The notes below the pieces were generated by a model. The model ran no database searches. It saw only the letters and a list, made by a program, of their open reading frames with translations, and was not told the DNA's origin. From Acidimicrobiia bacterium (lineage in GTDB: Bacteria; Actinomycetota; Acidimicrobiia; Spongiisociales; Spongiisociaceae), in contig JAGWAN010000027.1 in NCBI GenBank assembly GCA_021296345.1, forward strand, positions 1-64,000: a stretch of 64,000 nucleotides of DNA. Reading direction: 5' to 3'. A program made the translations under genes and the position numbers. This document shows, piece by piece, positions 1 to 64,000 of this stretch (positions within the stretch are counted from its first letter, which is position 1; each line of letters opens with the position of its first letter).

Positions 1-348
1 TATGTCGAGCAGGCGCGGGTTGGTGAGCAGGCGGAAAACCTCCGGTCCGGTGTTCATGGTGTGGCTGCGGTCGAGGTCCTCGAGCAGCGGGAGGGAGATG
101 TCGAGGTGCTGGTAGAGGTCGTACATGTCGTCGAGCTGCTGCATCGCCTCGATGTAGCACTCCGAGAAGGTGGTCCCGGTGAGAGGCGGCAGTTTTCCTT
201 GGAAGGCCAGGTCGGCCGAAACCCGATCGACGATTTTCTTGTACTCGGCCTCGAGCGCGGCCAGGTCCTCTTCGGTGAGGACATCTTCGACGATCAGGTA
301 TCCGTCCTCGCGGAACCGATCAAGCTGTCCCACCGTGAGCCCGGCCAT
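1..348 (-). CDS. Phytanoyl-CoA dioxygenase (PhyH) family protein, N-terminal part
   Basis: The minus strand reads 116 codons from an ATG at 348 and runs off the window edge, so only the N-terminus is present. It opens MAGLTVGQLDRFREDGYLIV, followed by an acidic VEDVLTEEDLAALEAEY helix. This is the usual opening of PhyH-type Fe(II)/2-oxoglutarate oxygenases (eqLdqFredGylvv...dvlt). The catalytic HxD...H motif would lie beyond the window, so substrate cannot be inferred. The start is supported by GGAGG at 356-360, seven bases upstream. It is divergent from the Xsc gene, with a 299-bp gap. PhyH enzymes hydroxylate alkyl, quaternary amine or aminosulfonate substrates, and the Xsc neighbour makes a sulfonate or amine substrate conceivable but unproven. 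Confidence 0.8.
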   Translation of the reverse strand, partial: MAGLTVGQLDRFREDGYLIVEDVLTEEDLAALEAEYKKIVDRVSADLAFQGKLPPLTGTTFSECYIEAMQQLDDMYDLYQHLDISLPLLEDLDRSHTMNTGPEVFRLLTNPRLLDI

Positions 349-647
349 CCTGTCACCTCCACACCTGCCGGTTAGGCGTTACTCTATATCCGCGCGCGCC
401 GCAATTGGAGTCCGATCGAGAAGGAATCAGAGGCCGGCCCGGCGTAGCCTGGCCGGCGGCGCACCCGGGTTCATGCCGGAAGCTCCTGGCTTCGATTGGG
501 GTCCTCGACCGGTACGGGAGCATCTGTCACTTACGGTGTGGGGTACTCTTCTGGGGCCGGGGCGGGCGAGGCGGCCCCTTGGTGCCTCGAGCCGGGTCAC
601 AGGAGGGCCGCGGCGCCTCCCGGCTGCGTACGGAGGAGGAAAAGAAG
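349..647. other. Divergent intergenic region between the PhyH gene and xsc
   Basis: This 299-bp stretch separates the divergent PhyH and Xsc genes and must carry both promoters. A TATAGA-like hexamer on the minus strand near 380-388 lies about 30 bases before the PhyH start. A TACTCT hexamer on the plus strand at 544-549 lies about 100 bases before xsc. Neither has a convincing -35 partner. No RNA element or convincing small ORF is seen. An in-frame extension of xsc upstream to 405 exists but its translation has no family resemblance. Confidence 0.4.
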
Positions 648-2360
648 ATGGTCCGGATGACCGCTAGCGAGGCATTTGTCGAGACCCTCGCCGCCCAGGG
701 AGTGACCGACGTGTTCGGCATCGTCGGGTCGGCCTTCATGGAAGCTCTTGACATCTTCGAGCCGGCCGGGATCAGGTTCTGGCCGGTGGCCCACGAGCAG
801 AACGCCGCCCACATGGCCGACGGATACAGCCGGGTCTCGAACCGGCACGGGGTCTGCATCGGCCAGAACGGTCCGGGCATTACCAACTTCGTAACGGCCA
901 TCGCCGCTGCGTACTGGGCCCATTCACCCGTGGTCGCCATAACGCCGCAAGCCGGCTCCATGGGGGAAGGTTTGGGAGGCTTCCAGGAGACGGACCAGAT
1001 GCCGATCTTCTCGAAGATCACCAAGTACCAGGTGGAGGTCAAGAGGTTCGAGCGGATCGCGGAGCTCACGCATCGGTCCTTCACGCTGGCGATGGCGGAG
1101 CGGGGCCCGGTGCAGATCAACATCCCGCGCGACTACTTCTACGGGGAAGCCGACTTCGACATCAGAGAGCCCCTCGTGATAGAGCGCTCCTCGGGCGGGT
1201 CGGACGGCCTGGCCGCCGCCACGCGGTTGCTGGCAGGGGCCCGCTTCCCGGTGCTGATGGTGGGAGGGGGCGTCGTGATGGGGGGCGGGCAGGCCGAAGC
1301 CGTGGGCCTGGCAGAACTGCTGGGCGCGCCCGCGATCTGCTCGTACCTTCACAACGACGCCTTCCCGGCCGGGCACGATCTGGCCTGCGGGCCGATCGGC
1401 TACCAGGGCTCCAAGGCGGCGATGCGCCTCGTTGCACAGGCCGACGTGATCCTGGCGCTGGGCACCCGGCTGGGACCCTTCGGCACGTTGCCCCAGTACG
1501 GCATCGAGTACTGGCCCGAGGACGCCCGGATCATCCAGGTCGATGCCGACCACCGGACGCTGGGTCTGGTGAAGCCGGCCGAGGTGGCGATACACGGCGA
1601 CGCCGCGGCCGTTGCCGCCGAGTTGGCGCGGAGGCTGGCGGGCGTGGATCTGGCGTGCGCGGCGACCCGCGACCACCGGATGGCCCGGATCCGGGCGGAG
1701 AAGGAGGCCTGGTCACGGGAACTGGACTCGATCTCCTCCTCGCAGGATGTCCCCATCGCGCCCCGCACCGCCCTGCGCGAGCTGGAACTGGCCATGCCGG
1801 TCGACTCCATGGTCACAACCGACATCGGGAACATCTGCTCCGTGGCCAATTCGTACCTGAGCTTCGACCGGCCCAACAGCATGTTCGCGGCAATGATGTT
1901 TGGGAACTGCGGCTACGCATTCCCCACCGCGATGGGGGCGAAAGTGGCCGCGCCGGAACGGCCCGCCATCGCCTACGTGGGGGACGGCGCCTGGGGGATG
2001 AGCTTGGCAGAGGTCATGACCTGCGTACGGGAGAACATCCCGGTGGTGGCCTGCGTGTTCAACAACGGGCAGTGGGGCGCCGAGAAGCGCAACCAGATCG
2101 ACTTCTACGACGACCGCTACGTGGCGACCATGCTCGAGAACCCGAGCTTCGCGGCCATCGCCCGCGCCATGGGGGCCGAGGGCGAGGTTGTCTCGAAGCC
2201 GGCAGAGGTCGGTGACGCTCTGCGGGCGGCCGTCGAATCGGAGCGGCCCACTGTGCTCGAGATCCAGGTGAGCCGGGAGCTGGGCGAGCCCTTCCGTAGG
2301 GACGCCCTGCAGAAGCCCGTCCGGCTGCTGGAGAAGTACGCCAAGTACAGCAGCGAGTAG
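648..2360 (+). CDS. xsc: Sulfoacetaldehyde acetyltransferase (TPP-dependent)
   Basis: Xsc converts sulfoacetaldehyde plus phosphate to acetyl phosphate and sulfite, the desulfonation step of taurine and related C2-sulfonate catabolism. The 570-residue product fits the family length. It has the acetolactate-synthase-like N-terminal domain with catalytic Glu50 in HEQNAAHMADGY, the Xsc-like IGQNGPGITNFVTA and GGFQETDQM stretches, and a C-terminal TPP site running from GDG (445-447) to NN (472-473). The ATG at 648 follows GGAGGAGG at 632-639; the upstream in-frame extension lacks family similarity. No Pta, taurine transaminase, dehydrogenase or sulfonate exporter is adjacent, so the rest of the pathway must be elsewhere. 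Other TPP decarboxylases are the alternative, but the N-terminal match to Xsc is close. Confidence 0.88.
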   Translation: MVRMTASEAFVETLAAQGVTDVFGIVGSAFMEALDIFEPAGIRFWPVAHEQNAAHMADGYSRVSNRHGVCIGQNGPGITNFVTAIAAAYWAHSPVVAITPQAGSMGEGLGGFQETDQMPIFSKITKYQVEVKRFERIAELTHRSFTLAMAERGPVQINIPRDYFYGEADFDIREPLVIERSSGGSDGLAAATRLLAGARFPVLMVGGGVVMGGGQAEAVGLAELLGAPAICSYLHNDAFPAGHDLACGPIGYQGSKAAMRLVAQADVILALGTRLGPFGTLPQYGIEYWPEDARIIQVDADHRTLGLVKPAEVAIHGDAAAVAAELARRLAGVDLACAATRDHRMARIRAEKEAWSRELDSISSSQDVPIAPRTALRELELAMPVDSMVTTDIGNICSVANSYLSFDRPNSMFAAMMFGNCGYAFPTAMGAKVAAPERPAIAYVGDGAWGMSLAEVMTCVRENIPVVACVFNNGQWGAEKRNQIDFYDDRYVATMLENPSFAAIARAMGAEGEVVSKPAEVGDALRAAVESERPTVLEIQVSRELGEPFRRDALQKPVRLLEKYAKYSSE

Positions 2361-2369
2361 ACCGACAGC

Positions 2370-2582
2370 GTGCGAACGCAATCCGGGCGGGATGGGACGG
2401 TCTATGGCGCGGGCCGGGTCTCAGCAACCGGTGTCGACGTCTCGAACCGCCCCGCGACGGGCCTGGTAGACACCCGTCTCGAGGCCGCATACCGCGAGAT
2501 GGCGGCTGACGAAGCCCGGAAGTCCGAGGCCCTGGCATGGTCCGAAGGACTGATAGGTGATGCGGCCGATGGACCGCGGTGA
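2370..2582 (+). CDS. MazE-like antitoxin remnant
   Basis: A 70-codon frame begins at GTG 2370. Its second half (LEAAYREMAADEARKSEAL, then AWSEGLIGDA) matches the acidic helical tail of small actinobacterial antitoxins encoded just before MazF-type toxins. The first 35 residues are low-quality sequence with no ribbon-helix-helix or AbrB pattern, so the DNA-binding domain seems lost or replaced. The 3' end overlaps the truncated mazF by 14 bases, the usual mazEF arrangement. Probably a relic; whether any protein is made is unknown. Confidence 0.4.
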   Translation: MRTQSGRDGTVYGAGRVSATGVDVSNRPATGLVDTRLEAAYREMAADEARKSEALAWSEGLIGDAADGPR

Positions 2583-2655
2583 TGTCTGGTGGGTGACGTT
2601 CGATCCAGCACGTGAGGCGAGACCCTCAAAACACGTTTGTCGACTAGACCTGTAG
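2569..2655 (+). pseudogene. mazF: Truncated MazF toxin (5' fragment)
   Basis: From ATG 2569 the frame reads MDRGDVWWVTFDPA, an excellent match to the MazF/PemK N-terminus (RGDVWWVdfdPa). After Pro13-Ala14 the similarity stops, and the frame ends at TAG 2653-2655 after 28 codons. MazF endoribonucleases are about 110 residues, so roughly three quarters are missing, including the RPAVVVS core. The ATG lies inside the end of the upstream antitoxin frame, which fixes the gene order. This is a dead toxin left by deletion or rearrangement. No further mazF sequence was found in the following 90 bases before the next gene. Confidence 0.7.
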
Positions 2656-2741
2656 GCCGGTCCACGCGGTAGCACACACGAGTGCCGCAGGCGTCAACAC
2701 ATCATGCAGTCGCGTGGTTCGGACCATTACGCTTGGGGCAG

Positions 2742-3827
2742 ATGCGACGGCCTCCTATTCGCCTGCTGGATGTGGGCGGAACTCCTTCCGAGATGGGTCA
2801 CATCCACGGCAGCACCTATGCGGCGGAGATCCGCGAGTACACCGAGGAACGGATCGGGCTGGTGATGTCCGGCTTGTGGACCGGGGCCCCTCTCCCCAGG
2901 GGGACGGTTCTCGACCTCGCCGAGGCCTGCCTCGAAGCCCACCGGTGCCAGTCCGCCGTCCTGCACGAAGAGATGTCCGCCATGGCCGGCGCTGCCGGGA
3001 TCAGCTTGGCCGAGGCGGTCGTGGTGGGCGGTTTCACCGACTTCGTGGATACCGTGCGGGCACACCTCGGTCGTGGCGTCCCCGCCGCGCCGATGGCGGA
3101 GGATGACTGTACGGCCTTCATAGTCCCTGACAGCCGGGCCGGTGGCGCCGGATTCTACGGGCAGACCTGGGACATGCACGCCTCGGCCACCGACCACGTC
3201 GTCCTGATGCGTACCAGACCAGACGAAGGGCCGCGTGCCCTGATCTTCAGCACCGTGGGATGCCTCGGGCAGATCGGGATGAACGATCGAGGCCTGTGCG
3301 TGGGCATCACCAACCTGGCCGCCTCCGACGGGCAGGTCGGTGTCACGTGGCCGACCGTCGTCCGCGACGCTTTGTCGGCCGGAAACGCCCCGGCGGCCCG
3401 AGATGTCATCCTGGAAGCGGATCTCGCCGGAGGCCACAACTACATGATCTTCGACGCGGACGGGGTGGGTTTCAACATCGAAGCCATGCCCGGCGTCCGG
3501 TCGGTGACCACCTTGTCCGCCGAACCGCTGGTCCATACCAACCACACCACCGGCGAAGCCACCCGGGCGGTCGAGAGCGAGCGGCCGCCCGAGTTGGCGG
3601 ACAGCTCCCATCGGCGGCTCGACGTGGCCGCCGGTCACCTCGACCGAGAGGTCCTTACCGAAGAGGACCTGATGGACCTCACCCGCGGTGGGGTGTGCCA
3701 GGTGGCCACGCCGCCCTACGACCTGGAGACGTCGGGGGCTACCGTTATGCGACCCAGGACCAGGGACTTCTGGGCCGTGTGGGGCCTCCCCAGCATGAAC
3801 GACTTCGTACCCATCGAATTCCTTTGA
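2742..3827 (+). CDS. C45-family autoproteolytic acyltransferase/hydrolase
   Basis: The 361-residue protein resembles the acyl-CoA:6-aminopenicillanate acyltransferase (AAT, peptidase C45, Ntn-hydrolase) family. It has an N-terminal helical region (MGHIHGSTYAAEIREY) and the cleavage/nucleophile site DDCTAF with Cys123, which becomes the N-terminal nucleophile after self-cleavage. GQTWDMHA, GMNDRGLCVGITNL and a late HTNH motif follow as in the family. It lies 16 bases upstream of potA in the same direction, so it is probably co-transcribed with the spermidine/putrescine importer. A role in cleaving or forming N-acyl amines that the transporter handles is an inference. The ATG at 2742 was chosen because conserved sequence begins there; its ribosome site is weak. 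Confidence 0.8.
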   Translation: MRRPPIRLLDVGGTPSEMGHIHGSTYAAEIREYTEERIGLVMSGLWTGAPLPRGTVLDLAEACLEAHRCQSAVLHEEMSAMAGAAGISLAEAVVVGGFTDFVDTVRAHLGRGVPAAPMAEDDCTAFIVPDSRAGGAGFYGQTWDMHASATDHVVLMRTRPDEGPRALIFSTVGCLGQIGMNDRGLCVGITNLAASDGQVGVTWPTVVRDALSAGNAPAARDVILEADLAGGHNYMIFDADGVGFNIEAMPGVRSVTTLSAEPLVHTNHTTGEATRAVESERPPELADSSHRRLDVAAGHLDREVLTEEDLMDLTRGGVCQVATPPYDLETSGATVMRPRTRDFWAVWGLPSMNDFVPIEFL

Positions 3828-3843
3828 CCACGGAAGGGCCGGC

Positions 3844-4914
3844 ATGCCATCAGCGGTTCCAGCCGTAGGGCTCCATCGGATCACCAAGCGCTTCGGTGAC
3901 GTCGTCGCCGTGGACACTGTGGATCTCGAGATCGCCGACGGCGAGTTCTTCGCCCTGCTCGGCCCGTCCGGATGCGGGAAGACCACCACGCTCCGCCTGA
4001 TCGCGGGGCTCGAGTTCCCCACCACGGGCCGCCTGCGGATCTTCGGCGATGAGGTGGGCACCTTGCCCCCCAACCGGCGTCCTGTCAATACCGTCTTCCA
4101 GAACTACGCCCTCTTTCCCCACATGACCGCCGAGGAGAACGTGGCGTTCGGATTGCGGATGCGCAAGGTATCCAAGGCCGAGATCGAACCTCGCGTGCGG
4201 GACGCTATCGCCCTGGTCCACATGGAAGGGATGGAGCAGCGCCGTCCCGACCAGCTGTCGGGTGGCCAGCAGCAAAGGGTGGCGCTGGCCAGGGCGCTGG
4301 TCAACAGCCCCAAGGTCCTGCTCCTCGACGAGCCCCTGGGAGCGCTCGACCTCAAGCTTCGCGAAGCCATGCAGCTGGAGCTCAAGGCGCTCCAGCGTGA
4401 GGTGGGGATCACGTTCGTGTTCGTAACCCATGATCAGGGGGAGGCTCTGGCCATGAGCGACCGGATCGGGGTGATGGACGGCGGCCGGCTCCTCCAGGTC
4501 GGTACGCCCGAGGAGATCTATGCCCGCCCGGCCAATCGCTTCGTGGCCGACTTCATCGGGCATGCCAACCTGCTGGACGGGATGGTCACCGGACCGGATC
4601 AGGTCACCCTCACCAACGGCATCACCATCGCCGCCCCCTCCAACATCCAACCCGGAGGCCACGTGGCGGTCACACTGCGCCCGGAGCAGGCCTTGCTGCA
4701 CCCCTGGGGTGGGGCGCCCGAGCACCACACCTCCGTGGACGGCCAGGTGGAGCAGGTCACCTACCTGGGCAATGCGCTGATCTACCGGGTGTCATTCCAA
4801 TGGATGCACATCGACGTACGGTCGGAGAACCGGCCGGGCGGGGACCCGGTCAGCGCGGGTGACGAGGTAACCGTGTCCTGGGAACCCTCCTCGGTAGCGG
4901 TGGTACAGGACTAG
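3844..4914 (+). CDS. potA: Spermidine/putrescine ABC transporter ATP-binding protein
   Basis: PotA energises polyamine import across the cytoplasmic membrane. The 356-residue product has Walker A GPSGCGKT (40-47), Q-loop region FQNYALFPHMTAEENVAFGL, signature LSGGQ (138-142), Walker B LLLDEP (159-164) and switch VTHDQGEAL. A C-terminal TOBE-like domain (about 240-356) is typical of PotA/UgpC-type ATPases. FQNYALFPHMT and the HMEGMEQRRPDQLSGG segment match PotA more than sugar transporters. It is followed four bases later by potB, inside a C45-potA-potB-potC operon. Confidence 0.92.
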   Translation: MPSAVPAVGLHRITKRFGDVVAVDTVDLEIADGEFFALLGPSGCGKTTTLRLIAGLEFPTTGRLRIFGDEVGTLPPNRRPVNTVFQNYALFPHMTAEENVAFGLRMRKVSKAEIEPRVRDAIALVHMEGMEQRRPDQLSGGQQQRVALARALVNSPKVLLLDEPLGALDLKLREAMQLELKALQREVGITFVFVTHDQGEALAMSDRIGVMDGGRLLQVGTPEEIYARPANRFVADFIGHANLLDGMVTGPDQVTLTNGITIAAPSNIQPGGHVAVTLRPEQALLHPWGGAPEHHTSVDGQVEQVTYLGNALIYRVSFQWMHIDVRSENRPGGDPVSAGDEVTVSWEPSSVAVVQD

Positions 4915-4918
4915 CGGG

Positions 4919-5851
4919 GTGACCCTGACGGCCCCACCGCTTCCCACCGGCCCCGGACCGGGAGGGGCCGGCACGGGATTGCCGGAGGTCACTCCGGAGT
5001 TCGAACGGGCGGCGGCACGAGCCGACTCCCGGCGGGGGTTCCTGATGTCGCTTCCCGCCTACGTCTATCTCGTGCTGTTCTTCACCATCCCGTTCGGGAT
5101 AGTGGTGGTCTACTCGCTGGCCACCCGCAACACGATCGGCGGGACCGATCTGGCCGGCTGGAATCTCGACTCCTACCGCCGTCTGGCCGAGCCGATCGTC
5201 CGTGACATCCTGTTCCGGTCGGTCTGGATCGCAATGCTCACCACCTTGATCTGCCTGGTGGTTGCCTATCCCTTCTCCTACTTCATCGCCACCCGGACGC
5301 CCACGATCCGCAACATCCTGCTGGTGTTCGTGATGATCCCGTTCTGGACCAACTTCTTGGTGCGCAACTACGCGTGGCGGGTGATTCTCGGGTCGGACGG
5401 CCCCTTCGCAGCCGTCACCGAGGCGCTCGGTGTGGGGCGCCAGGAGATCCTCTTCACCCACTCAGCCGTGATCCTGGGCCTGGTGTACGGGTACCTGCCT
5501 TTCATGGTCCTGCCCCTCTACGCAGCGATCGAGCGGATCGACGGGAGCCTCATCGAAGCCGGCCGGGACCTGTACGCGTCCGGCGCCCAGACCTTCTGGC
5601 GGGTGCTGCTGCCGCTGTCGATGCCCGGGGTGCTGGCCGGTTCGATCCTGGTGTTCGTGCCCAGCCTGGGCGCCTACGTCACTCCCCAGATCCTGGGAGG
5701 CGGCAAGTCCACCATGCTCGGGTCCTACATCGTGGTGCAGTTCCTGACCGCCCGTAACTGGCCTCTCGGGGCATCCCTGTCCTTCGTGCTGATGACCGTG
5801 ATGCTGACCGCCACGCTGATCTACTTCCGGGCTGGAGGGCGGAAGCTGTGA
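4919..5851 (+). CDS. potB: Spermidine/putrescine ABC transporter permease PotB
   Basis: A 310-residue MetI-like permease with a soluble N-terminal tail of about 40 residues and six predicted hydrophobic segments, beginning with LPAYVYLVLFFTIPFGIVVV. The cytoplasmic EAA loop that docks the ATPase reads EAGRDLYASGAQTFWRVLLP, characteristic of the PotB/PotH group. The start is GTG 4919, four bases after the potA stop, so translation is probably coupled. Together with PotC it forms the channel. Confidence 0.88.
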   Translation: MTLTAPPLPTGPGPGGAGTGLPEVTPEFERAAARADSRRGFLMSLPAYVYLVLFFTIPFGIVVVYSLATRNTIGGTDLAGWNLDSYRRLAEPIVRDILFRSVWIAMLTTLICLVVAYPFSYFIATRTPTIRNILLVFVMIPFWTNFLVRNYAWRVILGSDGPFAAVTEALGVGRQEILFTHSAVILGLVYGYLPFMVLPLYAAIERIDGSLIEAGRDLYASGAQTFWRVLLPLSMPGVLAGSILVFVPSLGAYVTPQILGGGKSTMLGSYIVVQFLTARNWPLGASLSFVLMTVMLTATLIYFRAGGRKL

Positions 5852-5867
5852 TCCGGGGGAAGCGGCC

Positions 5868-6752
5868 ATGATCGGCGGTACGGCCCGCCCCGGCAGCGTC
5901 ACCGCGTGGGCACTGTCGGGCACGGCCTGGGTGGTGTACGCCTTCTTCTACGCCCCGATCGTCCTGCTGGTGGTGTTCTCGTTCAGCGACGATCGCAATG
6001 TGGGGCGTTGGGGCGGCTTCACCCTGTCCTGGTACGAGCAGTTCATCGACCATTCCCAGCTCCAGAACAGCCTCTGGGTGTCGATCCGGGTGGCCCTGCT
6101 GTCCACCGCCATCTCGGTGGTGCTTGGGACGCTGGCCGCGCTGGCTCTGGAGCGGTTCCGGTTCCGGGGACAGCGGGTGTTCGACGCCCTCCTCTACCTG
6201 CCGATCATCATCCCCGACGTCACCATGGCGGTGATGATGCTGCTGTTCTTCTCCGAGGGGATCCGCATCGCCGAGCTGCTGTTCGGCCTCGACCTCACCA
6301 AGGGTTTCACCACCATCACCATCAGCCACATCGCCTTCAACATCAGCTTCGTGTCGGTGGTGGTGCGGGCCCGGCTGTCGGGCATGAACGAGCAACTGGA
6401 GGAAGCCGCCCTCGATCTCTACGCCAACCGGTGGCGGAGCTTCCGATACGTCACCCTGCCGCAGATCGCCCCGGGCATAGCCGGCGGGGCGCTTCTCGCC
6501 CTCACCCTGTCGCTCGACGATGTGGTGGTCACCCAGTTCGCGTCCGGACCGGGTTCCACCACCCTGCCGGTGTTCGTGTTCGGCATGATCCGCCGCGGCG
6601 TAACCCCGCTCATCAACGCCGTCTCCGTCGTCATGCTGGCGGCGTCGATCGTGCTGGTGATCCTGTCGCTCGTCACCCAACGCCTCCGGACCGGGGAGAC
6701 CGGCCGGAGCCTGGGGGACCGCCCGCGAAGGCGCTCCGACTCGTCCGTCTAG
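5868..6752 (+). CDS. potC: Spermidine/putrescine ABC transporter permease PotC
   Basis: A 294-residue MetI-like permease. It begins with one hydrophobic span (YAFFYAPIVLLVVFSFSDD), then the family-typical WGGFTLSWYEQFIDHSQLQN periplasmic stretch. The EAA loop reads EEAALDLYANRWRSFRYVTLP, and SLDDVVVTQFASGPGSTTLP is the PotC hallmark. The tail is charged and Arg-rich. It is the last gene of the C45-potABC operon, with a 16-base gap after potB. The substrate-binding protein potD is not in this operon but starts 3.4 kb downstream. Confidence 0.9.
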   Translation: MIGGTARPGSVTAWALSGTAWVVYAFFYAPIVLLVVFSFSDDRNVGRWGGFTLSWYEQFIDHSQLQNSLWVSIRVALLSTAISVVLGTLAALALERFRFRGQRVFDALLYLPIIIPDVTMAVMMLLFFSEGIRIAELLFGLDLTKGFTTITISHIAFNISFVSVVVRARLSGMNEQLEEAALDLYANRWRSFRYVTLPQIAPGIAGGALLALTLSLDDVVVTQFASGPGSTTLPVFVFGMIRRGVTPLINAVSVVMLAASIVLVILSLVTQRLRTGETGRSLGDRPRRRSDSSV

Positions 6753-6819
6753 ACGAGAGGCGGTCCAGGCCGACGCATCGAGGACGGTCGAGGCCAGGGT
6801 CGGCTCCCGGTTCTGTGGG

Positions 6820-8460
6820 TCAGGTCTCGTACTTCTTGCCTTCGAAGACCGTTCCCCATATGGGGATGTCGCGGAGGGACTCGACGCCGACCGTGTAAGG
6901 GTCTGTCTCGAGGATCGTGAAGTCTGCTCGCTTGCCCCAGCGCAGCGATCCGATCTCGTCCTCGAGCCCGAGCACGTACGCGGCGTTGATGGTTATGGCC
7001 CTGATGGCGGCGTCGAGGGAGGCCCGCTCGTTCGGGCCCATCAGCGCACCGGACTCGGTGAGCCGGTTGGCGGCGATCCAGGCGTTGTTCAGCGGTTGCG
7101 CCGGCGCCATCGGGAAATCCGAGTGGACGGCGAAGCGCACTCCTGCTCGCTCCAGTGAGCCGAGCCTCGACATCTGGGACGCCCGCTCGTATCCGACCGC
7201 GTGGGCGGCAAAGGCTTCGGACAGCTCGTAAACGTAGTAAGCGTTGACCGAGGCGACGCCCCCGACCGCCGCGATGCGGTCAACCTGTTGCGAACTCGAG
7301 ATGCCTAAGTGCTCGAAGGTGAAGCGATGGTCGAAGCGGGGGCGTTCCCGCAGCAGCTTCTCCAGGGTGGACAGCGCCAGCTCGACGCCGAGGTCTCCGC
7401 TGCAGTGCACATGGATCTTCAGTCCGGCGTTCCATAGGATCCGGGCAATCTCCTCGAATCTCTCCGGGGGCGTGATCCACTCGCCGTGACGACCGTCGAG
7501 GTGTCCGGGGGGCTTCAGCATCAACAACTCTGCGAAGAACCCGCCGTCAGCGAAGAGCTTGACGTGGTCGCTGAACCGCAGGCGGCGGGTGTTCCGCGAT
7601 GGATGCGCCAATGCACCTTCGAGGAACTGCCGGTCGGTGCGCGCATTGCCGTCCGGTCCCGCGGTGTAGGGCATCAGCTGGATCCGGAATGGGGTGTCCG
7701 GCTGTTCCATCACCGCCTGGAGGTGGGACCATTCCTCCTCGAATCCGTAGAAACCGAACGCGGCGTCGCCAATAGTCGTATGTCCACCCCGGTGGATGAC
7801 CTGGCGCATCCGGTCGAGCCCACCACGGAACCGCTCCGCCTCCAGGATGAAGCTTCGGAGGTGGCGCAACGCCACTTCCAGGCCCGTTTCGAAGAACCTG
7901 CCCGTCTCGAGATCGATCTGGGGGTGGCGGCGTGCAACCGCCGCGTCCAGATCCATCCACCGCAAGCAGGCGTCGTTCACCACCAGCGAGTGGTAGCCGC
8001 GATGCCAGACCACGATGGGACGGGTCGTAGATATCTCGTTGAGGGCGCGCCGGTCGATGTCGCCATGCCATATGGGGTGATGGCCGAAGGAGAGCAACGG
8101 GTCACCGGGTGCCAGGTCGGCGTCGATCTCGACCAAGCGTGTGCGGAATTGCCCCTCGTCACGCACGGGTCGGATTTCCTCCCAGGGGAGATCCCACCCC
8201 ACTGCGGTCATGAACTGCATGGGCAGCAGCATGGCGGCCATGGAGGGATGCAGGTGGGGATCGATAAAGCCCGGCATGATGCAGTGGTCTTTGAAGGTGT
8301 CGTCAACCTCGTGGTGACGGGCTTCCAGCCACGGCCGCATGGTGTCGAGTGTCCCGACCTCGACAATGCGACCGTCCCGCACCGCGACCGCTTCCGCCAC
8401 CGGCAGGGACGGTTCCATCGTCCGCACCGATCGCGCCACGAACACAGTTATCTCGGCCAT
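6820..8460 (-). CDS. Amidohydrolase (YtcJ-like, amidohydrolase 3)
   Basis: A 546-residue metal-dependent hydrolase of the YtcJ/exoenzyme-regulatory-protein type. It has an N-terminal beta-sandwich (GRIVEVGTLDTMRPWLE), first metal motif PGFIDPHLHPS near 69-79, HVHCSGD in the middle, HSDFPM near the C-terminus, then a C-terminal composite strand LRWGKRADFTILETDP. The ATG at 8460 is preceded by GGGAGG; sequence upstream in the same frame has no family likeness. It is 121 bases downstream of the flavin amine oxidase on the same strand, flanked by pot genes, so an amide derived from an amine is a reasonable guess at substrate. Family members include N-substituted formamide deformylase, but exact activity cannot be read. 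Confidence 0.82.
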   Translation of the reverse strand: MAEITVFVARSVRTMEPSLPVAEAVAVRDGRIVEVGTLDTMRPWLEARHHEVDDTFKDHCIMPGFIDPHLHPSMAAMLLPMQFMTAVGWDLPWEEIRPVRDEGQFRTRLVEIDADLAPGDPLLSFGHHPIWHGDIDRRALNEISTTRPIVVWHRGYHSLVVNDACLRWMDLDAAVARRHPQIDLETGRFFETGLEVALRHLRSFILEAERFRGGLDRMRQVIHRGGHTTIGDAAFGFYGFEEEWSHLQAVMEQPDTPFRIQLMPYTAGPDGNARTDRQFLEGALAHPSRNTRRLRFSDHVKLFADGGFFAELLMLKPPGHLDGRHGEWITPPERFEEIARILWNAGLKIHVHCSGDLGVELALSTLEKLLRERPRFDHRFTFEHLGISSSQQVDRIAAVGGVASVNAYYVYELSEAFAAHAVGYERASQMSRLGSLERAGVRFAVHSDFPMAPAQPLNNAWIAANRLTESGALMGPNERASLDAAIRAITINAAYVLGLEDEIGSLRWGKRADFTILETDPYTVGVESLRDIPIWGTVFEGKKYET

Positions 8461-8581
8461 GTGAGCCTCCCATGCCCAGCGGGTGCCGTCACTCCTCACC
8501 CGGCAGTCTGAGAATCCTATTTCGCCGGGAGATCGGAGCGCGAGAACGTCTTGCCTGTCGCGGGCGAACCGGCTCGAGGTC

Positions 8582-9880
8582 CTAGCCGTCCTCGCGTAGC
8601 CGTCGCCCGAGGGCTGCCGCAGTTTCGGCGCCGCTCTCGATGGCGCCGTCCATGAACCCGGCCCAGCCTCGGGCGAGGTCCGATCCGGCGAAGTAGAGCC
8701 GCCTGTGGGGGACGGAGAAGTCGGAGTAGTAGCGCGCCAGCTGTCCCGGGCGGTAGGTCGTCCACGTCCCCTTGGCGTACGGGTCGGTCGACCAGTTGTG
8801 GCTATCACACTTCCGGACGGTCGCCTCAGGGGCGAACTGGCGGATTGCCTGCTGGACCTGCGCCGCATCCGTTCCGTCGATAGCCGAGTCATCCGAACCT
8901 ATACCCACCAGGAGCCGCCCGCCGTCGAAGTCGGCCTGCTCCGAGACCCAGCAGAGCGGGCCGCCCCAGCCCGAAGCCATCAGGTACTCGGGCACGTTGT
9001 CAACCAGGGCATGCAGCTTGACCGCACGACCTGCCAGCCCTTCCCCGGCAAACCTCCTCTTGAGGGAACCGGCCGGTATGGGCAACTCGATGTCCTCCCA
9101 GGTGTTGACGGGAGTGGCCAGCAGAGCGAAGCGGGCTTTAAGGGTCTCGCCGCCGGTCGTCTTCCCCACGACATGGTCGCCGGCGTCGACGATCGAGGCG
9201 ACCGGCGCCGATAACCCGATATCCGCGCCCCCATCCTCGGCGAGGGCCTCGACGAGGCTCGCCGTTCCCTTGGCGAACTTCGTCGCCGGGGCGTCGTCGA
9301 GCGTCCAGCATGTGTTGTCGTATCCGGCCACCCAGGTGAGGACCTGCAGCGCCGAAACCGCCGCGGGATCGCAACCGAACGCGAAGGCGGCCCACATCGA
9401 GAGGTATTCGGCGACGAGGGGCTGGTCGGCGTAGGGCTCGATCAACTCGGTGAAAGGAATGTCCAGATCGTGGAGATCCGGGCTGTCGAGATCGGATCCG
9501 AACGTCACCCGGCGGGACTGATCGACGATGTGATCGAGGGCCTTGTCCAGATCGGGGCGAACGTCAGGGGGTACGGGCTGGTCGGGACGCGCCAGGCTGC
9601 GACCGCCAAGCGACACCCGGAAGTCCTGGCCGGCCGGGCTCAGGACGGTGGGTAGGGAGTAGCGTTCGATCTCCCGGGCGATATTGTGTTGAGTCCCCTC
9701 GTCGAACCACGCGCCGCCCATCTCGGCGTGGTGGCCCGAGTCGGCAAACCGCTTCCACCATGTCCGCCCACCGAGCCGGTCGCGTGCCTCTAGCAAGAGA
9801 ACCCGGTATCCACCATGAGCCAGATCGCGGGCGGCTGTCAGGCCGGCGATGCCTCCACCGATAACGAGCACATCATGCAT
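8582..9880 (-). CDS. Flavin-dependent amine oxidase (monoamine oxidase family)
   Basis: A 432-residue FAD protein beginning MHDVLVIGGGIAGLTAARDL, with the dinucleotide motif GGGIAG at 8-13 and the ELARDRLGGRTWW-like second motif (EARDRLGGRTWWKRF) specific to the MAO/polyamine oxidase family. It ends with the FAD-binding motif LYFAGSDLARGWAGFMDGAIESG. Such enzymes oxidise primary or secondary amines to aldehydes with release of H2O2. ATG 9880 was preferred over an upstream TTG at 9913 because the Rossmann strand starts there. Its placement between potABC and potD, divergent from potD, supports amine or polyamine oxidation. Confidence 0.88.
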   Translation of the reverse strand: MHDVLVIGGGIAGLTAARDLAHGGYRVLLLEARDRLGGRTWWKRFADSGHHAEMGGAWFDEGTQHNIAREIERYSLPTVLSPAGQDFRVSLGGRSLARPDQPVPPDVRPDLDKALDHIVDQSRRVTFGSDLDSPDLHDLDIPFTELIEPYADQPLVAEYLSMWAAFAFGCDPAAVSALQVLTWVAGYDNTCWTLDDAPATKFAKGTASLVEALAEDGGADIGLSAPVASIVDAGDHVVGKTTGGETLKARFALLATPVNTWEDIELPIPAGSLKRRFAGEGLAGRAVKLHALVDNVPEYLMASGWGGPLCWVSEQADFDGGRLLVGIGSDDSAIDGTDAAQVQQAIRQFAPEATVRKCDSHNWSTDPYAKGTWTTYRPGQLARYYSDFSVPHRRLYFAGSDLARGWAGFMDGAIESGAETAAALGRRLREDG

Positions 9881-10013
9881 GAAGTTCGCCTTCCACCCTA
9901 CGGTCTCGTCCAAAGCCTATCCGGCCACGCGCCGGTGGGTCGGCAACCGTCCGGGCAATCGGATGGGCACCAGAATTACGCCGCCGGCGCCCGCCTTGTC
10001 GCCGGAGCGTCGA

Positions 10014-10019
10014 TACAAT
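10014..10019 (+). promoter_or_regulatory. Candidate -10 hexamer (TACAAT) for potD
   Basis: TACAAT at 10014-10019 is one mismatch from the consensus -10 and stands out in this GC-rich region. It lies 90 bases before the potD ATG. No good -35 is found 16-18 bases upstream, so only the -10 is proposed. Confidence 0.35.
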
Positions 10020-10109
10020 CTCCCTGAGCCTTCTCGACGCGAGCCGCCAATCAGAGGGGTGAGCCCGGGGGCTTCGGAGTCACGAGCGAGAACACAGAAC
10101 GATGCTGCC

Positions 10110-11216
10110 ATGAGACCTACCCCGACACGCCGCCTGCTCGCCGTGGTGGCGGCTATGACGCTCCTGGCCGCTGCCTGCGCGGAAGACGGCGGAGAGTCCG
10201 CCGCCGCGGATTGCGACGTGGGCCAGACCGATGGTGACCTGAACCTGTACAACTGGGCCGAGTACATCGATCCGGACCTGGTGGACGCCTTCGCGGCCGA
10301 GCACGGCATCGAGATGACCGTGGACGTCTACGACTCCAACGAGGCCATGCAGCCGATCATCTCGGCGGGCAACTCGGGATACGACCTGATCGTCCCCTCC
10401 GACTACATGGTCGCCATCCTGATCGCGGGCGAGGACATCCAGCTCCTCAACAAGGACGCCATACCCAACCTGACCAACGTCTCGGCTGACTTCAGCGACC
10501 TGGTCTACGACCCCGCCGGTGACTACTCGGTGCCCTACCAGTGGGGGACCACCGGCCTGGCCGTCGACACGGCGGTGGTGGGAACGGACTTCCCGAGGTC
10601 CTGGTCGATTGTCTTCGACCCGAGCTTCGCGGACCAGTACGCAGGCCGGATCTCCTTGCTGAACGACCCGCGGGAGACCCTGGGTGCGGCGCTCAAGTAC
10701 CTCGGGTACTCGCTCAACACTACTGACGCCGGCGAGCTGGAGGAGGCCAAGCAGCTGGTCTCCGAGGCGCGGGGCCGGGTGGCGGCCTTCGACACGGACT
10801 CGGCCGACGAGTTGCTGACGACCGGCGAGACGGCGATAGCCCACGGCTACTCGGGTGATATGTTCACGCAGTTCCTGGAGACCGACGACCCCTCCCGCTA
10901 CGTGTACTTCGTGCCGGAGGAGGGCGGCACGCGCTGGATCGACAACATGGCGATCCCGCACGACGCTCCCAACCCTTGCACGGCCCACACCTTCATCAAC
11001 TGGATTCTCGATGCGGAGAACGGTGCGGCCCTGTCCAACTACAACTACTACTCCACTCCCAACGCGGCGGCCCTTGACGGTCTGGAGCAGGAGTTGCTGG
11101 ACTTCGTGGCCGACCCGGCGGTGATTCCGGGCGGGGTGGGTTCGCTGGAGGAGATCCAGGACACCGGCGACTTCGAGATCAGCTACACCGACGCGTTCAT
11201 CGAGGCGGTGGGCTAG
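10110..11216 (+). CDS. potD: Spermidine/putrescine-binding lipoprotein
   Basis: A 368-residue extracytoplasmic binding protein. The signal sequence ends in a lipobox (MTLLAAAC), so it should be lipid-anchored by Lgt, encoded later in the window. The mature part opens LNLYNWAEYIDPDLVDAFA, the PotD/PotF signature, and continues with GYDLIVPSDYMVAIL and WIDNMAIPHDAPN, which line the polyamine pocket in the family. ATG 10110 is chosen because the signal peptide starts there. It is transcribed separately from potABC, with the amidohydrolase and amine oxidase on the opposite strand between them. Confidence 0.92.
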   Translation: MRPTPTRRLLAVVAAMTLLAAACAEDGGESAAADCDVGQTDGDLNLYNWAEYIDPDLVDAFAAEHGIEMTVDVYDSNEAMQPIISAGNSGYDLIVPSDYMVAILIAGEDIQLLNKDAIPNLTNVSADFSDLVYDPAGDYSVPYQWGTTGLAVDTAVVGTDFPRSWSIVFDPSFADQYAGRISLLNDPRETLGAALKYLGYSLNTTDAGELEEAKQLVSEARGRVAAFDTDSADELLTTGETAIAHGYSGDMFTQFLETDDPSRYVYFVPEEGGTRWIDNMAIPHDAPNPCTAHTFINWILDAENGAALSNYNYYSTPNAAALDGLEQELLDFVADPAVIPGGVGSLEEIQDTGDFEISYTDAFIEAVG

Positions 11217-11217
11217 C

Positions 11218-11264
11218 GGTCTGCCTGTGAATAGCAGAGCACGCCGTTATTACACAGACAGACC
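11218..11264. terminator. Inverted repeat at the convergent potD/queG junction
   Basis: GGTCTGCCTGTG (11218-11229) pairs with CACAGACAGACC (11253-11264), 11 of 12 positions, around a 23-base loop containing TTATTA. It sits exactly where potD (plus) and queG (minus) converge, and the right arm overlaps the last queG codons. A bidirectional terminator is likely, although no long T-run follows either arm. Confidence 0.5.
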
Positions 11265-12383
11265 ACTAGTCACGAGGTGTTCACGAACCGGAACCCGGCG
11301 GTCCAGTTCGTCTCGGACCAGCGGGTCCTCGCGGCCATGTAGCGAGGTGAGGCCCAGCCCGAGGCGGCGAGCACACCAGACGGCGTGGGCGCGCACCAGC
11401 GGGTCGGGGTGGGCCAGAGCTTGGTCGACCGCGGAACGGACCCGGGGGTCGGACGGATTCCCGACGTTGCCTAGCGCCACCAGAGCGTTGCGCCGCAGGT
11501 AGCGGGGCTGGCGCCGCGGGATATACCAGCGTCCGAACCGGGCCAGTAGGTCCTCGTCGGAGGCATCGAGCAGGTCGACCAGGGACACCCAGGCCTCGTT
11601 CGGTTTCTCTGGTGCCCGGCTGTCCAGGCGGACCCGGACCCGGTTGGGAGGGCACACCTCGGCGCAATCGTCACAGCCGTAGATCCGGTCCCCCAGCGCC
11701 ACCCGGAACTTGGGACGGAACACTCCCGCCTCCTGGACCAGCCAGGCCAGGCAGCGGCGGGCATCGACCACCCCGGGAGCGACTATGGCGCCGGTGGGAC
11801 ATCCGTCGAGGCATTGCCGGCACGATCCGCAGCCGTCGGCCATCGGCGCCGGATCCGTGTCGCACAGAAGGGCGTCGGTCACCACCGCGCCCAGTACCAC
11901 CAGGCTCCCTGCTCCCGGGACGAGGATGTTGGAGCTCTTCCCCCACCAGCCGATGGCGGCCCGGTAGGCAGCCGCCCGATCGACCAGGCTGTTCTCGTCG
12001 GCCACCACCACTGCCCGATGGCCCTCCACCCGCAACGCCTCCGCCACCTGATCGAGGGCGGAACGGAGAGCGGCGTAATGGTCCTCCCGCGAGTAGGCCG
12101 CCACCCGCCCGTAGGGGAGACCGTCGTCGGGACGGGGTGGTTCGCCGCGCCAGAAGTCGAGGGCGCCCACCACCAGGGAGGCGGCCTCCGGCAGGATGCG
12201 CGACGGGTCGGTGGAGCGCTCCGGGTTGCGGTAGGTGAACTGCATCCCGCCGTGCAGCCCCCGCTCCCTACGCTCCCGCAGGGTCTCGGCCATCTCTGTG
12301 AACGGCTCCGCCCGGCACACCCCCACCGCAGCCAACCCGGCCCGCCGGCCTATATCGATCAGGGTCTCGGCGGTGGGGATCAT
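11250..12383 (-). CDS. queG: Epoxyqueuosine reductase
   Basis: QueG reduces epoxyqueuosine to queuosine in tRNA using cobalamin and two [4Fe-4S] clusters. The 377-residue product has the N-terminal cobalamin-binding region with the GWWGKSS stretch near 145-151, ferredoxin-like cysteines at 185, 188, 191 and 195 (CGSCRQCLDGCPTGAI), a second set at 237, 240 and 244 (CDDCAEVCP), and a C-terminal HEAT-like repeat region (about 300-365). The ATG at 12383 follows the stop of the upstream oxidase by four bases, indicating an operon. No other queuosine genes are nearby. Confidence 0.93.
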   Translation of the reverse strand: MIPTAETLIDIGRRAGLAAVGVCRAEPFTEMAETLRERRERGLHGGMQFTYRNPERSTDPSRILPEAASLVVGALDFWRGEPPRPDDGLPYGRVAAYSREDHYAALRSALDQVAEALRVEGHRAVVVADENSLVDRAAAYRAAIGWWGKSSNILVPGAGSLVVLGAVVTDALLCDTDPAPMADGCGSCRQCLDGCPTGAIVAPGVVDARRCLAWLVQEAGVFRPKFRVALGDRIYGCDDCAEVCPPNRVRVRLDSRAPEKPNEAWVSLVDLLDASDEDLLARFGRWYIPRRQPRYLRRNALVALGNVGNPSDPRVRSAVDQALAHPDPLVRAHAVWCARRLGLGLTSLHGREDPLVRDELDRRVPVREHLVTSGLSV

Positions 12384-12387
12384 CGGC

Positions 12388-13764
12388 TTAGCGGCGGAGC
12401 AGTCCGTGGGCCAGGCGGCCGAGGCGGGAGGAACGTTCGGTACCGAATTCGAAGCGGTCGGCCCAGCCCATGACAGCCCGGGTGCCCCGGATTCCCAGCC
12501 AGCGCAGGGGTTCGGGCTCCCACGGACGGGACTCGATTCCCACCCAGGCGAGCTCGGCCAGCTCGGAATCGGTGCCCGTGATCAGATCTGCCAAGGTGCG
12601 GCCGGCCAGGTTGGAGGGCGCCACCCCCTGACCGACGTAACCGCCGGCGGTACCCATCCCGGTCCGCGGGTCGTAGCGCACTGCCGGCACCCAGTTGCGC
12701 GGCGCCGCCAGCACGCCGCCCCACTCGTGGGTGATGGCTACGTCGCCGAGCGCCGGGAAGATGTCCACCAGCACCCTCCTGATGAGATCGTGGGATCGCC
12801 GGTCGTTCTCGGTGGCCGGGTGGATCCGGGAGCCGTACAGGTAGGGGATAGCCCTTCCTCCGAAGGCGATCCGGTTGTCGGCCGTCCTCTGCCCGTAGAT
12901 GACCGCGTAGCGGTCGTCGGCGAAGGTCGGCCGGGTGTCGAGCCCGATCTCGGCAAGGGTCGCTGCGTCCAGCGGCTCGGTGGCGATCATCAGCGAGTAG
13001 AGCGGTACCAGAGTCCGTCGTTCTCCGGGAAGGTCGCGGGTGTATGCCTCGGTGGCCCGGATCACCACCGGGGCGCTGACCCGTCCGCCGGTGGTGGTGA
13101 CCGACCCGTCTCCGATCGCCGTGGCCGCGGTCTGCTCCACGATCCGTACCCCGCGCCGCTCCACCACCCGGGCCAGCCCCCTTACCAGCCGGGCCGGATC
13201 GAGCGCCGCGCAGGGCGCGTAGAAAATACCGCCGTGGAGGCCGGTGGGCCGGGCGAAGCGCCGCACCTCTTCGGGGTCCAGCAAGCGGATGACGTCCTCG
13301 CCGATGCCGTTGGAGCGATTGGTCTCGATCTGGGCCGCCTGGCGCTCCGCCTGGGCGCGGCTGCGGGCGAACCGGATCACCCCACCCTTGGCGAACCCGC
13401 ACTCGATGGCCTCGGTTGCGATCACCCGACCGATCTCGTCGACCGAGCCGTGCACGTGACCCATGAGACGGCCTGCCGCCTTCGGGCTGGAGCGGCGGGC
13501 GTAGGCCTCGAAGCCGGCGGCCAGCTCTCCCACGGCCCATCCGCCGTTGCGCCCGGAGGCGCCGAAGCCGCAGATCTCCCGCTCGATCACCAGGATCGAG
13601 AGCGAAGGGTCCCGCTCGGTGAGGTAGTAAGCGGTCCACAGGCCGGTGAAGCCTCCTCCCACGATGGCCACATCGACCGAGGTATCCCCGTCGAGGGTCC
13701 GGCGGGGGGTCAGGTCGCCTTCGAAGGTCGCCATCCATAGCGACAGGCTCGAGTAGTCAGGCAC
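12388..13764 (-). CDS. FAD-dependent amino acid/amine oxidase (DadA/PuuB-like)
   Basis: A 458-residue DAO-fold protein with an N-terminal extension (PDYSSLSLWM) and GGGFTG dinucleotide motif (36-41). GRNGGWAVGEL follows, typical of gamma-glutamylputrescine oxidase and related enzymes that act on amine-type substrates, and GYVGQGVAPSNLAGRTLADL closes the FAD domain. The presence of pot genes nearby agrees with a polyamine-linked substrate, but glycine, sarcosine or a D-amino acid is possible. The GTG at 13764 is taken as start because a TATACT hexamer ends exactly seven bases upstream, indicating a leaderless mRNA. An internal ATG at residue 11 is the alternative. It is followed by queG. Confidence 0.85.
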   Translation of the reverse strand: MPDYSSLSLWMATFEGDLTPRRTLDGDTSVDVAIVGGGFTGLWTAYYLTERDPSLSILVIEREICGFGASGRNGGWAVGELAAGFEAYARRSSPKAAGRLMGHVHGSVDEIGRVIATEAIECGFAKGGVIRFARSRAQAERQAAQIETNRSNGIGEDVIRLLDPEEVRRFARPTGLHGGIFYAPCAALDPARLVRGLARVVERRGVRIVEQTAATAIGDGSVTTTGGRVSAPVVIRATEAYTRDLPGERRTLVPLYSLMIATEPLDAATLAEIGLDTRPTFADDRYAVIYGQRTADNRIAFGGRAIPYLYGSRIHPATENDRRSHDLIRRVLVDIFPALGDVAITHEWGGVLAAPRNWVPAVRYDPRTGMGTAGGYVGQGVAPSNLAGRTLADLITGTDSELAELAWVGIESRPWEPEPLRWLGIRGTRAVMGWADRFEFGTERSSRLGRLAHGLLRR

Positions 13765-13771
13765 CACCGGA

Positions 13772-13779
13772 AGTATAAT
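13772..13779. promoter_or_regulatory. Symmetric -10 element serving two divergent leaderless genes
   Basis: The plus strand reads TATAAT at 13774-13779, six bases before GTG 13786. The minus strand reads TATACT at 13777-13772, seven bases before GTG 13764. Both hexamers share the self-complementary core TATA. With initiation 6-7 bases past each hexamer, both transcripts would begin at or next to their start codons. Only 21 bases separate the two starts, leaving no room for Shine-Dalgarno sequences. Confidence 0.7.
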
Positions 13780-13785
13780 TTGGTG

Positions 13786-14403
13786 GTGATCGAAGACCTC
13801 CGCTACGTGAACCTGGAGGCCCGATGGGCCGGCGAGCTGGAGGCGATCGAGCTCCGGTGCTTTCCCAGCGTGAACCCGGCCGACCTCTACACCGCTCAGG
13901 AGCTGGTGGAGCTGGCCGAGGTCTTCCCCGAGGGGAACTTCGTGGTGCTGGACGGCGAGACACCGATCGCCATGGGCCTGGGGGTGAGGGTCCATTTCGA
14001 CCTTTCCAATCCCCAGCACCGCATGAAGGACCTCATGTCCGGCCAGCACAAGGCAGGGCACGATCCCACCGGTGAGTGGTACTACGGCACCGACATCTCG
14101 GTGGACCCCCGCTACCGCCGCCGCGGGATCGGCAGCCGCCTGTACGACCTGCGCAAGGAGGTGTGCCGGACCCTCGGCCTGCGGGGCATCATCGCCGGCG
14201 GGGTGATCCCCGGATACGCCGAGCACAAGGACAGCCTGTCGGCCGCCGAGTACGTGGCGAAGGTGGCCGCCGGTGAGCTGTACGACCGGACGCTGAGTTT
14301 CCAGATCGAGAACGGCTTCGAGGCCCGCGGGGTGCTGGAGGACTACATGGAAAACCCCGATGTGGACAACTGGGCGTCGCTGATCGTGTGGGAGACCCGC
14401 TAG
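13786..14403 (+). CDS. GNAT-family N-acetyltransferase
   Basis: A 205-residue acetyltransferase. The acetyl-CoA binding motif A reads VDPRYRRRGIGSRLYDLRKE (about 107-126), preceded by the GTDIS strand. A C-terminal domain follows with IPGYAEHKDSLSAAEYVAKV, seen in GNAT proteins that act on small molecules. The start is set at GTG 13786, six bases after a TATAAT hexamer; GTG 13783 and TTG 13780 are in frame just upstream. It is divergent from a DadA/PuuB-like oxidase, so polyamine or amino acid N-acetylation is possible but not shown. Confidence 0.85.
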   Translation: MIEDLRYVNLEARWAGELEAIELRCFPSVNPADLYTAQELVELAEVFPEGNFVVLDGETPIAMGLGVRVHFDLSNPQHRMKDLMSGQHKAGHDPTGEWYYGTDISVDPRYRRRGIGSRLYDLRKEVCRTLGLRGIIAGGVIPGYAEHKDSLSAAEYVAKVAAGELYDRTLSFQIENGFEARGVLEDYMENPDVDNWASLIVWETR

Positions 14404-14900
14404 GAGGGTGCTGAGGCCGGCCGTGGCCCCGGCTCTCCAATGTTTTTCGCGTTCTGATTCGATACGCCCTTTCTGTCCCATCCAGGCCATACGTTGGATA
14501 TTGCCAAGCACCTACGCCGGTTGATGACGCCACACCGATCGGATCGAACCGGCCCGAAGGGATCAGGGAAGCGTTCGGAGCGCCCGGCCGAGCCACGGCC
14601 GCAGCCCCGGCATGGCCGGCAACGCTCCGACAGCCCGGTGGTGGAGGCGGGGGCCGGGCCCGGCGGGCGAAGCCCGCTTGCCGCGATTTTCGCGTTCTTG
14701 AGTGGAATTCGAGCTCGGGAAGGAGGCGGTTCCTGTGTGACGGAGGAGCGGCTGCGCGAGCGAATCCAGGTTGGCGACGGTCGTCCTGCCGGTAGTACGA
14801 GGATCGCTACTCAGCCGATCTGCCTGGAAACCAATCTGTCTGGAGCATCTGGGACTAGAAGTGACCGGCGAAGGGAGGAAGCCTGGGTACCTTCGTGGTC
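14404..14900. other. Intergenic region with repeat copies
   Basis: This 497-base gap separates the GNAT gene from the convergent cell-wall amidase. It contains two copies of the motif TTTTCGCGTTCT (near 14447 and 14688), the second embedded in a longer element shared with 27.1 kb. Open frames crossing it are out of keeping with local codon use and match no family. No tRNA or riboswitch is recognised. Confidence 0.5.
14643..14702 (-). repeat. Intergenic repeat element, copy A
   Basis: About 60 bases align with 27100-27160. On the minus strand both begin AGAACGCGAAAATC, continue with a strong GC hairpin (here GCGGGC-TTC-GCCCGC) and end in a C-rich tract CCCCC(G/T)CC. Both copies lie downstream of a minus-strand gene. 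Shorter versions of the AGAACGCGAAAA part occur near 14447 and 38935. Confidence 0.6.
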
Positions 14901-15965
14901 CTATTCCAAGGCGGGATCGTCACAACGGACGGAGCCTGGATGCGAGTGCGAGTGGAACTGGCGCGGCTCTCGGATGAATCCGGTGCCAGGGCGGTCGGAG
15001 TGCAGGTAGGTGTCGATGGCGCCGGCGGTGGCTTCGGCGGCGACCCGGATGTATTCCTCGGTGGCGAACAGCTCGGCCTCGGAGGGATTGGACAGATACC
15101 CGTACTCGACCAGGGCGGAGGCGACGCGCGGGAGGCGTACGATGCCGTAAGCGTCTTCGCCGGAGGGGAGCAGGACGCGCAGCACCCCGGCGTTGCGAAG
15201 GCGGCTCCATGAGATGTTGTCGAATGTGGCGAGCAGCGCTGAGGTGATCCCGTCGTAGAGCAGTCCACCTAGGCGAGCGGAGTCGGCTCGGGCCTGCGCC
15301 TCTTTCGCGGATTGAACGTACACCTCGGTACCCGGGACGTCACTACTTCCCCAGGTGGGCGCGTTGTGGTGGATCGAGACCAGCGCGTCGGCCCCGAGAG
15401 CGTCGGCGAATGCGGCGCGGACAGAGATCAGCATCCCGTAGTCGGCCGTACGGGTGATCGCGGCGGAGATGCCACGTTGGGCCAGCCGGACCAGAACGGC
15501 GCGGCTGAGCCTCAGGTTCAAGTCGCTCTCCACCAGGCCGTTGGGTCCTGTGGCGCCGGTATTCCATCTCCCGCCATGGCCCGGATCCACTACGACCCGT
15601 ACCCTCTCGATCGGCGAGCCGGCGGAGACCTCTGCGGTGTTGCCACAAGGCGTCTGTACCAAATAGCCCGTGCCGCTGCGTCCGATGACCAGGACCGGGA
15701 CCCCGAGCGGGGTGGTCAGTGCCGGCGGGGTGGGCACCGCCGGCGACACCTCTTCATCGGTATTCGCCGGCGGCCCCTCCCCTTCCGGATGAGACCGCGT
15801 CGTCACCGGCGGGGGCGAGTTAGACGGCGGGCCCCCCACCGCAGTGTCGGCGGGCATCAACGGAACTGTTACTGGACTATCGGCGTCGTTCCCGTTTGCT
15901 GCGAGAAGCCCGAATCCGACGAGGACAACACCTCCAAGGAGTAGCAACGCTCGACGTTCAGACAT
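14901..15965 (-). CDS. N-acetylmuramoyl-L-alanine amidase (Amidase_3)
   Basis: Zn-dependent amidase that cleaves the peptide stem from peptidoglycan. The 354-residue product has an N-terminal membrane anchor or signal (ALLLLGGVVLVGFGLLAA), a Pro/Thr-rich linker (about 30-90), a short SH3-like segment around 88-118, and the catalytic domain. Zinc ligands appear in VDPGHGG (His130), Glu146 in GLVESDLNL and the SIHHNAP motif (199-200). The catalytic Glu is in LVEYGYLSN. The C-terminus is short and charged. ATG 15965 starts at the hydrophobic segment; an upstream GTG-type extension is less likely. It follows the His/Asp/Cys-rich gene on the same strand. Confidence 0.9.
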   Translation of the reverse strand: MSERRALLLLGGVVLVGFGLLAANGNDADSPVTVPLMPADTAVGGPPSNSPPPVTTRSHPEGEGPPANTDEEVSPAVPTPPALTTPLGVPVLVIGRSGTGYLVQTPCGNTAEVSAGSPIERVRVVVDPGHGGRWNTGATGPNGLVESDLNLRLSRAVLVRLAQRGISAAITRTADYGMLISVRAAFADALGADALVSIHHNAPTWGSSDVPGTEVYVQSAKEAQARADSARLGGLLYDGITSALLATFDNISWSRLRNAGVLRVLLPSGEDAYGIVRLPRVASALVEYGYLSNPSEAELFATEEYIRVAAEATAGAIDTYLHSDRPGTGFIREPRQFHSHSHPGSVRCDDPALE

Positions 15966-16066
15966 CTCCGTGGTCCCTCGCGAGCGCGTGACCGGGTGGG
16001 GGTTACCGGTCACCCGCATCCCCGCCGCGGCGCCGGTAAGCTGGGTGGGAGTAATTAGGGGTGAAG

Positions 16067-16564
16067 TCAGGCGCAGTCGGTGGCGTCGCCGGAGCTTGGG
16101 CCGCTGTGGTTCGCAGCGCAGTCGGCCGCATGATCAGCACCCTCCGGATGGGCATGGTCATCACCTTCCGCGTGGGAGTGATCAGCACCGTCCCCATCAC
16201 AGTCACCGGCGTTATCAGTACCCGGGCTGCTGTGGTTCGCAGCGCAGTCGGCGGCGTGATCTATCGTCGCAGGGGCCAGGGTAGTCACCACTTTGCTGCT
16301 GGTCGAGGGCTGGCCCGTTGACAGGGCAATTCCCGGAGTGGCCGCCTGCTGGCCGCCGGCCGGGAGTGATGGCGCGAAATCCGGGATCACCAAGACCGGG
16401 GCGGCAATTGCCATGCCGCCCGCCTGGCCCAATGGCAAGAGGGCTAAGGCCACCATCGCCGCAGGGACGATGACCAAGACCTTCCTCACGCCCTTTCCCG
16501 GGCGGGCGCCGGTCCGGCGGGTGTTGCCCCAGCGGTCCGGCGCCTTCCTTTCTGTAATGCTCAT
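16067..16564 (-). CDS. Secreted His/Asp/Cys-rich repeat protein of unknown function
   Basis: A 165-residue protein of no recognised family. A basic N-terminus precedes a hydrophobic segment (VLVIVPAAMVALALLPLGQA) that should act as signal peptide or anchor. The last 65 residues are almost entirely His, Asp, Ala, Cys, Gly and Glu, with the unit DHAADCAANHS present twice and HAEGDDHAHPEGADH between. Such composition suggests metal chelation outside the membrane; this is inference. GGAGG sits four bases before the ATG. Neighbours are YceI, a two-component system and a wall amidase. Confidence 0.7.
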   Translation of the reverse strand: MSITERKAPDRWGNTRRTGARPGKGVRKVLVIVPAAMVALALLPLGQAGGMAIAAPVLVIPDFAPSLPAGGQQAATPGIALSTGQPSTSSKVVTTLAPATIDHAADCAANHSSPGTDNAGDCDGDGADHSHAEGDDHAHPEGADHAADCAANHSGPSSGDATDCA

Positions 16565-16757
16565 TCTTCCTCCTTCCAGGAGATGTCCGTTATCTGAGCA
16601 CTACCACCATTGAGGACGGTCATGAGCCGATCGTTAACCCCGGATCAGGGTCGCGATAAGGTTTTCTTGGGGAGCCTTACCACCCGTTCGTGGACCGGCA
16701 TAGACCCGCGTCGGCGTTATGGGCGTCGCGCGGACTTGCACGATGACCGCCCGACGC

Positions 16758-17657
16758 TCACCGGGTGAAGAAGAGCTGGAACTCCATGATGCCGTGGTCC
16801 TCGACCGAGATGACAGCGACGGACGCCGGGGCGGTCACTCCGTAGTCGCTGAAGATCACCTCAGCCGAGCCCACGACCACGATGGTGTCCCCGGCGAGTT
16901 GCGCCTCCAACTCGAACACGCCGCGGTTGGTGACCCCCTTGATCGTGGGGTCTCCTACGGCCGAAGCCGAGAAACTCTCGCCCTCGAGTGTCCCGACGGG
17001 CAGATCCACGGGTTCTACGAGTGTGAACAGGGCCAGCGGAAACTCCTCGGTGTTGAGGGCTTTCCGTGCATGGCTGTCACGGTGGCTGTCGTCGGTCTGC
17101 AGAGTGGCCATCTCGACCTCCACCGTGGCGGCAACCAGAGCGGTGCCACTTATCTCGATAGCACCGGCCACCTCGGCCGTGCGACCCACCACGGTGGATT
17201 CGTCGACACCGCCCGCCAGCACCTCCACCACCCTGTAGCCGGCAAAGCTGACCGCGGCATCGCCGGTCGGTCCATCGGTCCCTTCGGTGGTGACTACGGT
17301 CCATTCCCCAGCCAAGCCTGCTGCTTCGGTGTCCAAAGCAGTCGTCTCGGTGTCGGTTGACGGGGTGTCATCGCCAGTCGTGGTGGTCAATGTGGTGGCG
17401 GGAGTATCCGGTCCGATGTTCGGTGTCGTTCCGGTGGATTCGGTGGTCGGTGTGGAGTCCGAGCTACGGTCGTCGGACTCAGATGGCGATGAGCCGGCGC
17501 TCTCATCGCCGGCTGCGGTCTCCAGGCGAGCCCTGGCCGCCGCCAGACCGACCGGCTCGGGTCCATCGGCCCGCAGGCTCCACCACCCGACCGCGGCGAT
17601 GGCCACACAGACGATCGCCACTAATGCTCCTGTGATGATCCTGGTGGGCTTGCTCAC
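16758..17657 (-). CDS. YceI-family protein, membrane-anchored
   Basis: A 299-residue protein with an N-terminal transmembrane helix (IITGALVAIVCVAIAAVGWW), a long Ser/Thr/Asp-rich linker (about 45-115) and a C-terminal YceI lipocalin-like domain. That domain has the family pattern of VAGAIEISGTALVAATVEVEMATLQTDDS-type strands, then FPLALF, GVTNRGVFELEAQLAGD and IISVEDHGIMEFQL-like ends. YceI proteins bind isoprenoids or other hydrophobic molecules. It starts 9 bases after the sensor kinase stop, so it is probably part of the response regulator-kinase operon. Confidence 0.83.
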   Translation of the reverse strand: MSKPTRIITGALVAIVCVAIAAVGWWSLRADGPEPVGLAAARARLETAAGDESAGSSPSESDDRSSDSTPTTESTGTTPNIGPDTPATTLTTTTGDDTPSTDTETTALDTEAAGLAGEWTVVTTEGTDGPTGDAAVSFAGYRVVEVLAGGVDESTVVGRTAEVAGAIEISGTALVAATVEVEMATLQTDDSHRDSHARKALNTEEFPLALFTLVEPVDLPVGTLEGESFSASAVGDPTIKGVTNRGVFELEAQLAGDTIVVVGSAEVIFSDYGVTAPASVAVISVEDHGIMEFQLFFTR

Positions 17658-17666
17658 GGAGCGGAC

Positions 17667-19052
17667 CTATCGTCCTGTCGCTGGGAACTGCACGGTGAAT
17701 CGGGTGCCGGTAGGTTGGCGGGCGGTCACGCTCACCTTGCCTTCCATGACCTCAATCAGTTCGGCCACGATTGTCAGGCCCAAACCCGAGCCGGCCTCTT
17801 CGATCCGGGGCATGTGCCGGGCCACGTAGAGGCGTTCGAATAGGTGGGGCCGGTCCTCGTGGCTGATACCGGGACCATCATCGTCCACCGTGATGACGGC
17901 CCACGTCTTTGCTCCCTGATACTCGGGCCGAGACTCCACCTGTACCAGGGAACCGGCGAACTTGAGGGCATTCTGAACCAGGTTGGCGACCACCTGGGCC
18001 ACCCGAACGGGGTCGCACCAGGCTGTGATCGGCTCCTCGTTGATCACCCGCAACTCAACGCCTCGATCGGCCGCGACCTGGGCGAATCCGGCACAGACGT
18101 CTTCCACCACGGGGGCCAAGTCCGTAAGGCGATTCTCGAGCGTGAACTCCCGGGCATCCAGTCGAGCCAGGTCCAGCAGGTCACCCACCAGCCGTTCCAG
18201 GCGAATCGCCTCGGAGACGATGACCTCGGCAGCCTGCTCCCGGTTGTCCGCGGCGCCATCGGCGATGGCCTCTCCGTAGCCCCTGATGGAGGTGAGCGGA
18301 GTGCGCAGGTCATGGGAGATGGACATCAGGAACCGCCGTTCCAAGTCCTGGGAGCGTTCCAGCGAGGCGGCCATCTCGTTGATCGAGGTCGACAAGTCGT
18401 TGATCTCGTCCCGGCGATCCTCCTCCACCGGGACACGGGCGCTTAGGTCGCCGCCCGCGATCAACCGGGTAGCGTCACGGGCCTGGCTGAGCGGTCCGGC
18501 GATCCGGCGGCCCAGGATCACGGCCACAACTACTCCCAGAGCCAGTGATATCGCCGCTGACACTCCCAACCATCGCAGGACCGCTGCCAGGAACTGATCG
18601 GCGGTGTCGGTCAGGACCACGACGATTGTCAAGGGGCCCGCTCGTTCCGCAGCCGCCGCCCACGCAGTGGAGCCCTCTATCCCGCTAGTCGACTCGGCGA
18701 CCCCCGAGGCCAACGGGTCCAGGCCCTCGGCTGGCACATTCTCCGGCAAGTCGCCCACGAATGCTCCGTCTTCGAGGAGCAGGACGGTCACGTCCTTGCG
18801 ATCGAGATTCTCGGCAGCCTGGTTCAGGTGCGAACTCAGGTGCGAACTCAGGTGCGAACTCAGGTGCGAGTCGTCGTCATCCTCCACGTGGACAGTCACC
18901 ATCAGGCTGACCAGAACGTCAGCCTCCTGCTCCAACACTTGCTGGATTGCGTGGCGATCGGTCTGGCGCACCAGGGCCAGAGTCACGATTCCGGCCAGCA
19001 GCAGGGCCACAGCAACCGTTCCCACCACGGCAATAGACAACCGCCGTTGCAT
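17667..19052 (-). CDS. Two-component sensor histidine kinase
   Basis: A 461-residue membrane kinase. TM1 is at about 7-28 and TM2 at about 159-181, enclosing a 130-residue extracytoplasmic sensor with an acidic/His tract VEDDDDS followed by four copies of a SHLS unit (63-76). HAMP covers about 182-235, with the H-box SISHDLRTPLTS (His247), N-box NLVQNALKF, G-box DDDGPGIS and GSGLGLTIV. The tract of Asp and His in the sensor resembles metal-binding sequence but ligand is unknown. It is 10 bases downstream of its response regulator. Confidence 0.92.
   Translation of the reverse strand: MQRRLSIAVVGTVAVALLLAGIVTLALVRQTDRHAIQQVLEQEADVLVSLMVTVHVEDDDDSHLSSHLSSHLSSHLNQAAENLDRKDVTVLLLEDGAFVGDLPENVPAEGLDPLASGVAESTSGIEGSTAWAAAAERAGPLTIVVVLTDTADQFLAAVLRWLGVSAAISLALGVVVAVILGRRIAGPLSQARDATRLIAGGDLSARVPVEEDRRDEINDLSTSINEMAASLERSQDLERRFLMSISHDLRTPLTSIRGYGEAIADGAADNREQAAEVIVSEAIRLERLVGDLLDLARLDAREFTLENRLTDLAPVVEDVCAGFAQVAADRGVELRVINEEPITAWCDPVRVAQVVANLVQNALKFAGSLVQVESRPEYQGAKTWAVITVDDDGPGISHEDRPHLFERLYVARHMPRIEEAGSGLGLTIVAELIEVMEGKVSVTARQPTGTRFTVQFPATGR
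18826..18870 (-). repeat. 12-bp tandem repeat inside the sensor kinase gene
   Basis: AGGTGCGAACTC is repeated three times exactly (18826-18861) followed by a nine-base partial copy ending GAG (18862-18870). On the coding strand it encodes a repeated Ser-Ser-His-Leu unit in the extracytoplasmic sensor. Because the unit is 12 bases, copy number changes would keep the frame and only alter sensor length and histidine count. Confidence 0.85.
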
Positions 19053-19062
19053 ATCCGTTCCC

Positions 19063-19749
19063 TCAGTCCAGCCGGTAGCCCACGCCTCGGACGGTGGTAA
19101 TCGTCAGAGCATCGCCGAGCTTCTTGCGGAGTTGGAACACATGGACGTCCACCGTGCGCTCGTCACCCACCCAGTCCCATCCCCACACGCCATCCAACAG
19201 CTGGCGGCGGGAGAGGGCTATTCCCATGTTCTCGGCCAAGTACTGGAGCAGATCGAACTCCCGGGCGGTGACCGGCACCGGATCGCCCCTCCGGCGTACC
19301 TCGCGGCGGTCGGTGTCCACCTCCGCTTCCCCGATCTCCAGGATCGGGGGCAGGGTGGCCAGCGATACGCGGTTGCTGCGCCGTAGCACGGCCCGGATCC
19401 GCGCCACCAGCTCGCGGGGGGAGAATGGCTTGGTCACGTAGTCGTCGGCGCCTAGCTCCAGCCCGACGATCCGGTCGATCTCGCCGTCACGGGCGGTGAG
19501 CATGATGATGGGGACATCAGAGGTAGCCCGCAGCTCCCGGCACAGCTGGATACCGTCCAGATCGCCGGGCAGCCCGATGTCGAGGATGACCAACTCGGGC
19601 CGGTACTGCTTTATGCGGTCCAACCCGGTGGCGCCGTCCGCCGCCTTGTACACCCGGTAGCCGTCCCGCCGCAGGTACATGTCCACCAGGCCGGCGATAT
19701 TGGGATCGTCCTCCACCACGACGACCGCCGGTTCATCTATTCCCCTCAC
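19063..19749 (-). CDS. OmpR-family response regulator
   Basis: A 228-residue regulator with receiver domain (acidic pair Asp14-Asp15, phospho-acceptor Asp57 in LVILDIGLPGDLDG, switch Lys in YVTKPFSPRELVARI) and a C-terminal winged helix with the OmpR/PhoB signature VWGWDWVGDERTVDVHVFQL and GVGYRLD. The GTG at 19749, with GGGAG nine bases upstream, is taken as start because the receiver begins there. It is first in an operon with the sensor kinase and YceI. Confidence 0.92.
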   Translation of the reverse strand: MRGIDEPAVVVVEDDPNIAGLVDMYLRRDGYRVYKAADGATGLDRIKQYRPELVILDIGLPGDLDGIQLCRELRATSDVPIIMLTARDGEIDRIVGLELGADDYVTKPFSPRELVARIRAVLRRSNRVSLATLPPILEIGEAEVDTDRREVRRRGDPVPVTAREFDLLQYLAENMGIALSRRQLLDGVWGWDWVGDERTVDVHVFQLRKKLGDALTITTVRGVGYRLD

Positions 19750-19869
19750 ATGCCCATGCTCCCACAGGTATATGAGCAAACTGTTAAGTGGCTTCGCATG
19801 GAGTAGCTCCTGGAACGAGCAGGACTCCCCCAACCCAGGGGAACACGCGCGCTCCGGACCTACGCCGTC

Positions 19870-21102
19870 CTAGCCCTCCAGGTGGTGGGTGATGTTGTAG
19901 GTGGTGAGCATCGGATGCCTGTCTGGAGCGATGGCCACCTGGGTGACCGATGTGTTCTCCAGGGGACCCAGCAACCGGGCCCTGGCGTAGTCGAGTCCGA
20001 GTATGGCGGTGGAATAGGCCTTGATGGCCCCTCCGTGTGACGCTGCCGCCACCCGGCGCCCCCTGTAGGTGTCGGCGAGGGCGCTGATGAACCCGGCCAC
20101 CCGATCCTGGACCTCCTTCCAGGTCTCGCCGGTGCCGCCCCGCCGGATGTCCTGGCGGTCCCGGGGATACCCGCCGAGCCGGCCCGACGCCTCCAGCTCC
20201 TCCCACAGCTCCCCCTCCCACTCACCGAAGCTCATCTCCATGAGTTCGTCCACCAGCACCGGTGCGCGTCCGAAGGCGATCTCTGCCGTGGACGCCGCCC
20301 TTCGGAGCGTGGAGGAGAAGACCTCGTCGACCCTCCCGATCCATGACGCCAAACGCCGAGCCTGCTCCTGTCCGTCGGGGTGCAGATCGCTGTCGACACG
20401 CCCCTGGGCCCGCCGTTCCAGGTTGGCCTGCGTCACACCGTGGCGGATGAGATCGACCACGATGCCGCCGCCGTCCCGCGTGTAGCCCGCCCAGAAGGAC
20501 ACGGGCCCGAGATGGGCGGCGTCGTTGTAGCGCAGGATGCTCGCCTCTTCACCGTCGAAGGCCACTTCGCAGAGGGCGGTGTTGGACAGGAACCCGAGCC
20601 GGCGACCCCCTGTCGGAAGGCCGAGTAGGCGCCAGAGCAACAACTCGATGAGGCCGCCGTGGGTGAAGACCAGGCCGGTCTGTCCTTCCTCGAGCCGGCC
20701 CACCAGGTCGGTCAGCGCCGCCCAGCCCCGCTCGGACACCTGGCGGGGCGACTCGCCGGTCTCGCCCATCCGCAGGTCGTAGTCCTCGTTAAGCCGGGCC
20801 AGATCGTGGCCGTAGTGGGTTTGGACCCATTCGCCGGGCTGGCCCTCCCAGACGCCGATGTCGCCCTCCCGCCACGCGGCCACCACCCGCGGCCGGAATC
20901 CCGCTATCTCGGCGGTGTGAAGGGACCGTTCGAGATCGGAGCTCTCTACCAGATCGAACCGCCGGTTGGCCAGCCTCGGGGCGGCCGATCCGGCCTGATC
21001 CCGGCCCCGGGCGGTCAGCGGCGAGGAGGTAGCACCCTGCCAGATCTCGCCGGCGTTGGCTTCGGACTCCCCGTGCCGGACCAGCAGCACCCGTTTCACC
21101 AC
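19870..21102 (-). CDS. Tandem histidine phosphatase (two phosphoglycerate mutase-like domains)
   Basis: The 410-residue protein is two histidine-phosphatase domains in one chain. Domain 1 (1-200) has LVRHGESEAN with catalytic His10 and FTHGG with His148. Domain 2 (about 214-410) has LIRHGVTQAN with His221 and ASHGGAIKA with His356. Both carry the general-acid Glu region (GVWEGQ; FGEWEGE). Each active site looks complete. The family dephosphorylates small phospho-metabolites such as phosphoglycolate, adenosylcobalamin precursors or sugar phosphates. It starts 19 bases after hppA and probably shares its mRNA. Confidence 0.85.
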   Translation of the reverse strand: MVKRVLLVRHGESEANAGEIWQGATSSPLTARGRDQAGSAAPRLANRRFDLVESSDLERSLHTAEIAGFRPRVVAAWREGDIGVWEGQPGEWVQTHYGHDLARLNEDYDLRMGETGESPRQVSERGWAALTDLVGRLEEGQTGLVFTHGGLIELLLWRLLGLPTGGRRLGFLSNTALCEVAFDGEEASILRYNDAAHLGPVSFWAGYTRDGGGIVVDLIRHGVTQANLERRAQGRVDSDLHPDGQEQARRLASWIGRVDEVFSSTLRRAASTAEIAFGRAPVLVDELMEMSFGEWEGELWEELEASGRLGGYPRDRQDIRRGGTGETWKEVQDRVAGFISALADTYRGRRVAAASHGGAIKAYSTAILGLDYARARLLGPLENTSVTQVAIAPDRHPMLTTYNITHHLEG

Positions 21103-21121
21103 GGAGCAGGGTGATGAGAGA

Positions 21122-23185
21122 TCAGATGAATGCGGCGGCGAAGATCAGGGAGACGATGGTCATCACCTTGATGACTATGTTCATCGCCGGGCCGGCAGTG
21201 TCCTTGAACGGATCTCCCACCGTGTCGCCGATAACCGCCGCCTTGTGCTGCTCCGAGCCCTTGCCCCCGAATGCGCCGCTCTCGATCAGCTTCTTGGCGT
21301 TGTCCCAGGCACCCCCGGCGTTGGCCATGAAGATGGCCAGGAGGAACCCGGTCACCAGCGCTCCGGCCAGCAGGCCGCCCAGCGCCTCCACGTCGATGAA
21401 GCCCACGACCAGCGGGAGGGCCACTGCCAGGGCGCCCGGGATGACCATCTCCCGTAGCGCCGAACCGGTGGCGATGTCCACCGCCTTGGCGTACTCGGGC
21501 CGGGCGTTCGGATCGCCCGCCAGCAATCCGGGGATCTCGCGGAACTGCCGCCGCACCTCTTCGATCATCCGGAAGGCGGCTCTCCCGACCGCCTTGATGG
21601 TGAGCGCGGCGAACAGGAACGGGAACATGCCGCCCAGGAACAAGCCCACGGTCGTGCCCACGTTGGTGATGTCGATGGAGTCCAGGCCGACGGCTTGGGT
21701 GAAGGCGGCGAACAGGGCCAGCGCCGTAACCGCTGCCGATCCGATGGCGAAGCCCTTGCCCAGTGCGGCGGTGGTGTTGCCCAGCGCGTCCAGCTCGTCG
21801 GTTGCTTCCCGCACCTCGGGCGGCAGATGGGCCATCTCGGCGATACCCCCGGCGTTATCGGCTATCGGCCCGTAGGCATCCACCGCCACCGTGATCCCGA
21901 GCGTGGAGAGGACCCCGATGGCCGCTATGGCCACGCCGTAGATCCCGCCGCCGTCTCCGATAGCCCAGTCCCCGGCCGCGTATGCGCCGGCGATCCCGGC
22001 GGCGACCACCACCACCGAGATGGCGGCGGAGCGCATCCCCTCGGCTATTCCGGCCAGCACCACCGTGGCCGGACCGGTCTCGGACTGGCGGGCGATCTCC
22101 TTTACGGTCTTGTAGTGGTCGGAGGTGAATATCTCCGATATCTTGCCCACGCAGATCCCCACCGCCAGGCCGACCAGCACCGCCAGGGACAGGCCGAAGG
22201 GGTTCTCCACCCCGCTCGATCCCCCGAACACCACGTTGGTGAGAATCAGAACGCCGATGACGGTGAGTCCCACCGCCACGTTGTTCCCGCGGTGCAGGGC
22301 CTTGGCCAGGTTGTCCCCGGTCACCCTCACGAAGAAGGAGCCGATGATGGCGGCGAACATCCCGATGGCGGCGACGGCCAGGGGGAAGATGATTGCCTCG
22401 GTGGCGAAGGACCTCGAAGCGAACACGATGGCGGCGTAGGCGATAGGGGCCACTATCGAGCCGACGTAGGACTCGAAGAGGTCGGCCCCCATGCCGGCCA
22501 CGTCTCCTACATTGTCGCCGACGTTGTCGGCGATCACGGCCGGGTTCCGGGGGTCATCCTCGGGGATGCCCGCCTCGACCTTCCCCACCAGATCGGCCCC
22601 CACATCGGCCGCCTTGGTGTAGATGCCGCCGCCCACTCTGGCGAAGAGGGCGATGGACGACCCTCCCAGGCCGATGGCGGCGATGATGTTGTACTGGTCC
22701 GAGTCGCTGATGCTCAGCACGTTGACGAACAGGAGATAGCCGATGGTCACTCCCAGCAGGCCCAGTCCGGCTACGCAGAATCCCATCACAGCGCCCCCGC
22801 GGAAGGCCACCGGCAGGGCGCTCTTCACCCCGCCGACCCGGGCCGCCTCGGCAGTCCGGGAGTTGGCCGCGGTGGCGATCCGCATCCCGGCGAAGCCAGC
22901 GCCGGCCGACAGGACCGCACCGAAAATGTAGGCAATCGAACCCCACGGCGCCCCCCAAGGAAGGACCACCGAGATGAGGACCGCCATCACCACCACGAAG
23001 ACGGCCACCCACGTGTACTCACGCCTCATGAAGGCGTTGGCGCCCTCCCGGATGGCTGCGGAAAGCTCCCGCATGCGGTCGTTGCCCTGATCGGCGGCCA
23101 TGACCACGCGGGCGTAGTAGGCGGCCAGGACCAGGGCCGCCAGCCCTGCGATGAGCGCGATCACCAGTACGGCATCTGAAGACAT
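21122..23185 (-). CDS. hppA: Membrane-bound ion-pumping pyrophosphatase
   Basis: The 687-residue integral membrane protein hydrolyses PPi to drive cation transport. It has the catalytic loop DVGADLVGKVE (194-204), the NVGDNVGDVAGMGADLFESY segment (221-240) and the C-terminal GDTVGDPFKDTAGPAMN motif. GNTTAALGKGF (468-478) has Ala472 and Gly475 where K+-independent enzymes carry Lys and Thr, so K+ dependence is predicted. Glu238 in FESYVGS is at the position found in Na+-pumping members, so Na+ or mixed Na+/H+ transport is possible. The ATG at 23185 has AAGAGG upstream. Confidence 0.93.
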   Translation of the reverse strand: MSSDAVLVIALIAGLAALVLAAYYARVVMAADQGNDRMRELSAAIREGANAFMRREYTWVAVFVVVMAVLISVVLPWGAPWGSIAYIFGAVLSAGAGFAGMRIATAANSRTAEAARVGGVKSALPVAFRGGAVMGFCVAGLGLLGVTIGYLLFVNVLSISDSDQYNIIAAIGLGGSSIALFARVGGGIYTKAADVGADLVGKVEAGIPEDDPRNPAVIADNVGDNVGDVAGMGADLFESYVGSIVAPIAYAAIVFASRSFATEAIIFPLAVAAIGMFAAIIGSFFVRVTGDNLAKALHRGNNVAVGLTVIGVLILTNVVFGGSSGVENPFGLSLAVLVGLAVGICVGKISEIFTSDHYKTVKEIARQSETGPATVVLAGIAEGMRSAAISVVVVAAGIAGAYAAGDWAIGDGGGIYGVAIAAIGVLSTLGITVAVDAYGPIADNAGGIAEMAHLPPEVREATDELDALGNTTAALGKGFAIGSAAVTALALFAAFTQAVGLDSIDITNVGTTVGLFLGGMFPFLFAALTIKAVGRAAFRMIEEVRRQFREIPGLLAGDPNARPEYAKAVDIATGSALREMVIPGALAVALPLVVGFIDVEALGGLLAGALVTGFLLAIFMANAGGAWDNAKKLIESGAFGGKGSEQHKAAVIGDTVGDPFKDTAGPAMNIVIKVMTIVSLIFAAAFI

Positions 23186-23294
23186 ACGTCAGACCTCTTG
23201 TTCGACTCGGGATGTCGGAGTATATGGCGCCCGTCGGCACGGCCGGACCGTCCCGCCGTCGGGCGTGACGCAAACGGGCGCCCCCTCGGGCCGA

Positions 23295-25451
23295 TTAGCC
23301 ACCGGCCAACCGGAGCTTCAGGCCTGCTCGCTTCGCGTGCAGGATGGGTTCGGTATAGCCCGAGGGCTGTTTCGTCCCGAGAAAAACCAGGTCGCAGGCG
23401 GCCTTGAAGGCCGGGCCGTCGAAGGCCGGTGCCATGGGCCGGTAGCCAGGATCGCCGGCGTTCTGACGATCGACCACCACCGCCATCCGCTTCATCGTCT
23501 CCATGACCTGATCGCGGTCCACCACCCCGTGGTGGAGCCAGTTGGCGATGTGTTGGGACGAGATTCGGCAGGTGGCCCGGTCCTCCATGAGCCCTACGTC
23601 GTTGATGTCGAGAACCTTGGAGCAGCCGATTCCCTGATCGACCCACCGCACCACGTAGCCCAGGATTCCCTGCGCATTGTTGCGGAGCTCGGCGGCGATC
23701 TCCTCGGGTGTCCAGTCGGTCCTGGGGGCCAGCGGTATCTCGAGCAGCTCCGCCAGGTTGCGGGGTGGGCGGCGGGCGATCTCGTCCTGGCGGGCGGCCA
23801 CGTCAACCCGGTGGTAGTGGGTGGCGTGGAGGGTGGCTGCGGTCGGAGAGGGGACCCACGCGCAGTCTGCGCCGGCCATCGGATGGCCAACCTTCTCCTC
23901 GAGCATGGCCGCCATCAGGTCAGGAGCGGCCCACATCCCCTTGCCGATCTGGGCCCTGCCCCGGAGACCGCAGGCTATGCCCACATCCACGTTCCAGTCC
24001 TCGTAGGCCTGGATCCAGCCCTGGGCCTTCATCCGGGTCTTGGGCACCATCGGTCCGGCTTCCATGGAGGTGTGAATCTCGTCGGCCGTGCGATCGAGGA
24101 AGCCGGTGTTGATGAAGACGATCCTCGACCGGGCGGCCCGAATGCATTCGGCCAGGTTGAGGGTGGTGCGGCGCTCCTCGTCCATCAGACCGATCTTGAC
24201 GGTGTCGCGAGGGAGGCCCAGCACGTCCTCCACATGGTCGAACACATCGGAGGCGAAGGCCGTCTCGTCGGATCCGTGCATCTTGGGTTTGACCACGTAG
24301 AAGGAACCGGTCCGGGAGTTGCGCCCGGCAGCCGGCCCCCGCAGGTCGTGACACGCCACCAGCGTGGTGACCATTGCGTCCACCAGACCTTCGTAGGCCT
24401 CGTTCCCGTCTCGGTCGAGGACAGCCGGAGTGGTCATCAGGTGTCCCACGTTGCGGGCCAGGAACAGGGAAAGACCCGGGAGCGTGAAGCCCGATCCGTC
24501 GGGCGCGGTGTAGGTCCGATCCTGTGCCAGCCGACGGGTGAAGGTCTGGCCGTTCTTGGTCACGTCGGCGGTGAGATCGCCCCTGGTCAGGCCCAGCAGG
24601 TTGCGGTAGGCGAGCGCCTTGTCCGCCGCGTCGACAGCGGCGATGGAGTCCTCGAGGTCGAGGATGGTCGTGACCGCCGCTTCCATCACGATGTCCGACA
24701 CCCCGGCCGGATCGTGGGCGCCGATGGGATGCTCGGCGTCGATCTCGATGGCGATGTGAAGACCGTTGTTGCGGAGCAGCACCGCGCCGGGCGAGTCGGG
24801 GGTTCCCTGGTAACCGGCCAGCTGGTCCGGGTGGGCCAGGCAGGTGGTGACGCCCGATGACAATCGCACCCGCAACCCTCCGTCCGCCAAGGAGTACCGG
24901 GTGGCGTAGGCGTGCGAGCCATCGGAGAGCGGGACCACGTCGTCCAGGAAACCCCGGCACCAAGCCACCACCAGGCGACCGCGGGCCGGCTCGTATGGAC
25001 CTGCCGGGGGCGGATCGCCCAGCACATCGGTCCCGTAGAGGGCGTCGTAGAGGGATCCCCATCGGGCGTTCAAGGCGTTGAGGGCGAACCGGGCGTTCAT
25101 GATCGGGACCACCAGTTGGGGTCCGGCCACATCGGCCATCTCGGGGTCCACGTTGGAGGTAGTGATCGAGAACTCCGGGGCCCTGGGCTCGATGTAGCCG
25201 ATCTTCTCCAGGAAGGACCGGTAGGCCGCCCCATTCAGCGCCCCACCCCGGTTGGCCCGGTGCCAGTCGTCGATGGTGGCCTGGAGTTCGGCGCGCTGTT
25301 CGAGCAGGCCCCGGTTCCGCGGACCGAATTCGTTGATCAGGTCGGAGAACCCGTTCCAGAAGGCACCGGCGTCCACGCCGCTGCCGGGGAGTGCCTCCTC
25401 GGTGATGAACCGGTAAAGCTCGTCGGCGACTACCAGCCCCTCGATCTCCAT
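23295..25451 (-). CDS. glcB: Malate synthase G
   Basis: Condenses glyoxylate with acetyl-CoA to malate. At 718 residues it is the long G isoform rather than isoform A. Recognisable family stretches include [37 protein letters not shown]-like [50 protein letters not shown], and the C-terminal [11 protein letters not shown]-like region. GAGGAG lies nine bases before ATG 25451. It follows an FMN alpha-hydroxyacid oxidase by 35 bases, an arrangement that makes sense if that enzyme supplies glyoxylate from glycolate. Confidence 0.95.
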
Positions 25452-25486
25452 GGCGTTTTCTCCTCGGCGTCTGCCGGCCGGCAGCC

Positions 25487-26707
25487 CTAGGGTCGGCGTC
25501 GCACGAGATCCCGGCCCACCTCGCCAACCGACCGCACTCCGGCCAGCGCCATGGTAGAACGCATCGTCTCCGCCAAGAAGTCAAGCACCCAGTCGACTCC
25601 CTTCTCCCCACCGGCGCCCAGCCCGTACAAGTAGGCGCGGCCCACCATGACTGCCCGAGCGCCGAGGGCGAGTGCTTTCAGGATGTCGGACCCTCGCCGC
25701 ACCCCGCCGTCGCAGATGATCTCTGCCGCGTCGCCCACCTCTTGAGCGATCGGCTCGATGAGCCCGATGGGTGTCGGGGCGCCTTCCAGCTGGCGACCGC
25801 CGTGGTTCGAGACGGCGATTGCGTCCACGCCGTGCTCGACTGCCCGGCGGGCGTCTGCCACGGACTGGATCCCCTTGATGACGATCGGGCCTTCCCAGAT
25901 CGACCGGAACCATTCGATGTCCGACCACGACAGGCCGGCGTCGAACTGGTCGTGGACCAGGCTTGCGAGAGCCACGGCCGAGCTGCCGTCATGGTCGGTG
26001 AGGCCCACCACATTGGAGAAGGTGATCGGTTCGGCGGTGATGAAACGCCATGTCCACGACGGCCTCCGTATCCCGTCGAGGAGCATGTCGAGCCCCAGCT
26101 TGGGGGGCAGCGTCATCCCGTTGCGCACGTCCCGTTCCCGGCGGCCCGGCACCGCCAGGTCGACTGTGACGCACAGCGCCTCGTAGCCGCTCGCGGCCGC
26201 TCGCTCGATCATGTTGCGAACCAGCCCCCGGTCCTTCCAGACGTATACCTGGAACCAGTTGCGACCCCCGGCGCCCGCATCGGCCACCTCCTCAATGGAG
26301 CGGGTTCCCAGTGTGGACAGGGAATAGGGGATGTCACGGCGGGCCGCGGCCCGAGCCACCGACAGCTCGCCCTCGGGATCGACGATCCGGGTGAAGCCGG
26401 TGGGGGCGAGGACCACCGGCATCGGGAGGGGCCGGCCCAGGAGGGTGGAGGAGGTGTCGATGTGCGTCACATCCCGGAGCACGGAGGGGACGAACTCCCA
26501 GTTGTGATAGTCGGAGCTGTTGCGACGGTATGTGATCTCATCCTCGGCAGCACCGTCGACGTAGTCGAAAACACCTCGGGGCAGGCGGCGGCGAGCGATG
26601 AGACGAAGGTCGGCGATGTTGGCCGCGGATTGCATGCGCCGCAGGTCGGGGTCACTTTCGAAGGTTCGGAAGCGTGCTACCGACCTGATCGTTCGGAACA
26701 TACCCAT
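25487..26707 (-). CDS. FMN-dependent alpha-hydroxyacid oxidase/dehydrogenase
   Basis: A 406-residue TIM-barrel flavoenzyme of the lactate dehydrogenase LldD/glycolate oxidase family. It has the substrate and FMN motifs [47 protein letters not shown], the catalytic His in [13 protein letters not shown] and the FMN-phosphate site [19 protein letters not shown]-lactate is the usual call for this subgroup. Coupling to malate synthase G suggests glycolate as an alternative substrate. ATG 26707 (with a second ATG at 26701) begins the conserved part; the upstream in-frame extension to 26860 is not family-like. Confidence 0.87.
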
Positions 26708-27179
26708 GGGATGCAAGTTTAACGGTCTGTGTAATCGGGTCGGTTGTGCTGATGAGATCTTCGCCGTACGGGACAACACGTCCGGAGTGGGCTCCGGTAC
26801 CGTCGCGGCGTCATTCTCGATCGAAAAAGGATCGGTCGTCCATTGATTCCCTCGTGTCACACCCTCCCTTTATGGTGTTAATCAACCGTTAAGCATGATT
26901 CTTCACTTGGGCGGTTGGTCGTCGAAGCGGACAGGGAAGGGCACTCTGACCTGGCCGTATCGGACTGCCGGCCCGTGCATATGGAGAATCAGGGCTGAAG
27001 CACCTGCGGTCCGGATCCGACGTCGGCCGGACCGTGCGAGGGAACAAATTGTCGAGGCGTCCCCACCGTGGGGGGAGGGCGGAACGCGCTTGACACCAAG
27101 GTGGTGGCGGAGGGGGAGGGCCCGGCGGGCGGAGCCCCGGCTGTGATTTTCGCGTTCTCCGTGGACCGTGATGCTGGCC
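26708..27179. other. Intergenic region upstream of the hydroxyacid oxidase
   Basis: This 472-base gap must hold the promoter of the oxidase-glcB pair (minus). An AT-rich patch with TTAATCAACCGTTAAGC near 26877-26893 is the most promoter-like stretch. Its right side contains repeat copy B (27100-27160), just past the end of the HExxH gene. No coding signal was found. Confidence 0.45.
27100..27160 (-). repeat. Intergenic repeat element, copy B
   Basis: This copy aligns over about 60 bases with 14643-14702. The minus strand begins AGAACGCGAAAATC, followed by a GGGC-TCC-GCCC hairpin and a C-rich tract. It lies about 20 bases past the stop of the minus-strand HExxH gene. The stem is kept while the loop differs from copy A (TCC versus TTC). 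Confidence 0.6.
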
Positions 27180-27917
27180 TCACGGACCGTAATGCTGGTT
27201 CCCGGCCTTCCAGACGAAGCGGGGATGGGCGCCGCGGGGTGGCCAGTAACCGTCCTTGCGGTATGCCCAGTATTCGAAGGGGTTGTCGTAGTAGGCGAAG
27301 GTCTCCACCACCGATCGCCAGTTGCCCCGATCCATCACCAGCCCGACCACCAGCCCGGCCGCGCCCGCCAGTACGAGCCAGGCGGCGTATCCGAGCACGT
27401 ACAGGGGACCGAACCATCGGTTCTGGAGAACATGGGCCCCCTCGTGCACCTCGACCAGGCGCTTTCGCCGTATCACCCGCGGTGACTCCCCGCGCAGGCC
27501 GGTGTCGCCCCCGCCGGCCGAGACCACGTTGCCGAAGGTGATGGCGAACCGGGACCGGAAGGTGAACCCGCCCTCGTACACGTGCCGGTTGGTGCGGCGG
27601 CTCATGCCATCGAAGTACGAGGAGGGATAGACGGCGTTGATCAGATGCAGCACCACCCCGCCTGCCACGCTGATCAGCCCCCAGGTCGAGTCCAGTCCCC
27701 AGCACACCCAGCCGTGTGGCCGGCGCCATTGGTAGATACCTTTTGCGCCGCTGATCGCGCCGTTCAGCCCGGCCGCTGCCACGGCGGCTCCCGCCAGCGC
27801 GGCCGGTATCGATGGGAGGGAAGCGATGAACAGCCAGGCCAGCCCGGCCCCGGCGACCCCGACCGCGACTGCTTCCATGGCCGCAACCAGGAGCGGTCTA
27901 CCGCCGGGCTCGCTCAC
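27180..27917 (-). CDS. Predicted membrane protein with HExxH metalloprotease-like motif
   Basis: A 245-residue protein I cannot assign to a named family. Hydrophobic segments lie near 10-35, 38-55, 78-98 and 170-195. A cytosolic or interfacial HEGAH at 158-162, in the context VEVHEGAHVLQNRWFG, fits the zinc-protease HExxH consensus. About 50 residues later NPFEYWAYRKDGYW (212-225) offers a Glu in the position used as third ligand in gluzincin-type enzymes. The GTG start at 27917 overlaps the CPBP gene stop by four bases (GTGA), so the two are translationally coupled. A longer in-frame extension upstream is a readthrough of that gene in another frame. Protease activity is inferred. Confidence 0.65.
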   Translation of the reverse strand: MSEPGGRPLLVAAMEAVAVGVAGAGLAWLFIASLPSIPAALAGAAVAAAGLNGAISGAKGIYQWRRPHGWVCWGLDSTWGLISVAGGVVLHLINAVYPSSYFDGMSRRTNRHVYEGGFTFRSRFAITFGNVVSAGGGDTGLRGESPRVIRRKRLVEVHEGAHVLQNRWFGPLYVLGYAAWLVLAGAAGLVVGLVMDRGNWRSVVETFAYYDNPFEYWAYRKDGYWPPRGAHPRFVWKAGNQHYGP

Positions 27918-28711
27918 CACAGGAAGCCCTTGTGGGCGAGAGCCGCCACATCCATGGTGGCCGCCACCCCGACATGCACCCCGACCCCCCACCAGATGGA
28001 GCGGCTCCGCAACGACAGCGATCCGAGAATGACCCCTCCCAGGATGGCTGCCAGTGCCTCGGCGACCGGCTTGCTGTAGTGAAGCATGTTGTACGGGACC
28101 ATCATCACGAACACAGACAGGTAGCCGAAGCGCTTGCTGAGGCCGTGCACCATGAAGCCGCGGAAGAAGAACTCCAGCGCTACGAACTGCAACCCGTAGA
28201 CCACCCACCAGAGCGCCATGCCTGGCCAGAGACCTTCGCCGGGCGCCAGGTCGTAGAACGGGTACTTGGCCTGGAATGCCGCGGTGAAGGAGGCGAGCAC
28301 CACGAAGGGAACCGACAGTGCCAACAGCACCGCGTAGGTGCCGCCATGCGATCCTGTGCCCTTGATCCGGAGCCCGTAGTTCCCGATACTGTCCTTCAGG
28401 ATCAGCTTGATAGCGGCAACGGGTAGAAGGGTGTAAGCGAGGATCTGCCCGCCACCCCAGAAGAGCAACCGGTTGAGCTGGGCCGAGTCGGACCTCTCGA
28501 AGGCATCCCGAGCCCGCTCGGCCCACCCGCCTGCCCCCAGCATTTCCAGCATGGCTACGAACCACGCCGGGTTGGTCGTCCCGAAGTTGAGAAAGGTCAG
28601 GCTGAGCGCCGATATGACCAGCACCACCACGACTTGGCGCCGGTCTCCGGTGAGGTTGTCGCGCCGGAGGCGGCTCGCGGAGATCAAATGCATCTCTTCA
28701 AGGTTAAGCAT
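27914..28711 (-). CDS. CPBP-family intramembrane protease
   Basis: A 265-residue polytopic protein of the CPBP (CAAX protease/Rce1-like) family. Motif 1 is LEFFFRGFM, in which the usual EExxxR keeps only the second Glu. Motif 2 is MVPYNMLHYSKP (FxxxH type) and motif 3 is GVGVHVGVAA. At least six hydrophobic segments are visible. CPBP proteases process prenylated or bacteriocin-type peptides and some are immunity proteins; the substrate here is unknown. It overlaps the downstream HExxH gene by four bases. Loss of the first motif-1 Glu is uncommon but occurs in the family. Confidence 0.8.
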   Translation of the reverse strand: MLNLEEMHLISASRLRRDNLTGDRRQVVVVLVISALSLTFLNFGTTNPAWFVAMLEMLGAGGWAERARDAFERSDSAQLNRLLFWGGGQILAYTLLPVAAIKLILKDSIGNYGLRIKGTGSHGGTYAVLLALSVPFVVLASFTAAFQAKYPFYDLAPGEGLWPGMALWWVVYGLQFVALEFFFRGFMVHGLSKRFGYLSVFVMMVPYNMLHYSKPVAEALAAILGGVILGSLSLRSRSIWWGVGVHVGVAATMDVAALAHKGFLW

Positions 28712-28858
28712 TGGGGAGCCACGAAGCTATCGTTGAGGGGGGCGCCGAGCAGTCCATCCGGGCCCGCTGCCAGCGGCCTGGTGTGGCCGGCGAGCGCCAT
28801 GTAATACTTCGATGCCTAATGTTCTTAATTCCTGTTAGCGATTGAAAGAAGGGTTTCG

Positions 28859-29533
28859 ATGACGTTACCAACCTATGCCGGGTTCGTGAACGCCGGTTTC
28901 CTGAGGGCGGAGGGCGCCCGAGCCCTCGACGAGAATCCCCGCAACGTGCGGATGGACAGCGGCGCCGTTGTCACGTGGTTTGAGGATCTGACCTTCGAGC
29001 GGGGGGCACGGTTCCTGCGTGCCTACTGGTACGACGCCCGGTTCGAGAGCGGTCACGAACTGGCGGAGGGTCAGCGCCGTTTCTTCTCGGCCCTCGGGCA
29101 GACCCCGGGCATACAGCTCCGCCTGGGTCACATCGTGGAGTACCGGCCGTGGTTCGAGCAGGGAATCCGCGATGCGGTAACCCGCACTGCGGCGGCGCTC
29201 AACCTCGATCCGAACCGGGTGATGGAGGAGTTCGAGCAGCAGTGGACCTTCCGACCGGAACGCCGCCAGCGCGGGGTCGACACCATGCTGTGCTCCGACA
29301 TCGTCCGGCTGGCCGGCCGCGGGGCATTCGACACGGCCGTGATATTTTCCGGTGATCGCGATCTGGCGGAAGCCGTGCGATCAGTACAGGAGATGGGAAC
29401 CCGGGTCGTGATCGCCACGCCCGATCGGCACAGCGTCTCGCGAGAGATGAACGACCTTGCCGACGAGATACTCGAGCTTACCCAGGACGATCTCAACCTG
29501 ATGCTCCCGGAGAGACTCCCCAGCCTGACGTAA
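28859..29533 (+). CDS. NYN-domain (PIN-like) protein with altered active-site residue
   Basis: A 224-residue protein of the LabA/NYN branch of PIN-like nucleases. Its first strand reads YAGFVNAGFLRAEGA. In related proteins the equivalent stretch is FVDAGFL, so Asn11 replaces the first catalytic Asp. Other acidic residues remain: Asp141 and Asp147 in GVDTMLCSDIVRLA, and Asp166/Asp168 in FSGDRDLAEAV. The C-terminal half has the VIATPDRHSVSREMNDLAD Rossmann-like end. ATG 28859 follows AGAAGGG. It is divergent from the CPBP gene. RNase activity is questionable given the substitution. Confidence 0.82.
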   Translation: MTLPTYAGFVNAGFLRAEGARALDENPRNVRMDSGAVVTWFEDLTFERGARFLRAYWYDARFESGHELAEGQRRFFSALGQTPGIQLRLGHIVEYRPWFEQGIRDAVTRTAAALNLDPNRVMEEFEQQWTFRPERRQRGVDTMLCSDIVRLAGRGAFDTAVIFSGDRDLAEAVRSVQEMGTRVVIATPDRHSVSREMNDLADEILELTQDDLNLMLPERLPSLT

Positions 29534-29738
29534 CGTCCCGCGTCAAAGGGGTTGAAATTCCGGCGGCTCGTGCCGATAGTCAGGTAGTAGCCGGCGTCGC
29601 GTGGCCGGCTCGTCCCGGCTGCGAGGAGGGTACCGAAAGTGTCCAGCTGGCCCGATAGCCGGCTAAATCCCAGGTTGAGGCATCGCGGGTCAACCACTCC
29701 CCGTCGCCGTCCGTACCTTCCTGCGAAGGATCCGGACC

Positions 29739-32033
29739 ATGGCTAGTACCGACTTCCGGGAACTGGTCTCGGGTTGGGAGAAGAGCGGCCGCTTCCCGGG
29801 CGACCTGGTCCATGCCCGGATCTTCCCAGCTCGTCCTGCCCGATTCGAGGATCTGGATCCCCCTCTCGATCCGACCCTCGCCGAGAGGCTCACCGGCAGG
29901 GGCATCGGCCGTCTCTACGGCCACCAGGCCCAAGCGATCCGCCTGATCAGGGGCGGGAACCACACGGTGGTGGTCTCCGGCACCGCGTCGGGCAAGACGT
30001 TGTGCTACCAGGTCCCGATTGCCGAACGATTGCTCGAGGATCGCACCAGCACGTCTCTGCTCGTCTTCCCGACCAAGGCGCTCGCCCAGGACCAGCTCGG
30101 TTCCATCCAGGCCCTGAGCCTCCCCCAGATGGTGGTATCCGCCTACGACGGCGATCTTCCACGTGAACAGCGGTCCCGGGTCCGGAGGCGAGCCAACGTC
30201 ATCCTGACCAATCCGGACATGCTGCATTACGGGATCCTCCCGAATCACGGCTTGTGGAAGGGTTTCCTGTCCCGCTTGGGTCACGTGGTAATCGACGAGA
30301 TGCACTACCTGCGAGGAATGTTTGGCAGCCACACGGCCAACATCATCCGGCGTCTGCGCCGCCTCGCCGCCCACTACGGCGCCGATCCGACCTTCGTGCT
30401 GACCTCCGCCACCATCGGCAACCCGGTGGATCTGGCCGAGCGCCTGTGCGGGACGGAGGTGTCGCTTGTGGACGGCGACGACTCTCCTGCCGGCGAACGG
30501 ATGGTGGCTATCTGGAACCCGCCGCTCAAGGAGGAGGACTCGAGCAGCCGCCGATCTTCCATCGCGGAGACGACCGATCTTTACGTGGACCTGGTGCGCC
30601 GGGGTGTACACACCATCGCCTTCGGCCGGAGCCGGCGCGCCACCGAGTTGATCCACGTCAACGCCGCCGGCCGGCTCGGCGCCGCAGCTGACCGGATATC
30701 TCCGTATCGGGCCGGCTACACGGCCCGGGACCGGCGGGACATCGAGGCCCGGCTCTTCTCGGGAGAGCTGGTCGGCATCTCCGCCACCAATGCGCTCGAG
30801 CTGGGTGTCGACATCGGGGGGTTGGACGCGGCCCTGCTGTGCACGTTCCCCGGCACCATTTCCTCGTTCCGGCAGCAGTCGGGCCGGGCCGGCCGGGAAC
30901 GGGACATGGCGCTGGTGGTCCTGGTCACAGGAGAGGACGCCCTGGACCAGTACTTCGTCCACCATCCCGAAGAGCTCTTCGGCCGGACGCCGGAAGCCGC
31001 GGTCGTCAACCCGACCAACCCGGATGTTATGGACTATCACCTGAGCTGCGCTGCCCACGAGCTACCTCTCGGCTGGCGGGATAGCCCCGTCTTCGGAGAC
31101 GACCTGTGGGAGTCGGGGGCTCGTCTGGTGGGGGAGGGCGATCTGCGACTCGAGGACCGCCGGCTGCTCTGGACGGGCCGCCGATCGCCCGCTCATGGCA
31201 GGAGCATCCGTTCATCCGACTCCAGGTCTTTCACGATCTACGACCTCACAACTCGGCGGGTGATCGGCGAGGTGGACTGGGAACGGGCCTTCTCGGACGT
31301 GCACGAGGGCGCTGTCTACCTGCACAAGGGCCGGACCTACCTGGTGGAGGAGCTGGACGTGGCCGGGCTGGAGGTCCGTGTCCGGAGCGCCCGGGTGGAT
31401 TACTACACGGAGCCACACGTTCAGAAAGCTCTCGACGTGATTGGGGTCTCGGACCAGGGTCGGGTGGGAGCGATGGGCAGCTTCCTCGGTCCGGTGAGGG
31501 TGTCGGCTCATGTGCTGGGCTACCGCCGCAAGTATTGGATGAGAGATCGAGGCAACGACCGGCGGACCATCCCGCTGGAATTGCCTCCTACGCAGATCGA
31601 GACCGAAGCATTCTGGTTCACCGTGCCCGGATCGGTCATGGATCGGGCGGGAATCGACCGGCGTGAAGCGCCCGGGGCGCTTCACGCTGCGGAGCACACC
31701 ATGATCGCCATGCTCCCGCTATTCGCGATCTGTGATCGTTCGGACATCGGTGGCCTCTCGATCACTTACCACCCGCAGACGGGTGACGCCACCATCTTCA
31801 TCCATGAGGGTTATCAGGGCGGCGCCGGCATCGCTTCGGTGGCGTATCCGGCCGGTGAGGAATTGGTGAAGGCCACGGTGGCAGCGCTTTCCCGGTGCGG
31901 GTGCGTCTCCGGTTGTCCGTCCTGCGTCCAGTCGCCCAAGTGCGGCAACTTCAACGAGCCGCTCTCCAAGAGCGGAGCACATCGTCTCTTGACCACCGCT
32001 CTCGACGATGATAAGTCGATAGCCGATAACTAG
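29739..32033 (+). CDS. MrfA-like DEAD/DEAH helicase with C-terminal Cys cluster
   Basis: A 764-residue superfamily 2 helicase. Motif I SGTASGKT (80-87), motif II VVIDEMHYLRG, motif III TSATIGNP and motif VI QQSGRAGRERD are present. The C-terminal DUF1998-type region ends with cysteines at 720, 722, 726, 729 and 735 (CGCVSGCPSC, then SPKC), presumably a zinc site. This architecture matches MrfA/YprA, a DNA-repair helicase for mitomycin-type damage. It is single-standing: flanked by NYN on the same strand 205 bases upstream and by the metal locus downstream. Confidence 0.9.
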   Translation: MASTDFRELVSGWEKSGRFPGDLVHARIFPARPARFEDLDPPLDPTLAERLTGRGIGRLYGHQAQAIRLIRGGNHTVVVSGTASGKTLCYQVPIAERLLEDRTSTSLLVFPTKALAQDQLGSIQALSLPQMVVSAYDGDLPREQRSRVRRRANVILTNPDMLHYGILPNHGLWKGFLSRLGHVVIDEMHYLRGMFGSHTANIIRRLRRLAAHYGADPTFVLTSATIGNPVDLAERLCGTEVSLVDGDDSPAGERMVAIWNPPLKEEDSSSRRSSIAETTDLYVDLVRRGVHTIAFGRSRRATELIHVNAAGRLGAAADRISPYRAGYTARDRRDIEARLFSGELVGISATNALELGVDIGGLDAALLCTFPGTISSFRQQSGRAGRERDMALVVLVTGEDALDQYFVHHPEELFGRTPEAAVVNPTNPDVMDYHLSCAAHELPLGWRDSPVFGDDLWESGARLVGEGDLRLEDRRLLWTGRRSPAHGRSIRSSDSRSFTIYDLTTRRVIGEVDWERAFSDVHEGAVYLHKGRTYLVEELDVAGLEVRVRSARVDYYTEPHVQKALDVIGVSDQGRVGAMGSFLGPVRVSAHVLGYRRKYWMRDRGNDRRTIPLELPPTQIETEAFWFTVPGSVMDRAGIDRREAPGALHAAEHTMIAMLPLFAICDRSDIGGLSITYHPQTGDATIFIHEGYQGGAGIASVAYPAGEELVKATVAALSRCGCVSGCPSCVQSPKCGNFNEPLSKSGAHRLLTTALDDDKSIADN

Positions 32034-32182
32034 TGATCATTATAGTCGAAAACTAGTGGTCACATAATCTAACTAGCAACGGTCCCGGACGCGAGAAACC
32101 GGAGGAGCTGAATCCTCCGGCTCTCCTCAGGTTGTCCGGCTGGACGGAGTTACCGCTCCATTCCCAGCCGTCGGCTCGCTAC
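32034..32182. other. AT-rich stretch with imperfect direct repeat after the helicase
   Basis: Immediately around and after the helicase stop, ATAACTAGTGATCA (about 32027-32040) recurs as AAAACTAGTGGTCA (about 32049-32062), followed by CTAACTAGCAACGG. CTAG is rare in such DNA, so the repetition is notable. No hairpin with a T-run is seen and no gene is recognised. Confidence 0.4.
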
Positions 32183-32382
32183 TTAGTGACCGTGGTGCTC
32201 GTGGCCGTCGCACTCATGGGGATCGTGGACGTGGCCCTCTTCGTCGCCATGGTGCTCGTGCGTGTCGCACTCGTGTTCACCATGCGCGTGGTCATCGGCA
32301 TGATGCTCGTGGTCGTCGCACTCGTGCGCGTCGTGGACGTGGCCCTCTTCGTCGCCGTGATGCTCGTGCGTGTCGCACCCAT
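32183..32382 (-). pseudogene. His/Cys/Asp/Glu-rich mini-ORF, start out of frame by one base
   Basis: A minus-strand frame ending at TAA 32183-32185 encodes 64 residues with 22 His and 4 Cys, for example CDTHEHHGDEEGHVHD, which occurs twice. The only ATG with a good ribosome site (AAAGGAG before ATG 32382) is one base out of this frame; one extra G in the GGG after ATG would give MGCDTHEHHGDEEG. In the ATG frame as given the product is a Thr/Ser/Ala-rich peptide with no plausible role. Position next to znuBA and composition suggest a zinc-buffering peptide. Either a sequence error, a real frameshift or a noncanonical start. Confidence 0.5.
32213..32377. repeat. Direct repeat of about 47 bp within the His-rich mini-ORF
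   Basis: CGTGGACGTGGCCCTCTTCG followed by TCGCCATGGTGCTCGTGCGTG (left copy, beginning near 32223) recurs with a few differences from about 32332. The intervening DNA is also His/Asp coding. The repeat encodes the duplicated CDTHEHHGDEEGHVHD block. Confidence 0.7.
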
Positions 32383-32425
32383 TCGGGTCTCCTTTCGCAC
32401 TGACCGCTATTCCGCTCGACGTGAC

Positions 32426-32440
32426 CTAACCGTCGGTTAG
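32426..32440. promoter_or_regulatory. Perfect 15-bp palindrome CTAACCGTCGGTTAG, candidate operator
   Basis: CTAACCG-T-CGGTTAG at 32426-32440 is an exact inverted repeat with a one-base centre. It lies 44 bases upstream of the ATG of the His-rich mini-ORF. Such CCG-centred palindromes are typical TetR-family operators; no tetR gene is in the window. Binding is inferred. Confidence 0.45.
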
Positions 32441-32578
32441 ACATACGCGAATACGCGGCAGATTAGCACGCGCGAAAGCGTGGCCCTCACAAAGGGGCAC
32501 CAAATCCTGATCCGGGGCCCGGCGCTGTTCCGATCAGGCGGGGCCGGGACTCTCCAGTTCAGTCAACGATGGGGAAAA

Positions 32579-33436
32579 TCAAGGCGTATACCCTGCAACA
32601 CCTCCTACTCGACTCGACGCGATTTTTTCTCGCAGGCTGGTAGCAGCCAGCACCAGGAAGAACAGCACCACCGGGAGGATCGCCATGGTGGCGGAACCCG
32701 AGGTGTTGGCGTGGTAGCTGACCAGCAGTCCGGCCGCGACGCTGAAAATTCCTATCACCGCGCTCGTGACCATCATGGCCGGAACCCGCCGTACGAGCAG
32801 CGCGGCCGTCGCGGGGGGACCGACCAAGAGACCGAACGCCAGCAGCGTGCCGACGGTGCGGTAGGAACCGACGATCGACAGCGTCACGAGCGCCAGAAGG
32901 GCGGCGTTGGTGAACGACGGGTGCAGTCCGAGGAGCGTGGCCTTCGTCTCGTTGAAGGACAGGACCAGGAAGGGACGGTAGAAAAGGATCGAGACGAGGA
33001 TGACCAGCCCCGTCACCACCATCAGCACCTGGATGTCCGACGTCTGGACACCCAGAGTGTCTCCGAACAGGATCGCCGCTATCCCGCCGCCGTAAGACGG
33101 CGCCCGCGAGATGAAGATGACCCCCAGACCGAGCATTCCCACGAACAGCAGTCCGATACCGGTGTCCTCCGAGAAGACGGTCTGGCGGTGAACCAGATTG
33201 ATACCGGCGATCATGACAGCCGCGGCGAGCGCAGCTCCGATGAAGACATTGAAGTCGAGCAGGATTGCCAGAGTGATCCCCGGGATCACGCCGTGGATGA
33301 GGGCGTCGCCCAGAAACGTCATCCCCCGGATCACCACCCATGTCCCGACGACGGCCCCGGCGATGGCCGCCAAGGCACCACCCAGCATCGCCCTCTGCTG
33401 GAAGGCGAGCTCGAAGGGTTCCGTCAACCACTCCAT
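32579..33436 (-). CDS. znuB: Zinc/manganese ABC transporter permease
   Basis: A 285-residue ABC-3 family permease with eight or so hydrophobic segments. Family stretches are GALAAIAGAVVGTWVVIRGMTFLGDALIHGVIPG, GYGGGI-like SYGGGIAAILFGDTLG and GTLLAFGLLVGPPATAALL. The ATG at 33436 has GGAG nine bases upstream; GTG 33451 is an in-frame alternative. It follows znuA, separated by about 75 bases that hold a 7-bp GC hairpin (33457-33474). No ATP-binding gene (znuC) is adjacent, which is unusual for this transporter type. Confidence 0.88.
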   Translation of the reverse strand: MEWLTEPFELAFQQRAMLGGALAAIAGAVVGTWVVIRGMTFLGDALIHGVIPGITLAILLDFNVFIGAALAAAVMIAGINLVHRQTVFSEDTGIGLLFVGMLGLGVIFISRAPSYGGGIAAILFGDTLGVQTSDIQVLMVVTGLVILVSILFYRPFLVLSFNETKATLLGLHPSFTNAALLALVTLSIVGSYRTVGTLLAFGLLVGPPATAALLVRRVPAMMVTSAVIGIFSVAAGLLVSYHANTSGSATMAILPVVLFFLVLAATSLREKIASSRVGGVAGYTP

Positions 33437-33456
33437 CCGTTCAGGCTCCACCCACT

Positions 33457-33474
33457 CCGCAACGGCGGTTGCGG
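33457..33474. other. Small hairpin between znuA and znuB
   Basis: CCGCAAC-GGCG-GTTGCGG forms a perfect seven-pair stem with a four-base loop, about 20 bases before the znuB start on the minus strand. It could stabilise the 3' end of znuA mRNA or occlude the znuB start; no T-run follows. Confidence 0.35.
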
Positions 33475-33512
33475 CGCCGACTTGCCGTGGAGAATGTGTT
33501 CACCCTTCTCTC

Positions 33513-34702
33513 CTAGGAGAGCGCGTCGGCTATTCGCTTGGCGTTGTCCCTGAGCATCCCGACGATGTTGTCGGTTGTGGTTCCGGGTTCGCCCAGCGAC
33601 CCGGTGTGGAGCTCGACGACGGCCACGTCAGTGCCTGCTTCTGCAGCGACCGCCTCGGCCAGCGCCGTGGGCTCGATGGTCTCCGCGAAGATCACCTTCA
33701 CCCCTTCCTCGACGATCTCGTCCACAAGTTCGGCGAGCTGGGCCGAACTGGGATCTGCCAGGGTCGCACCACCCGGGATCACCGCCCCGATGATCTCGAA
33801 GCCGTACCGGTCGGCGAAGTAACCGAGCGAGTCATGGTTGGTGATCAGCAAGCGGTTCTCGTCTGGAATCGGGGCAAGAATGTCCTGAATCTCTGCGTCC
33901 AGCTCGGTGAGCGTTGCCGCGTAGGCCTCGGCACGGGCCGCCCAGTCAATCGACGGCTCGATCGCTGCCAGAGCCTCTGCGATCAGCATGGCGGCTTGCG
34001 CTACCCGGAGAGGATCCGTCCAGAAGTGTGGATCAAGGCCGCTCGTGTCCCCGTGGTCGTCGGCTTCCTCGTCGTGGTCGCCGTCTTCCTCTTCATCGGC
34101 TTCTTCGTCGCCGTGGTCGTCGGCTTCCTATCGGCTTCTTCGTCGCCGTGGTCGTCGGCTTCCTCGTCGTGGTCGCCGTCTTCCTCTTCATCGGCTTCCT
34201 CGTCGTGGTGGCCCTCTTCATCGGCTTCTTCGTCGCCGTGGTCGTCGCCTTCCTCAGCATGGTGCGCATCCTCGAAGGAGAACGGGATCGGGTCGAGCTG
34301 GCTGGCTATCTCCAAGATGTTGACGCCATCGGCTTCGGCTGCTTCCAGTACGTCGATCAGGCCCTCTTCCAGACCAAGCCCGTTCGTAACGACCAGGTCA
34401 ACGTCATAGAGCATGGCCGCCTGGCTGGACGAGATCTGGTAGTCATGCGGATCGGCTCCCGGCGGCAGCAGAACATCGATCTGGACATCCCCACCAACGA
34501 CATTCGCCACCACGTCACCGAGGATGGTGGTGGTCGCGATCACTGCTAACCGGCCAGGCTGCGGTGTAGCCGTTGTTTCCGGATCGGTTTCTGCTACCGC
34601 CGGGGCTGCGGTGGTGGTCGGCGCGGAGTCATCCGAACCGCACGCCACCGAAACCATCATCAGCGCCAGCAACCATGCGAAGTTGCGTAGCCATCGGAAC
34701 AC
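33513..34702 (-). pseudogene. znuA: Zinc-binding lipoprotein ZnuA, frame broken in the acidic/His repeat
   Basis: The 5' frame (GTG 34702, GGGAGG upstream) gives a lipoprotein signal (LLALMMVSVAC), a Thr/Pro linker, IATTTILGDVVANVVGGD and LLPPGADPHDYQ, then the His/Asp/Glu loop (HHAEEGDDHGDEEADEEGHHDEEADEEEDGDHDEE in pieces). Near 34128-34132 the frame shifts; the continuing frame reads DTSGLDPHFWTDPLRVAQAA, then ITNHDSLGYFADRYG and the normal C-terminus at 33513. A single missing base at GAT-AG-GAA explains it. Upstream and downstream parts are otherwise intact ZnuA. Either a sequencing error in the repeats, decay, or a switchable repeat locus. Confidence 0.85.
34060..34260. repeat. Imperfect tandem repeats encoding the ZnuA His/Asp/Glu loop
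   Basis: A block of about 70 bases built from GTCGTCGGCTTCCTCGTCG-type and CTTCATCGGCTTCTTCGTCG-type units is present in two and a half copies. The left copy runs about 34060-34130 and the next starts at 34131. The junction between them, CTTCCTA-TCGGC, is where the znuA reading frame breaks. Such repeats favour replication slippage and read misassembly alike. Confidence 0.7.
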
Positions 34703-34741
34703 GAAGTTCCCTCCCTTATCGTCACTCTGGTCTCAAGCATA

Positions 34742-34760
34742 GATAATGATAATCAGTCTC
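34742..34760. promoter_or_regulatory. Fur/Zur-type box upstream of znuA
   Basis: GATAATGATAATCAGTCTC matches the classical 19-bp Fur box GATAATGATAATCATTATC at 17 of 19 positions. It lies 40 bases upstream of the znuA start codon, where a Zur repressor would block transcription when zinc is sufficient. The cognate regulator is not in the window. Confidence 0.65.
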
Positions 34761-34911
34761 ATCAAGAAGGCAAGTCAACTACGGGCATCTTCCGGCATGG
34801 ATATCAACAATCAACCCAGCTACGTATCGCTGTAGGAGCGGTGAGAAGGCGCCAGAACGGAGGCGAGACGGAATGCTCCAGTGCGACCGAGTAGGAGGAA
34901 TTCCTGGCAGC

Positions 34912-35319
34912 TTAATGCCCGACCAGCAAAGCCACCGGCCGGAACTCCGCTAGAGCCGTGGCTTCGATCAGCGTTTCTCGCAACCCCATGACGTTCACGT
35001 TCACCATGGCGGTGACGGTCACCGTCCGCGGGCCGTAACCGGGGTCGGGCCGACAGTCGCACCGGATCAGCGTGGCGCCGTTGGAGCGGACAAGCCGCGC
35101 CGCCTCGTCAATCGCCGATCCGGTGGCGCCGAAAGGCCGGAAGGTGACCGGCGCCGCGGCCAGCGCACCCGCTTCAGCCGCGGCGGTCACCCGGTTCCTA
35201 GCTATCAGAACCTGACCGATCGCGGTCACGCCGGCCATGAGGACGAGCGCCAGCACGATCGCCCCGATCGCGAATAACGTGGCCGATCCCCGGTCCGAAC
35301 CCGTCTTGCCTGCTCTCAC
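34912..35319 (-). CDS. TadE/TadG-like membrane protein of the pilus locus
   Basis: A 135-residue protein with one N-terminal transmembrane helix (ATLFAIGAIVLALVLMAGVTAIGQVLIARNRVTAAAEAGALAAA in pieces). This resembles the Rv3655/TadG-type helicase-secretion neighbourhood proteins found last in actinobacterial tad operons. The rest is short and carries the pair CDC (in RCDCRPDPGYG). The GTG start at 35319 overlaps the TadE stop by four bases. It is the last gene of the operon. Confidence 0.75.
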   Translation of the reverse strand: MRAGKTGSDRGSATLFAIGAIVLALVLMAGVTAIGQVLIARNRVTAAAEAGALAAAPVTFRPFGATGSAIDEAARLVRSNGATLIRCDCRPDPGYGPRTVTVTAMVNVNVMGLRETLIEATALAEFRPVALLVGH

Positions 35320-35678
35320 GCCTCGACCCGCATCTCGGTGGTGGACTCCAGGGGTATCCGGAACCCACCCAACGCCGCAAGCAGCAGATGGTCGATTGCC
35401 ACAGTGACCCGGGCGGGCCGGCCCACCACCGGCGGTCGCCGGACGGTGATGCGGGCCCGGTCTGCCAGCTCCGTTCCGAGCGCACGGCGGGTTGCCTCGA
35501 TCGCTCGGGCGGGATCGGGCGAGGTGGCAGCCATCCTCGCCCCTTCCCGGCCGGCTGCGGTCAGTTGGAGCGCGGTTCTTGCCACCACGGTTACCTCAGC
35601 GATCGCCAGGACCAGCAGGAGGATCAGGGGGATGACCAGAGCGAACTCCACTGTGGAAGAGCCCCTGTCGTGTCTCAG
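35316..35678 (-). CDS. TadE-like pseudopilin
   Basis: The frame reads LRHDRGSSTVEFALVIPLIL, the TadE signature: short basic leader, G-S-S-T-V-E-F-A processing-site region and a hydrophobic helix. An 80-residue extracellular part ends ESTTEMRVEA. TadE proteins are minor pseudopilins needed for Flp pilus assembly. The start is uncertain: the frame has no ATG or GTG before the helix. CTG 35678, overlapping the pilin stop codon, is the best candidate for a coupled start. Confidence 0.75.
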   Translation of the reverse strand: MRHDRGSSTVEFALVIPLILLLVLAIAEVTVVARTALQLTAAGREGARMAATSPDPARAIEATRRALGTELADRARITVRRPPVVGRPARVTVAIDHLLLAALGGFRIPLESTTEMRVEA

Positions 35679-35875
35679 CCCAGCAGCCCGATGATGTTCT
35701 TGGCCACGGAGCCGAAGAACTTGCCGATGAGGCTGGTCTTGTTGATCCAGCTCAGGAGCAACGAAGCCATGCCGGCTGCGCACATCCCCACCAGGGTGTA
35801 CTCGACGGTCGCCTGACCTTCCTCGCCCCCGATAGCCCGGGTAGCCCGTCGGGCGATGTTGATGATTGAACTCAT
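35675..35875 (-). CDS. Flp-type pilin (DUF4244-like)
   Basis: A 66-residue prepilin: basic leader MSSIINIARRATRAIGGEE, then GQATVEYTLVGMCAAGMASL, which contains the Glu (position +5-like in TVEY) and hydrophobic stretch of Flp/DUF4244 pilins of actinobacteria. The C-terminus SVAKNIIGLLG is typical of short Flp subunits. It probably forms the pilus fibre after cleavage by a prepilin peptidase, which is not in the window. GGAGACTCATC-type sequence precedes the ATG. Confidence 0.78.
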   Translation of the reverse strand: MSSIINIARRATRAIGGEEGQATVEYTLVGMCAAGMASLLLSWINKTSLIGKFFGSVAKNIIGLLG

Positions 35876-35943
35876 GATGAGTCTCCTTTCTCCCGCGTAG
35901 GCGGGCCTGCCGGCGTCCGGCCGGTTCGGGGGGAAGTGACATT

Positions 35944-36585
35944 TCAGAACAACATGAAGGGGTCGAGGAGCCGCGCCAGCGGGGGCAGCACCAGCGGACC
36001 GATCATCAGGATGAGCAGGCCGGGAAGCATCAGGAGCGTGAGCGGCAGCATCATCCTCACCGGTAGCCGGCGTGCCTTCTCGACCGCCGAGGAGCGGGCC
36101 GCCTCTCGGTATTCGGTGGCCAGGGCGGTCAGGGTGAGCTCGAGGGGGGAACCCGACAGGTGCGCGGCGCCCACTTGGCGGAACAGCCGGCCGCCGGTGC
36201 CGGTCGCGTTCATCAGGGATGGGGTGAGGCCGCCCTTCACGGCATTGCGGAGTACCTTGTCAACCTCCTGACCCAGTGACGAGGAAAGGCTCTCGCGGGC
36301 CAGAGCCAACGCTCCGGCCGGCGACAGGCCACCCGAGAGGCCGATCAGCATGGAGTGGGTGAGCAACTCCAACTCCTTCTCCGCCCGGCGATGGGCCAAC
36401 CGCTCGGATCGGAGTGACCGTCGCCGACGGAGCGAGTACCAGACCAGGCCGAGGCTGGCCCCGGCCAGCGGGTTGGACAGCCCGACTGCGGCGCCGGTCG
36501 CGGCGATGAGACGCACACCGACGGGTTGCATGGCGGCCATGACGTAGACCACCACCGCAACGGACACCATGGTGAAGAGGCTCAT
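35944..36585 (-). CDS. tadC: Tad pilus inner-membrane platform protein TadC
   Basis: A 213-residue T2SSF-domain protein. Two N-terminal hydrophobic segments precede a helical GSPF-like core (LELLTHSMLIGLSGGLSPAGALALARESL), and a C-terminal pair of helices reads MMLPLTLLMLPGLLILMIGPLVLPPL. This arrangement is the TadC/GspF half that binds the TadA ATPase. Its start overlaps the tadB stop by four bases (36582-36585). Confidence 0.85.
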   Translation of the reverse strand: MSLFTMVSVAVVVYVMAAMQPVGVRLIAATGAAVGLSNPLAGASLGLVWYSLRRRRSLRSERLAHRRAEKELELLTHSMLIGLSGGLSPAGALALARESLSSSLGQEVDKVLRNAVKGGLTPSLMNATGTGGRLFRQVGAAHLSGSPLELTLTALATEYREAARSSAVEKARRLPVRMMLPLTLLMLPGLLILMIGPLVLPPLARLLDPFMLF

Positions 36586-37253
36586 GACAGGTTCCGCCCC
36601 AGGATCAGGGTCACGGAAGCGCCGCCGATGAGGAGGACGGCCCCGATGCCGACCAGGATGGGGCCGACACTCCCCATCGACATCAGATCCGAGAGGGTTC
36701 CGGCGGCTGCCGCGGCCAGCAATCCTCCGATGGGAAGCACGGTCAGCACCGCAACGGATGCCCGGGCGGCCGAGCCGGCCGCACGCATCTCGCGCTGGAG
36801 TTCGATGCGGTCGGTTTGGATGCCTGCCAGGGTGGCGAAGGCCGCCGACACCCGGCCTCCGCTCTCGGCGCCGATCCGCACCGCGGCTCCCGCCAGGCGG
36901 CCGGTTCCTGGGAGCGCTTCGGACGCTGCTTCTGCCACCTCGAGCATGGGGCGGCCGGACCGGCAGAGGCGGGACATCCGGGCCAGGTCCAAGTCGGGCG
37001 CACGAGTGCCGGCATCGACGAGCGCCTGGCGGAGGCTTCTTCCCGCTCGTAGTTCAGCGCTCACGGCTTGCAGGTAGGACACCTCCTGGTAGGGATCGGG
37101 GCGGCTCTTGCGGAGGGCCACCCAGATACCGGCGGCGATCCCCGCCAGGCCGGCCCACCAAGGCAACACGACCGGGGCTCCCAGAGCCAGCGACTCCCAC
37201 CAGCGCCGGGGCCGGAGCGCTATACCGATCGCCACCAGCCCGAGGATCAGCAT
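36582..37253 (-). CDS. tadB: Tad pilus inner-membrane platform protein TadB
   Basis: A 223-residue T2SSF-domain protein that pairs with TadC. Visible are two N-terminal hydrophobic stretches, the cytosolic GspF-type helices (EVSYLQAVSAELRAGRSLRQALVDAG and AVRIGAESGGRVSAAFATLAGIQTDR) and two C-terminal membrane helices. ATG 37253 overlaps the tadA stop (ATGCTGA); an ATG 15 bases upstream is possible but lacks a ribosome site. Confidence 0.83.
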   Translation of the reverse strand: MLILGLVAIGIALRPRRWWESLALGAPVVLPWWAGLAGIAAGIWVALRKSRPDPYQEVSYLQAVSAELRAGRSLRQALVDAGTRAPDLDLARMSRLCRSGRPMLEVAEAASEALPGTGRLAGAAVRIGAESGGRVSAAFATLAGIQTDRIELQREMRAAGSAARASVAVLTVLPIGGLLAAAAAGTLSDLMSMGSVGPILVGIGAVLLIGGASVTLILGRNLS

Positions 37254-38311
37254 GCCGCCTCCCGGCATCCTTCGAGCCCGACCTCGGCGATCATCTCCAC
37301 CCGGCGGCGGGCATTCCTGCGGTTCAGGTGCACGACGAGGTCGACAGCGGAGCGGAGTTGGCGCCGGATGGCGGTCTCCCCCACCCCCTCGCTCCCGGTC
37401 AGGGCCAGCGTTTCGATCCGCCAGAGGGCGTCTTCGGGTCCGTTGGCATGGACGGTCGACAGGCTCCCGTCGTGGCCGGTGTTCATGGCCGAGATCATGT
37501 CGAGGGCCTCGGCGCCTCGTACTTCCCCGACGATGATGCGGTCCGGCCGGAGCCGGAGGGCGGTACGTACCAGGTCGGCCAGGGTGACCCGCCCGCGGCC
37601 CTCGGCGTTGGCAGGCCGGGCTTCGAGCCGGACCACGTGACCGTAGATACGCAGCTCGGCGGCGTCCTCGATGGTCACGATCCGTTCGCCTACCGGCACT
37701 GTCGCCGTCAGCGCGTTGAGCAAGGTGGTCTTTCCGGTACCGGTCCCGCCGCTGACCACGATGTTCTTCCGATCGATCACGGCCTGTTCGAGCACCATGC
37801 GCTGGGCATCGGTCATCGAGCCCCAGTCGACGAAGGTGTCCAGGTTGGGCGCCACAGCGGTGAAGCGGCGGATGGCAACGACCGGACCTCCGACCGACAC
37901 CGGCGGGACGACCGCGTGTAGGCGGCTGCCGTCGGGAAGGCGGGCGCTCACCAGGGGACTCGCGCGGTCCAGGCGCAAGCCCAGCGGGGCGATGGTGCGT
38001 TCGACGGCTGCCAGGATCGCCCCGTCGTCGGCGAAGGCGACATCGGTGCGCTCCAGGACCCCTACACGTTCCACCCAGACTTCGTCGGGACCGTTGACGA
38101 ACACGTCCGACACGGCGGGGTCCCGGAAGAGCGGCTCGATCGGTCCCATCCCGATGAGGGTGTCCACGACCGCATCCACGATCCCGGGGGAGGCCAGCGG
38201 CGACTCCACGGACATGATCCGGCGCACCTCGGCCTCGGCGTGATCCCGGCTCAGCTCGACATCGGACTCGAGCACCCGCCGGAGAACGCGTTCGACTACT
38301 GCCATCGCCAT
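37247..38311 (-). CDS. tadA: Tad pilus assembly ATPase TadA/CpaF
   Basis: Secretion ATPase powering pilus assembly. The 354-residue protein has the N-terminal domain with VSDVFVNGPDEVWVER, the Walker A GGTGTGKTT (188-196), Asp box RIVTIEDAAELRI, Walker B RPDRIIVGEVRGAEALDM and the His box GHDGSLSTVHAN. ATG 38311 lies inside the end of the upstream TadZ-like gene (16-base overlap), indicating translational coupling. Conserved sequence begins at that ATG. Confidence 0.93.
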   Translation of the reverse strand: MAMAVVERVLRRVLESDVELSRDHAEAEVRRIMSVESPLASPGIVDAVVDTLIGMGPIEPLFRDPAVSDVFVNGPDEVWVERVGVLERTDVAFADDGAILAAVERTIAPLGLRLDRASPLVSARLPDGSRLHAVVPPVSVGGPVVAIRRFTAVAPNLDTFVDWGSMTDAQRMVLEQAVIDRKNIVVSGGTGTGKTTLLNALTATVPVGERIVTIEDAAELRIYGHVVRLEARPANAEGRGRVTLADLVRTALRLRPDRIIVGEVRGAEALDMISAMNTGHDGSLSTVHANGPEDALWRIETLALTGSEGVGETAIRRQLRSAVDLVVHLNRRNARRRVEMIAEVGLEGCREAAC

Positions 38312-38826
38312 CTCCAGACCGGCGCCCACGACCGCAGCCACCTTCCGGTAGGGGTCTGGCGCGCCGGCACGGAGTTGAAGGCAGAACGGGGCGGAGCGTC
38401 GACCACGGGCCCGGGCCCGGGCCTCTCCCTGCCGATTCCGGTACGCACCCACACCCGGGGCGGCACCCGGGTGTCCACGCCGGGGATAAGGGGCGCGATC
38501 CGGACGAACGGCATGCCGTCCAGGGGGTTACGCGTCCGTACCACCACGCACGGCCAGGACTCGACGAGGGCGTTGACCACCTCCGTGGCTGCGGGGACAT
38601 GCACGCCTCCGTGCGGGAGTACCGCCAGCCCCTTCCGGGACGGGACCAGCTCGGCCAGCGTCGGGCCGTCCTCCACCAGGCTTGCCAGGGTTCGGCGACC
38701 TGGCAGCGGAAGGCCCTCCGGATCGAGGTCGAGCACGAGTGCCGTGGGGTGGAAGGATGCCAGCGCGAGCGGTGCCAGCATCCCGAGCACATCGTCGTGA
38801 AGGGTGTGGACGGCCATGGCTACCAT
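38296..38826 (-). CDS. Degenerate TadZ/CpaE-like protein
   Basis: A 176-residue protein in the operon position of TadZ/CpaE (ParA-like localisation ATPase). It keeps the strand ALVLDLDPEGLPLPGRRTLASL and GLAVLPHGGVHVPAATEVVNAL, then WPCVVVRTRNPLDGMPFVRI. These read like the ends of ParA-type strands. There is no Walker A lysine loop and the length is about half of typical TadZ, so it cannot bind ATP in the usual way. It is the first gene of the tad operon; GGAGGGAC precedes ATG 38826 and a Fur-like box lies 40 bases upstream. Confidence 0.55.
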   Translation of the reverse strand: MVAMAVHTLHDDVLGMLAPLALASFHPTALVLDLDPEGLPLPGRRTLASLVEDGPTLAELVPSRKGLAVLPHGGVHVPAATEVVNALVESWPCVVVRTRNPLDGMPFVRIAPLIPGVDTRVPPRVWVRTGIGRERPGPGPVVDAPPRSAFNSVPARQTPTGRWLRSWAPVWRWRWQ

Positions 38827-38865
38827 GCCCGCTGTCCCTCCGGTCGGGCCGCTCTTGGGCCTATT

Positions 38866-38880
38866 TGATAATGATTAGCA
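38866..38880. promoter_or_regulatory. Fur/Zur-type box upstream of the tad operon
   Basis: TGATAATGATTAGCA matches the Fur 7-1-7 core TGATAATNATTATCA at 14 of 15 positions. It is 40 bases upstream of the first gene of the tad operon on the minus strand and 139 bases before the HAD phosphatase on the plus strand. The first placement is the better fit for repression. Confidence 0.55.
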
Positions 38881-38929
38881 ATGTGAAACATATAGCTAAC
38901 GTATCCAACTAGGAACGGACTGGCAACCC

Positions 38930-38955
38930 CTATCTTTTCGCGTTCTCGCTGCCAG
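38930..38955 (+). repeat. Short copy of the intergenic TTTTCGCGTTCT motif
   Basis: TCTTTTCGCGTTCTCGC contains the same 12-base core seen near 14447, 14688 and 27148. Here it is flanked by CTGGCA and TGCCAG, which can pair across it. It lies between the divergent tad operon and the HAD gene. Confidence 0.45.
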
Positions 38956-39018
38956 GCCCGGGCTGCAATAGGTCCTCCAGGCTGCCGGACCGCCTCGCTC
39001 TGCCGTAAGATGAGGGCT

Positions 39019-39840
39019 GTGAGAACGGGTGTCGCCTTCTTCGATCTCGACAAGACGATCATCGCCAAATCGTCCACCCTGGCGTTCGCCCGGCCTCTCC
39101 ACAAAGCCGGTTTGCTCCGGCGACGGACACTTCTCAGAGCGGCAGTGGCCCAGGTCGTTTACCGGATGGCCGGAGCGGATCAGGAGAAGCTGGATGAGCT
39201 CCGCGACCGGCTGGTGAGCCTGACCAAAGGCATGGAGGCTTCCCGGATCCGGGAACTGGTCGAGGAAACCATCGACGAAGTCGTGACGCCGCTGGTCTAC
39301 GAGGAGGCCCTCGACCTGATGGACGAGCACCGCCGCGCGGGCCGGGAGATCGTCATCATGTCGATCGCGCCCGAGGAAGTGGCGCGACCGCTGGCCGCCC
39401 ACCTCGGGGTCGGTCATGTGATCGCCACCCGCTCAGCCGTTGACGCCGAGGGTTGCTACGCCGGTGAGCTGGCCTTCTACGCCAGCGGAACCGCCAAGGC
39501 CGACGCCATCAGGCAGCTAGCCGGAGAGTGGCGGTTTGGCCTCGACCGCTGCTACGCGTACTCCGACAGCGTCACCGATCTCCCCGTGCTGGAGACGGTG
39601 GGCCATCCGGTAGCAGTCAACCCGGACCGCGCCCTGCGGGAGGTTGCGTCCGAGCGGGGCTGGCCGGTGGCCGAGTTCGATAGTCCGGTGACCTTGCGGA
39701 CCCGTCTCCAGACCCTGCCCCGGCCAGGCGCACCGTTGGTTTCCGGCACTGTCATTGCCACCGCCATAGTCGGCGCCGTGGCGCTGTGGGCGTTGAAGGC
39801 CCGGCAGCGGGTGGTGACCGGCGCACGGCTCAAGGGCTGA
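39019..39840 (+). CDS. HAD-IB family phosphatase with C-terminal membrane helix
   Basis: A 273-residue haloacid-dehalogenase phosphatase of the SerB-like IB subfamily: motif I FFDLDKTI (Asp9, Asp11), motif II IVIMSIAP, a Lys in SGTAKADAI and motif IV AYSDSVTDLPVLE. A hydrophobic C-terminal helix (SGTVIATAIVGAVALWAL) suggests membrane anchoring. The start is placed at GTG 39019 because TAAGAT (39006-39011) ends seven bases upstream, indicating a leaderless transcript; ATG 39010 overlaps that hexamer. The nearest downstream gene is an ABC permease 36 bases away. Substrate could be a phosphoserine-like or lysophosphatidic-type molecule; not resolved. Confidence 0.87.
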   Translation: MRTGVAFFDLDKTIIAKSSTLAFARPLHKAGLLRRRTLLRAAVAQVVYRMAGADQEKLDELRDRLVSLTKGMEASRIRELVEETIDEVVTPLVYEEALDLMDEHRRAGREIVIMSIAPEEVARPLAAHLGVGHVIATRSAVDAEGCYAGELAFYASGTAKADAIRQLAGEWRFGLDRCYAYSDSVTDLPVLETVGHPVAVNPDRALREVASERGWPVAEFDSPVTLRTRLQTLPRPGAPLVSGTVIATAIVGAVALWALKARQRVVTGARLKG

Positions 39841-39875
39841 GAGGTGCCTGCGATGACGCCTGCCCCGCACCGCCG

Positions 39876-40790
39876 ATGAGGGCGGTGCGATCGCGCAATG
39901 CGATGAGCCCTAACGCCCGGCGGCTCGTGTCCTTTCTCGGGATTCTGGCCTTTCTCGTCGCGGTGTGGGAGGGCTACAAGTGGATGGGCACCGCAACGGG
40001 CGGTGTCTGGCCCGGTACCGGCATCGCGCTACCGGTACGCACCAACGAGCGTTCGATGCCCCATACGTGGGACGTCGTCTTCGCCCTCCTCCGTCCGGCG
40101 CGGCGGGGGGGCGACATGCTGCTCCTGGTTCTCCTGCGGGCCGCACTCTTCACCTGGCGTTCCGCGCTCATCGGGTTCCTCCTCGGCAGCGCGGTGGGGT
40201 TCGGTCTGGGGGTTCTTTTCGTGCGATCCGCCCTTGCCGAGCGCGGTCTCATGCCCCACGTGGTTGCTTCCCAGACGGTCCCCATCCTCGCCATCGCCCC
40301 GATCCTCGTGGTGTGGGCCGGTCGCCTGAACGTCACCCGGTGGCTGGTCGTGGCGGTGGTCTCGGCCTACCTGGCCTTCTTCCCGGTCGCCATCAACACC
40401 CTGCGGGGTCTGCGCAGCCCGGATGCAACCGCCTCGGAGTTGATGCGGTCCTACGCGGCCGCTCCTAACCAGGTGCTGTGGAAACTCCAGGTGCCCGCGG
40501 CCCTGCCCTACCTGTTTCCCGCCCTGAAGATCGCGGCCACCGCCTCGGTCATCGGCGCCATCGTCGGCGAACTCCCCGCCAGCATGCCGGACGGGCTGGG
40601 CCGGGCCATACTCAACTTCGCCGCCGCATTCTCAGCAGCCCCCGAGAAGCTCTTCGCCTCGATACTCGTAGCGTCGCTGGTGGGTATCGGCTTCGTAGGC
40701 ATCGTGGTCCTCGCCGAGAGAACCCTGATACCGCCATCCCGGCGACTGGAGGACCTCAGCGAGCCACAGGTCCGCGGGGTCGGGGCCTGA
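39876..40790 (+). CDS. ABC transporter permease (SsuC/ThiX-like), first of two
   Basis: A 304-residue permease of the nitrate/sulfonate/pyrimidine-precursor importer type, with six or so hydrophobic segments. The EAA-like loop ASELMRSYAAAPNQVLWKLQ and the ending ALKIAATASVIGAIVGELPAS are typical of the SsuC/TauC/ThiX group. It precedes its ATPase by 13 bases. The start is uncertain: ATG 39876 and ATG 39903 are both in frame and neither has a clear ribosome site. Confidence 0.83.
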   Translation: MRAVRSRNAMSPNARRLVSFLGILAFLVAVWEGYKWMGTATGGVWPGTGIALPVRTNERSMPHTWDVVFALLRPARRGGDMLLLVLLRAALFTWRSALIGFLLGSAVGFGLGVLFVRSALAERGLMPHVVASQTVPILAIAPILVVWAGRLNVTRWLVVAVVSAYLAFFPVAINTLRGLRSPDATASELMRSYAAAPNQVLWKLQVPAALPYLFPALKIAATASVIGAIVGELPASMPDGLGRAILNFAAAFSAAPEKLFASILVASLVGIGFVGIVVLAERTLIPPSRRLEDLSEPQVRGVGA

Positions 40791-40803
40791 AGGAGGTGGT
40801 CGC

Positions 40804-41577
40804 ATGAGCGCGCTCTCGCTACGCGGGGTCGGGAAGGTGTTCAACCCCGGTTCCGACCAGGAGGTTCGGGCAGTCCATGGGGTTGACCTGGCTGTGGAGC
40901 GAGGAGAGTTCATCTCCGTCATAGGACCTTCCGGATGCGGAAAGTCAACCCTCCTGCGCCTGATCGGAGATCTCACCCCGCCCTCCGCCGGCACGGTGTC
41001 CGTCAACGGCAAGACACCGTCCCGGGCTCGGCTCGACCGTGACTACGGCATGGTATTCCAGTCCGCCACCCTTTTGGAGTGGCGGAGGGTGCAGGCCAAC
41101 GTGGAACTGCCTCTGGAGATCATGGGGATGGACGCAGCCGAGCGCTCGCGGCAGGCGGCCGCCATGCTGGAGTTGGTCCAACTCGACCGGTTTGCCAACC
41201 ATTACCCGTGGCAGCTGTCCGGGGGGATGCAGCAGCGGGTAGCCATAGCGAGGGCCCTGGCATTCAATCCCTCCATCCTCCTGATGGACGAGCCGTTCGG
41301 TGCTCTGGACGAGATGACTCGCGAGCGGATGCAGTCCGAGTTGCTCCGCATCCGGGCCGAGACGGGGACGACGGTGGTATTTGTCACCCATTCCATTCCC
41401 GAGGCGGTCTTCCTGTCGACGCGTGTTGTCATCATGTCGCCCCGTCCGGGGACGATCACGGAGGTGGTTGACATCGACCTCCCGGAGCCTCGGTCCGACG
41501 CAACACGCCAGGACCAGCGCTTCTTCGATCTGCTCACCGGCGTGCGCGAGGGACTGAGAGCCGTGGAGGACCCTTGA
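40804..41577 (+). CDS. ABC transporter ATP-binding protein (SsuB/TauB-like)
   Basis: A 257-residue ATPase. Walker A GPSGCGKS (41-48), Q-loop VFQSATLLEWRRVQANVELPLE, signature LSGGMQQRV, Walker B ILLMDEPFGALDE and switch VTHSIPEAVFLS are all present. The LLEWR and FGALDEMTRERMQ stretches are characteristic of nitrate/sulfonate/pyrimidine importer ATPases. AAGGAGG precedes ATG 40804. Its stop overlaps the start of the next permease (TTGA). Confidence 0.9.
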   Translation: MSALSLRGVGKVFNPGSDQEVRAVHGVDLAVERGEFISVIGPSGCGKSTLLRLIGDLTPPSAGTVSVNGKTPSRARLDRDYGMVFQSATLLEWRRVQANVELPLEIMGMDAAERSRQAAAMLELVQLDRFANHYPWQLSGGMQQRVAIARALAFNPSILLMDEPFGALDEMTRERMQSELLRIRAETGTTVVFVTHSIPEAVFLSTRVVIMSPRPGTITEVVDIDLPEPRSDATRQDQRFFDLLTGVREGLRAVEDP

Positions 41578-42362
41578 TCAACCGGACGGAGCTCCTCCGG
41601 AAGCTCTATTTCCGGCTTCCCGCCATCGGGATATTCATTGGCGGGCTGATCATCTGGGAAGGCTTGGTCCGAGCCTTCGACATCAAGGGTTTCATCCTCC
41701 CGGCGCCCACGGCGATCACCGCCACGTTCGCGACCGAGACCGCCGACCTGCTCGCCGCCGGGGCAGGGACGTTCTCCACCGCGCTGGCCGGCCTCCTGCT
41801 GGGCGGCTTTCTCGCGGTGCTCACAGCCCTGGCGGCCGCCCGGTGGCGCTTCGTGCGTGACGGGGCTCTTCCCTTCGCAGTCGCGGCCAACTCCACGCCG
41901 ATCATCGTGCTGGCGCCGATCGCCAACTCCTGGTTTGGACTCCGAAGCCCCTTCGGCTCGATCTTCGTCGTAGCGGTCCTGGTGTTCTTTCCGGTCATGA
42001 TCAACCTCGTCCGCGGGCTCCTGTCGGTGGAGGCGTCGGGAATCGAGTTGATGGAGTCCTACGCGGCCGGTCGCCTCACCACTCTGTGGAAGCTGCAGCT
42101 CCCGAACGCAACCCCGTATCTGTTCTCTGCGCTGAAGGTTGCCGCCGCGCTCAGCCTCATCGGCGCCATCGTCAAGGAGTTCTTCGGGGGCTCCCAGGAA
42201 CGACTCGGCCAGTACATCACGACCAAGGCGGGACTTCTGCAGTTCGAGGAGGCCTGGGCCGCCATCGTGCTGGCCTCCCTATTCGGCATCGCCCTCTACA
42301 ACATCGTGGTGTTGATCGAGCGACGGGTCATCCCCTGGCATGTATCGGTACGCAACGCCTGA
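41574..42362 (+). CDS. ABC transporter permease (SsuC/ThiX-like), second of two
   Basis: A 262-residue permease with six hydrophobic segments. The EAA loop reads GIELMESYAAGRLTTLWKLQ and is followed by SALKVAAALSLIGAIVKEFFGGSQERLGQYI. It pairs with the permease at 39876 to make a heterodimer, as in some pyrimidine/hydroxymethylpyrimidine importers. The start is TTG 41574, overlapping the ATPase stop. Confidence 0.87.
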   Translation: MINRTELLRKLYFRLPAIGIFIGGLIIWEGLVRAFDIKGFILPAPTAITATFATETADLLAAGAGTFSTALAGLLLGGFLAVLTALAAARWRFVRDGALPFAVAANSTPIIVLAPIANSWFGLRSPFGSIFVVAVLVFFPVMINLVRGLLSVEASGIELMESYAAGRLTTLWKLQLPNATPYLFSALKVAAALSLIGAIVKEFFGGSQERLGQYITTKAGLLQFEEAWAAIVLASLFGIALYNIVVLIERRVIPWHVSVRNA

Positions 42363-42455
42363 ACATCTAGTAGCAGCCGGCGCGCGGCCGGTAGCCGGCA
42401 GATAAACCCTCTTCTGCGGGTAGCGCACCGACCGCACCCTCTATCCTTCGATTCT

Positions 42456-42480
42456 TTCCCGAAGGGCGATTATTCGGGAA
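42456..42480. promoter_or_regulatory. Perfect inverted repeat upstream of the NMT1-type binding protein
   Basis: TTCCCGAA (42456-42463) and TTCGGGAA (42473-42480) form an exact 8-bp inverted repeat with a nine-base spacer in the 232-base gap between the second permease and the binding protein. No T-run follows, so an operator or mRNA hairpin is more likely than a terminator. No TPP riboswitch sequence was found here. Confidence 0.4.
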
Positions 42481-42594
42481 CCTCGTAGCCGACGTTGCAG
42501 CGCATTCGCCGTGCATGGGAACGGAGCGGGCTTTGTTGCGCAGGTGAGGGCACGTTACGAGGCGGGCGCAGGGTGCGCCATGAAGGGAGGCGCA

Positions 42595-43677
42595 ATGAGA
42601 AGGCTACGAGCACTCACCGCGACGCTGGCGGTTCTGGTACTGATAACCGGTGCCTGCGCGGCTGAGGACGATGAACTGACCCCGATCAACTTGCAGCTGC
42701 AATGGGTGGCGCAGGCACAGTTCGCCGGTTACTACGCGGCGGTGGATCAGGGGTTCTACGCCGACGAGGGACTGGACGTGACCATCCTGGAAGGCGCGGT
42801 CGAGATCGTCCCCCAGCAGGTCGTGGCGACCGGAGGCGCTGAGTTCGGTCTCGCATGGGTTCCGAAGGCCCTGGTATCCAACGAGGAGGACGCCGGGCTG
42901 GTGAACGTCGGCCAGGTGTTCCAGCGTTCGGGAACGCTGATGGTGTCGTGGGCTGATTCCGGTATCAGTTCGCCGAGCGATTGGGAAGGCAAGATCGTAG
43001 GGAACTGGGGTTTCGGCAACGAGTTCGAGCTCACCGCCGCCATCGAGAAGTTCGGCGTGAACGTGGGCGAGTTGGTAGCGCAGAGCTTCGACATGGAGGC
43101 CCTGCTCAACCGGGAGATCGACGCCGCCGAGGCGATGATCTACAACGAGTACGCCCAGATTCTGGAGGCGACCAACCCTGATACCGGCGAGCTTTACCAG
43201 CCGTCCGACCTCACGGTGATCGACTTCAACGATCCGGCGATCGCAACGGCGATGCTGCAGGACGCGATATGGGTTACGGAGACCTACGCCGAGGAGAATC
43301 CCGACATCGTCGAGGCTTTCCTCCGGGCTAGCTTCAGGGGATGGATCCACTGCCGTGACAATCCCGACAGCTGCGTAGACATCGTGCTCGCTGCCGGACC
43401 AACCCTGGGACGCAGCCACCAGACCTGGCAGATGAACGAGATCAATGGCCTCATCTGGCCGTCACCTCTTGGCATCGGCGTCATGGACGCGGCTCTGTGG
43501 CAGCAGACCGTCGACGTGGCTACCAGCCAGGGAGTCATCCAGGGCGCGCCGCCGGCCGGTTCGTACCGGAGCGACTTCGCACAGAACGCGGTGGACGGGC
43601 TCGAGGACGAGGGACTCGACACGGTCGGCAACGGCTGGCGACGGGTCACCGTGGAGCTGAACCCGGGCGGCGAGTAG
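42595..43677 (+). CDS. NMT1/THI5-like substrate-binding lipoprotein
   Basis: A 360-residue binding protein: lipobox LVLITGAC, then NLQLQWVAQAQFAGYYAAVDQGFYADEGLDVTI, the exact opening of NMT1/ThiY-like proteins that bind pyrimidine-type ligands. EFGLAWVPKALVSNEEDAGLVNVGQVFQRSG follows. Its operon neighbours downstream degrade reduced pyrimidines or hydantoins, so the ligand is likely a pyrimidine, hydantoin or N-carbamoyl compound rather than thiamine precursor. ATG 42595 follows GGGAGG; ATG 42580 is in frame upstream. Confidence 0.87.
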   Translation: MRRLRALTATLAVLVLITGACAAEDDELTPINLQLQWVAQAQFAGYYAAVDQGFYADEGLDVTILEGAVEIVPQQVVATGGAEFGLAWVPKALVSNEEDAGLVNVGQVFQRSGTLMVSWADSGISSPSDWEGKIVGNWGFGNEFELTAAIEKFGVNVGELVAQSFDMEALLNREIDAAEAMIYNEYAQILEATNPDTGELYQPSDLTVIDFNDPAIATAMLQDAIWVTETYAEENPDIVEAFLRASFRGWIHCRDNPDSCVDIVLAAGPTLGRSHQTWQMNEINGLIWPSPLGIGVMDAALWQQTVDVATSQGVIQGAPPAGSYRSDFAQNAVDGLEDEGLDTVGNGWRRVTVELNPGGE

Positions 43678-43741
43678 ATCTCGAACAACCCGACAAACAA
43701 CCGAGGGTCGGCAAACCCGCGCCGGCGATTTCCGGATAAGT

Positions 43742-43764
43742 GGGACCGTGCTCGGCACGGTCCC
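43742..43764. terminator. Strong hairpin after the binding-protein gene
   Basis: GGGACCGTGC-TCG-GCACGGTCCC forms a perfect 10-pair stem with a three-base loop, 65 bases after the binding-protein stop. The following bases are C-rich rather than T-rich, so this may protect or attenuate the mRNA rather than act as a classical intrinsic terminator. Confidence 0.45.
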
Positions 43765-43815
43765 CACCGACCGCCCCATGGCTGTCCAGGGGAAGCGCCC
43801 GGCCGAGAGAAAGTT

Positions 43816-44658
43816 ATGGCGAACATCGTTCGGGCAGCGCTCCTTCAGGCTGCATGGACCGGTGACCGGGAGTCGATGGTCGAGAAGGGCGCCCACTACG
43901 CGTACGAGGCGGCCGACCGGGGCGCCTCGGTGATGTGCTTCCAGGAACTGTTCAACGGCCCCTACTTCTGCCAGCTCCAGGACGACGACTTCAAGGACAC
44001 CGCCGAGGCGGTGCCGGACGGTCCGAGCACGCAACGGATGATCGAGGTGGCCAAGGAGACCGGAATGGTGCTGGTCGTCCCCCTCTACGAGAAGGAGGAC
44101 GACGGCTTCCTGTACAACACCGCGGCGGTGATCGACGCGGACGGTACGTATCTAGGCAAGTACCGCAAGACCCACATCCCGCACCTCAACGGGTTCTGGG
44201 AGAAGTTCTACTTCCGGCCCGGCAACCTGGGCTACCCCGTGTTCGACACCGCGGTGGGCCGGATCGGCGTGTACATCTGCTACGACCGCCACTTCCCGGA
44301 GGGCTGGAGGGCCCTGGGTCTGGCCGGTGCCAAGATCGTGTTCAATCCCTCGGCTACCAGCCGCGGCCTGTCTATGTACCTATGGAACCTCGAGCAGCCG
44401 GCCTCGGCGGTGGCCAACGAGTACTTCGTCGGCGCTATCAACCGGGTCGGCACCGAACCCTACGGCGACAACGACTTCTACGGCTCCTCCTACTTCGTCG
44501 GCCCAAAAGGGCAACTGGTGGGCGAAGCGGGCTCGGACACCGAGGAGGAACTCGTGATCCGAGACCTCGAGATGGACATGATCGACGAAGTGCGCAAGAC
44601 CTGGGCCTTCTACCGGGACCGTCGCCCCGACGCCTACGACCCCCTAGTGGCGCCCTGA
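43816..44658 (+). CDS. Beta-ureidopropionase / N-carbamoyl-amidohydrolase (nitrilase superfamily)
   Basis: A 280-residue carbon-nitrogen hydrolase. The catalytic triad is Glu44 (CFQELFNGPYF), Lys118 (YRKTHIPHLNGFWEKFYF) and Cys155 (GVYICYDRHFPEGWRALGLAGA). KTHIPHLNGFWEKFYFRPGN is characteristic of N-carbamoyl-beta-alanine/N-carbamoylputrescine amidases. With dihydropyrimidinase in the same cluster, hydrolysis of N-carbamoyl-beta-alanine to beta-alanine, CO2 and NH3 is the best reading. N-carbamoylputrescine amidase is the alternative. Confidence 0.88.
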   Translation: MANIVRAALLQAAWTGDRESMVEKGAHYAYEAADRGASVMCFQELFNGPYFCQLQDDDFKDTAEAVPDGPSTQRMIEVAKETGMVLVVPLYEKEDDGFLYNTAAVIDADGTYLGKYRKTHIPHLNGFWEKFYFRPGNLGYPVFDTAVGRIGVYICYDRHFPEGWRALGLAGAKIVFNPSATSRGLSMYLWNLEQPASAVANEYFVGAINRVGTEPYGDNDFYGSSYFVGPKGQLVGEAGSDTEEELVIRDLEMDMIDEVRKTWAFYRDRRPDAYDPLVAP

Positions 44659-44875
44659 GAGCACAAGTCACAGAGCATCATGCGTGAAGAGGAGCCAGCC
44701 TGATTCCCGCCGAGGGCGACTTCAAGCCTTTGGTCAAACTTTTCGATAAGTGTCGACATGTCGGGCAAACTCCATCGAAGCCAACAGTTCGCAATGGCCG
44801 GGTAGCAGGCATATTCCGGCTTCGCTACGGCCCTGGCCGGTTATCCTGGTACCACAAACGACACGGGGGTCAATT

Positions 44876-46171
44876 GTGGGAATCCATGCCGACCTGCTGA
44901 GACGCCACCGGGAGGTGATTCCCAACTGGGTCGGTCTCTATTACGACCAGCCGATCTCGCTCGCGGAGGGGTCGGGGCGCCATGTCATGGATGCCGAGGG
45001 CAACCGGTATCTCGACTTCTTCGGAGGGATCCTGGTCACCATGGTCGGCCACGCAGTCCCCGAGGTGGTGGATGCGATCAAGGCGCAGGCGGAGCAGATG
45101 CTCCACTCCTCCACCCTCTACCTGATCGAGGCTCAGATCGAGCTCGCCGAACGCATCGCCGAGCTCTCAGGCATTCCCGACGCCAAGGTCTTCTTCGTCA
45201 ACTCCGGATCCGAGGCCAACGACACGGCGTTGATGCTCGCCACCTGCTACCGCAGCTCCAACCAGGTCCTGGCGATCCGGGGCAGCTACCACGGCAAGTC
45301 CCACAGCGCCATGGCTGTCACGGGTAACGCGGCGTGGTCGGGTACCAGCTTCAGTCCCTTCCAGGTCACCTACGTCCACGGCGGTTACAAGCTGCGCTCC
45401 CCGTTCGGCCACCTTCCCGACGAGGAGTTCACCGCTCGGTGCGTGGACGACCTGAGAGATCTGCTGGACATCGCCGTGGCCGGCGTCCCCGCCGCGCTGA
45501 TCGCCGAACCGATCCAGGGCGTGGGCGGGTTCGTCACCCCGCCGGACGGCTTCTTCGGCGCCCTGAAGGACGTACTCGACCAACGGGGAACGCTGTTTAT
45601 CTCTGACGAAGTGCAGACGGGATGGGGACGCACCGGCGATAACTTCTGGGGTTACCAGGCCCACGGCGTGACCCCCGACCTGCTGACGTTCGCCAAGGGC
45701 CTCGGCAACGGCATGGCCATCGGCGGTGTGGTGGGGCGCCGGGCCATCATGGACTCGTACCCAGCCAACGCCCTCTCAACCTTCGGGGGTAACCCGCTGG
45801 CCACGAGCGCAGCGCTGGCCAGCCTGGACGTGCTGGAAGACCACGACCTCCAGTCCAACGCTCACAAGAGGGGTGCCCAGCTGCGAAGCGGGCTGGACCA
45901 TCTGGCCCACGACATCGCGGAAATCGTGGAGGTCCGGGGCAAGGGGCTGATGCTGGGGGTCGAGCTGGCCGATCCGGCTACCCGCCGGCCCGATACGGTC
46001 CGGACCGCCCGGATCATGGAGGAGGCCAAGTCCGAGGGACTCCTCATCGGCAAGGGCGGGCTGTACGGGAACGTGCTGCGCATAGCCCCGCCCCTGTCCG
46101 TCACCGAGGCGGAATGCGACGAGGGCCTGGCGATGCTCGATGCCGCTGTCCGCCGGGCGACCGGCGCCTGA
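44876..46171 (+). CDS. Class III aminotransferase (beta-alanine/4-aminobutyrate type)
   Basis: A 431-residue PLP enzyme. VNSGSEANDTALML (109-122), GSYHGKSHSAMAVTG, DEVQTGWGRTG with Asp244, and the PLP-binding Lys274 in FAKGLGNGMAIGG are all present. Related enzymes include alanine-glyoxylate aminotransferase 2 and beta-alanine-pyruvate aminotransferases. In this cluster it should convert beta-alanine or 3-aminoisobutyrate to the semialdehyde. GTG 44876 has GGGGGT upstream; the in-frame sequence before it is not family-like. A TATCCT hexamer at 44842-44847 is a candidate -10. Confidence 0.88.
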   Translation: MGIHADLLRRHREVIPNWVGLYYDQPISLAEGSGRHVMDAEGNRYLDFFGGILVTMVGHAVPEVVDAIKAQAEQMLHSSTLYLIEAQIELAERIAELSGIPDAKVFFVNSGSEANDTALMLATCYRSSNQVLAIRGSYHGKSHSAMAVTGNAAWSGTSFSPFQVTYVHGGYKLRSPFGHLPDEEFTARCVDDLRDLLDIAVAGVPAALIAEPIQGVGGFVTPPDGFFGALKDVLDQRGTLFISDEVQTGWGRTGDNFWGYQAHGVTPDLLTFAKGLGNGMAIGGVVGRRAIMDSYPANALSTFGGNPLATSAALASLDVLEDHDLQSNAHKRGAQLRSGLDHLAHDIAEIVEVRGKGLMLGVELADPATRRPDTVRTARIMEEAKSEGLLIGKGGLYGNVLRIAPPLSVTEAECDEGLAMLDAAVRRATGA

Positions 46172-46202
46172 CAGCCGAGACCATCCAATCCGGAGGAAAG
46201 TC

Positions 46203-47624
46203 ATGGGAACTGCACTCATCAAGAATGGCACCGTCGTCACCGCGACCGAGACCATGCAGGCCGACGTGTTCATCCAGGGCACGGAGGTGGTTGCCATCGT
46301 TGCGTCCGGAGGGATCGACCTGGGCCTGGTGGCGGACCGCACCATCGACGCGTCAGGAAAGTTGGTGATACCGGGCGGCATCGACGTGCACACCCACATG
46401 GAACTTCCGTTCGGGGGGACTTTCGCCGCCGACACGTTCGAGACGGGAAGCCGCGCCGCCGCCTGGGGAGGCACCACGACCATCGTCGACTTCGCCGTCC
46501 AGACCAAGGGCGAGTCCGCCATGGACGGTTTCGAGCGCTGGATGGCCAAGGCCGAGGGGGAGTGTGCCATCGACTACGGCTTCCACATGATCACCGGGGA
46601 CATCAACGAGCAGACCCTCAAGGAGATGGACATGCTGATGGATGAGGGTGTCACCTCGTTCAAGATGTTCATGGCGTACCCGGGGGTCTTCTACTCCGAC
46701 GACGGTGAGATCGTGATGGCCATGCAGAAGGCCGCCGAGAACGGGTCGATGATCGCCATGCACGCCGAGAACGGCATCGCCATCGACGTGTTCGTGAACC
46801 AGGCGCTGCAGCGGGGCGAGACCGATCCGATCCATCACGGAATCGTGCGCAAATCGGTGCTGGAGGGCGAGGCGACCCACCGTGCCATCCGGCTGGCCGA
46901 GGTCACGGGAGCTCCGGTCTACTTCGTCCACTTATCGGCTCTCGAAGCCCTCGAACAGGTCACGCTCGCCCGGGATGAGGGGCGGAACGTGTTCGCGGAG
47001 ACCTGCCCGCAGTACCTGCTGCTGGATCTGGACAACCTCGGAGGGGGCTTCGAAGGCGCCAAGTACGTGTGCTCGCCGCCGCTGCGCGACCGGGCGGCAG
47101 GACACCAGGAGCGGTTGTGGCGGGGCCTCACGACCGACGACCTACAGGTGGTGTCGACGGACCACTGCCCCTTCTGCATGGGCGACCACCACACGTTCGG
47201 AACCCAGAAGCAGCTCGGGCGGGACAACTTCGCGGCGATCCCCAACGGGATGCCCGGGGTCGAGAACCGGATGGAGCTGATCTTCGATGCGGGTGTCGCA
47301 GCCGGTCGCATCAACGCCAACCGGTTCGTAGAGATCACCGCCACGACGCCGGCCAAGATGTTCGGCCTGTTCCCGAAGAAGGGCACCATCGCGCCTGGGA
47401 GCGATGCGGACATCGTGATCCTCGACCCGGACCGCACGCACACGATCTCGGTGGAGACCCACCACATGGACGTCGACTACTCGGCGTACGAAGGCCGGGA
47501 AATCACCGGCAAGGTGGAGACGGTCATGTCGAAGGGCAAGGTCATCATCGAGGACGGCCGGTACCACGGGAGCAAGGGCGACGGTGAGTACCTGCGGCGC
47601 GGCACGACCATGATGCTGCGCTGA
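46203..47624 (+). CDS. Dihydropyrimidinase / D-hydantoinase
   Basis: Opens the dihydropyrimidine or hydantoin ring to an N-carbamoyl acid. The 473-residue cyclic amidohydrolase has metal ligands His63/His65 in IDVHTHMEL, the carboxylated lysine Lys154 in TSFKMFMAYPG, His187 in MHAENG, the VHLSALEAL His, and Asp in STDHCPFCMGDHHTF. The closing strand GTIAPGSDADIVILDPDRTHTIS is standard. GGAGG is seven bases before ATG 46203. It sits between the aminotransferase and the semialdehyde dehydrogenase, in pathway-consistent company. Confidence 0.93.
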   Translation: MGTALIKNGTVVTATETMQADVFIQGTEVVAIVASGGIDLGLVADRTIDASGKLVIPGGIDVHTHMELPFGGTFAADTFETGSRAAAWGGTTTIVDFAVQTKGESAMDGFERWMAKAEGECAIDYGFHMITGDINEQTLKEMDMLMDEGVTSFKMFMAYPGVFYSDDGEIVMAMQKAAENGSMIAMHAENGIAIDVFVNQALQRGETDPIHHGIVRKSVLEGEATHRAIRLAEVTGAPVYFVHLSALEALEQVTLARDEGRNVFAETCPQYLLLDLDNLGGGFEGAKYVCSPPLRDRAAGHQERLWRGLTTDDLQVVSTDHCPFCMGDHHTFGTQKQLGRDNFAAIPNGMPGVENRMELIFDAGVAAGRINANRFVEITATTPAKMFGLFPKKGTIAPGSDADIVILDPDRTHTISVETHHMDVDYSAYEGREITGKVETVMSKGKVIIEDGRYHGSKGDGEYLRRGTTMMLR

Positions 47625-47694
47625 CCGGGGTCTCCGCAGCCGCTGAGTGCCACGGCAGGGTGAAGACAAGGACCTAAACCACGAGGACGAGGCG

Positions 47695-49188
47695 ATGAAG
47701 ACCATAACCCATTGGATAGACGGCAAGTCCTGGGAGGGCGAGCCGGAGCGGACCGGTCCGGTGTTCAATCCTGCCACGGGGCGCCAGGTCGCCGAAGTGG
47801 CGTTCGCCGCCGCCGCCGAGGTGGACCGAGCAGTCAGTGTGGCCCGGAAGGCGTTCGAGGACTGGCGGTCGGTCTCACTGACCCGCCGCCAGAATATCAT
47901 GTTCGCCTACCGCGAACTGATCACCCGGCACCGTCTCGACCTGGCCCGCATCCTGACCGCTGAGCATGGGAAGACCCTCGACGACGCCTTGGGCGAGGTC
48001 CAGCGGGGCCTCGAGGTGGTGGAGTTCGCGTGCAACATCGCCCATCTGATCAAGGGGGAGTTCTCGGAGCAGGTCAGCAGCGCCGTCGACACCTACACGG
48101 TGCGCCAACCGCTGGGGGTGGCGGCCGGGATCACCCCGTTCAACTTCCCCGCGATGGTGCCCATGTGGATGTTCCCCATCGCCATCGCCTGCGGCAACAC
48201 CTTCGTGCTCAAGCCGTCCGAGAAGGATCCGTCCGCCTCCCTGCTCAACGCGGAGCTGCTGGCCGAGGCGGGCCTACCCGAAGGGGTGTTCAACGTCGTC
48301 CACGGCGACAAGGCGGCGGTGGACGCCATCCTTGCCCACCCGGACATCGCCGCGGTCTCGTTCGTGGGCTCGACCCCGATCGCCCGCTACATCTACGAGC
48401 AGGGAACCCGGAACGGCAAGCGGGTCCAGGCGCTGGGCGGCGCCAAGAACCACATGATCGTTCTTCCCGACGCCGACATGGACCTGGCCGCTGATGCGGC
48501 GGTATCGGCCGGTTACGGCTCGGCCGGCGAGCGGTGCATGGCCATCTCGGTGGTGGTCACGGTGGGCGAGGCCGCCGACCGGCTGCTGCCCAAAGTCCGG
48601 GAGCGGATCGCGGAGTTGGTGGTGGGTCCGGGGGACTCCGAAGGCGCCCAGATGGGTCCGCTGGTCACCGCCGAGCATCGCGACCGGGTGGCCGGCTACG
48701 TCGACACCGGCGAGGCCGAGGGCGCGCGCATCCTCGAAGACGGCCGGGGCTTCACCAGCGACGGGCACGAGGACGGTTTCTTCTTCGGCCCCACCCTGTT
48801 CGACGGGGTGACGCAGGACATGTCGATCTACCGGGACGAGATCTTCGGACCGGTGCTCTCGGTGGTGCGCACCGACTCCTACCAGGAGGCCATAGACCTC
48901 GTCAACGTGAACCCCTATGGCAACGGAACCGCCGTGTTCACCAACGACGGCGGTGCGGCTCGCAAGTTCCAGGCCGAGATCGAGGTGGGGATGGTCGGTA
49001 TCAACGTCCCGATCCCGGTACCCCTATCGTTCTATTCCTTCGGGGGGTGGAAGGACTCCATCTTCGGAGGCCATTCCATCTACGGCCCCGAAGGAGTACA
49101 TTTCTACACCCGGCCCAAGGTCGTGATCGCCAGGTGGCCGGACCCCATACATCGCGGGGTTGATCTCGGATTCCCCCAGCATCGTTAG
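47695..49188 (+). CDS. mmsA: CoA-acylating methylmalonate/malonate-semialdehyde dehydrogenase
   Basis: A 497-residue aldehyde dehydrogenase superfamily member. It has PFNFP (148-152), FVGSTPIARYIYEQG, catalytic Cys281 in GSAGERCMAIS and, decisively, GGAKNH with Asn252 where ordinary ALDHs have the general-base Glu; that replacement marks CoA-acylating MmsA enzymes. It would turn malonate semialdehyde from beta-alanine into acetyl-CoA, and methylmalonate semialdehyde from thymine into propionyl-CoA. It follows the dihydropyrimidinase by 70 bases. Confidence 0.93.
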   Translation: MKTITHWIDGKSWEGEPERTGPVFNPATGRQVAEVAFAAAAEVDRAVSVARKAFEDWRSVSLTRRQNIMFAYRELITRHRLDLARILTAEHGKTLDDALGEVQRGLEVVEFACNIAHLIKGEFSEQVSSAVDTYTVRQPLGVAAGITPFNFPAMVPMWMFPIAIACGNTFVLKPSEKDPSASLLNAELLAEAGLPEGVFNVVHGDKAAVDAILAHPDIAAVSFVGSTPIARYIYEQGTRNGKRVQALGGAKNHMIVLPDADMDLAADAAVSAGYGSAGERCMAISVVVTVGEAADRLLPKVRERIAELVVGPGDSEGAQMGPLVTAEHRDRVAGYVDTGEAEGARILEDGRGFTSDGHEDGFFFGPTLFDGVTQDMSIYRDEIFGPVLSVVRTDSYQEAIDLVNVNPYGNGTAVFTNDGGAARKFQAEIEVGMVGINVPIPVPLSFYSFGGWKDSIFGGHSIYGPEGVHFYTRPKVVIARWPDPIHRGVDLGFPQHR

Positions 49189-49223
49189 AAGAGGCAAGAA
49201 GAACCGGAAAGGGGATAGGGACC

Positions 49224-50240
49224 ATGGACTTCGGCGTCGTGCTCCAGACCGATCCGCCGGCCTCCCGGGTCATAGAGCTCACCCGGCTGGCTGAGGCCAA
49301 CGGATTCAGCCACGCCTGGACCTTCGACTCCCACGTGCTGTGGCAGGAGCCCTTCGTCATCTACTCGAGGATGCTGGCCGAGACCGAACGCATGGTGGTG
49401 GGTCCGATGGTAACCAACCCCGGCACCCGGGACTGGACGGTGCTGGCCTCCCTGTTCGCCACCCTCAACGACATGTACGGGGACCGGACCATCTGCGGGA
49501 TGGGACGGGGCGACTCGGCCCTCCGCTACATCGGCCGCAAACCCCGCACCCTGGCCAAGATGGCCGAGTCTATGGGGGTCATCAAGGGCCTGGTTGCGGG
49601 AGACGAGGTGGACTACGACGGCACGCCTCTGCGGATACCGTGGATCTCGGAAGGCTGGGACCTACCAATGTGGGCGGCCGGATACGGACCGAAGGCGCTG
49701 GCCACGGTCGGACGCCACGCCGACGGGTTCATTCTGCAACTGGCCGATCCCCAGATCCTGGAGTGGACGGTGGCGGCTGTGCGGGCCGCGGCGGTGGACG
49801 CGGGCCGCAATCCTGACGAGATAGCGGTATGCGTGGTGGCGCCCGCCTACGTGGGCGACGACATCGGACACCAACGCGAGCAGCTCCGGTGGTTCGGGGG
49901 CATGGTCGGCAACCACGTCCACGACCTGGTGAAGCGCTACGGCTCGGACAACCCGGAGATGGTCCCTGAGGTGCTAGCCGACTACATCGCCGCCCGGGAA
50001 GGCTACGACTACGCCCACCACGGGCGGGCCGGTAACCCGTCTACCGACTTCGTGCCCGACGCCGTCGTGGACCGTTTCTGCGTGCTCGGAACGGCGGACG
50101 ACCACATCGCCAAGTTGGAGCTGCTGAGGAACCTGGGGATGGACCACTTCGGGGTCTACCTGATGCACGACGACCGGGAGGCGACGCTGAACGCCTACGG
50201 CAAGACGGTCATACCGGAGGTCAACCGGCCCCGGGTCTGA
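49224..50240 (+). CDS. LLM-class flavin/F420-dependent oxidoreductase
   Basis: A 338-residue luciferase-like TIM barrel: MDFGVVLQTDPPASRVIEL, TFDSHVLWQEPFVIYSRML, VGPMVTNPGTRDWTVLASL, ICGMGRGDSALRYIGRKP and WAAGYGPKALATVGRHADGFIL. These stretches match the F420/FMN-dependent branch whose members occur beside dihydropyrimidinases and related amidohydrolases. It closes the cluster 35 bases after mmsA, so it is probably co-transcribed. A role in reducing or oxidising a pyrimidine-type ring is inferred from context only. Confidence 0.85.
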   Translation: MDFGVVLQTDPPASRVIELTRLAEANGFSHAWTFDSHVLWQEPFVIYSRMLAETERMVVGPMVTNPGTRDWTVLASLFATLNDMYGDRTICGMGRGDSALRYIGRKPRTLAKMAESMGVIKGLVAGDEVDYDGTPLRIPWISEGWDLPMWAAGYGPKALATVGRHADGFILQLADPQILEWTVAAVRAAAVDAGRNPDEIAVCVVAPAYVGDDIGHQREQLRWFGGMVGNHVHDLVKRYGSDNPEMVPEVLADYIAAREGYDYAHHGRAGNPSTDFVPDAVVDRFCVLGTADDHIAKLELLRNLGMDHFGVYLMHDDREATLNAYGKTVIPEVNRPRV

Positions 50241-50285
50241 TCATCGGCCCTAGCCCGGGTCAACCCCCACCGACTTAGGGGTGCG

Positions 50286-50708
50286 TCAGTAGCCGGACTC
50301 GGCGACGGGTGAGCGACCCCCGCCGGCCACCGACCTGTATTCCTGGTCGCTCACTTTGCGGTCCTCCCAGACGGTGGCGCCGCCCGTAGTATGGGATAAG
50401 TGCGTCATCGGTGAGTCCGGGAGGGCGCCGTGCCAGTGGACCTCGCCCGGAGGTGCGTGGACGAGGTCTCCGGTGGAGATCTCGACGGCGGCTCCCTGGT
50501 CATTCTGGACCAGGCCCGCGCCATTCGTGACGTAGAGCACCTGACCTTCAGGGTGGTGGTGCCAGTCGGTCCGGGCGCCCGGCTCGAAGCTCACCGCCAG
50601 GATGTTCAGCGTTCCGTCGTTTCGCACGGGCCCGAATAGCACGTCACCGGTGAAGTACTCGGCGGGCGCCTCCTCCCACACTACGTCACCAGGCCTCCAA
50701 TGTTCCAT
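50286..50708 (-). CDS. Single-domain cupin protein
   Basis: A 140-residue RmlC-like cupin. Motif 1 FEPGARTDWHHHPEGQVLYVTNG provides His50-52 and Glu54; motif 2 GDLVHAPPGEVHWHGALP provides the fourth His. Metal binding is therefore likely. Related proteins are annotated as carboxymuconolactone-type or AraC-like cupins with unproven activities. It starts 31 bases after the stop of the decarboxylase gene on the same strand, so an operon is plausible. Confidence 0.85.
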   Translation of the reverse strand: MEHWRPGDVVWEEAPAEYFTGDVLFGPVRNDGTLNILAVSFEPGARTDWHHHPEGQVLYVTNGAGLVQNDQGAAVEISTGDLVHAPPGEVHWHGALPDSPMTHLSHTTGGATVWEDRKVSDQEYRSVAGGGRSPVAESGY

Positions 50709-50738
50709 GATCCTCCGAACCGATAGACGCCGAGGACT

Positions 50739-52151
50739 CTAGAGGAGAGGAGCGGCCTCCTTTCCTACGAGACGCCACAGTCGCTCGACATGTTCCTCCC
50801 TGGTGTTCATCTGGCCTATCGACACCCGCAGGAACGCCGTCTCCCCCATCCTGGATGGGGTCAAGAAAGAATGACCGGATCGATTGACCGCCTCCCCCAG
50901 TGACTCGGTGGCCCGGTTGCCGGCCCGGTGCCGGAAGCACACCAAGGCGAATGGTACGGGGGCCACCAGCTCGAAACGAGGGTCTTCATCGAGCCGGTCG
51001 GCAAAAGCGCGGGCCCATGCCACGCTGTCGCGTATCCGGGAGCGCAGTGCCGCGGCTCCGTAGTAACGCAGGACGAACCAGAGTTTCAGGGAGCGGAAGC
51101 GGCGCCCCAGCGCCACGTGCCAGTCCCGGTAGTCGATCACCTGCCCGCTCTCCGAAGAGGTATTGCGCAGGTACTCGGGCAGGATCGAGAGGGTGCGGAT
51201 CAGGGGTCGGCGGTCGGCCACGTAGAACAGCGAACCGTCGAAGGTCATCGGCGTCCACTTGTAGGGGTTGACGGTGTAGCTGTCCGCCAACTCCAGGCCG
51301 TCCTGATGGTGCCGGAATTCCGGACAGAGCATGGCGTTGCCGGCATACGCGGCGTCCACGTGATGCCACATCCCGGCTTGGCGGGACAGCTCGCCCACGG
51401 CGCGGACCGGGTCCACCGCGGTCGTACCTGTCGTGCCCACGGCCGAGCAGGCGAAGGCGGGCTCCAGCCCGGCGGCCCGGTCCTTACGAACCGCCTCCTG
51501 CAGGGCGTCGATCCGCATGGCGTACGCATCGTCCACATCGATCAGGCGCACATGGCGGTAGCCGGCTACCCGCGCTCCCTTCTCCACGGAGGAATGGGCC
51601 TGCGAGGACGTGTAGGCAACGCACCGGTCGGCGGCGGCGCCGCACCTACCTGCCTCTTCGCGGGCGACCACGAGGGCGGTATGGACGGCGTCCGAGGCGG
51701 TCTGCTGCATCACCCCGCCCCCCTGATCGGTGGTCTTCCATCGGGCGGGGAGCCCAAGCAGGTCCGCCATCCAGTCGGCCATCACGTTTTCCAACTCGGT
51801 GCATACCGGGCTGGTGGCCCATAGCATGCCCTGCTGGCCGAGGCCGGCCGAGACCAACTCGCCGAGAATGCCCGGGCCGGAGGTGGCGGCCGGGAAGAAT
51901 GCGAACCACCCGGGGGAGACCCAGTTGGTCAATCCGGGAACGACGATACGGTCCAGATCGGCGGCGATCTCCTCGAAGTCCTCCGGATCCTCCGGGGCGT
52001 GGTCGGGCAGCATGTCCCGGATCTCGCCCGGCGCCAGTCGTGACTGCACCGGCAGGTCGCCCACCCGCTCCATGTAGCTAGCCAGCCAGTCGATCAACGC
52101 GTAGCCATGACGGCGGAAATCGTCCGGGGTCATCTCGCGAAAATCGGTCAT
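50739..52151 (-). CDS. PLP-dependent aromatic L-amino acid decarboxylase (group II)
   Basis: A 470-residue group II decarboxylase. VSPGWFAFFPAATS, GGGVMQQTASDAVHTAL, SSQAHSSVEKGARVAG with His186 stacking on PLP, HVDAAYAG with Asp266, and NPYKWTPM with Schiff-base Lys298 are all present. The lysine motif is usually NPHKW; Tyr replaces His here. Products would be tyramine, tryptamine, phenethylamine or dopamine, which the amine oxidase at 8.6 kb could handle, though that link is inferred. GGGGAGG precedes ATG 52151. Confidence 0.88.
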   Translation of the reverse strand: MTDFREMTPDDFRRHGYALIDWLASYMERVGDLPVQSRLAPGEIRDMLPDHAPEDPEDFEEIAADLDRIVVPGLTNWVSPGWFAFFPAATSGPGILGELVSAGLGQQGMLWATSPVCTELENVMADWMADLLGLPARWKTTDQGGGVMQQTASDAVHTALVVAREEAGRCGAAADRCVAYTSSQAHSSVEKGARVAGYRHVRLIDVDDAYAMRIDALQEAVRKDRAAGLEPAFACSAVGTTGTTAVDPVRAVGELSRQAGMWHHVDAAYAGNAMLCPEFRHHQDGLELADSYTVNPYKWTPMTFDGSLFYVADRRPLIRTLSILPEYLRNTSSESGQVIDYRDWHVALGRRFRSLKLWFVLRYYGAAALRSRIRDSVAWARAFADRLDEDPRFELVAPVPFALVCFRHRAGNRATESLGEAVNRSGHSFLTPSRMGETAFLRVSIGQMNTREEHVERLWRLVGKEAAPLL

Positions 52152-52212
52152 GGTGCCTCCCCGGTGGCTTGGGCCGGCATCAGGTTAGGTGGGGATTGGA
52201 AGGGCAGGCGAT

Positions 52213-52218
52213 TACAAT
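52213..52218 (+). promoter_or_regulatory. Candidate -10 hexamer (TACAAT) for leuCD
   Basis: TACAAT lies 25-30 bases before the leuC ATG, giving a short 5' leader with GGAG 12 bases before the start. A -35 is not evident. Confidence 0.4.
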
Positions 52219-52242
52219 GTAGACCCCTCGGAGAACGAGCGA

Positions 52243-53646
52243 ATGACCGCGCAACCACGAACCCTTTTCCAGAAGGTGTGGGACGCCCATGTGGCCCACG
52301 AAGCTCCCGGCGAGCCGTCGTTGCTCTACATCGATCTGCATCTGGTCCACGAGGTGACCAGCCCGCAGGCCTTCGACGCCTTGCGACTCGCCGGACGAGG
52401 CGTGCGGCGACCCGACCTGACGCTGGCGACCATCGACCACGGGGTCCCGACCGCCAACCGCGGCCTCGGGATAAGGGATCCCCTGTCGAAGAAGCAGATC
52501 GACGCCCTGATCGCCAACTGCGAGCAATACGGTATCACCCTTTACGGGCTGGACGATCCCCGCCAGGGCATCGTCCACATCATCGGTCCCGAGCAGGGGA
52601 TCACCCAGCCCGGCATGACCATCGTCTGCGGCGACTCCCACACCGCCACCCACGGCGCGTTCGGAGCGCTGGCCTTCGGGATCGGCACCTCCGAAGTGGA
52701 GCACGTGCTGGCTACCCAGACCCTTCCGCAAGCGAAGCCCAAGGCCATGGCGGTGACGGTCGACGGCGATCTCCCCACGGGGGTGACCGCCAAGGACATC
52801 ATCCTGGCCATCATCGCCAGGATCGGGGTGGCCGGCGGAGTCGGCCACGTGATCGAGTACCGGGGCTCCACGATCCGTTCCCTCTCGATGGCGGCCCGCA
52901 TGACCATCTGCAACATGTCGATCGAGGGAGGGGCCCGGGCCGGCATGGTGGCCCCTGACGACACCACGTACTCGTACCTGGAGGGACGCCCCCATGCCCC
53001 CGGGGACTGGGAAGCGGCGCTGGATCACTGGCGCACCCTTCCCACCGATGACGGCGCCTCGTTCGACAGCGAGGTCGAGATGGACGCTGCCGAGCTCGAG
53101 CCGCACGTCTCCTGGGGGACCAACCCCGCCCAGACCGTGCCTGTGAGCGCCCGGGTTCCCCATCCGGACGCCTACGACGATCCGCTGGACCGTTCCGGGT
53201 GCCGCCGGGCCCTGGAATACATGGACCTGGCGGCGGGGACCCCGATCACCGACATCCGCGTCGACCGGGTCTTCCTCGGGTCGTGCACCAACGCCCGCAT
53301 CGAGGACCTGCGAGCGGCGGCGGGGATAGTGGAGGGGCGCTCGGTGGCTCGGTCGGTGAGCGCCATGGTGGTGCCCGGTTCAGGGCTGGTGAAGCTCCAG
53401 GCCGAGGAGGAGGGCCTCGACCGTGTCTTCAAGGAAGCCGGGTTCGAGTGGCGGGACGCCGGATGCTCCATGTGCCTGGGGATGAACGACGACATCCTCG
53501 CCCCGGGGGAGCGCTGCGCCTCGACCTCCAACCGCAACTTCGAGGGCCGCCAGGGGCGAGCAGGGCGTACCCACCTCGTCAGCCCCGAGATGGCCGCCGC
53601 CGCGGCGGTAGCCGGCCACTTGGTCGACGTGCGAACCTGGATCTGA
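52243..53646 (+). CDS. leuC: 3-isopropylmalate dehydratase large subunit
   Basis: Catalyses the isomerisation of 2- to 3-isopropylmalate in leucine synthesis. The 467-residue aconitase-family protein has [32 protein letters not shown] and cluster ligands Cys348 (GSCTNAR), Cys408 and Cys411 (GCSMCLGMN). [27 protein letters not shown] ends the protein, as expected for LeuC. ATG 52243 fits the conserved start [10 protein letters not shown]. leuD follows two bases after the stop. leuA and leuB are not in the window. Confidence 0.95.
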
Positions 53647-53648
53647 CA

Positions 53649-54269
53649 GTGGACCGCATAGGCATCATCACCGGCTCCATGGCGCCCCTGCCGAGGAACA
53701 ACTGCGACACCGACCAGATCATGCCCAAGCAGTTCCTGAAGCGGGTCGAGAGGAGCGGCTACGGGCAGTTCCTATTCCACGACTGGGCCAGGACCGCCGA
53801 CGGAGATCTCGATCCCGGGTTCGTCCTGAACCGTCCTGAGTACCAGGAGGCCCGCGTCCTGGTCAGCGGGCCCAACTTCGGTTCGGGGTCATCTCGCGAG
53901 CACGCGCCGTGGGGCATCCAGGACTGGGGCTTCGAAGCGGTGATCGCTCCCTCGTTCGCCGACATCTTCTACAACAACTGCACCAAGATCGGGTTACTGC
54001 CGGTCGTGCTCACCGAAGCCGAGGTGAACCGGCTAATCGAGCTGGCCACCGGGACGCCGGGCTCGGTGATCACCATCGACCTGGAGGCCCAGACCGTCAC
54101 CACCGGTGATTGGCGAACCGGCTTCGAGATCGACGCCTTCACCAAGTACCGGCTCCTGAAGGGCCTCGACGACATCGGCCTCACCATGCGGAACCTCGAT
54201 GCTATCGACGCCTTCGAGCAGTCCCGACCCGACCACCTACCCAGACTCGCGGGAACCGGCAATCCCTGA
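53649..54269 (+). CDS. leuD: 3-isopropylmalate dehydratase small subunit
   Basis: A 206-residue swivel domain that completes the LeuCD enzyme: GSMAPLPRNNCDTDQIMPKQFLKRVERSG, GPNFGSGSSREHAPWGIQDWGFEAVIAPSFADIFYNN and the loop KIGLLPVVL. This is the standard LeuD sequence, including the substrate-recognition loop NCDTDQIMPKQFL. The start is GTG 53649, two bases after leuC. Confidence 0.95.
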   Translation: MDRIGIITGSMAPLPRNNCDTDQIMPKQFLKRVERSGYGQFLFHDWARTADGDLDPGFVLNRPEYQEARVLVSGPNFGSGSSREHAPWGIQDWGFEAVIAPSFADIFYNNCTKIGLLPVVLTEAEVNRLIELATGTPGSVITIDLEAQTVTTGDWRTGFEIDAFTKYRLLKGLDDIGLTMRNLDAIDAFEQSRPDHLPRLAGTGNP

Positions 54270-54405
54270 GAGATCAGACCTCCACAATGCTATCTGTGCG
54301 GTCGTCCACGACTGCTTGGCGCCGTCATGGAATGACCACTGGCCGACCGCCGAATGGGCTGGTAAATCGTAGGAACGTTGCTACCTGATTGGGAGGTCGG
54401 TCGAG

Positions 54406-54669
54406 GTGTCTATACCCGCACGCAGCATGAGCAGCCGGGAGTTCAACCAGGCGACCGGCGCGGCGAAGCGGGCCAGCAGGAACGGCCCCGTGTATGTCAC
54501 CGATCGCGGGCGGCCTTCCCATGTGCTGTTGAGTTACGAGCACTACCGGGAACTGACCGCGGACCGGCCGCACTTCGCCGACATTCTGTGCAGAACCACG
54601 GGGATCGGTGAGGTCAACGTGGAGTTCCCGAGACTCGACGATCCGGCCAAGGTTGCTGTCCTCGACTGA
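54406..54669 (+). CDS. Phd/YefM-type antitoxin
   Basis: An 87-residue antitoxin. SSREFNQATGAAKRASRNGPVYVTDRGRPSHVLLSYEHYREL is the Phd/YefM fold (F-N-x-x-x-x-A-K-R-A pattern). A C-terminal tail, FPRLDDPAKVAVLD, would wrap the toxin. GTG 54406 has GGGAGG nine bases upstream; ATG 54427 is an alternative. Its stop overlaps the toxin ATG by one base (TGATG). Confidence 0.85.
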   Translation: MSIPARSMSSREFNQATGAAKRASRNGPVYVTDRGRPSHVLLSYEHYRELTADRPHFADILCRTTGIGEVNVEFPRLDDPAKVAVLD

Positions 54670-55100
54670 TGTACGTCCTCGACACCGTTGTCGTCTCCGA
54701 GACCCGCAAGATCAGAGCCGGCCGAGCCGATCCCGACGTTGCCTCATGGGTGGCCCGGGTCGAGCACGACCTGGCCTACATCTCGGCCATCACCATCCAG
54801 GAACTCGAACTCGGAGTGTTGCTGGCTGAGCGCCGTGACCCGGCGTCGGGCACGATCCTGCGCGCTTGGCTCGACAACGACGTGTTCGAGGCCTTCGATC
54901 AACGCATCCTGCCGGTTGATGCCAGGGTGGCGCGACTGGCCGCTTCCCCGCACATGCCCGATCCGGCGCCTGCGAGCGACGCTCTCATCGGCGCCACCGC
55001 CATAGCCAACAACATGGTGCTGGTGACCCGCAACACCAGAGACTTCGAGCGCTTCCCGGGACTGGAGGTCCTGAACCCGTGGGCCTCCACCACTTTCTAG
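54669..55100 (+). CDS. vapC: PIN-domain toxin (VapC/FitB type)
   Basis: A 143-residue PIN nuclease. The acidic site includes Asp5 in YVLDTVVVSE, Glu near 42 in TIQELELGVL, and Asp in ASDALIGATA plus NTRDFERF. The sequence is closer to FitB/VapC of the Phd-paired type than to other PIN families. It probably cleaves specific tRNA or mRNA, neutralised by the adjacent antitoxin. The module lies between leuD and lgt and looks intact. Confidence 0.87.
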   Translation: MYVLDTVVVSETRKIRAGRADPDVASWVARVEHDLAYISAITIQELELGVLLAERRDPASGTILRAWLDNDVFEAFDQRILPVDARVARLAASPHMPDPAPASDALIGATAIANNMVLVTRNTRDFERFPGLEVLNPWASTTF

Positions 55101-55118
55101 GGCCGGTAGGCTGGCGGG

Positions 55119-55997
55119 ATGTTTGCGGTCATCTCTTACCCGCCGATCCCGATCTTCGAGATCGGGCCGCTGCGGATGTCGCTCCACGGCGTCTTCGCCG
55201 GGCTGGGGTTCCTGGCCGGGGCCTATTACGGCACCCTTCGTTACCGGGACCGGGGGTTCGATGCCAACCTGTTCCAGTCGGTTCTGACCTGGGCTCTGGT
55301 GGGGGCGCTGCTGGGCGCCCGGTGGCTGACCCTGCCCGCGTACTGGGCGGAGAACGGGTTCGACCCGGGCGAGCTGATCAATATCGCCGGCAATTACTCC
55401 ATCCTGGGCGGTTTCGCCGGCGGTATCGGGGCCGGTGTCTGGCGGGCGAACCGGCTGGGACTCCGGTTGGGACCTGCCGTGGACGTGGCCGCATTCGGCC
55501 TGGCCATAGGAACGGTGGTGGGTCGCATCGGCGACCTGGCCATCGTGGAGCACCTCGGCGGGCCGACCCGGTTCGTGCTCGGATACGGGATCCGGCCGGG
55601 CTACGACGTGGCGCCCCAGCATGACCGCTTGGAGTGCGTGACGGCGACCGTGGGCGAGTTCTGCGGGATCTACCACCATGCTGCCCTGTATGACCTGCTG
55701 GCCGCCGCGGTCTGCTTCGGCTTCCTCTACTGGCTGGTCTTCCGGTCCGGTGCCCGGCTTCGATATGGCCAGTTGTTCGCCATCTGGATGATCTGGTACG
55801 GCATCCAGCGCTTCCTCATCGATTTCACCCGGCTTGCCCTGGACGTCGGCGGCGACCGGACCCTGGGCGCGCTGACGTGGAGCCAGTGGAGCGCCCTGGC
55901 CGCCGCGGTCGGCGGCCTTGCCCTCTTCCTATGGATGGGTAGGCGGAACCCGGTGGTGACGCCCGACAACGACCGAGCCCACGGCGCTGCCGCGTAG
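55119..55997 (+). CDS. lgt: Prolipoprotein diacylglyceryl transferase
   Basis: Attaches diacylglycerol to lipobox cysteines, as needed for the lipoproteins PotD, ZnuA and the NMT1 protein in this window. The 292-residue membrane protein has YPPIPIFEIGPLRMSLHGVFAGLGFLAG, the NYSILGGFAGGIGAGVW segment, a divergent Lgt signature GRIGDLAIVEHLGGPT (usual form GRIGNF-N-E--G-PT), and IYHHAALYD (usual HPSQLYE). The substitutions within the signature are notable. TAGGCT (55107-55112) ends six bases before ATG 55119, so the mRNA may be leaderless. Confidence 0.85.
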   Translation: MFAVISYPPIPIFEIGPLRMSLHGVFAGLGFLAGAYYGTLRYRDRGFDANLFQSVLTWALVGALLGARWLTLPAYWAENGFDPGELINIAGNYSILGGFAGGIGAGVWRANRLGLRLGPAVDVAAFGLAIGTVVGRIGDLAIVEHLGGPTRFVLGYGIRPGYDVAPQHDRLECVTATVGEFCGIYHHAALYDLLAAAVCFGFLYWLVFRSGARLRYGQLFAIWMIWYGIQRFLIDFTRLALDVGGDRTLGALTWSQWSALAAAVGGLALFLWMGRRNPVVTPDNDRAHGAAA

Positions 55998-56141
55998 AAG
56001 TATCGGCGCCTAAGCCTGGATGTCGCGAACCAGTCCGACCGATTCACGGATTCGCGCAAGGATCAGCGGCCCGACGTTGCGCCGTACGCCGGAACCGGCT
56101 GTCCCATGACTCTAGGTTTCTTGACACACCATCGGGTTGGG

Positions 56142-56170
56142 TTGTCGGGCGGTGGCTGATGGGGTAACCT
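56142..56170 (+). promoter_or_regulatory. Promoter of the aromatic leader/DAHP synthase transcript
   Basis: TTGTCG (56142-56147) and TAACCT (56165-56170) are separated by exactly 17 bases. The -10 ends seven bases before the GTG of the leader peptide, so transcription should start at or next to that codon. No ribosome site precedes the GTG, consistent with leaderless initiation. Confidence 0.65.
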
Positions 56171-56177
56171 GCCGCTC

Positions 56178-56249
56178 GTGAGTTCGACCGAGGTGTATTC
56201 GTATTTCGCCTTTACCGGGCCCGGCGCCCGGGCCTGGTGTGACGTCTAG
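56178..56249 (+). CDS. Aromatic amino acid leader peptide (23 residues)
   Basis: GTG 56178 opens a 23-codon frame ending at TAG 56247. It reads MSSTEVYSYFAF, then TGPGARAWCDV. Tyr codons are at positions 7 and 9, Phe at 10 and 12, and Trp at 20, far above chance. Codons 13-20 (ACC GGG CCC GGC GCC CGG GCC TGG) form a GC hairpin whose arms are the switching parts of the attenuator. It is followed by an intrinsic terminator and the DAHP synthase-chorismate mutase gene, so ribosome position on the Tyr/Phe codons should control readthrough. This is my reading of the sequence, not a recalled annotation. Confidence 0.78.
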   Translation: MSSTEVYSYFAFTGPGARAWCDV

Positions 56250-56303
56250 ACCGAACCTGTCGTAGAAAAAGCCAAGGCCCGGAGCGACCGCTCCGGGCGT
56301 TTT
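56214..56303 (+). terminator. Attenuator: competing hairpins and intrinsic terminator
   Basis: Region 1 (GGCCCGG, 56218-56224) pairs with region 2 (CCGGGCC, 56228-56234), extended outward to 56215-56237. Region 3 (56276-56282) is an exact copy of region 1, GGCCCGG, so region 2 can pair with it instead. Region 3 is also the 5' arm of the terminator: GCCCGGAGC (56277-56285), loop GACC, GCTCCGGGC (56290-56298), then GTTTTG. Pairing 2:3 would prevent the terminator. Confidence 0.78.
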
Positions 56304-56336
56304 GACGTTCGGAGCGATCCACACCAGAGGAGCACC

Positions 56337-57398
56337 ATGGAACGCAGAGCACTCCGCAACGGATCCGCCACGGACACCATCGTCGAGGTGGGGGAGACCA
56401 GGTTCGGCCACGACCCGTTCCCGACCATCGCAGGACCACGGGCGGTCGAGTCGGAGGAACAGATCATGAAGGTCGCCACCACGGTGGCCGAGGCCGGCGC
56501 CACCGTACTTCGCGGTGGTGTATTCGAGTCGAGCTCCTCACCGTACGCGTTTCCCGGACTGGGCGCGCCCGGTCTGGAGCTGTTGCGCGACGCGGGGGCC
56601 GAGGTGGGCCTGCCCACGGTCACCAAGGCCCTGGAACCCAAGGACGTCGAGATGGTCGCCTCGCACGTTGACATGATCCACGTCGATCCCCGCTCCATGC
56701 AGAACTTCGAGTTGCTACGCGTTATCGGTGGGACGGGGAAGCCGGTGCTGCTCGAGCGCGGCGGATCCGCCACGGTGGACGAGTGGTTGTGGGCGGCTGA
56801 GTACGTTCTCGCCGAGGGCAATGACCAGCTGGTGCTGTGCGAGGGGGGCATCCGCACCTTCGAGCAGTCGACTCGAGCCACCCTCGACCTGAGCTCGATT
56901 CCGGTCCTCAAGGAGATCAGCCACCTGCCGGTCATCGTGGCGCCTTCCGCCGCCGCCGGTTCCCGGACCAGGATCCAACCCTTGTCGTTGGCCGCCCAGG
57001 GCGTCGGCGCCGACGGGCTGATGGTGGAAGTCCATCCGGACCCCATGGCGTCCCGCACCGCGGTGTCGCATCAGATCACCCTGGAGATGTTCACCGATCT
57101 CATGGACGCATTGGGCGTCAACCGGGTCCGGATCAACATCGACATGATCGACCGCGACCTGGTCCGCCTGCTGGCGCGCCGCCATCTCATGGTCATGCGG
57201 GTGGGCCGGATCAAGGCCCAGCGAGGGATGCCCGTCCACATTCCCGAGCGGGAGGCGGAGTTGCTGGACATCGTCCGGGAGGAAGCGGAACGCCATGGCC
57301 TGGATCCGGCCGAGATCGAGGATGTGTTCGATGTCATCCTGGAGCAGTCGAGGGAGATGCAACGCCGGGAACGGGCCCGATCCTGGTCCCGTGCCTGA
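56337..57398 (+). CDS. 3-deoxy-7-phosphoheptulonate synthase fused to chorismate mutase
   Basis: A 353-residue bifunctional enzyme of the shikimate pathway. Residues 1-260 are a class I-beta DAHP synthase (AGPRAVESEEQIMKVA, LRGGVFESSSSPYAFPGLG, GKPVLLERGGSATVDEWLWAAEYV, LCEGGIRTFE, PVIVAPSAAAGSR, VEVHPDPMASRT). Residues about 265-345 form an AroQ-type chorismate mutase helix bundle (INIDMIDRDLVRLLARRHLMVMRVGRIKAQ, then IPEREAELLDIVREEAERHGL). In DAHP synthase the usual Asp in VEVHPDP and the missing Lys/His should be checked. SD GAGGAG precedes ATG 56337. An aromatic leader-peptide attenuator lies directly upstream. Confidence 0.9.
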   Translation: MERRALRNGSATDTIVEVGETRFGHDPFPTIAGPRAVESEEQIMKVATTVAEAGATVLRGGVFESSSSPYAFPGLGAPGLELLRDAGAEVGLPTVTKALEPKDVEMVASHVDMIHVDPRSMQNFELLRVIGGTGKPVLLERGGSATVDEWLWAAEYVLAEGNDQLVLCEGGIRTFEQSTRATLDLSSIPVLKEISHLPVIVAPSAAAGSRTRIQPLSLAAQGVGADGLMVEVHPDPMASRTAVSHQITLEMFTDLMDALGVNRVRINIDMIDRDLVRLLARRHLMVMRVGRIKAQRGMPVHIPEREAELLDIVREEAERHGLDPAEIEDVFDVILEQSREMQRRERARSWSRA

Positions 57399-57458
57399 GC
57401 TCGCCGTCACCTATGTCTAGGTGGTCCGCCGACCTCGGGTCAGAATATGGTGGCGGCG

Positions 57459-59039
57459 ATGTTTGACCTGGTGATCCGGGGTGGTCGGTTGGTGGACGGT
57501 ACCGGCGCGCCGAGCCGCCCGGGCGACATCGGCATCGCGGGAGATCGGATCGCCGCGATGGGCGATTTGGGCCGGGCCGAAGGCCGGCGATCGCTCGACG
57601 CGACCGGGATGGTCGTGGCACCCGGCTTCGTGGATATCCACAGCCACTCGGACTTCACGCTGCTGATCGATCCCCGTGCCCACAGCCAGATCTTCCAGGG
57701 CGTCACCACCGAGGTGGTAGGCAACTGCGGCCACGGCTGCGCACCGCTGGGTCCGAAGGCCGATGCCTTCACCGCGAACATCTACGGCTACCAGGACATT
57801 CTCCCGATCGAGTGGACGACGATGGAGGGCTATCTCGCCCGATTGGAGGAGGCCGGACCGGCGGTCAACGTGGCCACGCTGGTCCCCAACGGGAACCTGC
57901 GACTCGCCGCTGTGAGCGACGTGAGGCGGCCGGCCACCGCCGACGAGACCGCACTGATGGCACGACTCCTGGAGGAAAGTCTCGACGCTGGAGCGTTCGG
58001 GTTCTCCACCGGACTAGAGTATCCCGCCGAGCGGGAGGCGTCCGAGGAGGAGCTCATCGAGCTATGCCGGGTTACTGCTCGGCACAGTGGGCTGTACGCG
58101 ACTCACGAGCGGAATCGCGAGGTGTTGGCGGTTGAGGCGGTCGAGGAAGGGCTGCGCGCCGCGATCGCGACGGGGGTTCGGCTCCAACTGTCACACATCA
58201 TCCCGCGCCGGGGCGGGCCGGAGGGCTCGCTCGAGCGCTGTATCGAGCTCGTCGAGGCTGCCCACGGAAGCGGGCTCGACGTCGAGTTCGACGCTCACAC
58301 CCGGCTTCACGGTATCACCAACCTGAGCGCGGTGCTCCCCTCCTGGGCAATGGACGACGGGCCGGCCCGGCTGATGCATTACCTGAAGGATCCGGCCATC
58401 AGGGATCGCCTGAAGCGTTACGACAGCATCATCTCATCCTTCGGGCTGGGAGGCTGGGACCGGGTCGCCCTGTTCCTCAGCACCGGCTCCCCGGCCAAGG
58501 CCGGTTACAGCATCGCCGACCTGACGCCCCCCGGCGGTGATCCCTACGACACCATGTACGACCTGCTGCTGGCCGAGGGCGACGACCCCCATAGCGCGCT
58601 GCTCATCGTCCATTCGTACGACGACGACATGCTGGCCTCCACCTTTCGCCACCCACTCTGCACCACCGAGTCGGACGCCACCGCACTGTGTACGGATGGT
58701 CCCCTCGGCGACACGACGTTTCTCGGCGCCTACACGTGGGTGGGAATCTTCTTCCGTACCATGGTCAGGGAGAGGCGGGAGTTGACACTGGAAGAGGCCG
58801 TGTACAAGCTGACCGCCCAGCCGGCCGACCGGATGAGGCTCGGCGACCGGGGCCGCCTGATCGAGGGCAAGCAGGCGGATGTCGTCGTTTTCGATCCCGA
58901 CGAATTCTCGGATCGGGGGACGCTCGACGATCCCAACCGGCCGGCGGTCGGCGTCCGGCATGTGCTGGTGAACGGAGGGCCTACTGTCGTCGACGGCACC
59001 GAGACCGGCCGCCGAAGCGGTCGGGTCCTGCGTCGCTGA
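57459..59039 (+). CDS. N-acyl-D-amino acid deacylase (D-aminoacylase family)
   Basis: A 526-residue amidohydrolase: MFDLVIRGGRLVDGTGAPSR, metal motif VDIHSHSD (61-65), then VVGNCGHGCAPLGP with Cys90 as bridging ligand, GAFGFSTGLEYP, YATHERNREVLAVEAVEEGL and the C-terminal GDRGRLIEGKQADVVVFDPDEF. These match D-aminoacylase and related N-acyl-D-glutamate deacylases. TATGGT (57446-57451) ends seven bases before ATG 57459, so that ATG is taken as a leaderless start; ATG 57447 overlaps the hexamer. Natural substrate is not determinable. Confidence 0.88.
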   Translation: MFDLVIRGGRLVDGTGAPSRPGDIGIAGDRIAAMGDLGRAEGRRSLDATGMVVAPGFVDIHSHSDFTLLIDPRAHSQIFQGVTTEVVGNCGHGCAPLGPKADAFTANIYGYQDILPIEWTTMEGYLARLEEAGPAVNVATLVPNGNLRLAAVSDVRRPATADETALMARLLEESLDAGAFGFSTGLEYPAEREASEEELIELCRVTARHSGLYATHERNREVLAVEAVEEGLRAAIATGVRLQLSHIIPRRGGPEGSLERCIELVEAAHGSGLDVEFDAHTRLHGITNLSAVLPSWAMDDGPARLMHYLKDPAIRDRLKRYDSIISSFGLGGWDRVALFLSTGSPAKAGYSIADLTPPGGDPYDTMYDLLLAEGDDPHSALLIVHSYDDDMLASTFRHPLCTTESDATALCTDGPLGDTTFLGAYTWVGIFFRTMVRERRELTLEEAVYKLTAQPADRMRLGDRGRLIEGKQADVVVFDPDEFSDRGTLDDPNRPAVGVRHVLVNGGPTVVDGTETGRRSGRVLRR

Positions 59040-59389
59040 GCAGGCGGCCCGAGCGGAACAGGAGTCCGAGATTCGGGTCGGCCCATCCCCGGAAGTCCAG
59101 CCACCGAACACCGCGCTACCAGGAGGGTGCCGAGAAACGAGCTTTGCGGGGTTCGCCGGCTTGTACACCACCTGGTCGGGGAGTTGCGGGTCACCGGGCG
59201 ACCCTCTCTGTAGGGGTATTCAGTACATTCTCAGGTCATAGCCAATGAATGATCGGTAGAATCGTCGGCACCTGGTGGGAAGGCGCACTACGCGCCGACC
59301 TGCACTTTGCCATCGATCGTCAGGCCAGTATCACGGGTTCTGTACGACCCTCTGGGACGGCGCTCGGCCCCAATCGGGAAGGAGGAGCA
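59040..59389. other. Intergenic region between the D-aminoacylase and the TRAP binding protein
   Basis: A 350-base gap. TAGAAT at 59257-59262 is the best -10 candidate for the binding-protein gene and would give a 5' leader of about 120 bases. GGGTC-ACCGGGC-GACCC near 59188 is a weak hairpin. No coding signal or RNA family is recognised. Confidence 0.35.
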
Positions 59390-60634
59390 GTGGCAAGAGA
59401 TAACCGAGGAGGACCCTCACTGGAAGAGACTCTGGAGACAAAGGTCGACCGGCGTGACTTCCTGAAGAAGGCGGGCATGACTGTCGCCGCAGGAGGGTTG
59501 CTTACCACCATCGGCGCCTGTGGATCCGGAGAATCCGAGGCCACCACTACCCAGGGGACTTCGGGTCCTGCCACCACGGCCGGTGCCACTACGGACACCG
59601 CTCAGGAAGCGGTGGAGGTGGTCATGACCCAGGGCGGCCCCGAGATCGAATGGGAGATGGGGACCAGTTGGCCGCTGTCTCTGGACACGATCTACGGAGG
59701 TGCTGTGGACTTCGCCCAGCGGGTCTCGGACATGACCGGCGGCCGGTTTACCATCACGCCGAGAGCGGCAGGCGAGCTGGTACCGGGACTCGAGGTCCTG
59801 CAGAACGTCCAGCAGAAGGCCATCCCGGCCGGCCATACCGCGTCGTATTACTACGTGGGTCTGAGCCCAGCCACGGCCTTCAACACGGCACTGCCGTTCG
59901 GTTTCACCTACCGGCAGCAGAATGCGTGGATGTACGAGGGCGGCGGCTTGCAGCTGATGCAGGACTTCTATGCGGATCGCTTTGGCGTGATCAACTTCCC
60001 GGCCGGCAATACGGGAGTCCAGATGGGCGGTTGGTTCAACAAGGAGATCAACTCCACGGCCGATTTGCAGGGGCTGCGCATGCGGATCCCCGGTCTGGGC
60101 GGCAAGGTGATGGAGCGGCTCGGTGTCACCGTACAGGTGTTGCCCGGCGGTGAGATCTTCCAGGCGCTCCAGACCGGCGCCATCGACGCGACCGAGTGGG
60201 TGGGTCCCTACGACGATACGACCATGGGTTTTCATGACGTGTCCACGTATTACTACTACCCGGGATGGTGGGAGCCGGGCCCCGAGCTCGACGTTTTCAT
60301 CCCGCTGGACGAATGGAACCAGCTGCCCGAGGAGTACCAGGCGATTGTCGAGGCGGCCGCGTACAGCGCCAATGCGACCATGATGGCGCGTTACGACGCC
60401 AAGAACCCTGCTGCTCTCCAGACGGTTCTCCAGTCGGGTATCGAGCTGCGGCCCTTCCCCGAAGACGTGATGCAGGCTTCCCAGGATGCCGCGTTCGAGC
60501 TCTTCGACGAGACCGCAGCCGAGAATGATGACTTCAACACCATCTTCGGGCATTGGAGCGCCTTCCGCGACGGCATCACCCAGTGGCATGGTCTCGCCGA
60601 GACCGCCATGGTCAGCTGGACCGGACGGAACTAG
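59390..60634 (+). CDS. TRAP-type substrate-binding protein (DctP family), Tat-exported
   Basis: A 414-residue binding protein. The N-terminus carries a Tat signal, DRRDFLKKAGMTVAAGGLL, overlapping a lipobox-like TTIGACG, then a Ser/Thr/Ala linker. The mature domain reads WEMGTSWPLSLDTIYGGAVDFAQRV, LRMRIPGLGGKVMERLGVTVQVLPGGEIFQALQTGAIDATEWVGP, and YYYYPGWWEPGPELDVFIP, all DctP hallmarks of the mannitol/chloroaromatic or organic-acid type. GTG 59390 has GGAGG upstream. No DctQ/DctM genes follow, so its membrane partners are elsewhere. Confidence 0.9.
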   Translation: MARDNRGGPSLEETLETKVDRRDFLKKAGMTVAAGGLLTTIGACGSGESEATTTQGTSGPATTAGATTDTAQEAVEVVMTQGGPEIEWEMGTSWPLSLDTIYGGAVDFAQRVSDMTGGRFTITPRAAGELVPGLEVLQNVQQKAIPAGHTASYYYVGLSPATAFNTALPFGFTYRQQNAWMYEGGGLQLMQDFYADRFGVINFPAGNTGVQMGGWFNKEINSTADLQGLRMRIPGLGGKVMERLGVTVQVLPGGEIFQALQTGAIDATEWVGPYDDTTMGFHDVSTYYYYPGWWEPGPELDVFIPLDEWNQLPEEYQAIVEAAAYSANATMMARYDAKNPAALQTVLQSGIELRPFPEDVMQASQDAAFELFDETAAENDDFNTIFGHWSAFRDGITQWHGLAETAMVSWTGRN

Positions 60635-60711
60635 CTTCAGACCAACCCGGCCGCCTAGCCGGCCCCGCGTTCCGCACGGCGCGGCGGCCGGCGCGACGGC
60701 GTCGGGCAAGT

Positions 60712-61746
60712 TCAGTTCTGCGTGGGATGGAGTAGCACCTTCAGCGTAGAGACGGGGTTGGCGAGGGCGGCGAAGCCTTCGTCGAAGCGGGCTATCGGTA
60801 GGACCATGGAGATGAGGCTCTCGACGTCGAAGGCTCCCTTGGCCAGCAGGTCGATGGCGAGGGGGAACTCCTCGACGTAGATGATGCTTCCGACGACGTC
60901 GACCTCCTTGCCGATCACCGTGGTGGCGGTCACCTCGACGGGGCGCGAGGGGAGACCCGTAAGGGTGACCCGCCCGCCGTAGCGGACGATGTCGACTGCG
61001 AGTTCGAGGGTGCCCTGGGCTCCGGAACACTCGAAGACGAACTCGGGAGGTTCCAGTTCGGTTCCGAACAGGTCGGTCGGTGGCTCTGTCCGGGGATCGA
61101 GCGCGATGTCGGCGCCGAGGTCTAGGGCCGCCTGGCGCCGGAATGCCGAGAGCTCGATGGCGGTGATCGTGGACGCGCCGGCGTGCCGGAGGGCTTGGAC
61201 CATCAGCAGGCCGACGGGACCGGACCCGATCACCGCGGCAGAGCTTCCGAGGCGGAAGCGGGAGCGTCGCACTGCCCGTATCGCGATGGCCAGCGGTTCG
61301 ACGAAGGCGCCCTGTTCCGAACTGACCGGATCGGGTAGGCGATGGAGTACATTCGGGTCGACCGTTACCAGCTCCGCCATACCGCCGTCGTGCCGGATCC
61401 CGATCCCATTTACGAAGACGGCCGAGCGGCACAGGTTGAACCTGGCTTCCCGGCAGGCCCCGCACGCCCCGCAGAGATTGCCGTTGGGGTTCACTGCCAC
61501 CCGCGTGCCGGGTTCCCATCCCTGCACCTGCTCGCCGGTGGCCACCACCTCGGCCGAGAACTCGTGTCCCATGACGACCCCGGCGCGGAAGGGGGCGGTC
61601 ATGGAAGGAGCATGCAGGTCGGTGCCGCATATCCCGCAGAAGTGGGGACGCAACAGCACGTCGCCGGGTCCCACCTCGGGTACCGGGACCTCCTCCAGCC
61701 GGATCTTGCGATCGTCCCCGAAAACGATGGCTTTCATCCGTGTCAT
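60712..61746 (-). CDS. Zinc-dependent alcohol dehydrogenase (MDR family)
   Basis: A 344-residue medium-chain dehydrogenase: catalytic zinc ligands in CGICGTDLH and GHEF, structural zinc cysteines in NLCGACGACREARFNLCRS, and the NAD-binding GSGPVGLLMVQAL. The VGSIIYVEEFPLAIDLLAKG ending matches sorbitol/threonine dehydrogenase-like proteins. The start is ATG 61746 or ATG 61737. It is convergent with the TRAP binding-protein gene and 45 bases from an SDR relic on its own strand, so a vanished two-step polyol oxidation route is possible. Confidence 0.88.
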   Translation of the reverse strand: MTRMKAIVFGDDRKIRLEEVPVPEVGPGDVLLRPHFCGICGTDLHAPSMTAPFRAGVVMGHEFSAEVVATGEQVQGWEPGTRVAVNPNGNLCGACGACREARFNLCRSAVFVNGIGIRHDGGMAELVTVDPNVLHRLPDPVSSEQGAFVEPLAIAIRAVRRSRFRLGSSAAVIGSGPVGLLMVQALRHAGASTITAIELSAFRRQAALDLGADIALDPRTEPPTDLFGTELEPPEFVFECSGAQGTLELAVDIVRYGGRVTLTGLPSRPVEVTATTVIGKEVDVVGSIIYVEEFPLAIDLLAKGAFDVESLISMVLPIARFDEGFAALANPVSTLKVLLHPTQN

Positions 61747-61791
61747 GACCTTCCTACTCTCGCCCGCTCCCGCCGCCCCTAGACCGATCCC

Positions 61792-62122
61792 TCATCTGCC
61801 CAGGTGGCGTCCGCCGTCGATGTGCAGCGACACGCCGGTGATGAAGGATGACGTGTCCGAGGCAAGGAACAGGGCTGCCCAGGCCACCTCATCGGCCGTC
61901 GCCAGGGCCCCGGGTCCCCCGGCGATCGCATGACCTCGGCGTGCCTGCGTGCAGAACAGCAGCCCCTTGGCGTTGACATCGAGCGTCATGTCCCAGTCGG
62001 CCTCGGTCAACTCGAACAAGGCCGGCTGCCCTGATGAGGCCGGCGTTGTTCGCCAGCACGTCCAGCCTCCCGGACTCCTCGGCCCTGTTGTCGATGGTAA
62101 CCCAGGTCAGGTGGCCCATCAA
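61792..62122 (-). pseudogene. Short-chain dehydrogenase/reductase remnant
   Basis: The minus strand has two SDR pieces in different frames. First, GRLDVLANNAGLIRAAGL (NNAG motif, within 61990-62122), then FELTEADWDMTLDVNAKGLLFCTQA (from about 62019). The latter runs directly into GALATADEVAWAALFLASDTSS, then FITGVSLHIDGG, the C-terminal SDR signature. The Rossmann Gly-rich start, the catalytic Ser and the Tyr-x-x-x-Lys motif are missing, an internal loss of about 100 residues plus a frameshift near 62020. Not functional as an oxidoreductase. Confidence 0.75.
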
Positions 62123-62226
62123 CTGGTTTTCCGCCGTGTGGTCGAGCCACTCGACGAGGTCCGGACCGCACTCTGCGCGGTGCGCCGACCGATAAGATCA
62201 GGGCTGGACCATAAGAGGCTCGGCAT

Positions 62227-63306
62227 ATGAACTTGATCCAGACGGTCACCGGACCGATACACCCGAACGATCTGGGCATCGTGTCCCTACACGAGCACGT
62301 GTACTCCGGTGGGGAGCCCGCCCTGTACGCCGACCGCGAGGACCATTCCGACTTCCCGCACTGGGATGCGCCGATCACCATCGACATCCTCGGCGCCCTC
62401 CGTAGAGGTGCGCCCAACCGGCAGAACTCTTCCCTCAACGACGAAGGGATCGCCGCGGAGGAACTCGGCCACTTCGCCGCCCACGGCGGCAGGACGGTGG
62501 TCGACAACACGGGGGTGGGCCTGAGCCGGGATCCGGAGGCCCTCCGGCGGATCGCCGAGGCAACCGGCCTGAACATTATTACCACCACCGGCTTCTACAA
62601 GCACGCTATGCACCCTCCCTGGGTCGGGAGAATGACCGCCGACCAGGTGGCGGACCTGATGGTGACCGAGATAGAGGAAGGAATCGACGGTACCGGGATC
62701 AGGGCGGGGTCGATCGGTGAGTGCGCCTGCTCCGAGGATCCCCTGCCCTACCACCCGGAGGAGGAGAAGATCCTCCGGGCGGCCTGCCGGGCGCAGATCA
62801 GGACCGGGGTGGGATTCACCATCCATCCCTCCATCTTCGATGCCGTCCGTGGTGGTATCGCCACGGTCGGCGAGGCCTACGTCGATCTGATCGAGCAGGA
62901 GGGCGCTGATCTGGACAGCTTCTACCTGAGCCACTGCGATCTGAGCCTCGACCACCTCGACTACCACCGGAGGTTGCTGGACCGGGGTATCACGATCTCC
63001 TACGACACTTTCGGGTACGAAGGCACCAACTTGCCCGGGTTCCTGGGAGGGTGCCGCATGCCCGGCGATATCGAGCGGGTCAACGCCATCGCCGCCCTCT
63101 GCCGTGAGGGCTATGACCGCCAGATCGTGATGGCTCAGGATGTGGGTATGCGGATGCTCTGGAAGCGCTACGGCGGGTCCGGCTACTCGCTCGTACTCGA
63201 ATGGGCGGTACCGTTGCTGCGCACCCGGGGGGTGACCGAATCGCAGATACACAACATGCTGGTCGAGAACCCCAAGCGCATACTGACTCCTGCCGCCGGT
63301 CGATGA
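62227..63306 (+). CDS. Phosphotriesterase-family metal hydrolase
   Basis: A 359-residue TIM-barrel hydrolase with the opening TGPIHPNDLGIVSLHEHVYSG (His22, His24 of the HxH metal motif). Later landmarks are VDNTGVGLSRDP, ITTTGFYKHAMHPPW, GSIGECACSE and SHCDLSLDHLDYHRRLLDRGITISYDTFGYE, ending near NPKRILTPAAG. Family members hydrolyse lactones or phosphotriesters, and many bacterial ones are lactonases. AAGAGG precedes ATG 62227 by nine bases. The oxoprolinase gene starts 46 bases downstream, so an operon is plausible. Confidence 0.87.
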   Translation: MNLIQTVTGPIHPNDLGIVSLHEHVYSGGEPALYADREDHSDFPHWDAPITIDILGALRRGAPNRQNSSLNDEGIAAEELGHFAAHGGRTVVDNTGVGLSRDPEALRRIAEATGLNIITTTGFYKHAMHPPWVGRMTADQVADLMVTEIEEGIDGTGIRAGSIGECACSEDPLPYHPEEEKILRAACRAQIRTGVGFTIHPSIFDAVRGGIATVGEAYVDLIEQEGADLDSFYLSHCDLSLDHLDYHRRLLDRGITISYDTFGYEGTNLPGFLGGCRMPGDIERVNAIAALCREGYDRQIVMAQDVGMRMLWKRYGGSGYSLVLEWAVPLLRTRGVTESQIHNMLVENPKRILTPAAGR

Positions 63307-63352
63307 GTGTCGCCCGGCCGAACATGGCTAGCCCCGGAGGGCGCTCGGTCCT

Positions 63353-64000
63353 GTGGCCGTGACCGAGCAGCAGACCGCTTCCCGGCACGCGGGCGGATGG
63401 CAATTCTGGATCGACCGGGGCGGTACCTTCACCGATGTGGTGGCCCGGACCCCGGGCGGAGAGGTGCTCACCGGCAAGCTGCTGTCGGAGAGTCCCCGCC
63501 ACTACCCCGACGCGGCCATCGAGGGTATTCGGAGGCTGCTGGAGGAGACCGGCATCGAGGCGCCGATCGACTCCGTGAAGATGGGCACGACCGTGGCCAC
63601 CAACGCCCTGCTCGAGCGCCGCGGAGAGCCGACCGTGCTGGTGACCACGAGGGGGTTCGCTGACGCCCTGGTCATCGGGTACCAGACTCGCCCCGACCTG
63701 TTCGAGCTCGATATCGAAGTGCCCGAGATGCTGTACGAGTCGGTGCTGGAGGTGGATGAGCGGCTGGGTCCGCGCGGCGAGGTGATCCTCCCGCTGGACG
63801 AGGCGGCGGTCGAGGCGGACCTGGCCGCAGCCCGGGAACGGGGTATCGACTCGGTGGCCATCCTCTTCGTGCACGGTTACCGCCACCGCCGTCACGAGCG
63901 GCGGGTGGCCGCTATCGCCCGGCGGCTGGGGTTCGCGCAGGTCTCCGTAAGCCACGAGGTCAGCCCGTTGATGAAGCTGGTGGCCCGCGGGGACACCACT
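63353..64000 (+). CDS. 5-oxoprolinase / hydantoinase A-type protein, N-terminal part
   Basis: 216 codons to the window edge, reading FWIDRGGTFTDVVARTPGGE, KLLSESPRHYPDAAIEGIRRLL, GTTVATNALLERRGEPTVLVTTRGFADALVIGYQTRPDLFEL. This is the Hydant_A_N domain of ATP-dependent 5-oxoprolinases and hydantoinases; the FWIDRGGTFTD opening is closest to 5-oxoprolinase. The enzyme would be about 1200 residues if of the fused type. GTG 63353 is taken as start (GGAGGG 12 bases upstream); GTG 63359 is in frame. The 3' end is outside the window. Confidence 0.85.
   Translation, partial: MAVTEQQTASRHAGGWQFWIDRGGTFTDVVARTPGGEVLTGKLLSESPRHYPDAAIEGIRRLLEETGIEAPIDSVKMGTTVATNALLERRGEPTVLVTTRGFADALVIGYQTRPDLFELDIEVPEMLYESVLEVDERLGPRGEVILPLDEAAVEADLAAARERGIDSVAILFVHGYRHRRHERRVAAIARRLGFAQVSVSHEVSPLMKLVARGDTT

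Follow-up and report, generated by a model that had tools for sequence, protein, structure and literature searches.

The locus considered here raises two questions: whether the short reading frame and hairpins in front of a gene annotated as a bifunctional DAHP synthase/chorismate mutase form a transcription attenuator, and what kind of enzyme such a switch would control. The locus lies in the window, by which we mean the whole stretch of 64,000 nucleotides analysed (contig JAGWAN010000027.1 of the Acidimicrobiia assembly GCA_021296345.1); coordinates are positions in the window, and the features of the leader and of the gene behind it are on the + strand. A first-pass annotation, made from the DNA letters alone, had read the locus as an aromatic amino acid attenuator preceding a DAHP synthase-chorismate mutase gene. 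Judging from the anatomy of the leader, its conservation, the co-variation of its pairing regions, its codon specificity, the loss of catalytic residues and the pattern of purifying selection, we consider it very probable that a ribosome-mediated attenuator responding to Phe and Tyr controls a chorismate mutase gene that carries a catalytically dead DAHP synthase domain.

Anatomy of the leader

The putative promoter consists of a -35-like hexamer, TTGTCG (56142..56147), and a -10 hexamer, TAACCT (56165..56170), which follows it by 17 nt. Both were found by direct reading at the places and with the 17-base spacing first described, but a strict sigma-70 scan returned no consensus promoter, and near relatives have a spacing of 18 nt. 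We did not accept the exact TTGACA at 56121 as the -35 element, since it has no properly spaced -10 and is not conserved. The leader ORF (56178..56249), which we take to be leaderless, starts with GTG and runs for 23 codons to a TAG at 56247-56249. Its peptide, VSSTEVYSYFAFTGPGARAWCDV*, has Tyr7, Tyr9, Phe10, Phe12 and Trp20, as the first-pass annotation had listed; also exact on direct reading are regions 1 (GGCCCGG, 56218-56224), 2 (CCGGGCC, 56228-56234) and 3 (GGCCCGG, 56276-56282).

These regions can enter three pairings. In the minimum free energy structure, regions 1 and 2 form a hairpin of 11 bp, not 7 as first thought (ACCGGGCCCGG / CGC / CCGGGCCTGGT, 56214..56238), which in the window begins immediately 3' of the last Phe codon. 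The predicted antiterminator joins a region 2 strand, GGCGCCCGGGCCT (56223..56235; from duplex folding and co-variation), to a region 3 strand made up of the 5' arm and loop of the terminator (56275..56289; from duplex folding and loop-swap permutations), and this duplex has a computed energy of -26.1 kcal/mol (z -3.7) in the window. The intrinsic terminator, 3:4 (56277..56298; from reading and the MFE fold), is a 9-bp stem, GCCCGGAGC-GACC-GCTCCGGGC, with the loop GACC. Its length and its sharing of region 3 agree with the first description, but the T-run is a short one of four T (GTTTT; 56300..56303). The fold of the window's leader RNA beats 198 of 200 shuffles (z = -2.8). The shuffle z-score of a lone sequence is modest support by itself, suggestive rather than conclusive, and it is because of the conservation in orthologous upstream regions that we take the attenuator to be more than chance.

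Conservation across the order

Orthologues were surveyed by a genome-contig scan together with searches of the window's family and class (395 genomes); those records that carry names are MAGs, and several bear the label Acidimicrobiia. Orthologues with the mutase domain occur in families f1 and f3-f8 of one Acidimicrobiia order. The 116 upstream regions extracted comprise 86 distinct ones, 82 with a candidate leader ORF and 4 without. These four, from f3 genomes without the attenuator (L193-L196), still precede the fused gene; at least one of the genomes (G118, L302) has a Phe leader before pheS. The first-pass annotation had proposed looking for the short ORF and the alternative pairing in related genomes, and both prove to be kept.

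The counts that follow refer to 73 leaders for which a script scored at least two Phe/Tyr codons and a terminator with a T-rich tail; several upstream regions beyond the 73 have the hairpin with a tail below the script's threshold. In this set the Phe/Tyr cluster stands in a fixed frame ending YFxFTG, and Phe and Tyr interchange freely at the aromatic positions. The start of the peptide varies, while the Phe/Tyr codons are kept as a class (TTC 107, TTT 99, TAT 69, TAC 55). Codons ending in U are enriched, TTT making up 48% and TAT 56% in the leaders versus 13% and 23% in genes. Clustered Phe/Tyr codons, as an attenuator should have, are found in nearly all orthologous leaders. Trp is another matter, since any Trp at all occurs in only 14/73 leaders; it is not conserved, in keeping with the earlier view that Trp20 has no regulatory part. 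The last aromatic codon adjoins region 1 and is followed in 56/73 by ACC, which belongs to the stem, so that a stalled ribosome would cover region 1 and spare region 2.

The elements on either side of the leader ORF are conserved to different degrees. A TANNNT box lies 6-10 nt upstream of the leader start codon in 71/73, a count somewhat inflated by the fact that the -10 box was part of the script's rule for choosing the ORF. The distance suggests that the leader mRNA is leaderless, as first proposed, and we infer a transcription start at, or a few bases from, the start codon. A -35-like hexamer (at least 4/6 matches, 16-19 nt spacing) is found in 66% of orthologues versus 11% of control positions, and is TTGTCG or TTGTCC at 17-18 nt in most of the window's family. 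An intrinsic terminator with a U-tract precedes the gene, as it would in an attenuator, with a tail that is weak in the window's genus (3-4 T, falling to three in close relatives) and reaches up to 8 T elsewhere.

A few records from the survey deserve separate mention. In genus g15 of family f7 (L140, L143-L146) the leaders have few Phe/Tyr codons, one of them none, with the terminator kept and region 2:3 pairing in some; these are perhaps attenuators in decay or of another specificity. The pattern matches L225 and L226 were rejected as they lie inside longer reading frames and have no leader. A gene of the window's family on a short contig (L114, G271:C15, 3018 bases), in an f4 genome that has its own copy too, is likely a binning contaminant.

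Co-variation and folding of the proposed switch

As in a working attenuator, the 1:2, 2:3 and 3:4 pairings are mutually exclusive. Besides the 5' arm of the terminator, region 2 pairs, with a bulge, with the terminator loop and the bases preceding it, and because the loop is unpaired in 3:4, swapping loops gives a clean test of the antiterminator. The 2:3 pairing was scored by duplex folding, as a contiguous-stem search misses the bulged pairings of family f3. Among 29 representatives, between which the permutations leave some relatedness, the true 2:3 duplexes averaged -23.1 kcal/mol versus -19.1 (sd 0.5) for swapped partners, with 0/20,000 permutations as good; when the loop alone was swapped between genomes, the mean pairing was weaker in 20,000/20,000. 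In the f3 subset, aligned in a single register, 14 cells have double changes and the covariation is 0.33, versus at most 0.11 for slid controls. Paired changes include CTTTC/GAAAG, CTCTC/GAGAG, GATGG/CCATC and GTTGG/CCAAC. The alternative pairings of the first-pass annotation are borne out by this co-variation, and together with the conserved Phe/Tyr cluster it supports the reading as Tyr/Phe attenuation.

Partition functions for the window's RNA, cut before region 4, predict that region 3 pairs upstream with a probability of 0.89 if a ribosome sits on the last Phe codon, and of 0.01 if it has reached the stop codon. With no ribosome, 2:3 is also favoured (0.89), and on this model the ribosome-free state before region 4 is made is not clearly an "off" state. 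The full-length RNA of the window at equilibrium tends to the terminator even with region 1 masked (0.54); as the finished RNA goes to the terminator, the switch would therefore rely on the order of folding during transcription.

A probable second target

When 138 genomes of the order were searched by pattern, the same kind of leader turned up before pheS in family f3, and retrieval of pheS then yielded 16 of them. They were picked by a Phe-favouring score, and the number 16 is not a frequency. Phe is present and Tyr absent in 16/16, whereas Tyr occurs in 31/32 of the f3 leaders that precede the fused gene (p = 8e-12). The codons follow the amino acid of the downstream gene, Phe only before pheS and Phe plus Tyr before the mutase, as attenuation predicts, and the two sets of leaders serve as a natural codon-swap control. 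No such leader precedes pheS in the window's own family. Phe-only leaders with a terminator before pheS were seen in f3 at L230-L234, L236-L239, L254, L258, L264, L265, L273, L299, L302 and L308, and an FTGPxARA module is common to most f3 pheS leaders and to leaders before the fused gene.

The gene behind the leader

This gene (56337..57398; Pfam PF00793 and PF01817) encodes a protein of 353 aa in which a pseudo-DAHP synthase appears to be fused to an AroQ chorismate mutase. The DAHP synthase domain (56406..57089) was compared by alignment with solved enzymes and with 14 intact paralogue loci. It matches the type I-beta DAHP synthases in family profile (Pfam, NCBIfam) and in fold, the AlphaFold2 model (pLDDT 85) lying 1.2 A from 1vs1. 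Its ligands are a different story. Among the residues that we take, from general knowledge of type I DAHP synthases, to bind metal and substrate, the metal Cys is replaced by Arg35 in the window protein, and the Asp and His of DPSH by Ala202 and Ala205; Glu64 and Ser66 replace the Lys and Arg of KPRT, Glu140 the Lys of LLKRG and Gly170 the Arg of CERG. The domain thus lacks two of the four metal ligands and most of the residues that bind substrate, and appears to have lost catalysis. This sequence evidence does not support the idea that the gene encodes a working DAHP synthase-chorismate mutase. We found no report of a dead DAHP synthase fused to chorismate mutase in the open-access literature.

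The extent of the decay varies. In three related genomes (L158-L160) all catalytic residues are intact behind a like attenuator; in families f1 and f3 both the metal Cys and the metal His are gone, and other lineages lack the KPRT motif and further residues. Parsimony on a quick ML tree counts at least 2 changes each for Cys and His and 2 for "all seven intact", which does not settle whether the domain decayed repeatedly and independently in many lineages. The DAHP synthase paralogues elsewhere in the window's family of genomes keep their catalytic residues, and the window's own genome has such an intact enzyme, with no attenuator, at another locus. In that family no attenuator was seen upstream of the canonical DAHP synthase paralogue or of prephenate dehydratase genes, and no type II DAHP synthase was found in the window's genome.

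The mutase domain (57126..57365; orthologue alignment) has the active-site Arg, Lys, Arg-Glu and Gln of the AroQ type: the equivalents of E. coli R11, K39, R51 and E52 are invariant in 87/87 orthologues and that of Q88 is present in 86/87. In a search of the assembly (95% complete) for AroQ-type mutases, the fused gene was the sole complete CM_2 match. It is worth noting where selection acts. The dead domain has a dN/dS of 0.076 within the genus and the mutase one of 0.189, and in f3, where dS exceeds 1, the values are 0.079 and 0.112; purifying selection is stronger on the dead domain than on the mutase.

Other arrangements came to light beside the fused gene. In families f2 and f4, L204-L206 and L210 encode a protein of about 700 aa that joins chorismate mutase and prephenate dehydratase to an intact DAHP synthase. 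The window's genome also holds, behind a gene for an ABC transporter ATPase, a frame-broken remnant of a second gene of the fused kind, from its mutase end and in pieces 69-83% identical (L213, G000:C78:14500-18000). In the window itself, at 54406-55100, two small adjacent ORFs, an antitoxin-like one of 87 aa and a PIN-domain-like one of 143 aa, look like a toxin-antitoxin pair when judged by eye.

Proposed mechanism and alternatives

How ribosomes stall, where transcription starts and ends, and what the dead domain does are our interpretation of these observations. Transcription would start no more than a few bases from the first codon of the leader, onto which the first ribosome would load directly. 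With ample charged tRNA-Phe and tRNA-Tyr, the ribosome would reach the stop codon and cover region 2; region 3 would then pair with region 4 and transcription would end near 56303. When Phe or Tyr is short, the ribosome would stall at the Tyr/Phe codons 7-12, over region 1, and region 2 would be free to take up region 3, along with the terminator loop, while region 4 is still to be transcribed, allowing readthrough into the gene. Readthrough would raise the level of chorismate mutase, whose reaction commits chorismate to Phe and Tyr and not to Trp. The mutase stands at the head of the Phe/Tyr branch only, whereas DAHP synthase serves all three amino acids; a leader that reads Phe and Tyr and not Trp fits the mutase better than it fits DAHP synthase.

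The first-pass version, in which the same attenuator controls a bifunctional enzyme that still makes DAHP, has in its favour that the window protein scores 317 bits against NCBIfam NF009239, a bifunctional equivalog whose cut-off is 279, and that L158-L160 combine intact catalytic residues with a like attenuator. Yet the window protein has replaced the Cys, the His, KPRT, the LLKRG Lys and the CERG Arg, all kept by the paralogues, and we find this version improbable. The element itself could be imagined as an ordinary small-protein gene or a leftover terminator with no pairing switch; GC-rich DNA often has short GC-rich hairpins, and the fold z of the window is only -2.8. This is a little harder still to credit, since the terminator loops, which 3:4 leaves unpaired, co-vary with the leader, and the peptide varies at its start but keeps its set of Phe/Tyr codons.

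A metabolite riboswitch, a T-box or a protein-binding leader would also switch between terminator and antiterminator, the ORF then being incidental. We think such a device highly improbable here, as a search of the leader against Rfam found no family, T-box included, at E up to 1, and as it would leave unexplained why codons are Phe-only before pheS and Phe plus Tyr before the mutase. Just as improbable, in our view, is an attenuator with an added action in trans of the leader peptide or of the terminated leader RNA. The peTrpL peptide of Sinorhizobium provides a precedent (PMC7298713), and the tail of the peptide (ARAEGAR, ARVDAR) is partly conserved; that tail, however, overlaps region 2, and RNA pairing accounts for much of its conservation.

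Returning to the Phe/Tyr attenuator with a dead DAHP synthase domain, the question is why the domain is kept. In Porphyromonas, the mutase of a DAH7PS-CM fusion goes from a Km of 19 to 207 uM without the DAH7PS domain (PMC12202928). Given this roughly tenfold rise, the simplest guess is that the dead domain acts as a scaffold or allosterically, and that it is such a partnership with the mutase which probably keeps it in place. We lean, with some reserve, towards a wider reading in which the domain, joined to the main chorismate mutase of the cell, has become a conserved regulatory pseudoenzyme, having lost catalysis in the window's family and others while retaining the stronger selection and the ancestral Phe/Tyr attenuator. 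Such a domain may carry end-product allostery, or may link the Phe/Tyr branch to entry into the pathway by binding the paralogous, intact DAHP synthase.

These observations make a comparative case for leaderless Phe/Tyr attenuation across a whole bacterial order, an uncultured group. In many of these genomes, the standard label "bifunctional DAHP synthase/chorismate mutase" is probably mistaken. Having a series from intact to dead active sites behind one regulatory element also lets one ask why a dead enzyme domain is kept.

Comparison with known systems

The first-pass annotation had regarded this form of attenuator as unfamiliar, a claim that is too strong in the light of earlier work. As described in PMC11802643, the aroR leader of Corynebacterium glutamicum, with a Phe-Tyr-Phe sequence, precedes the DAHP synthase gene aroF (Neshat et al. 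2014). By that description, both are actinobacterial Phe/Tyr leader peptides before a DAHP synthase gene, with stalling raising transcription; there, however, the target is DAHP synthase and only Phe limitation acts, whereas the DAHP synthase domain here, having lost its catalytic residues, looks dead and is fused to a mutase, so that the downstream gene would not be the working DAHP synthase of an aroR-type system. The same source names the pheL-pheA and pheST attenuators of Escherichia coli. They share with our system attenuation through Phe codons of both kinds of target, a mutase-containing enzyme and phenylalanyl-tRNA synthetase. They differ in being proteobacterial, in responding to Phe alone and in controlling a chorismate mutase-prephenate dehydratase, as opposed to Phe plus Tyr and a putatively leaderless leader mRNA here.

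The leaderless arrangement has its own precedent in the Streptomyces leader peptides trpL, leuL and ilvL (PMC8079986), which are transcribed leaderless and followed by hairpins and a terminator. A survey from 2005 described trp, cys and leu/ilv elements in Actinobacteria and reported that the other pathways of amino acid biosynthesis had no conserved structure (PMC1262725). In both works the amino acids concerned are Trp, Leu, Ile and others, in contrast to Phe and Tyr here. The DAH7PS-CM enzymes of Porphyromonas and Prevotella share the domain order, DAHP synthase N-terminal and mutase C-terminal, and a mutase that is poorer without its partner, but both of their domains are active, and the paper calls the fusion specific to periodontal pathogens (PMC12202928). 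Set against the open-access literature, what appears to be new here is the lineage-wide case, the paired pheS control and a pseudo-DAHP synthase as the target of the switch.
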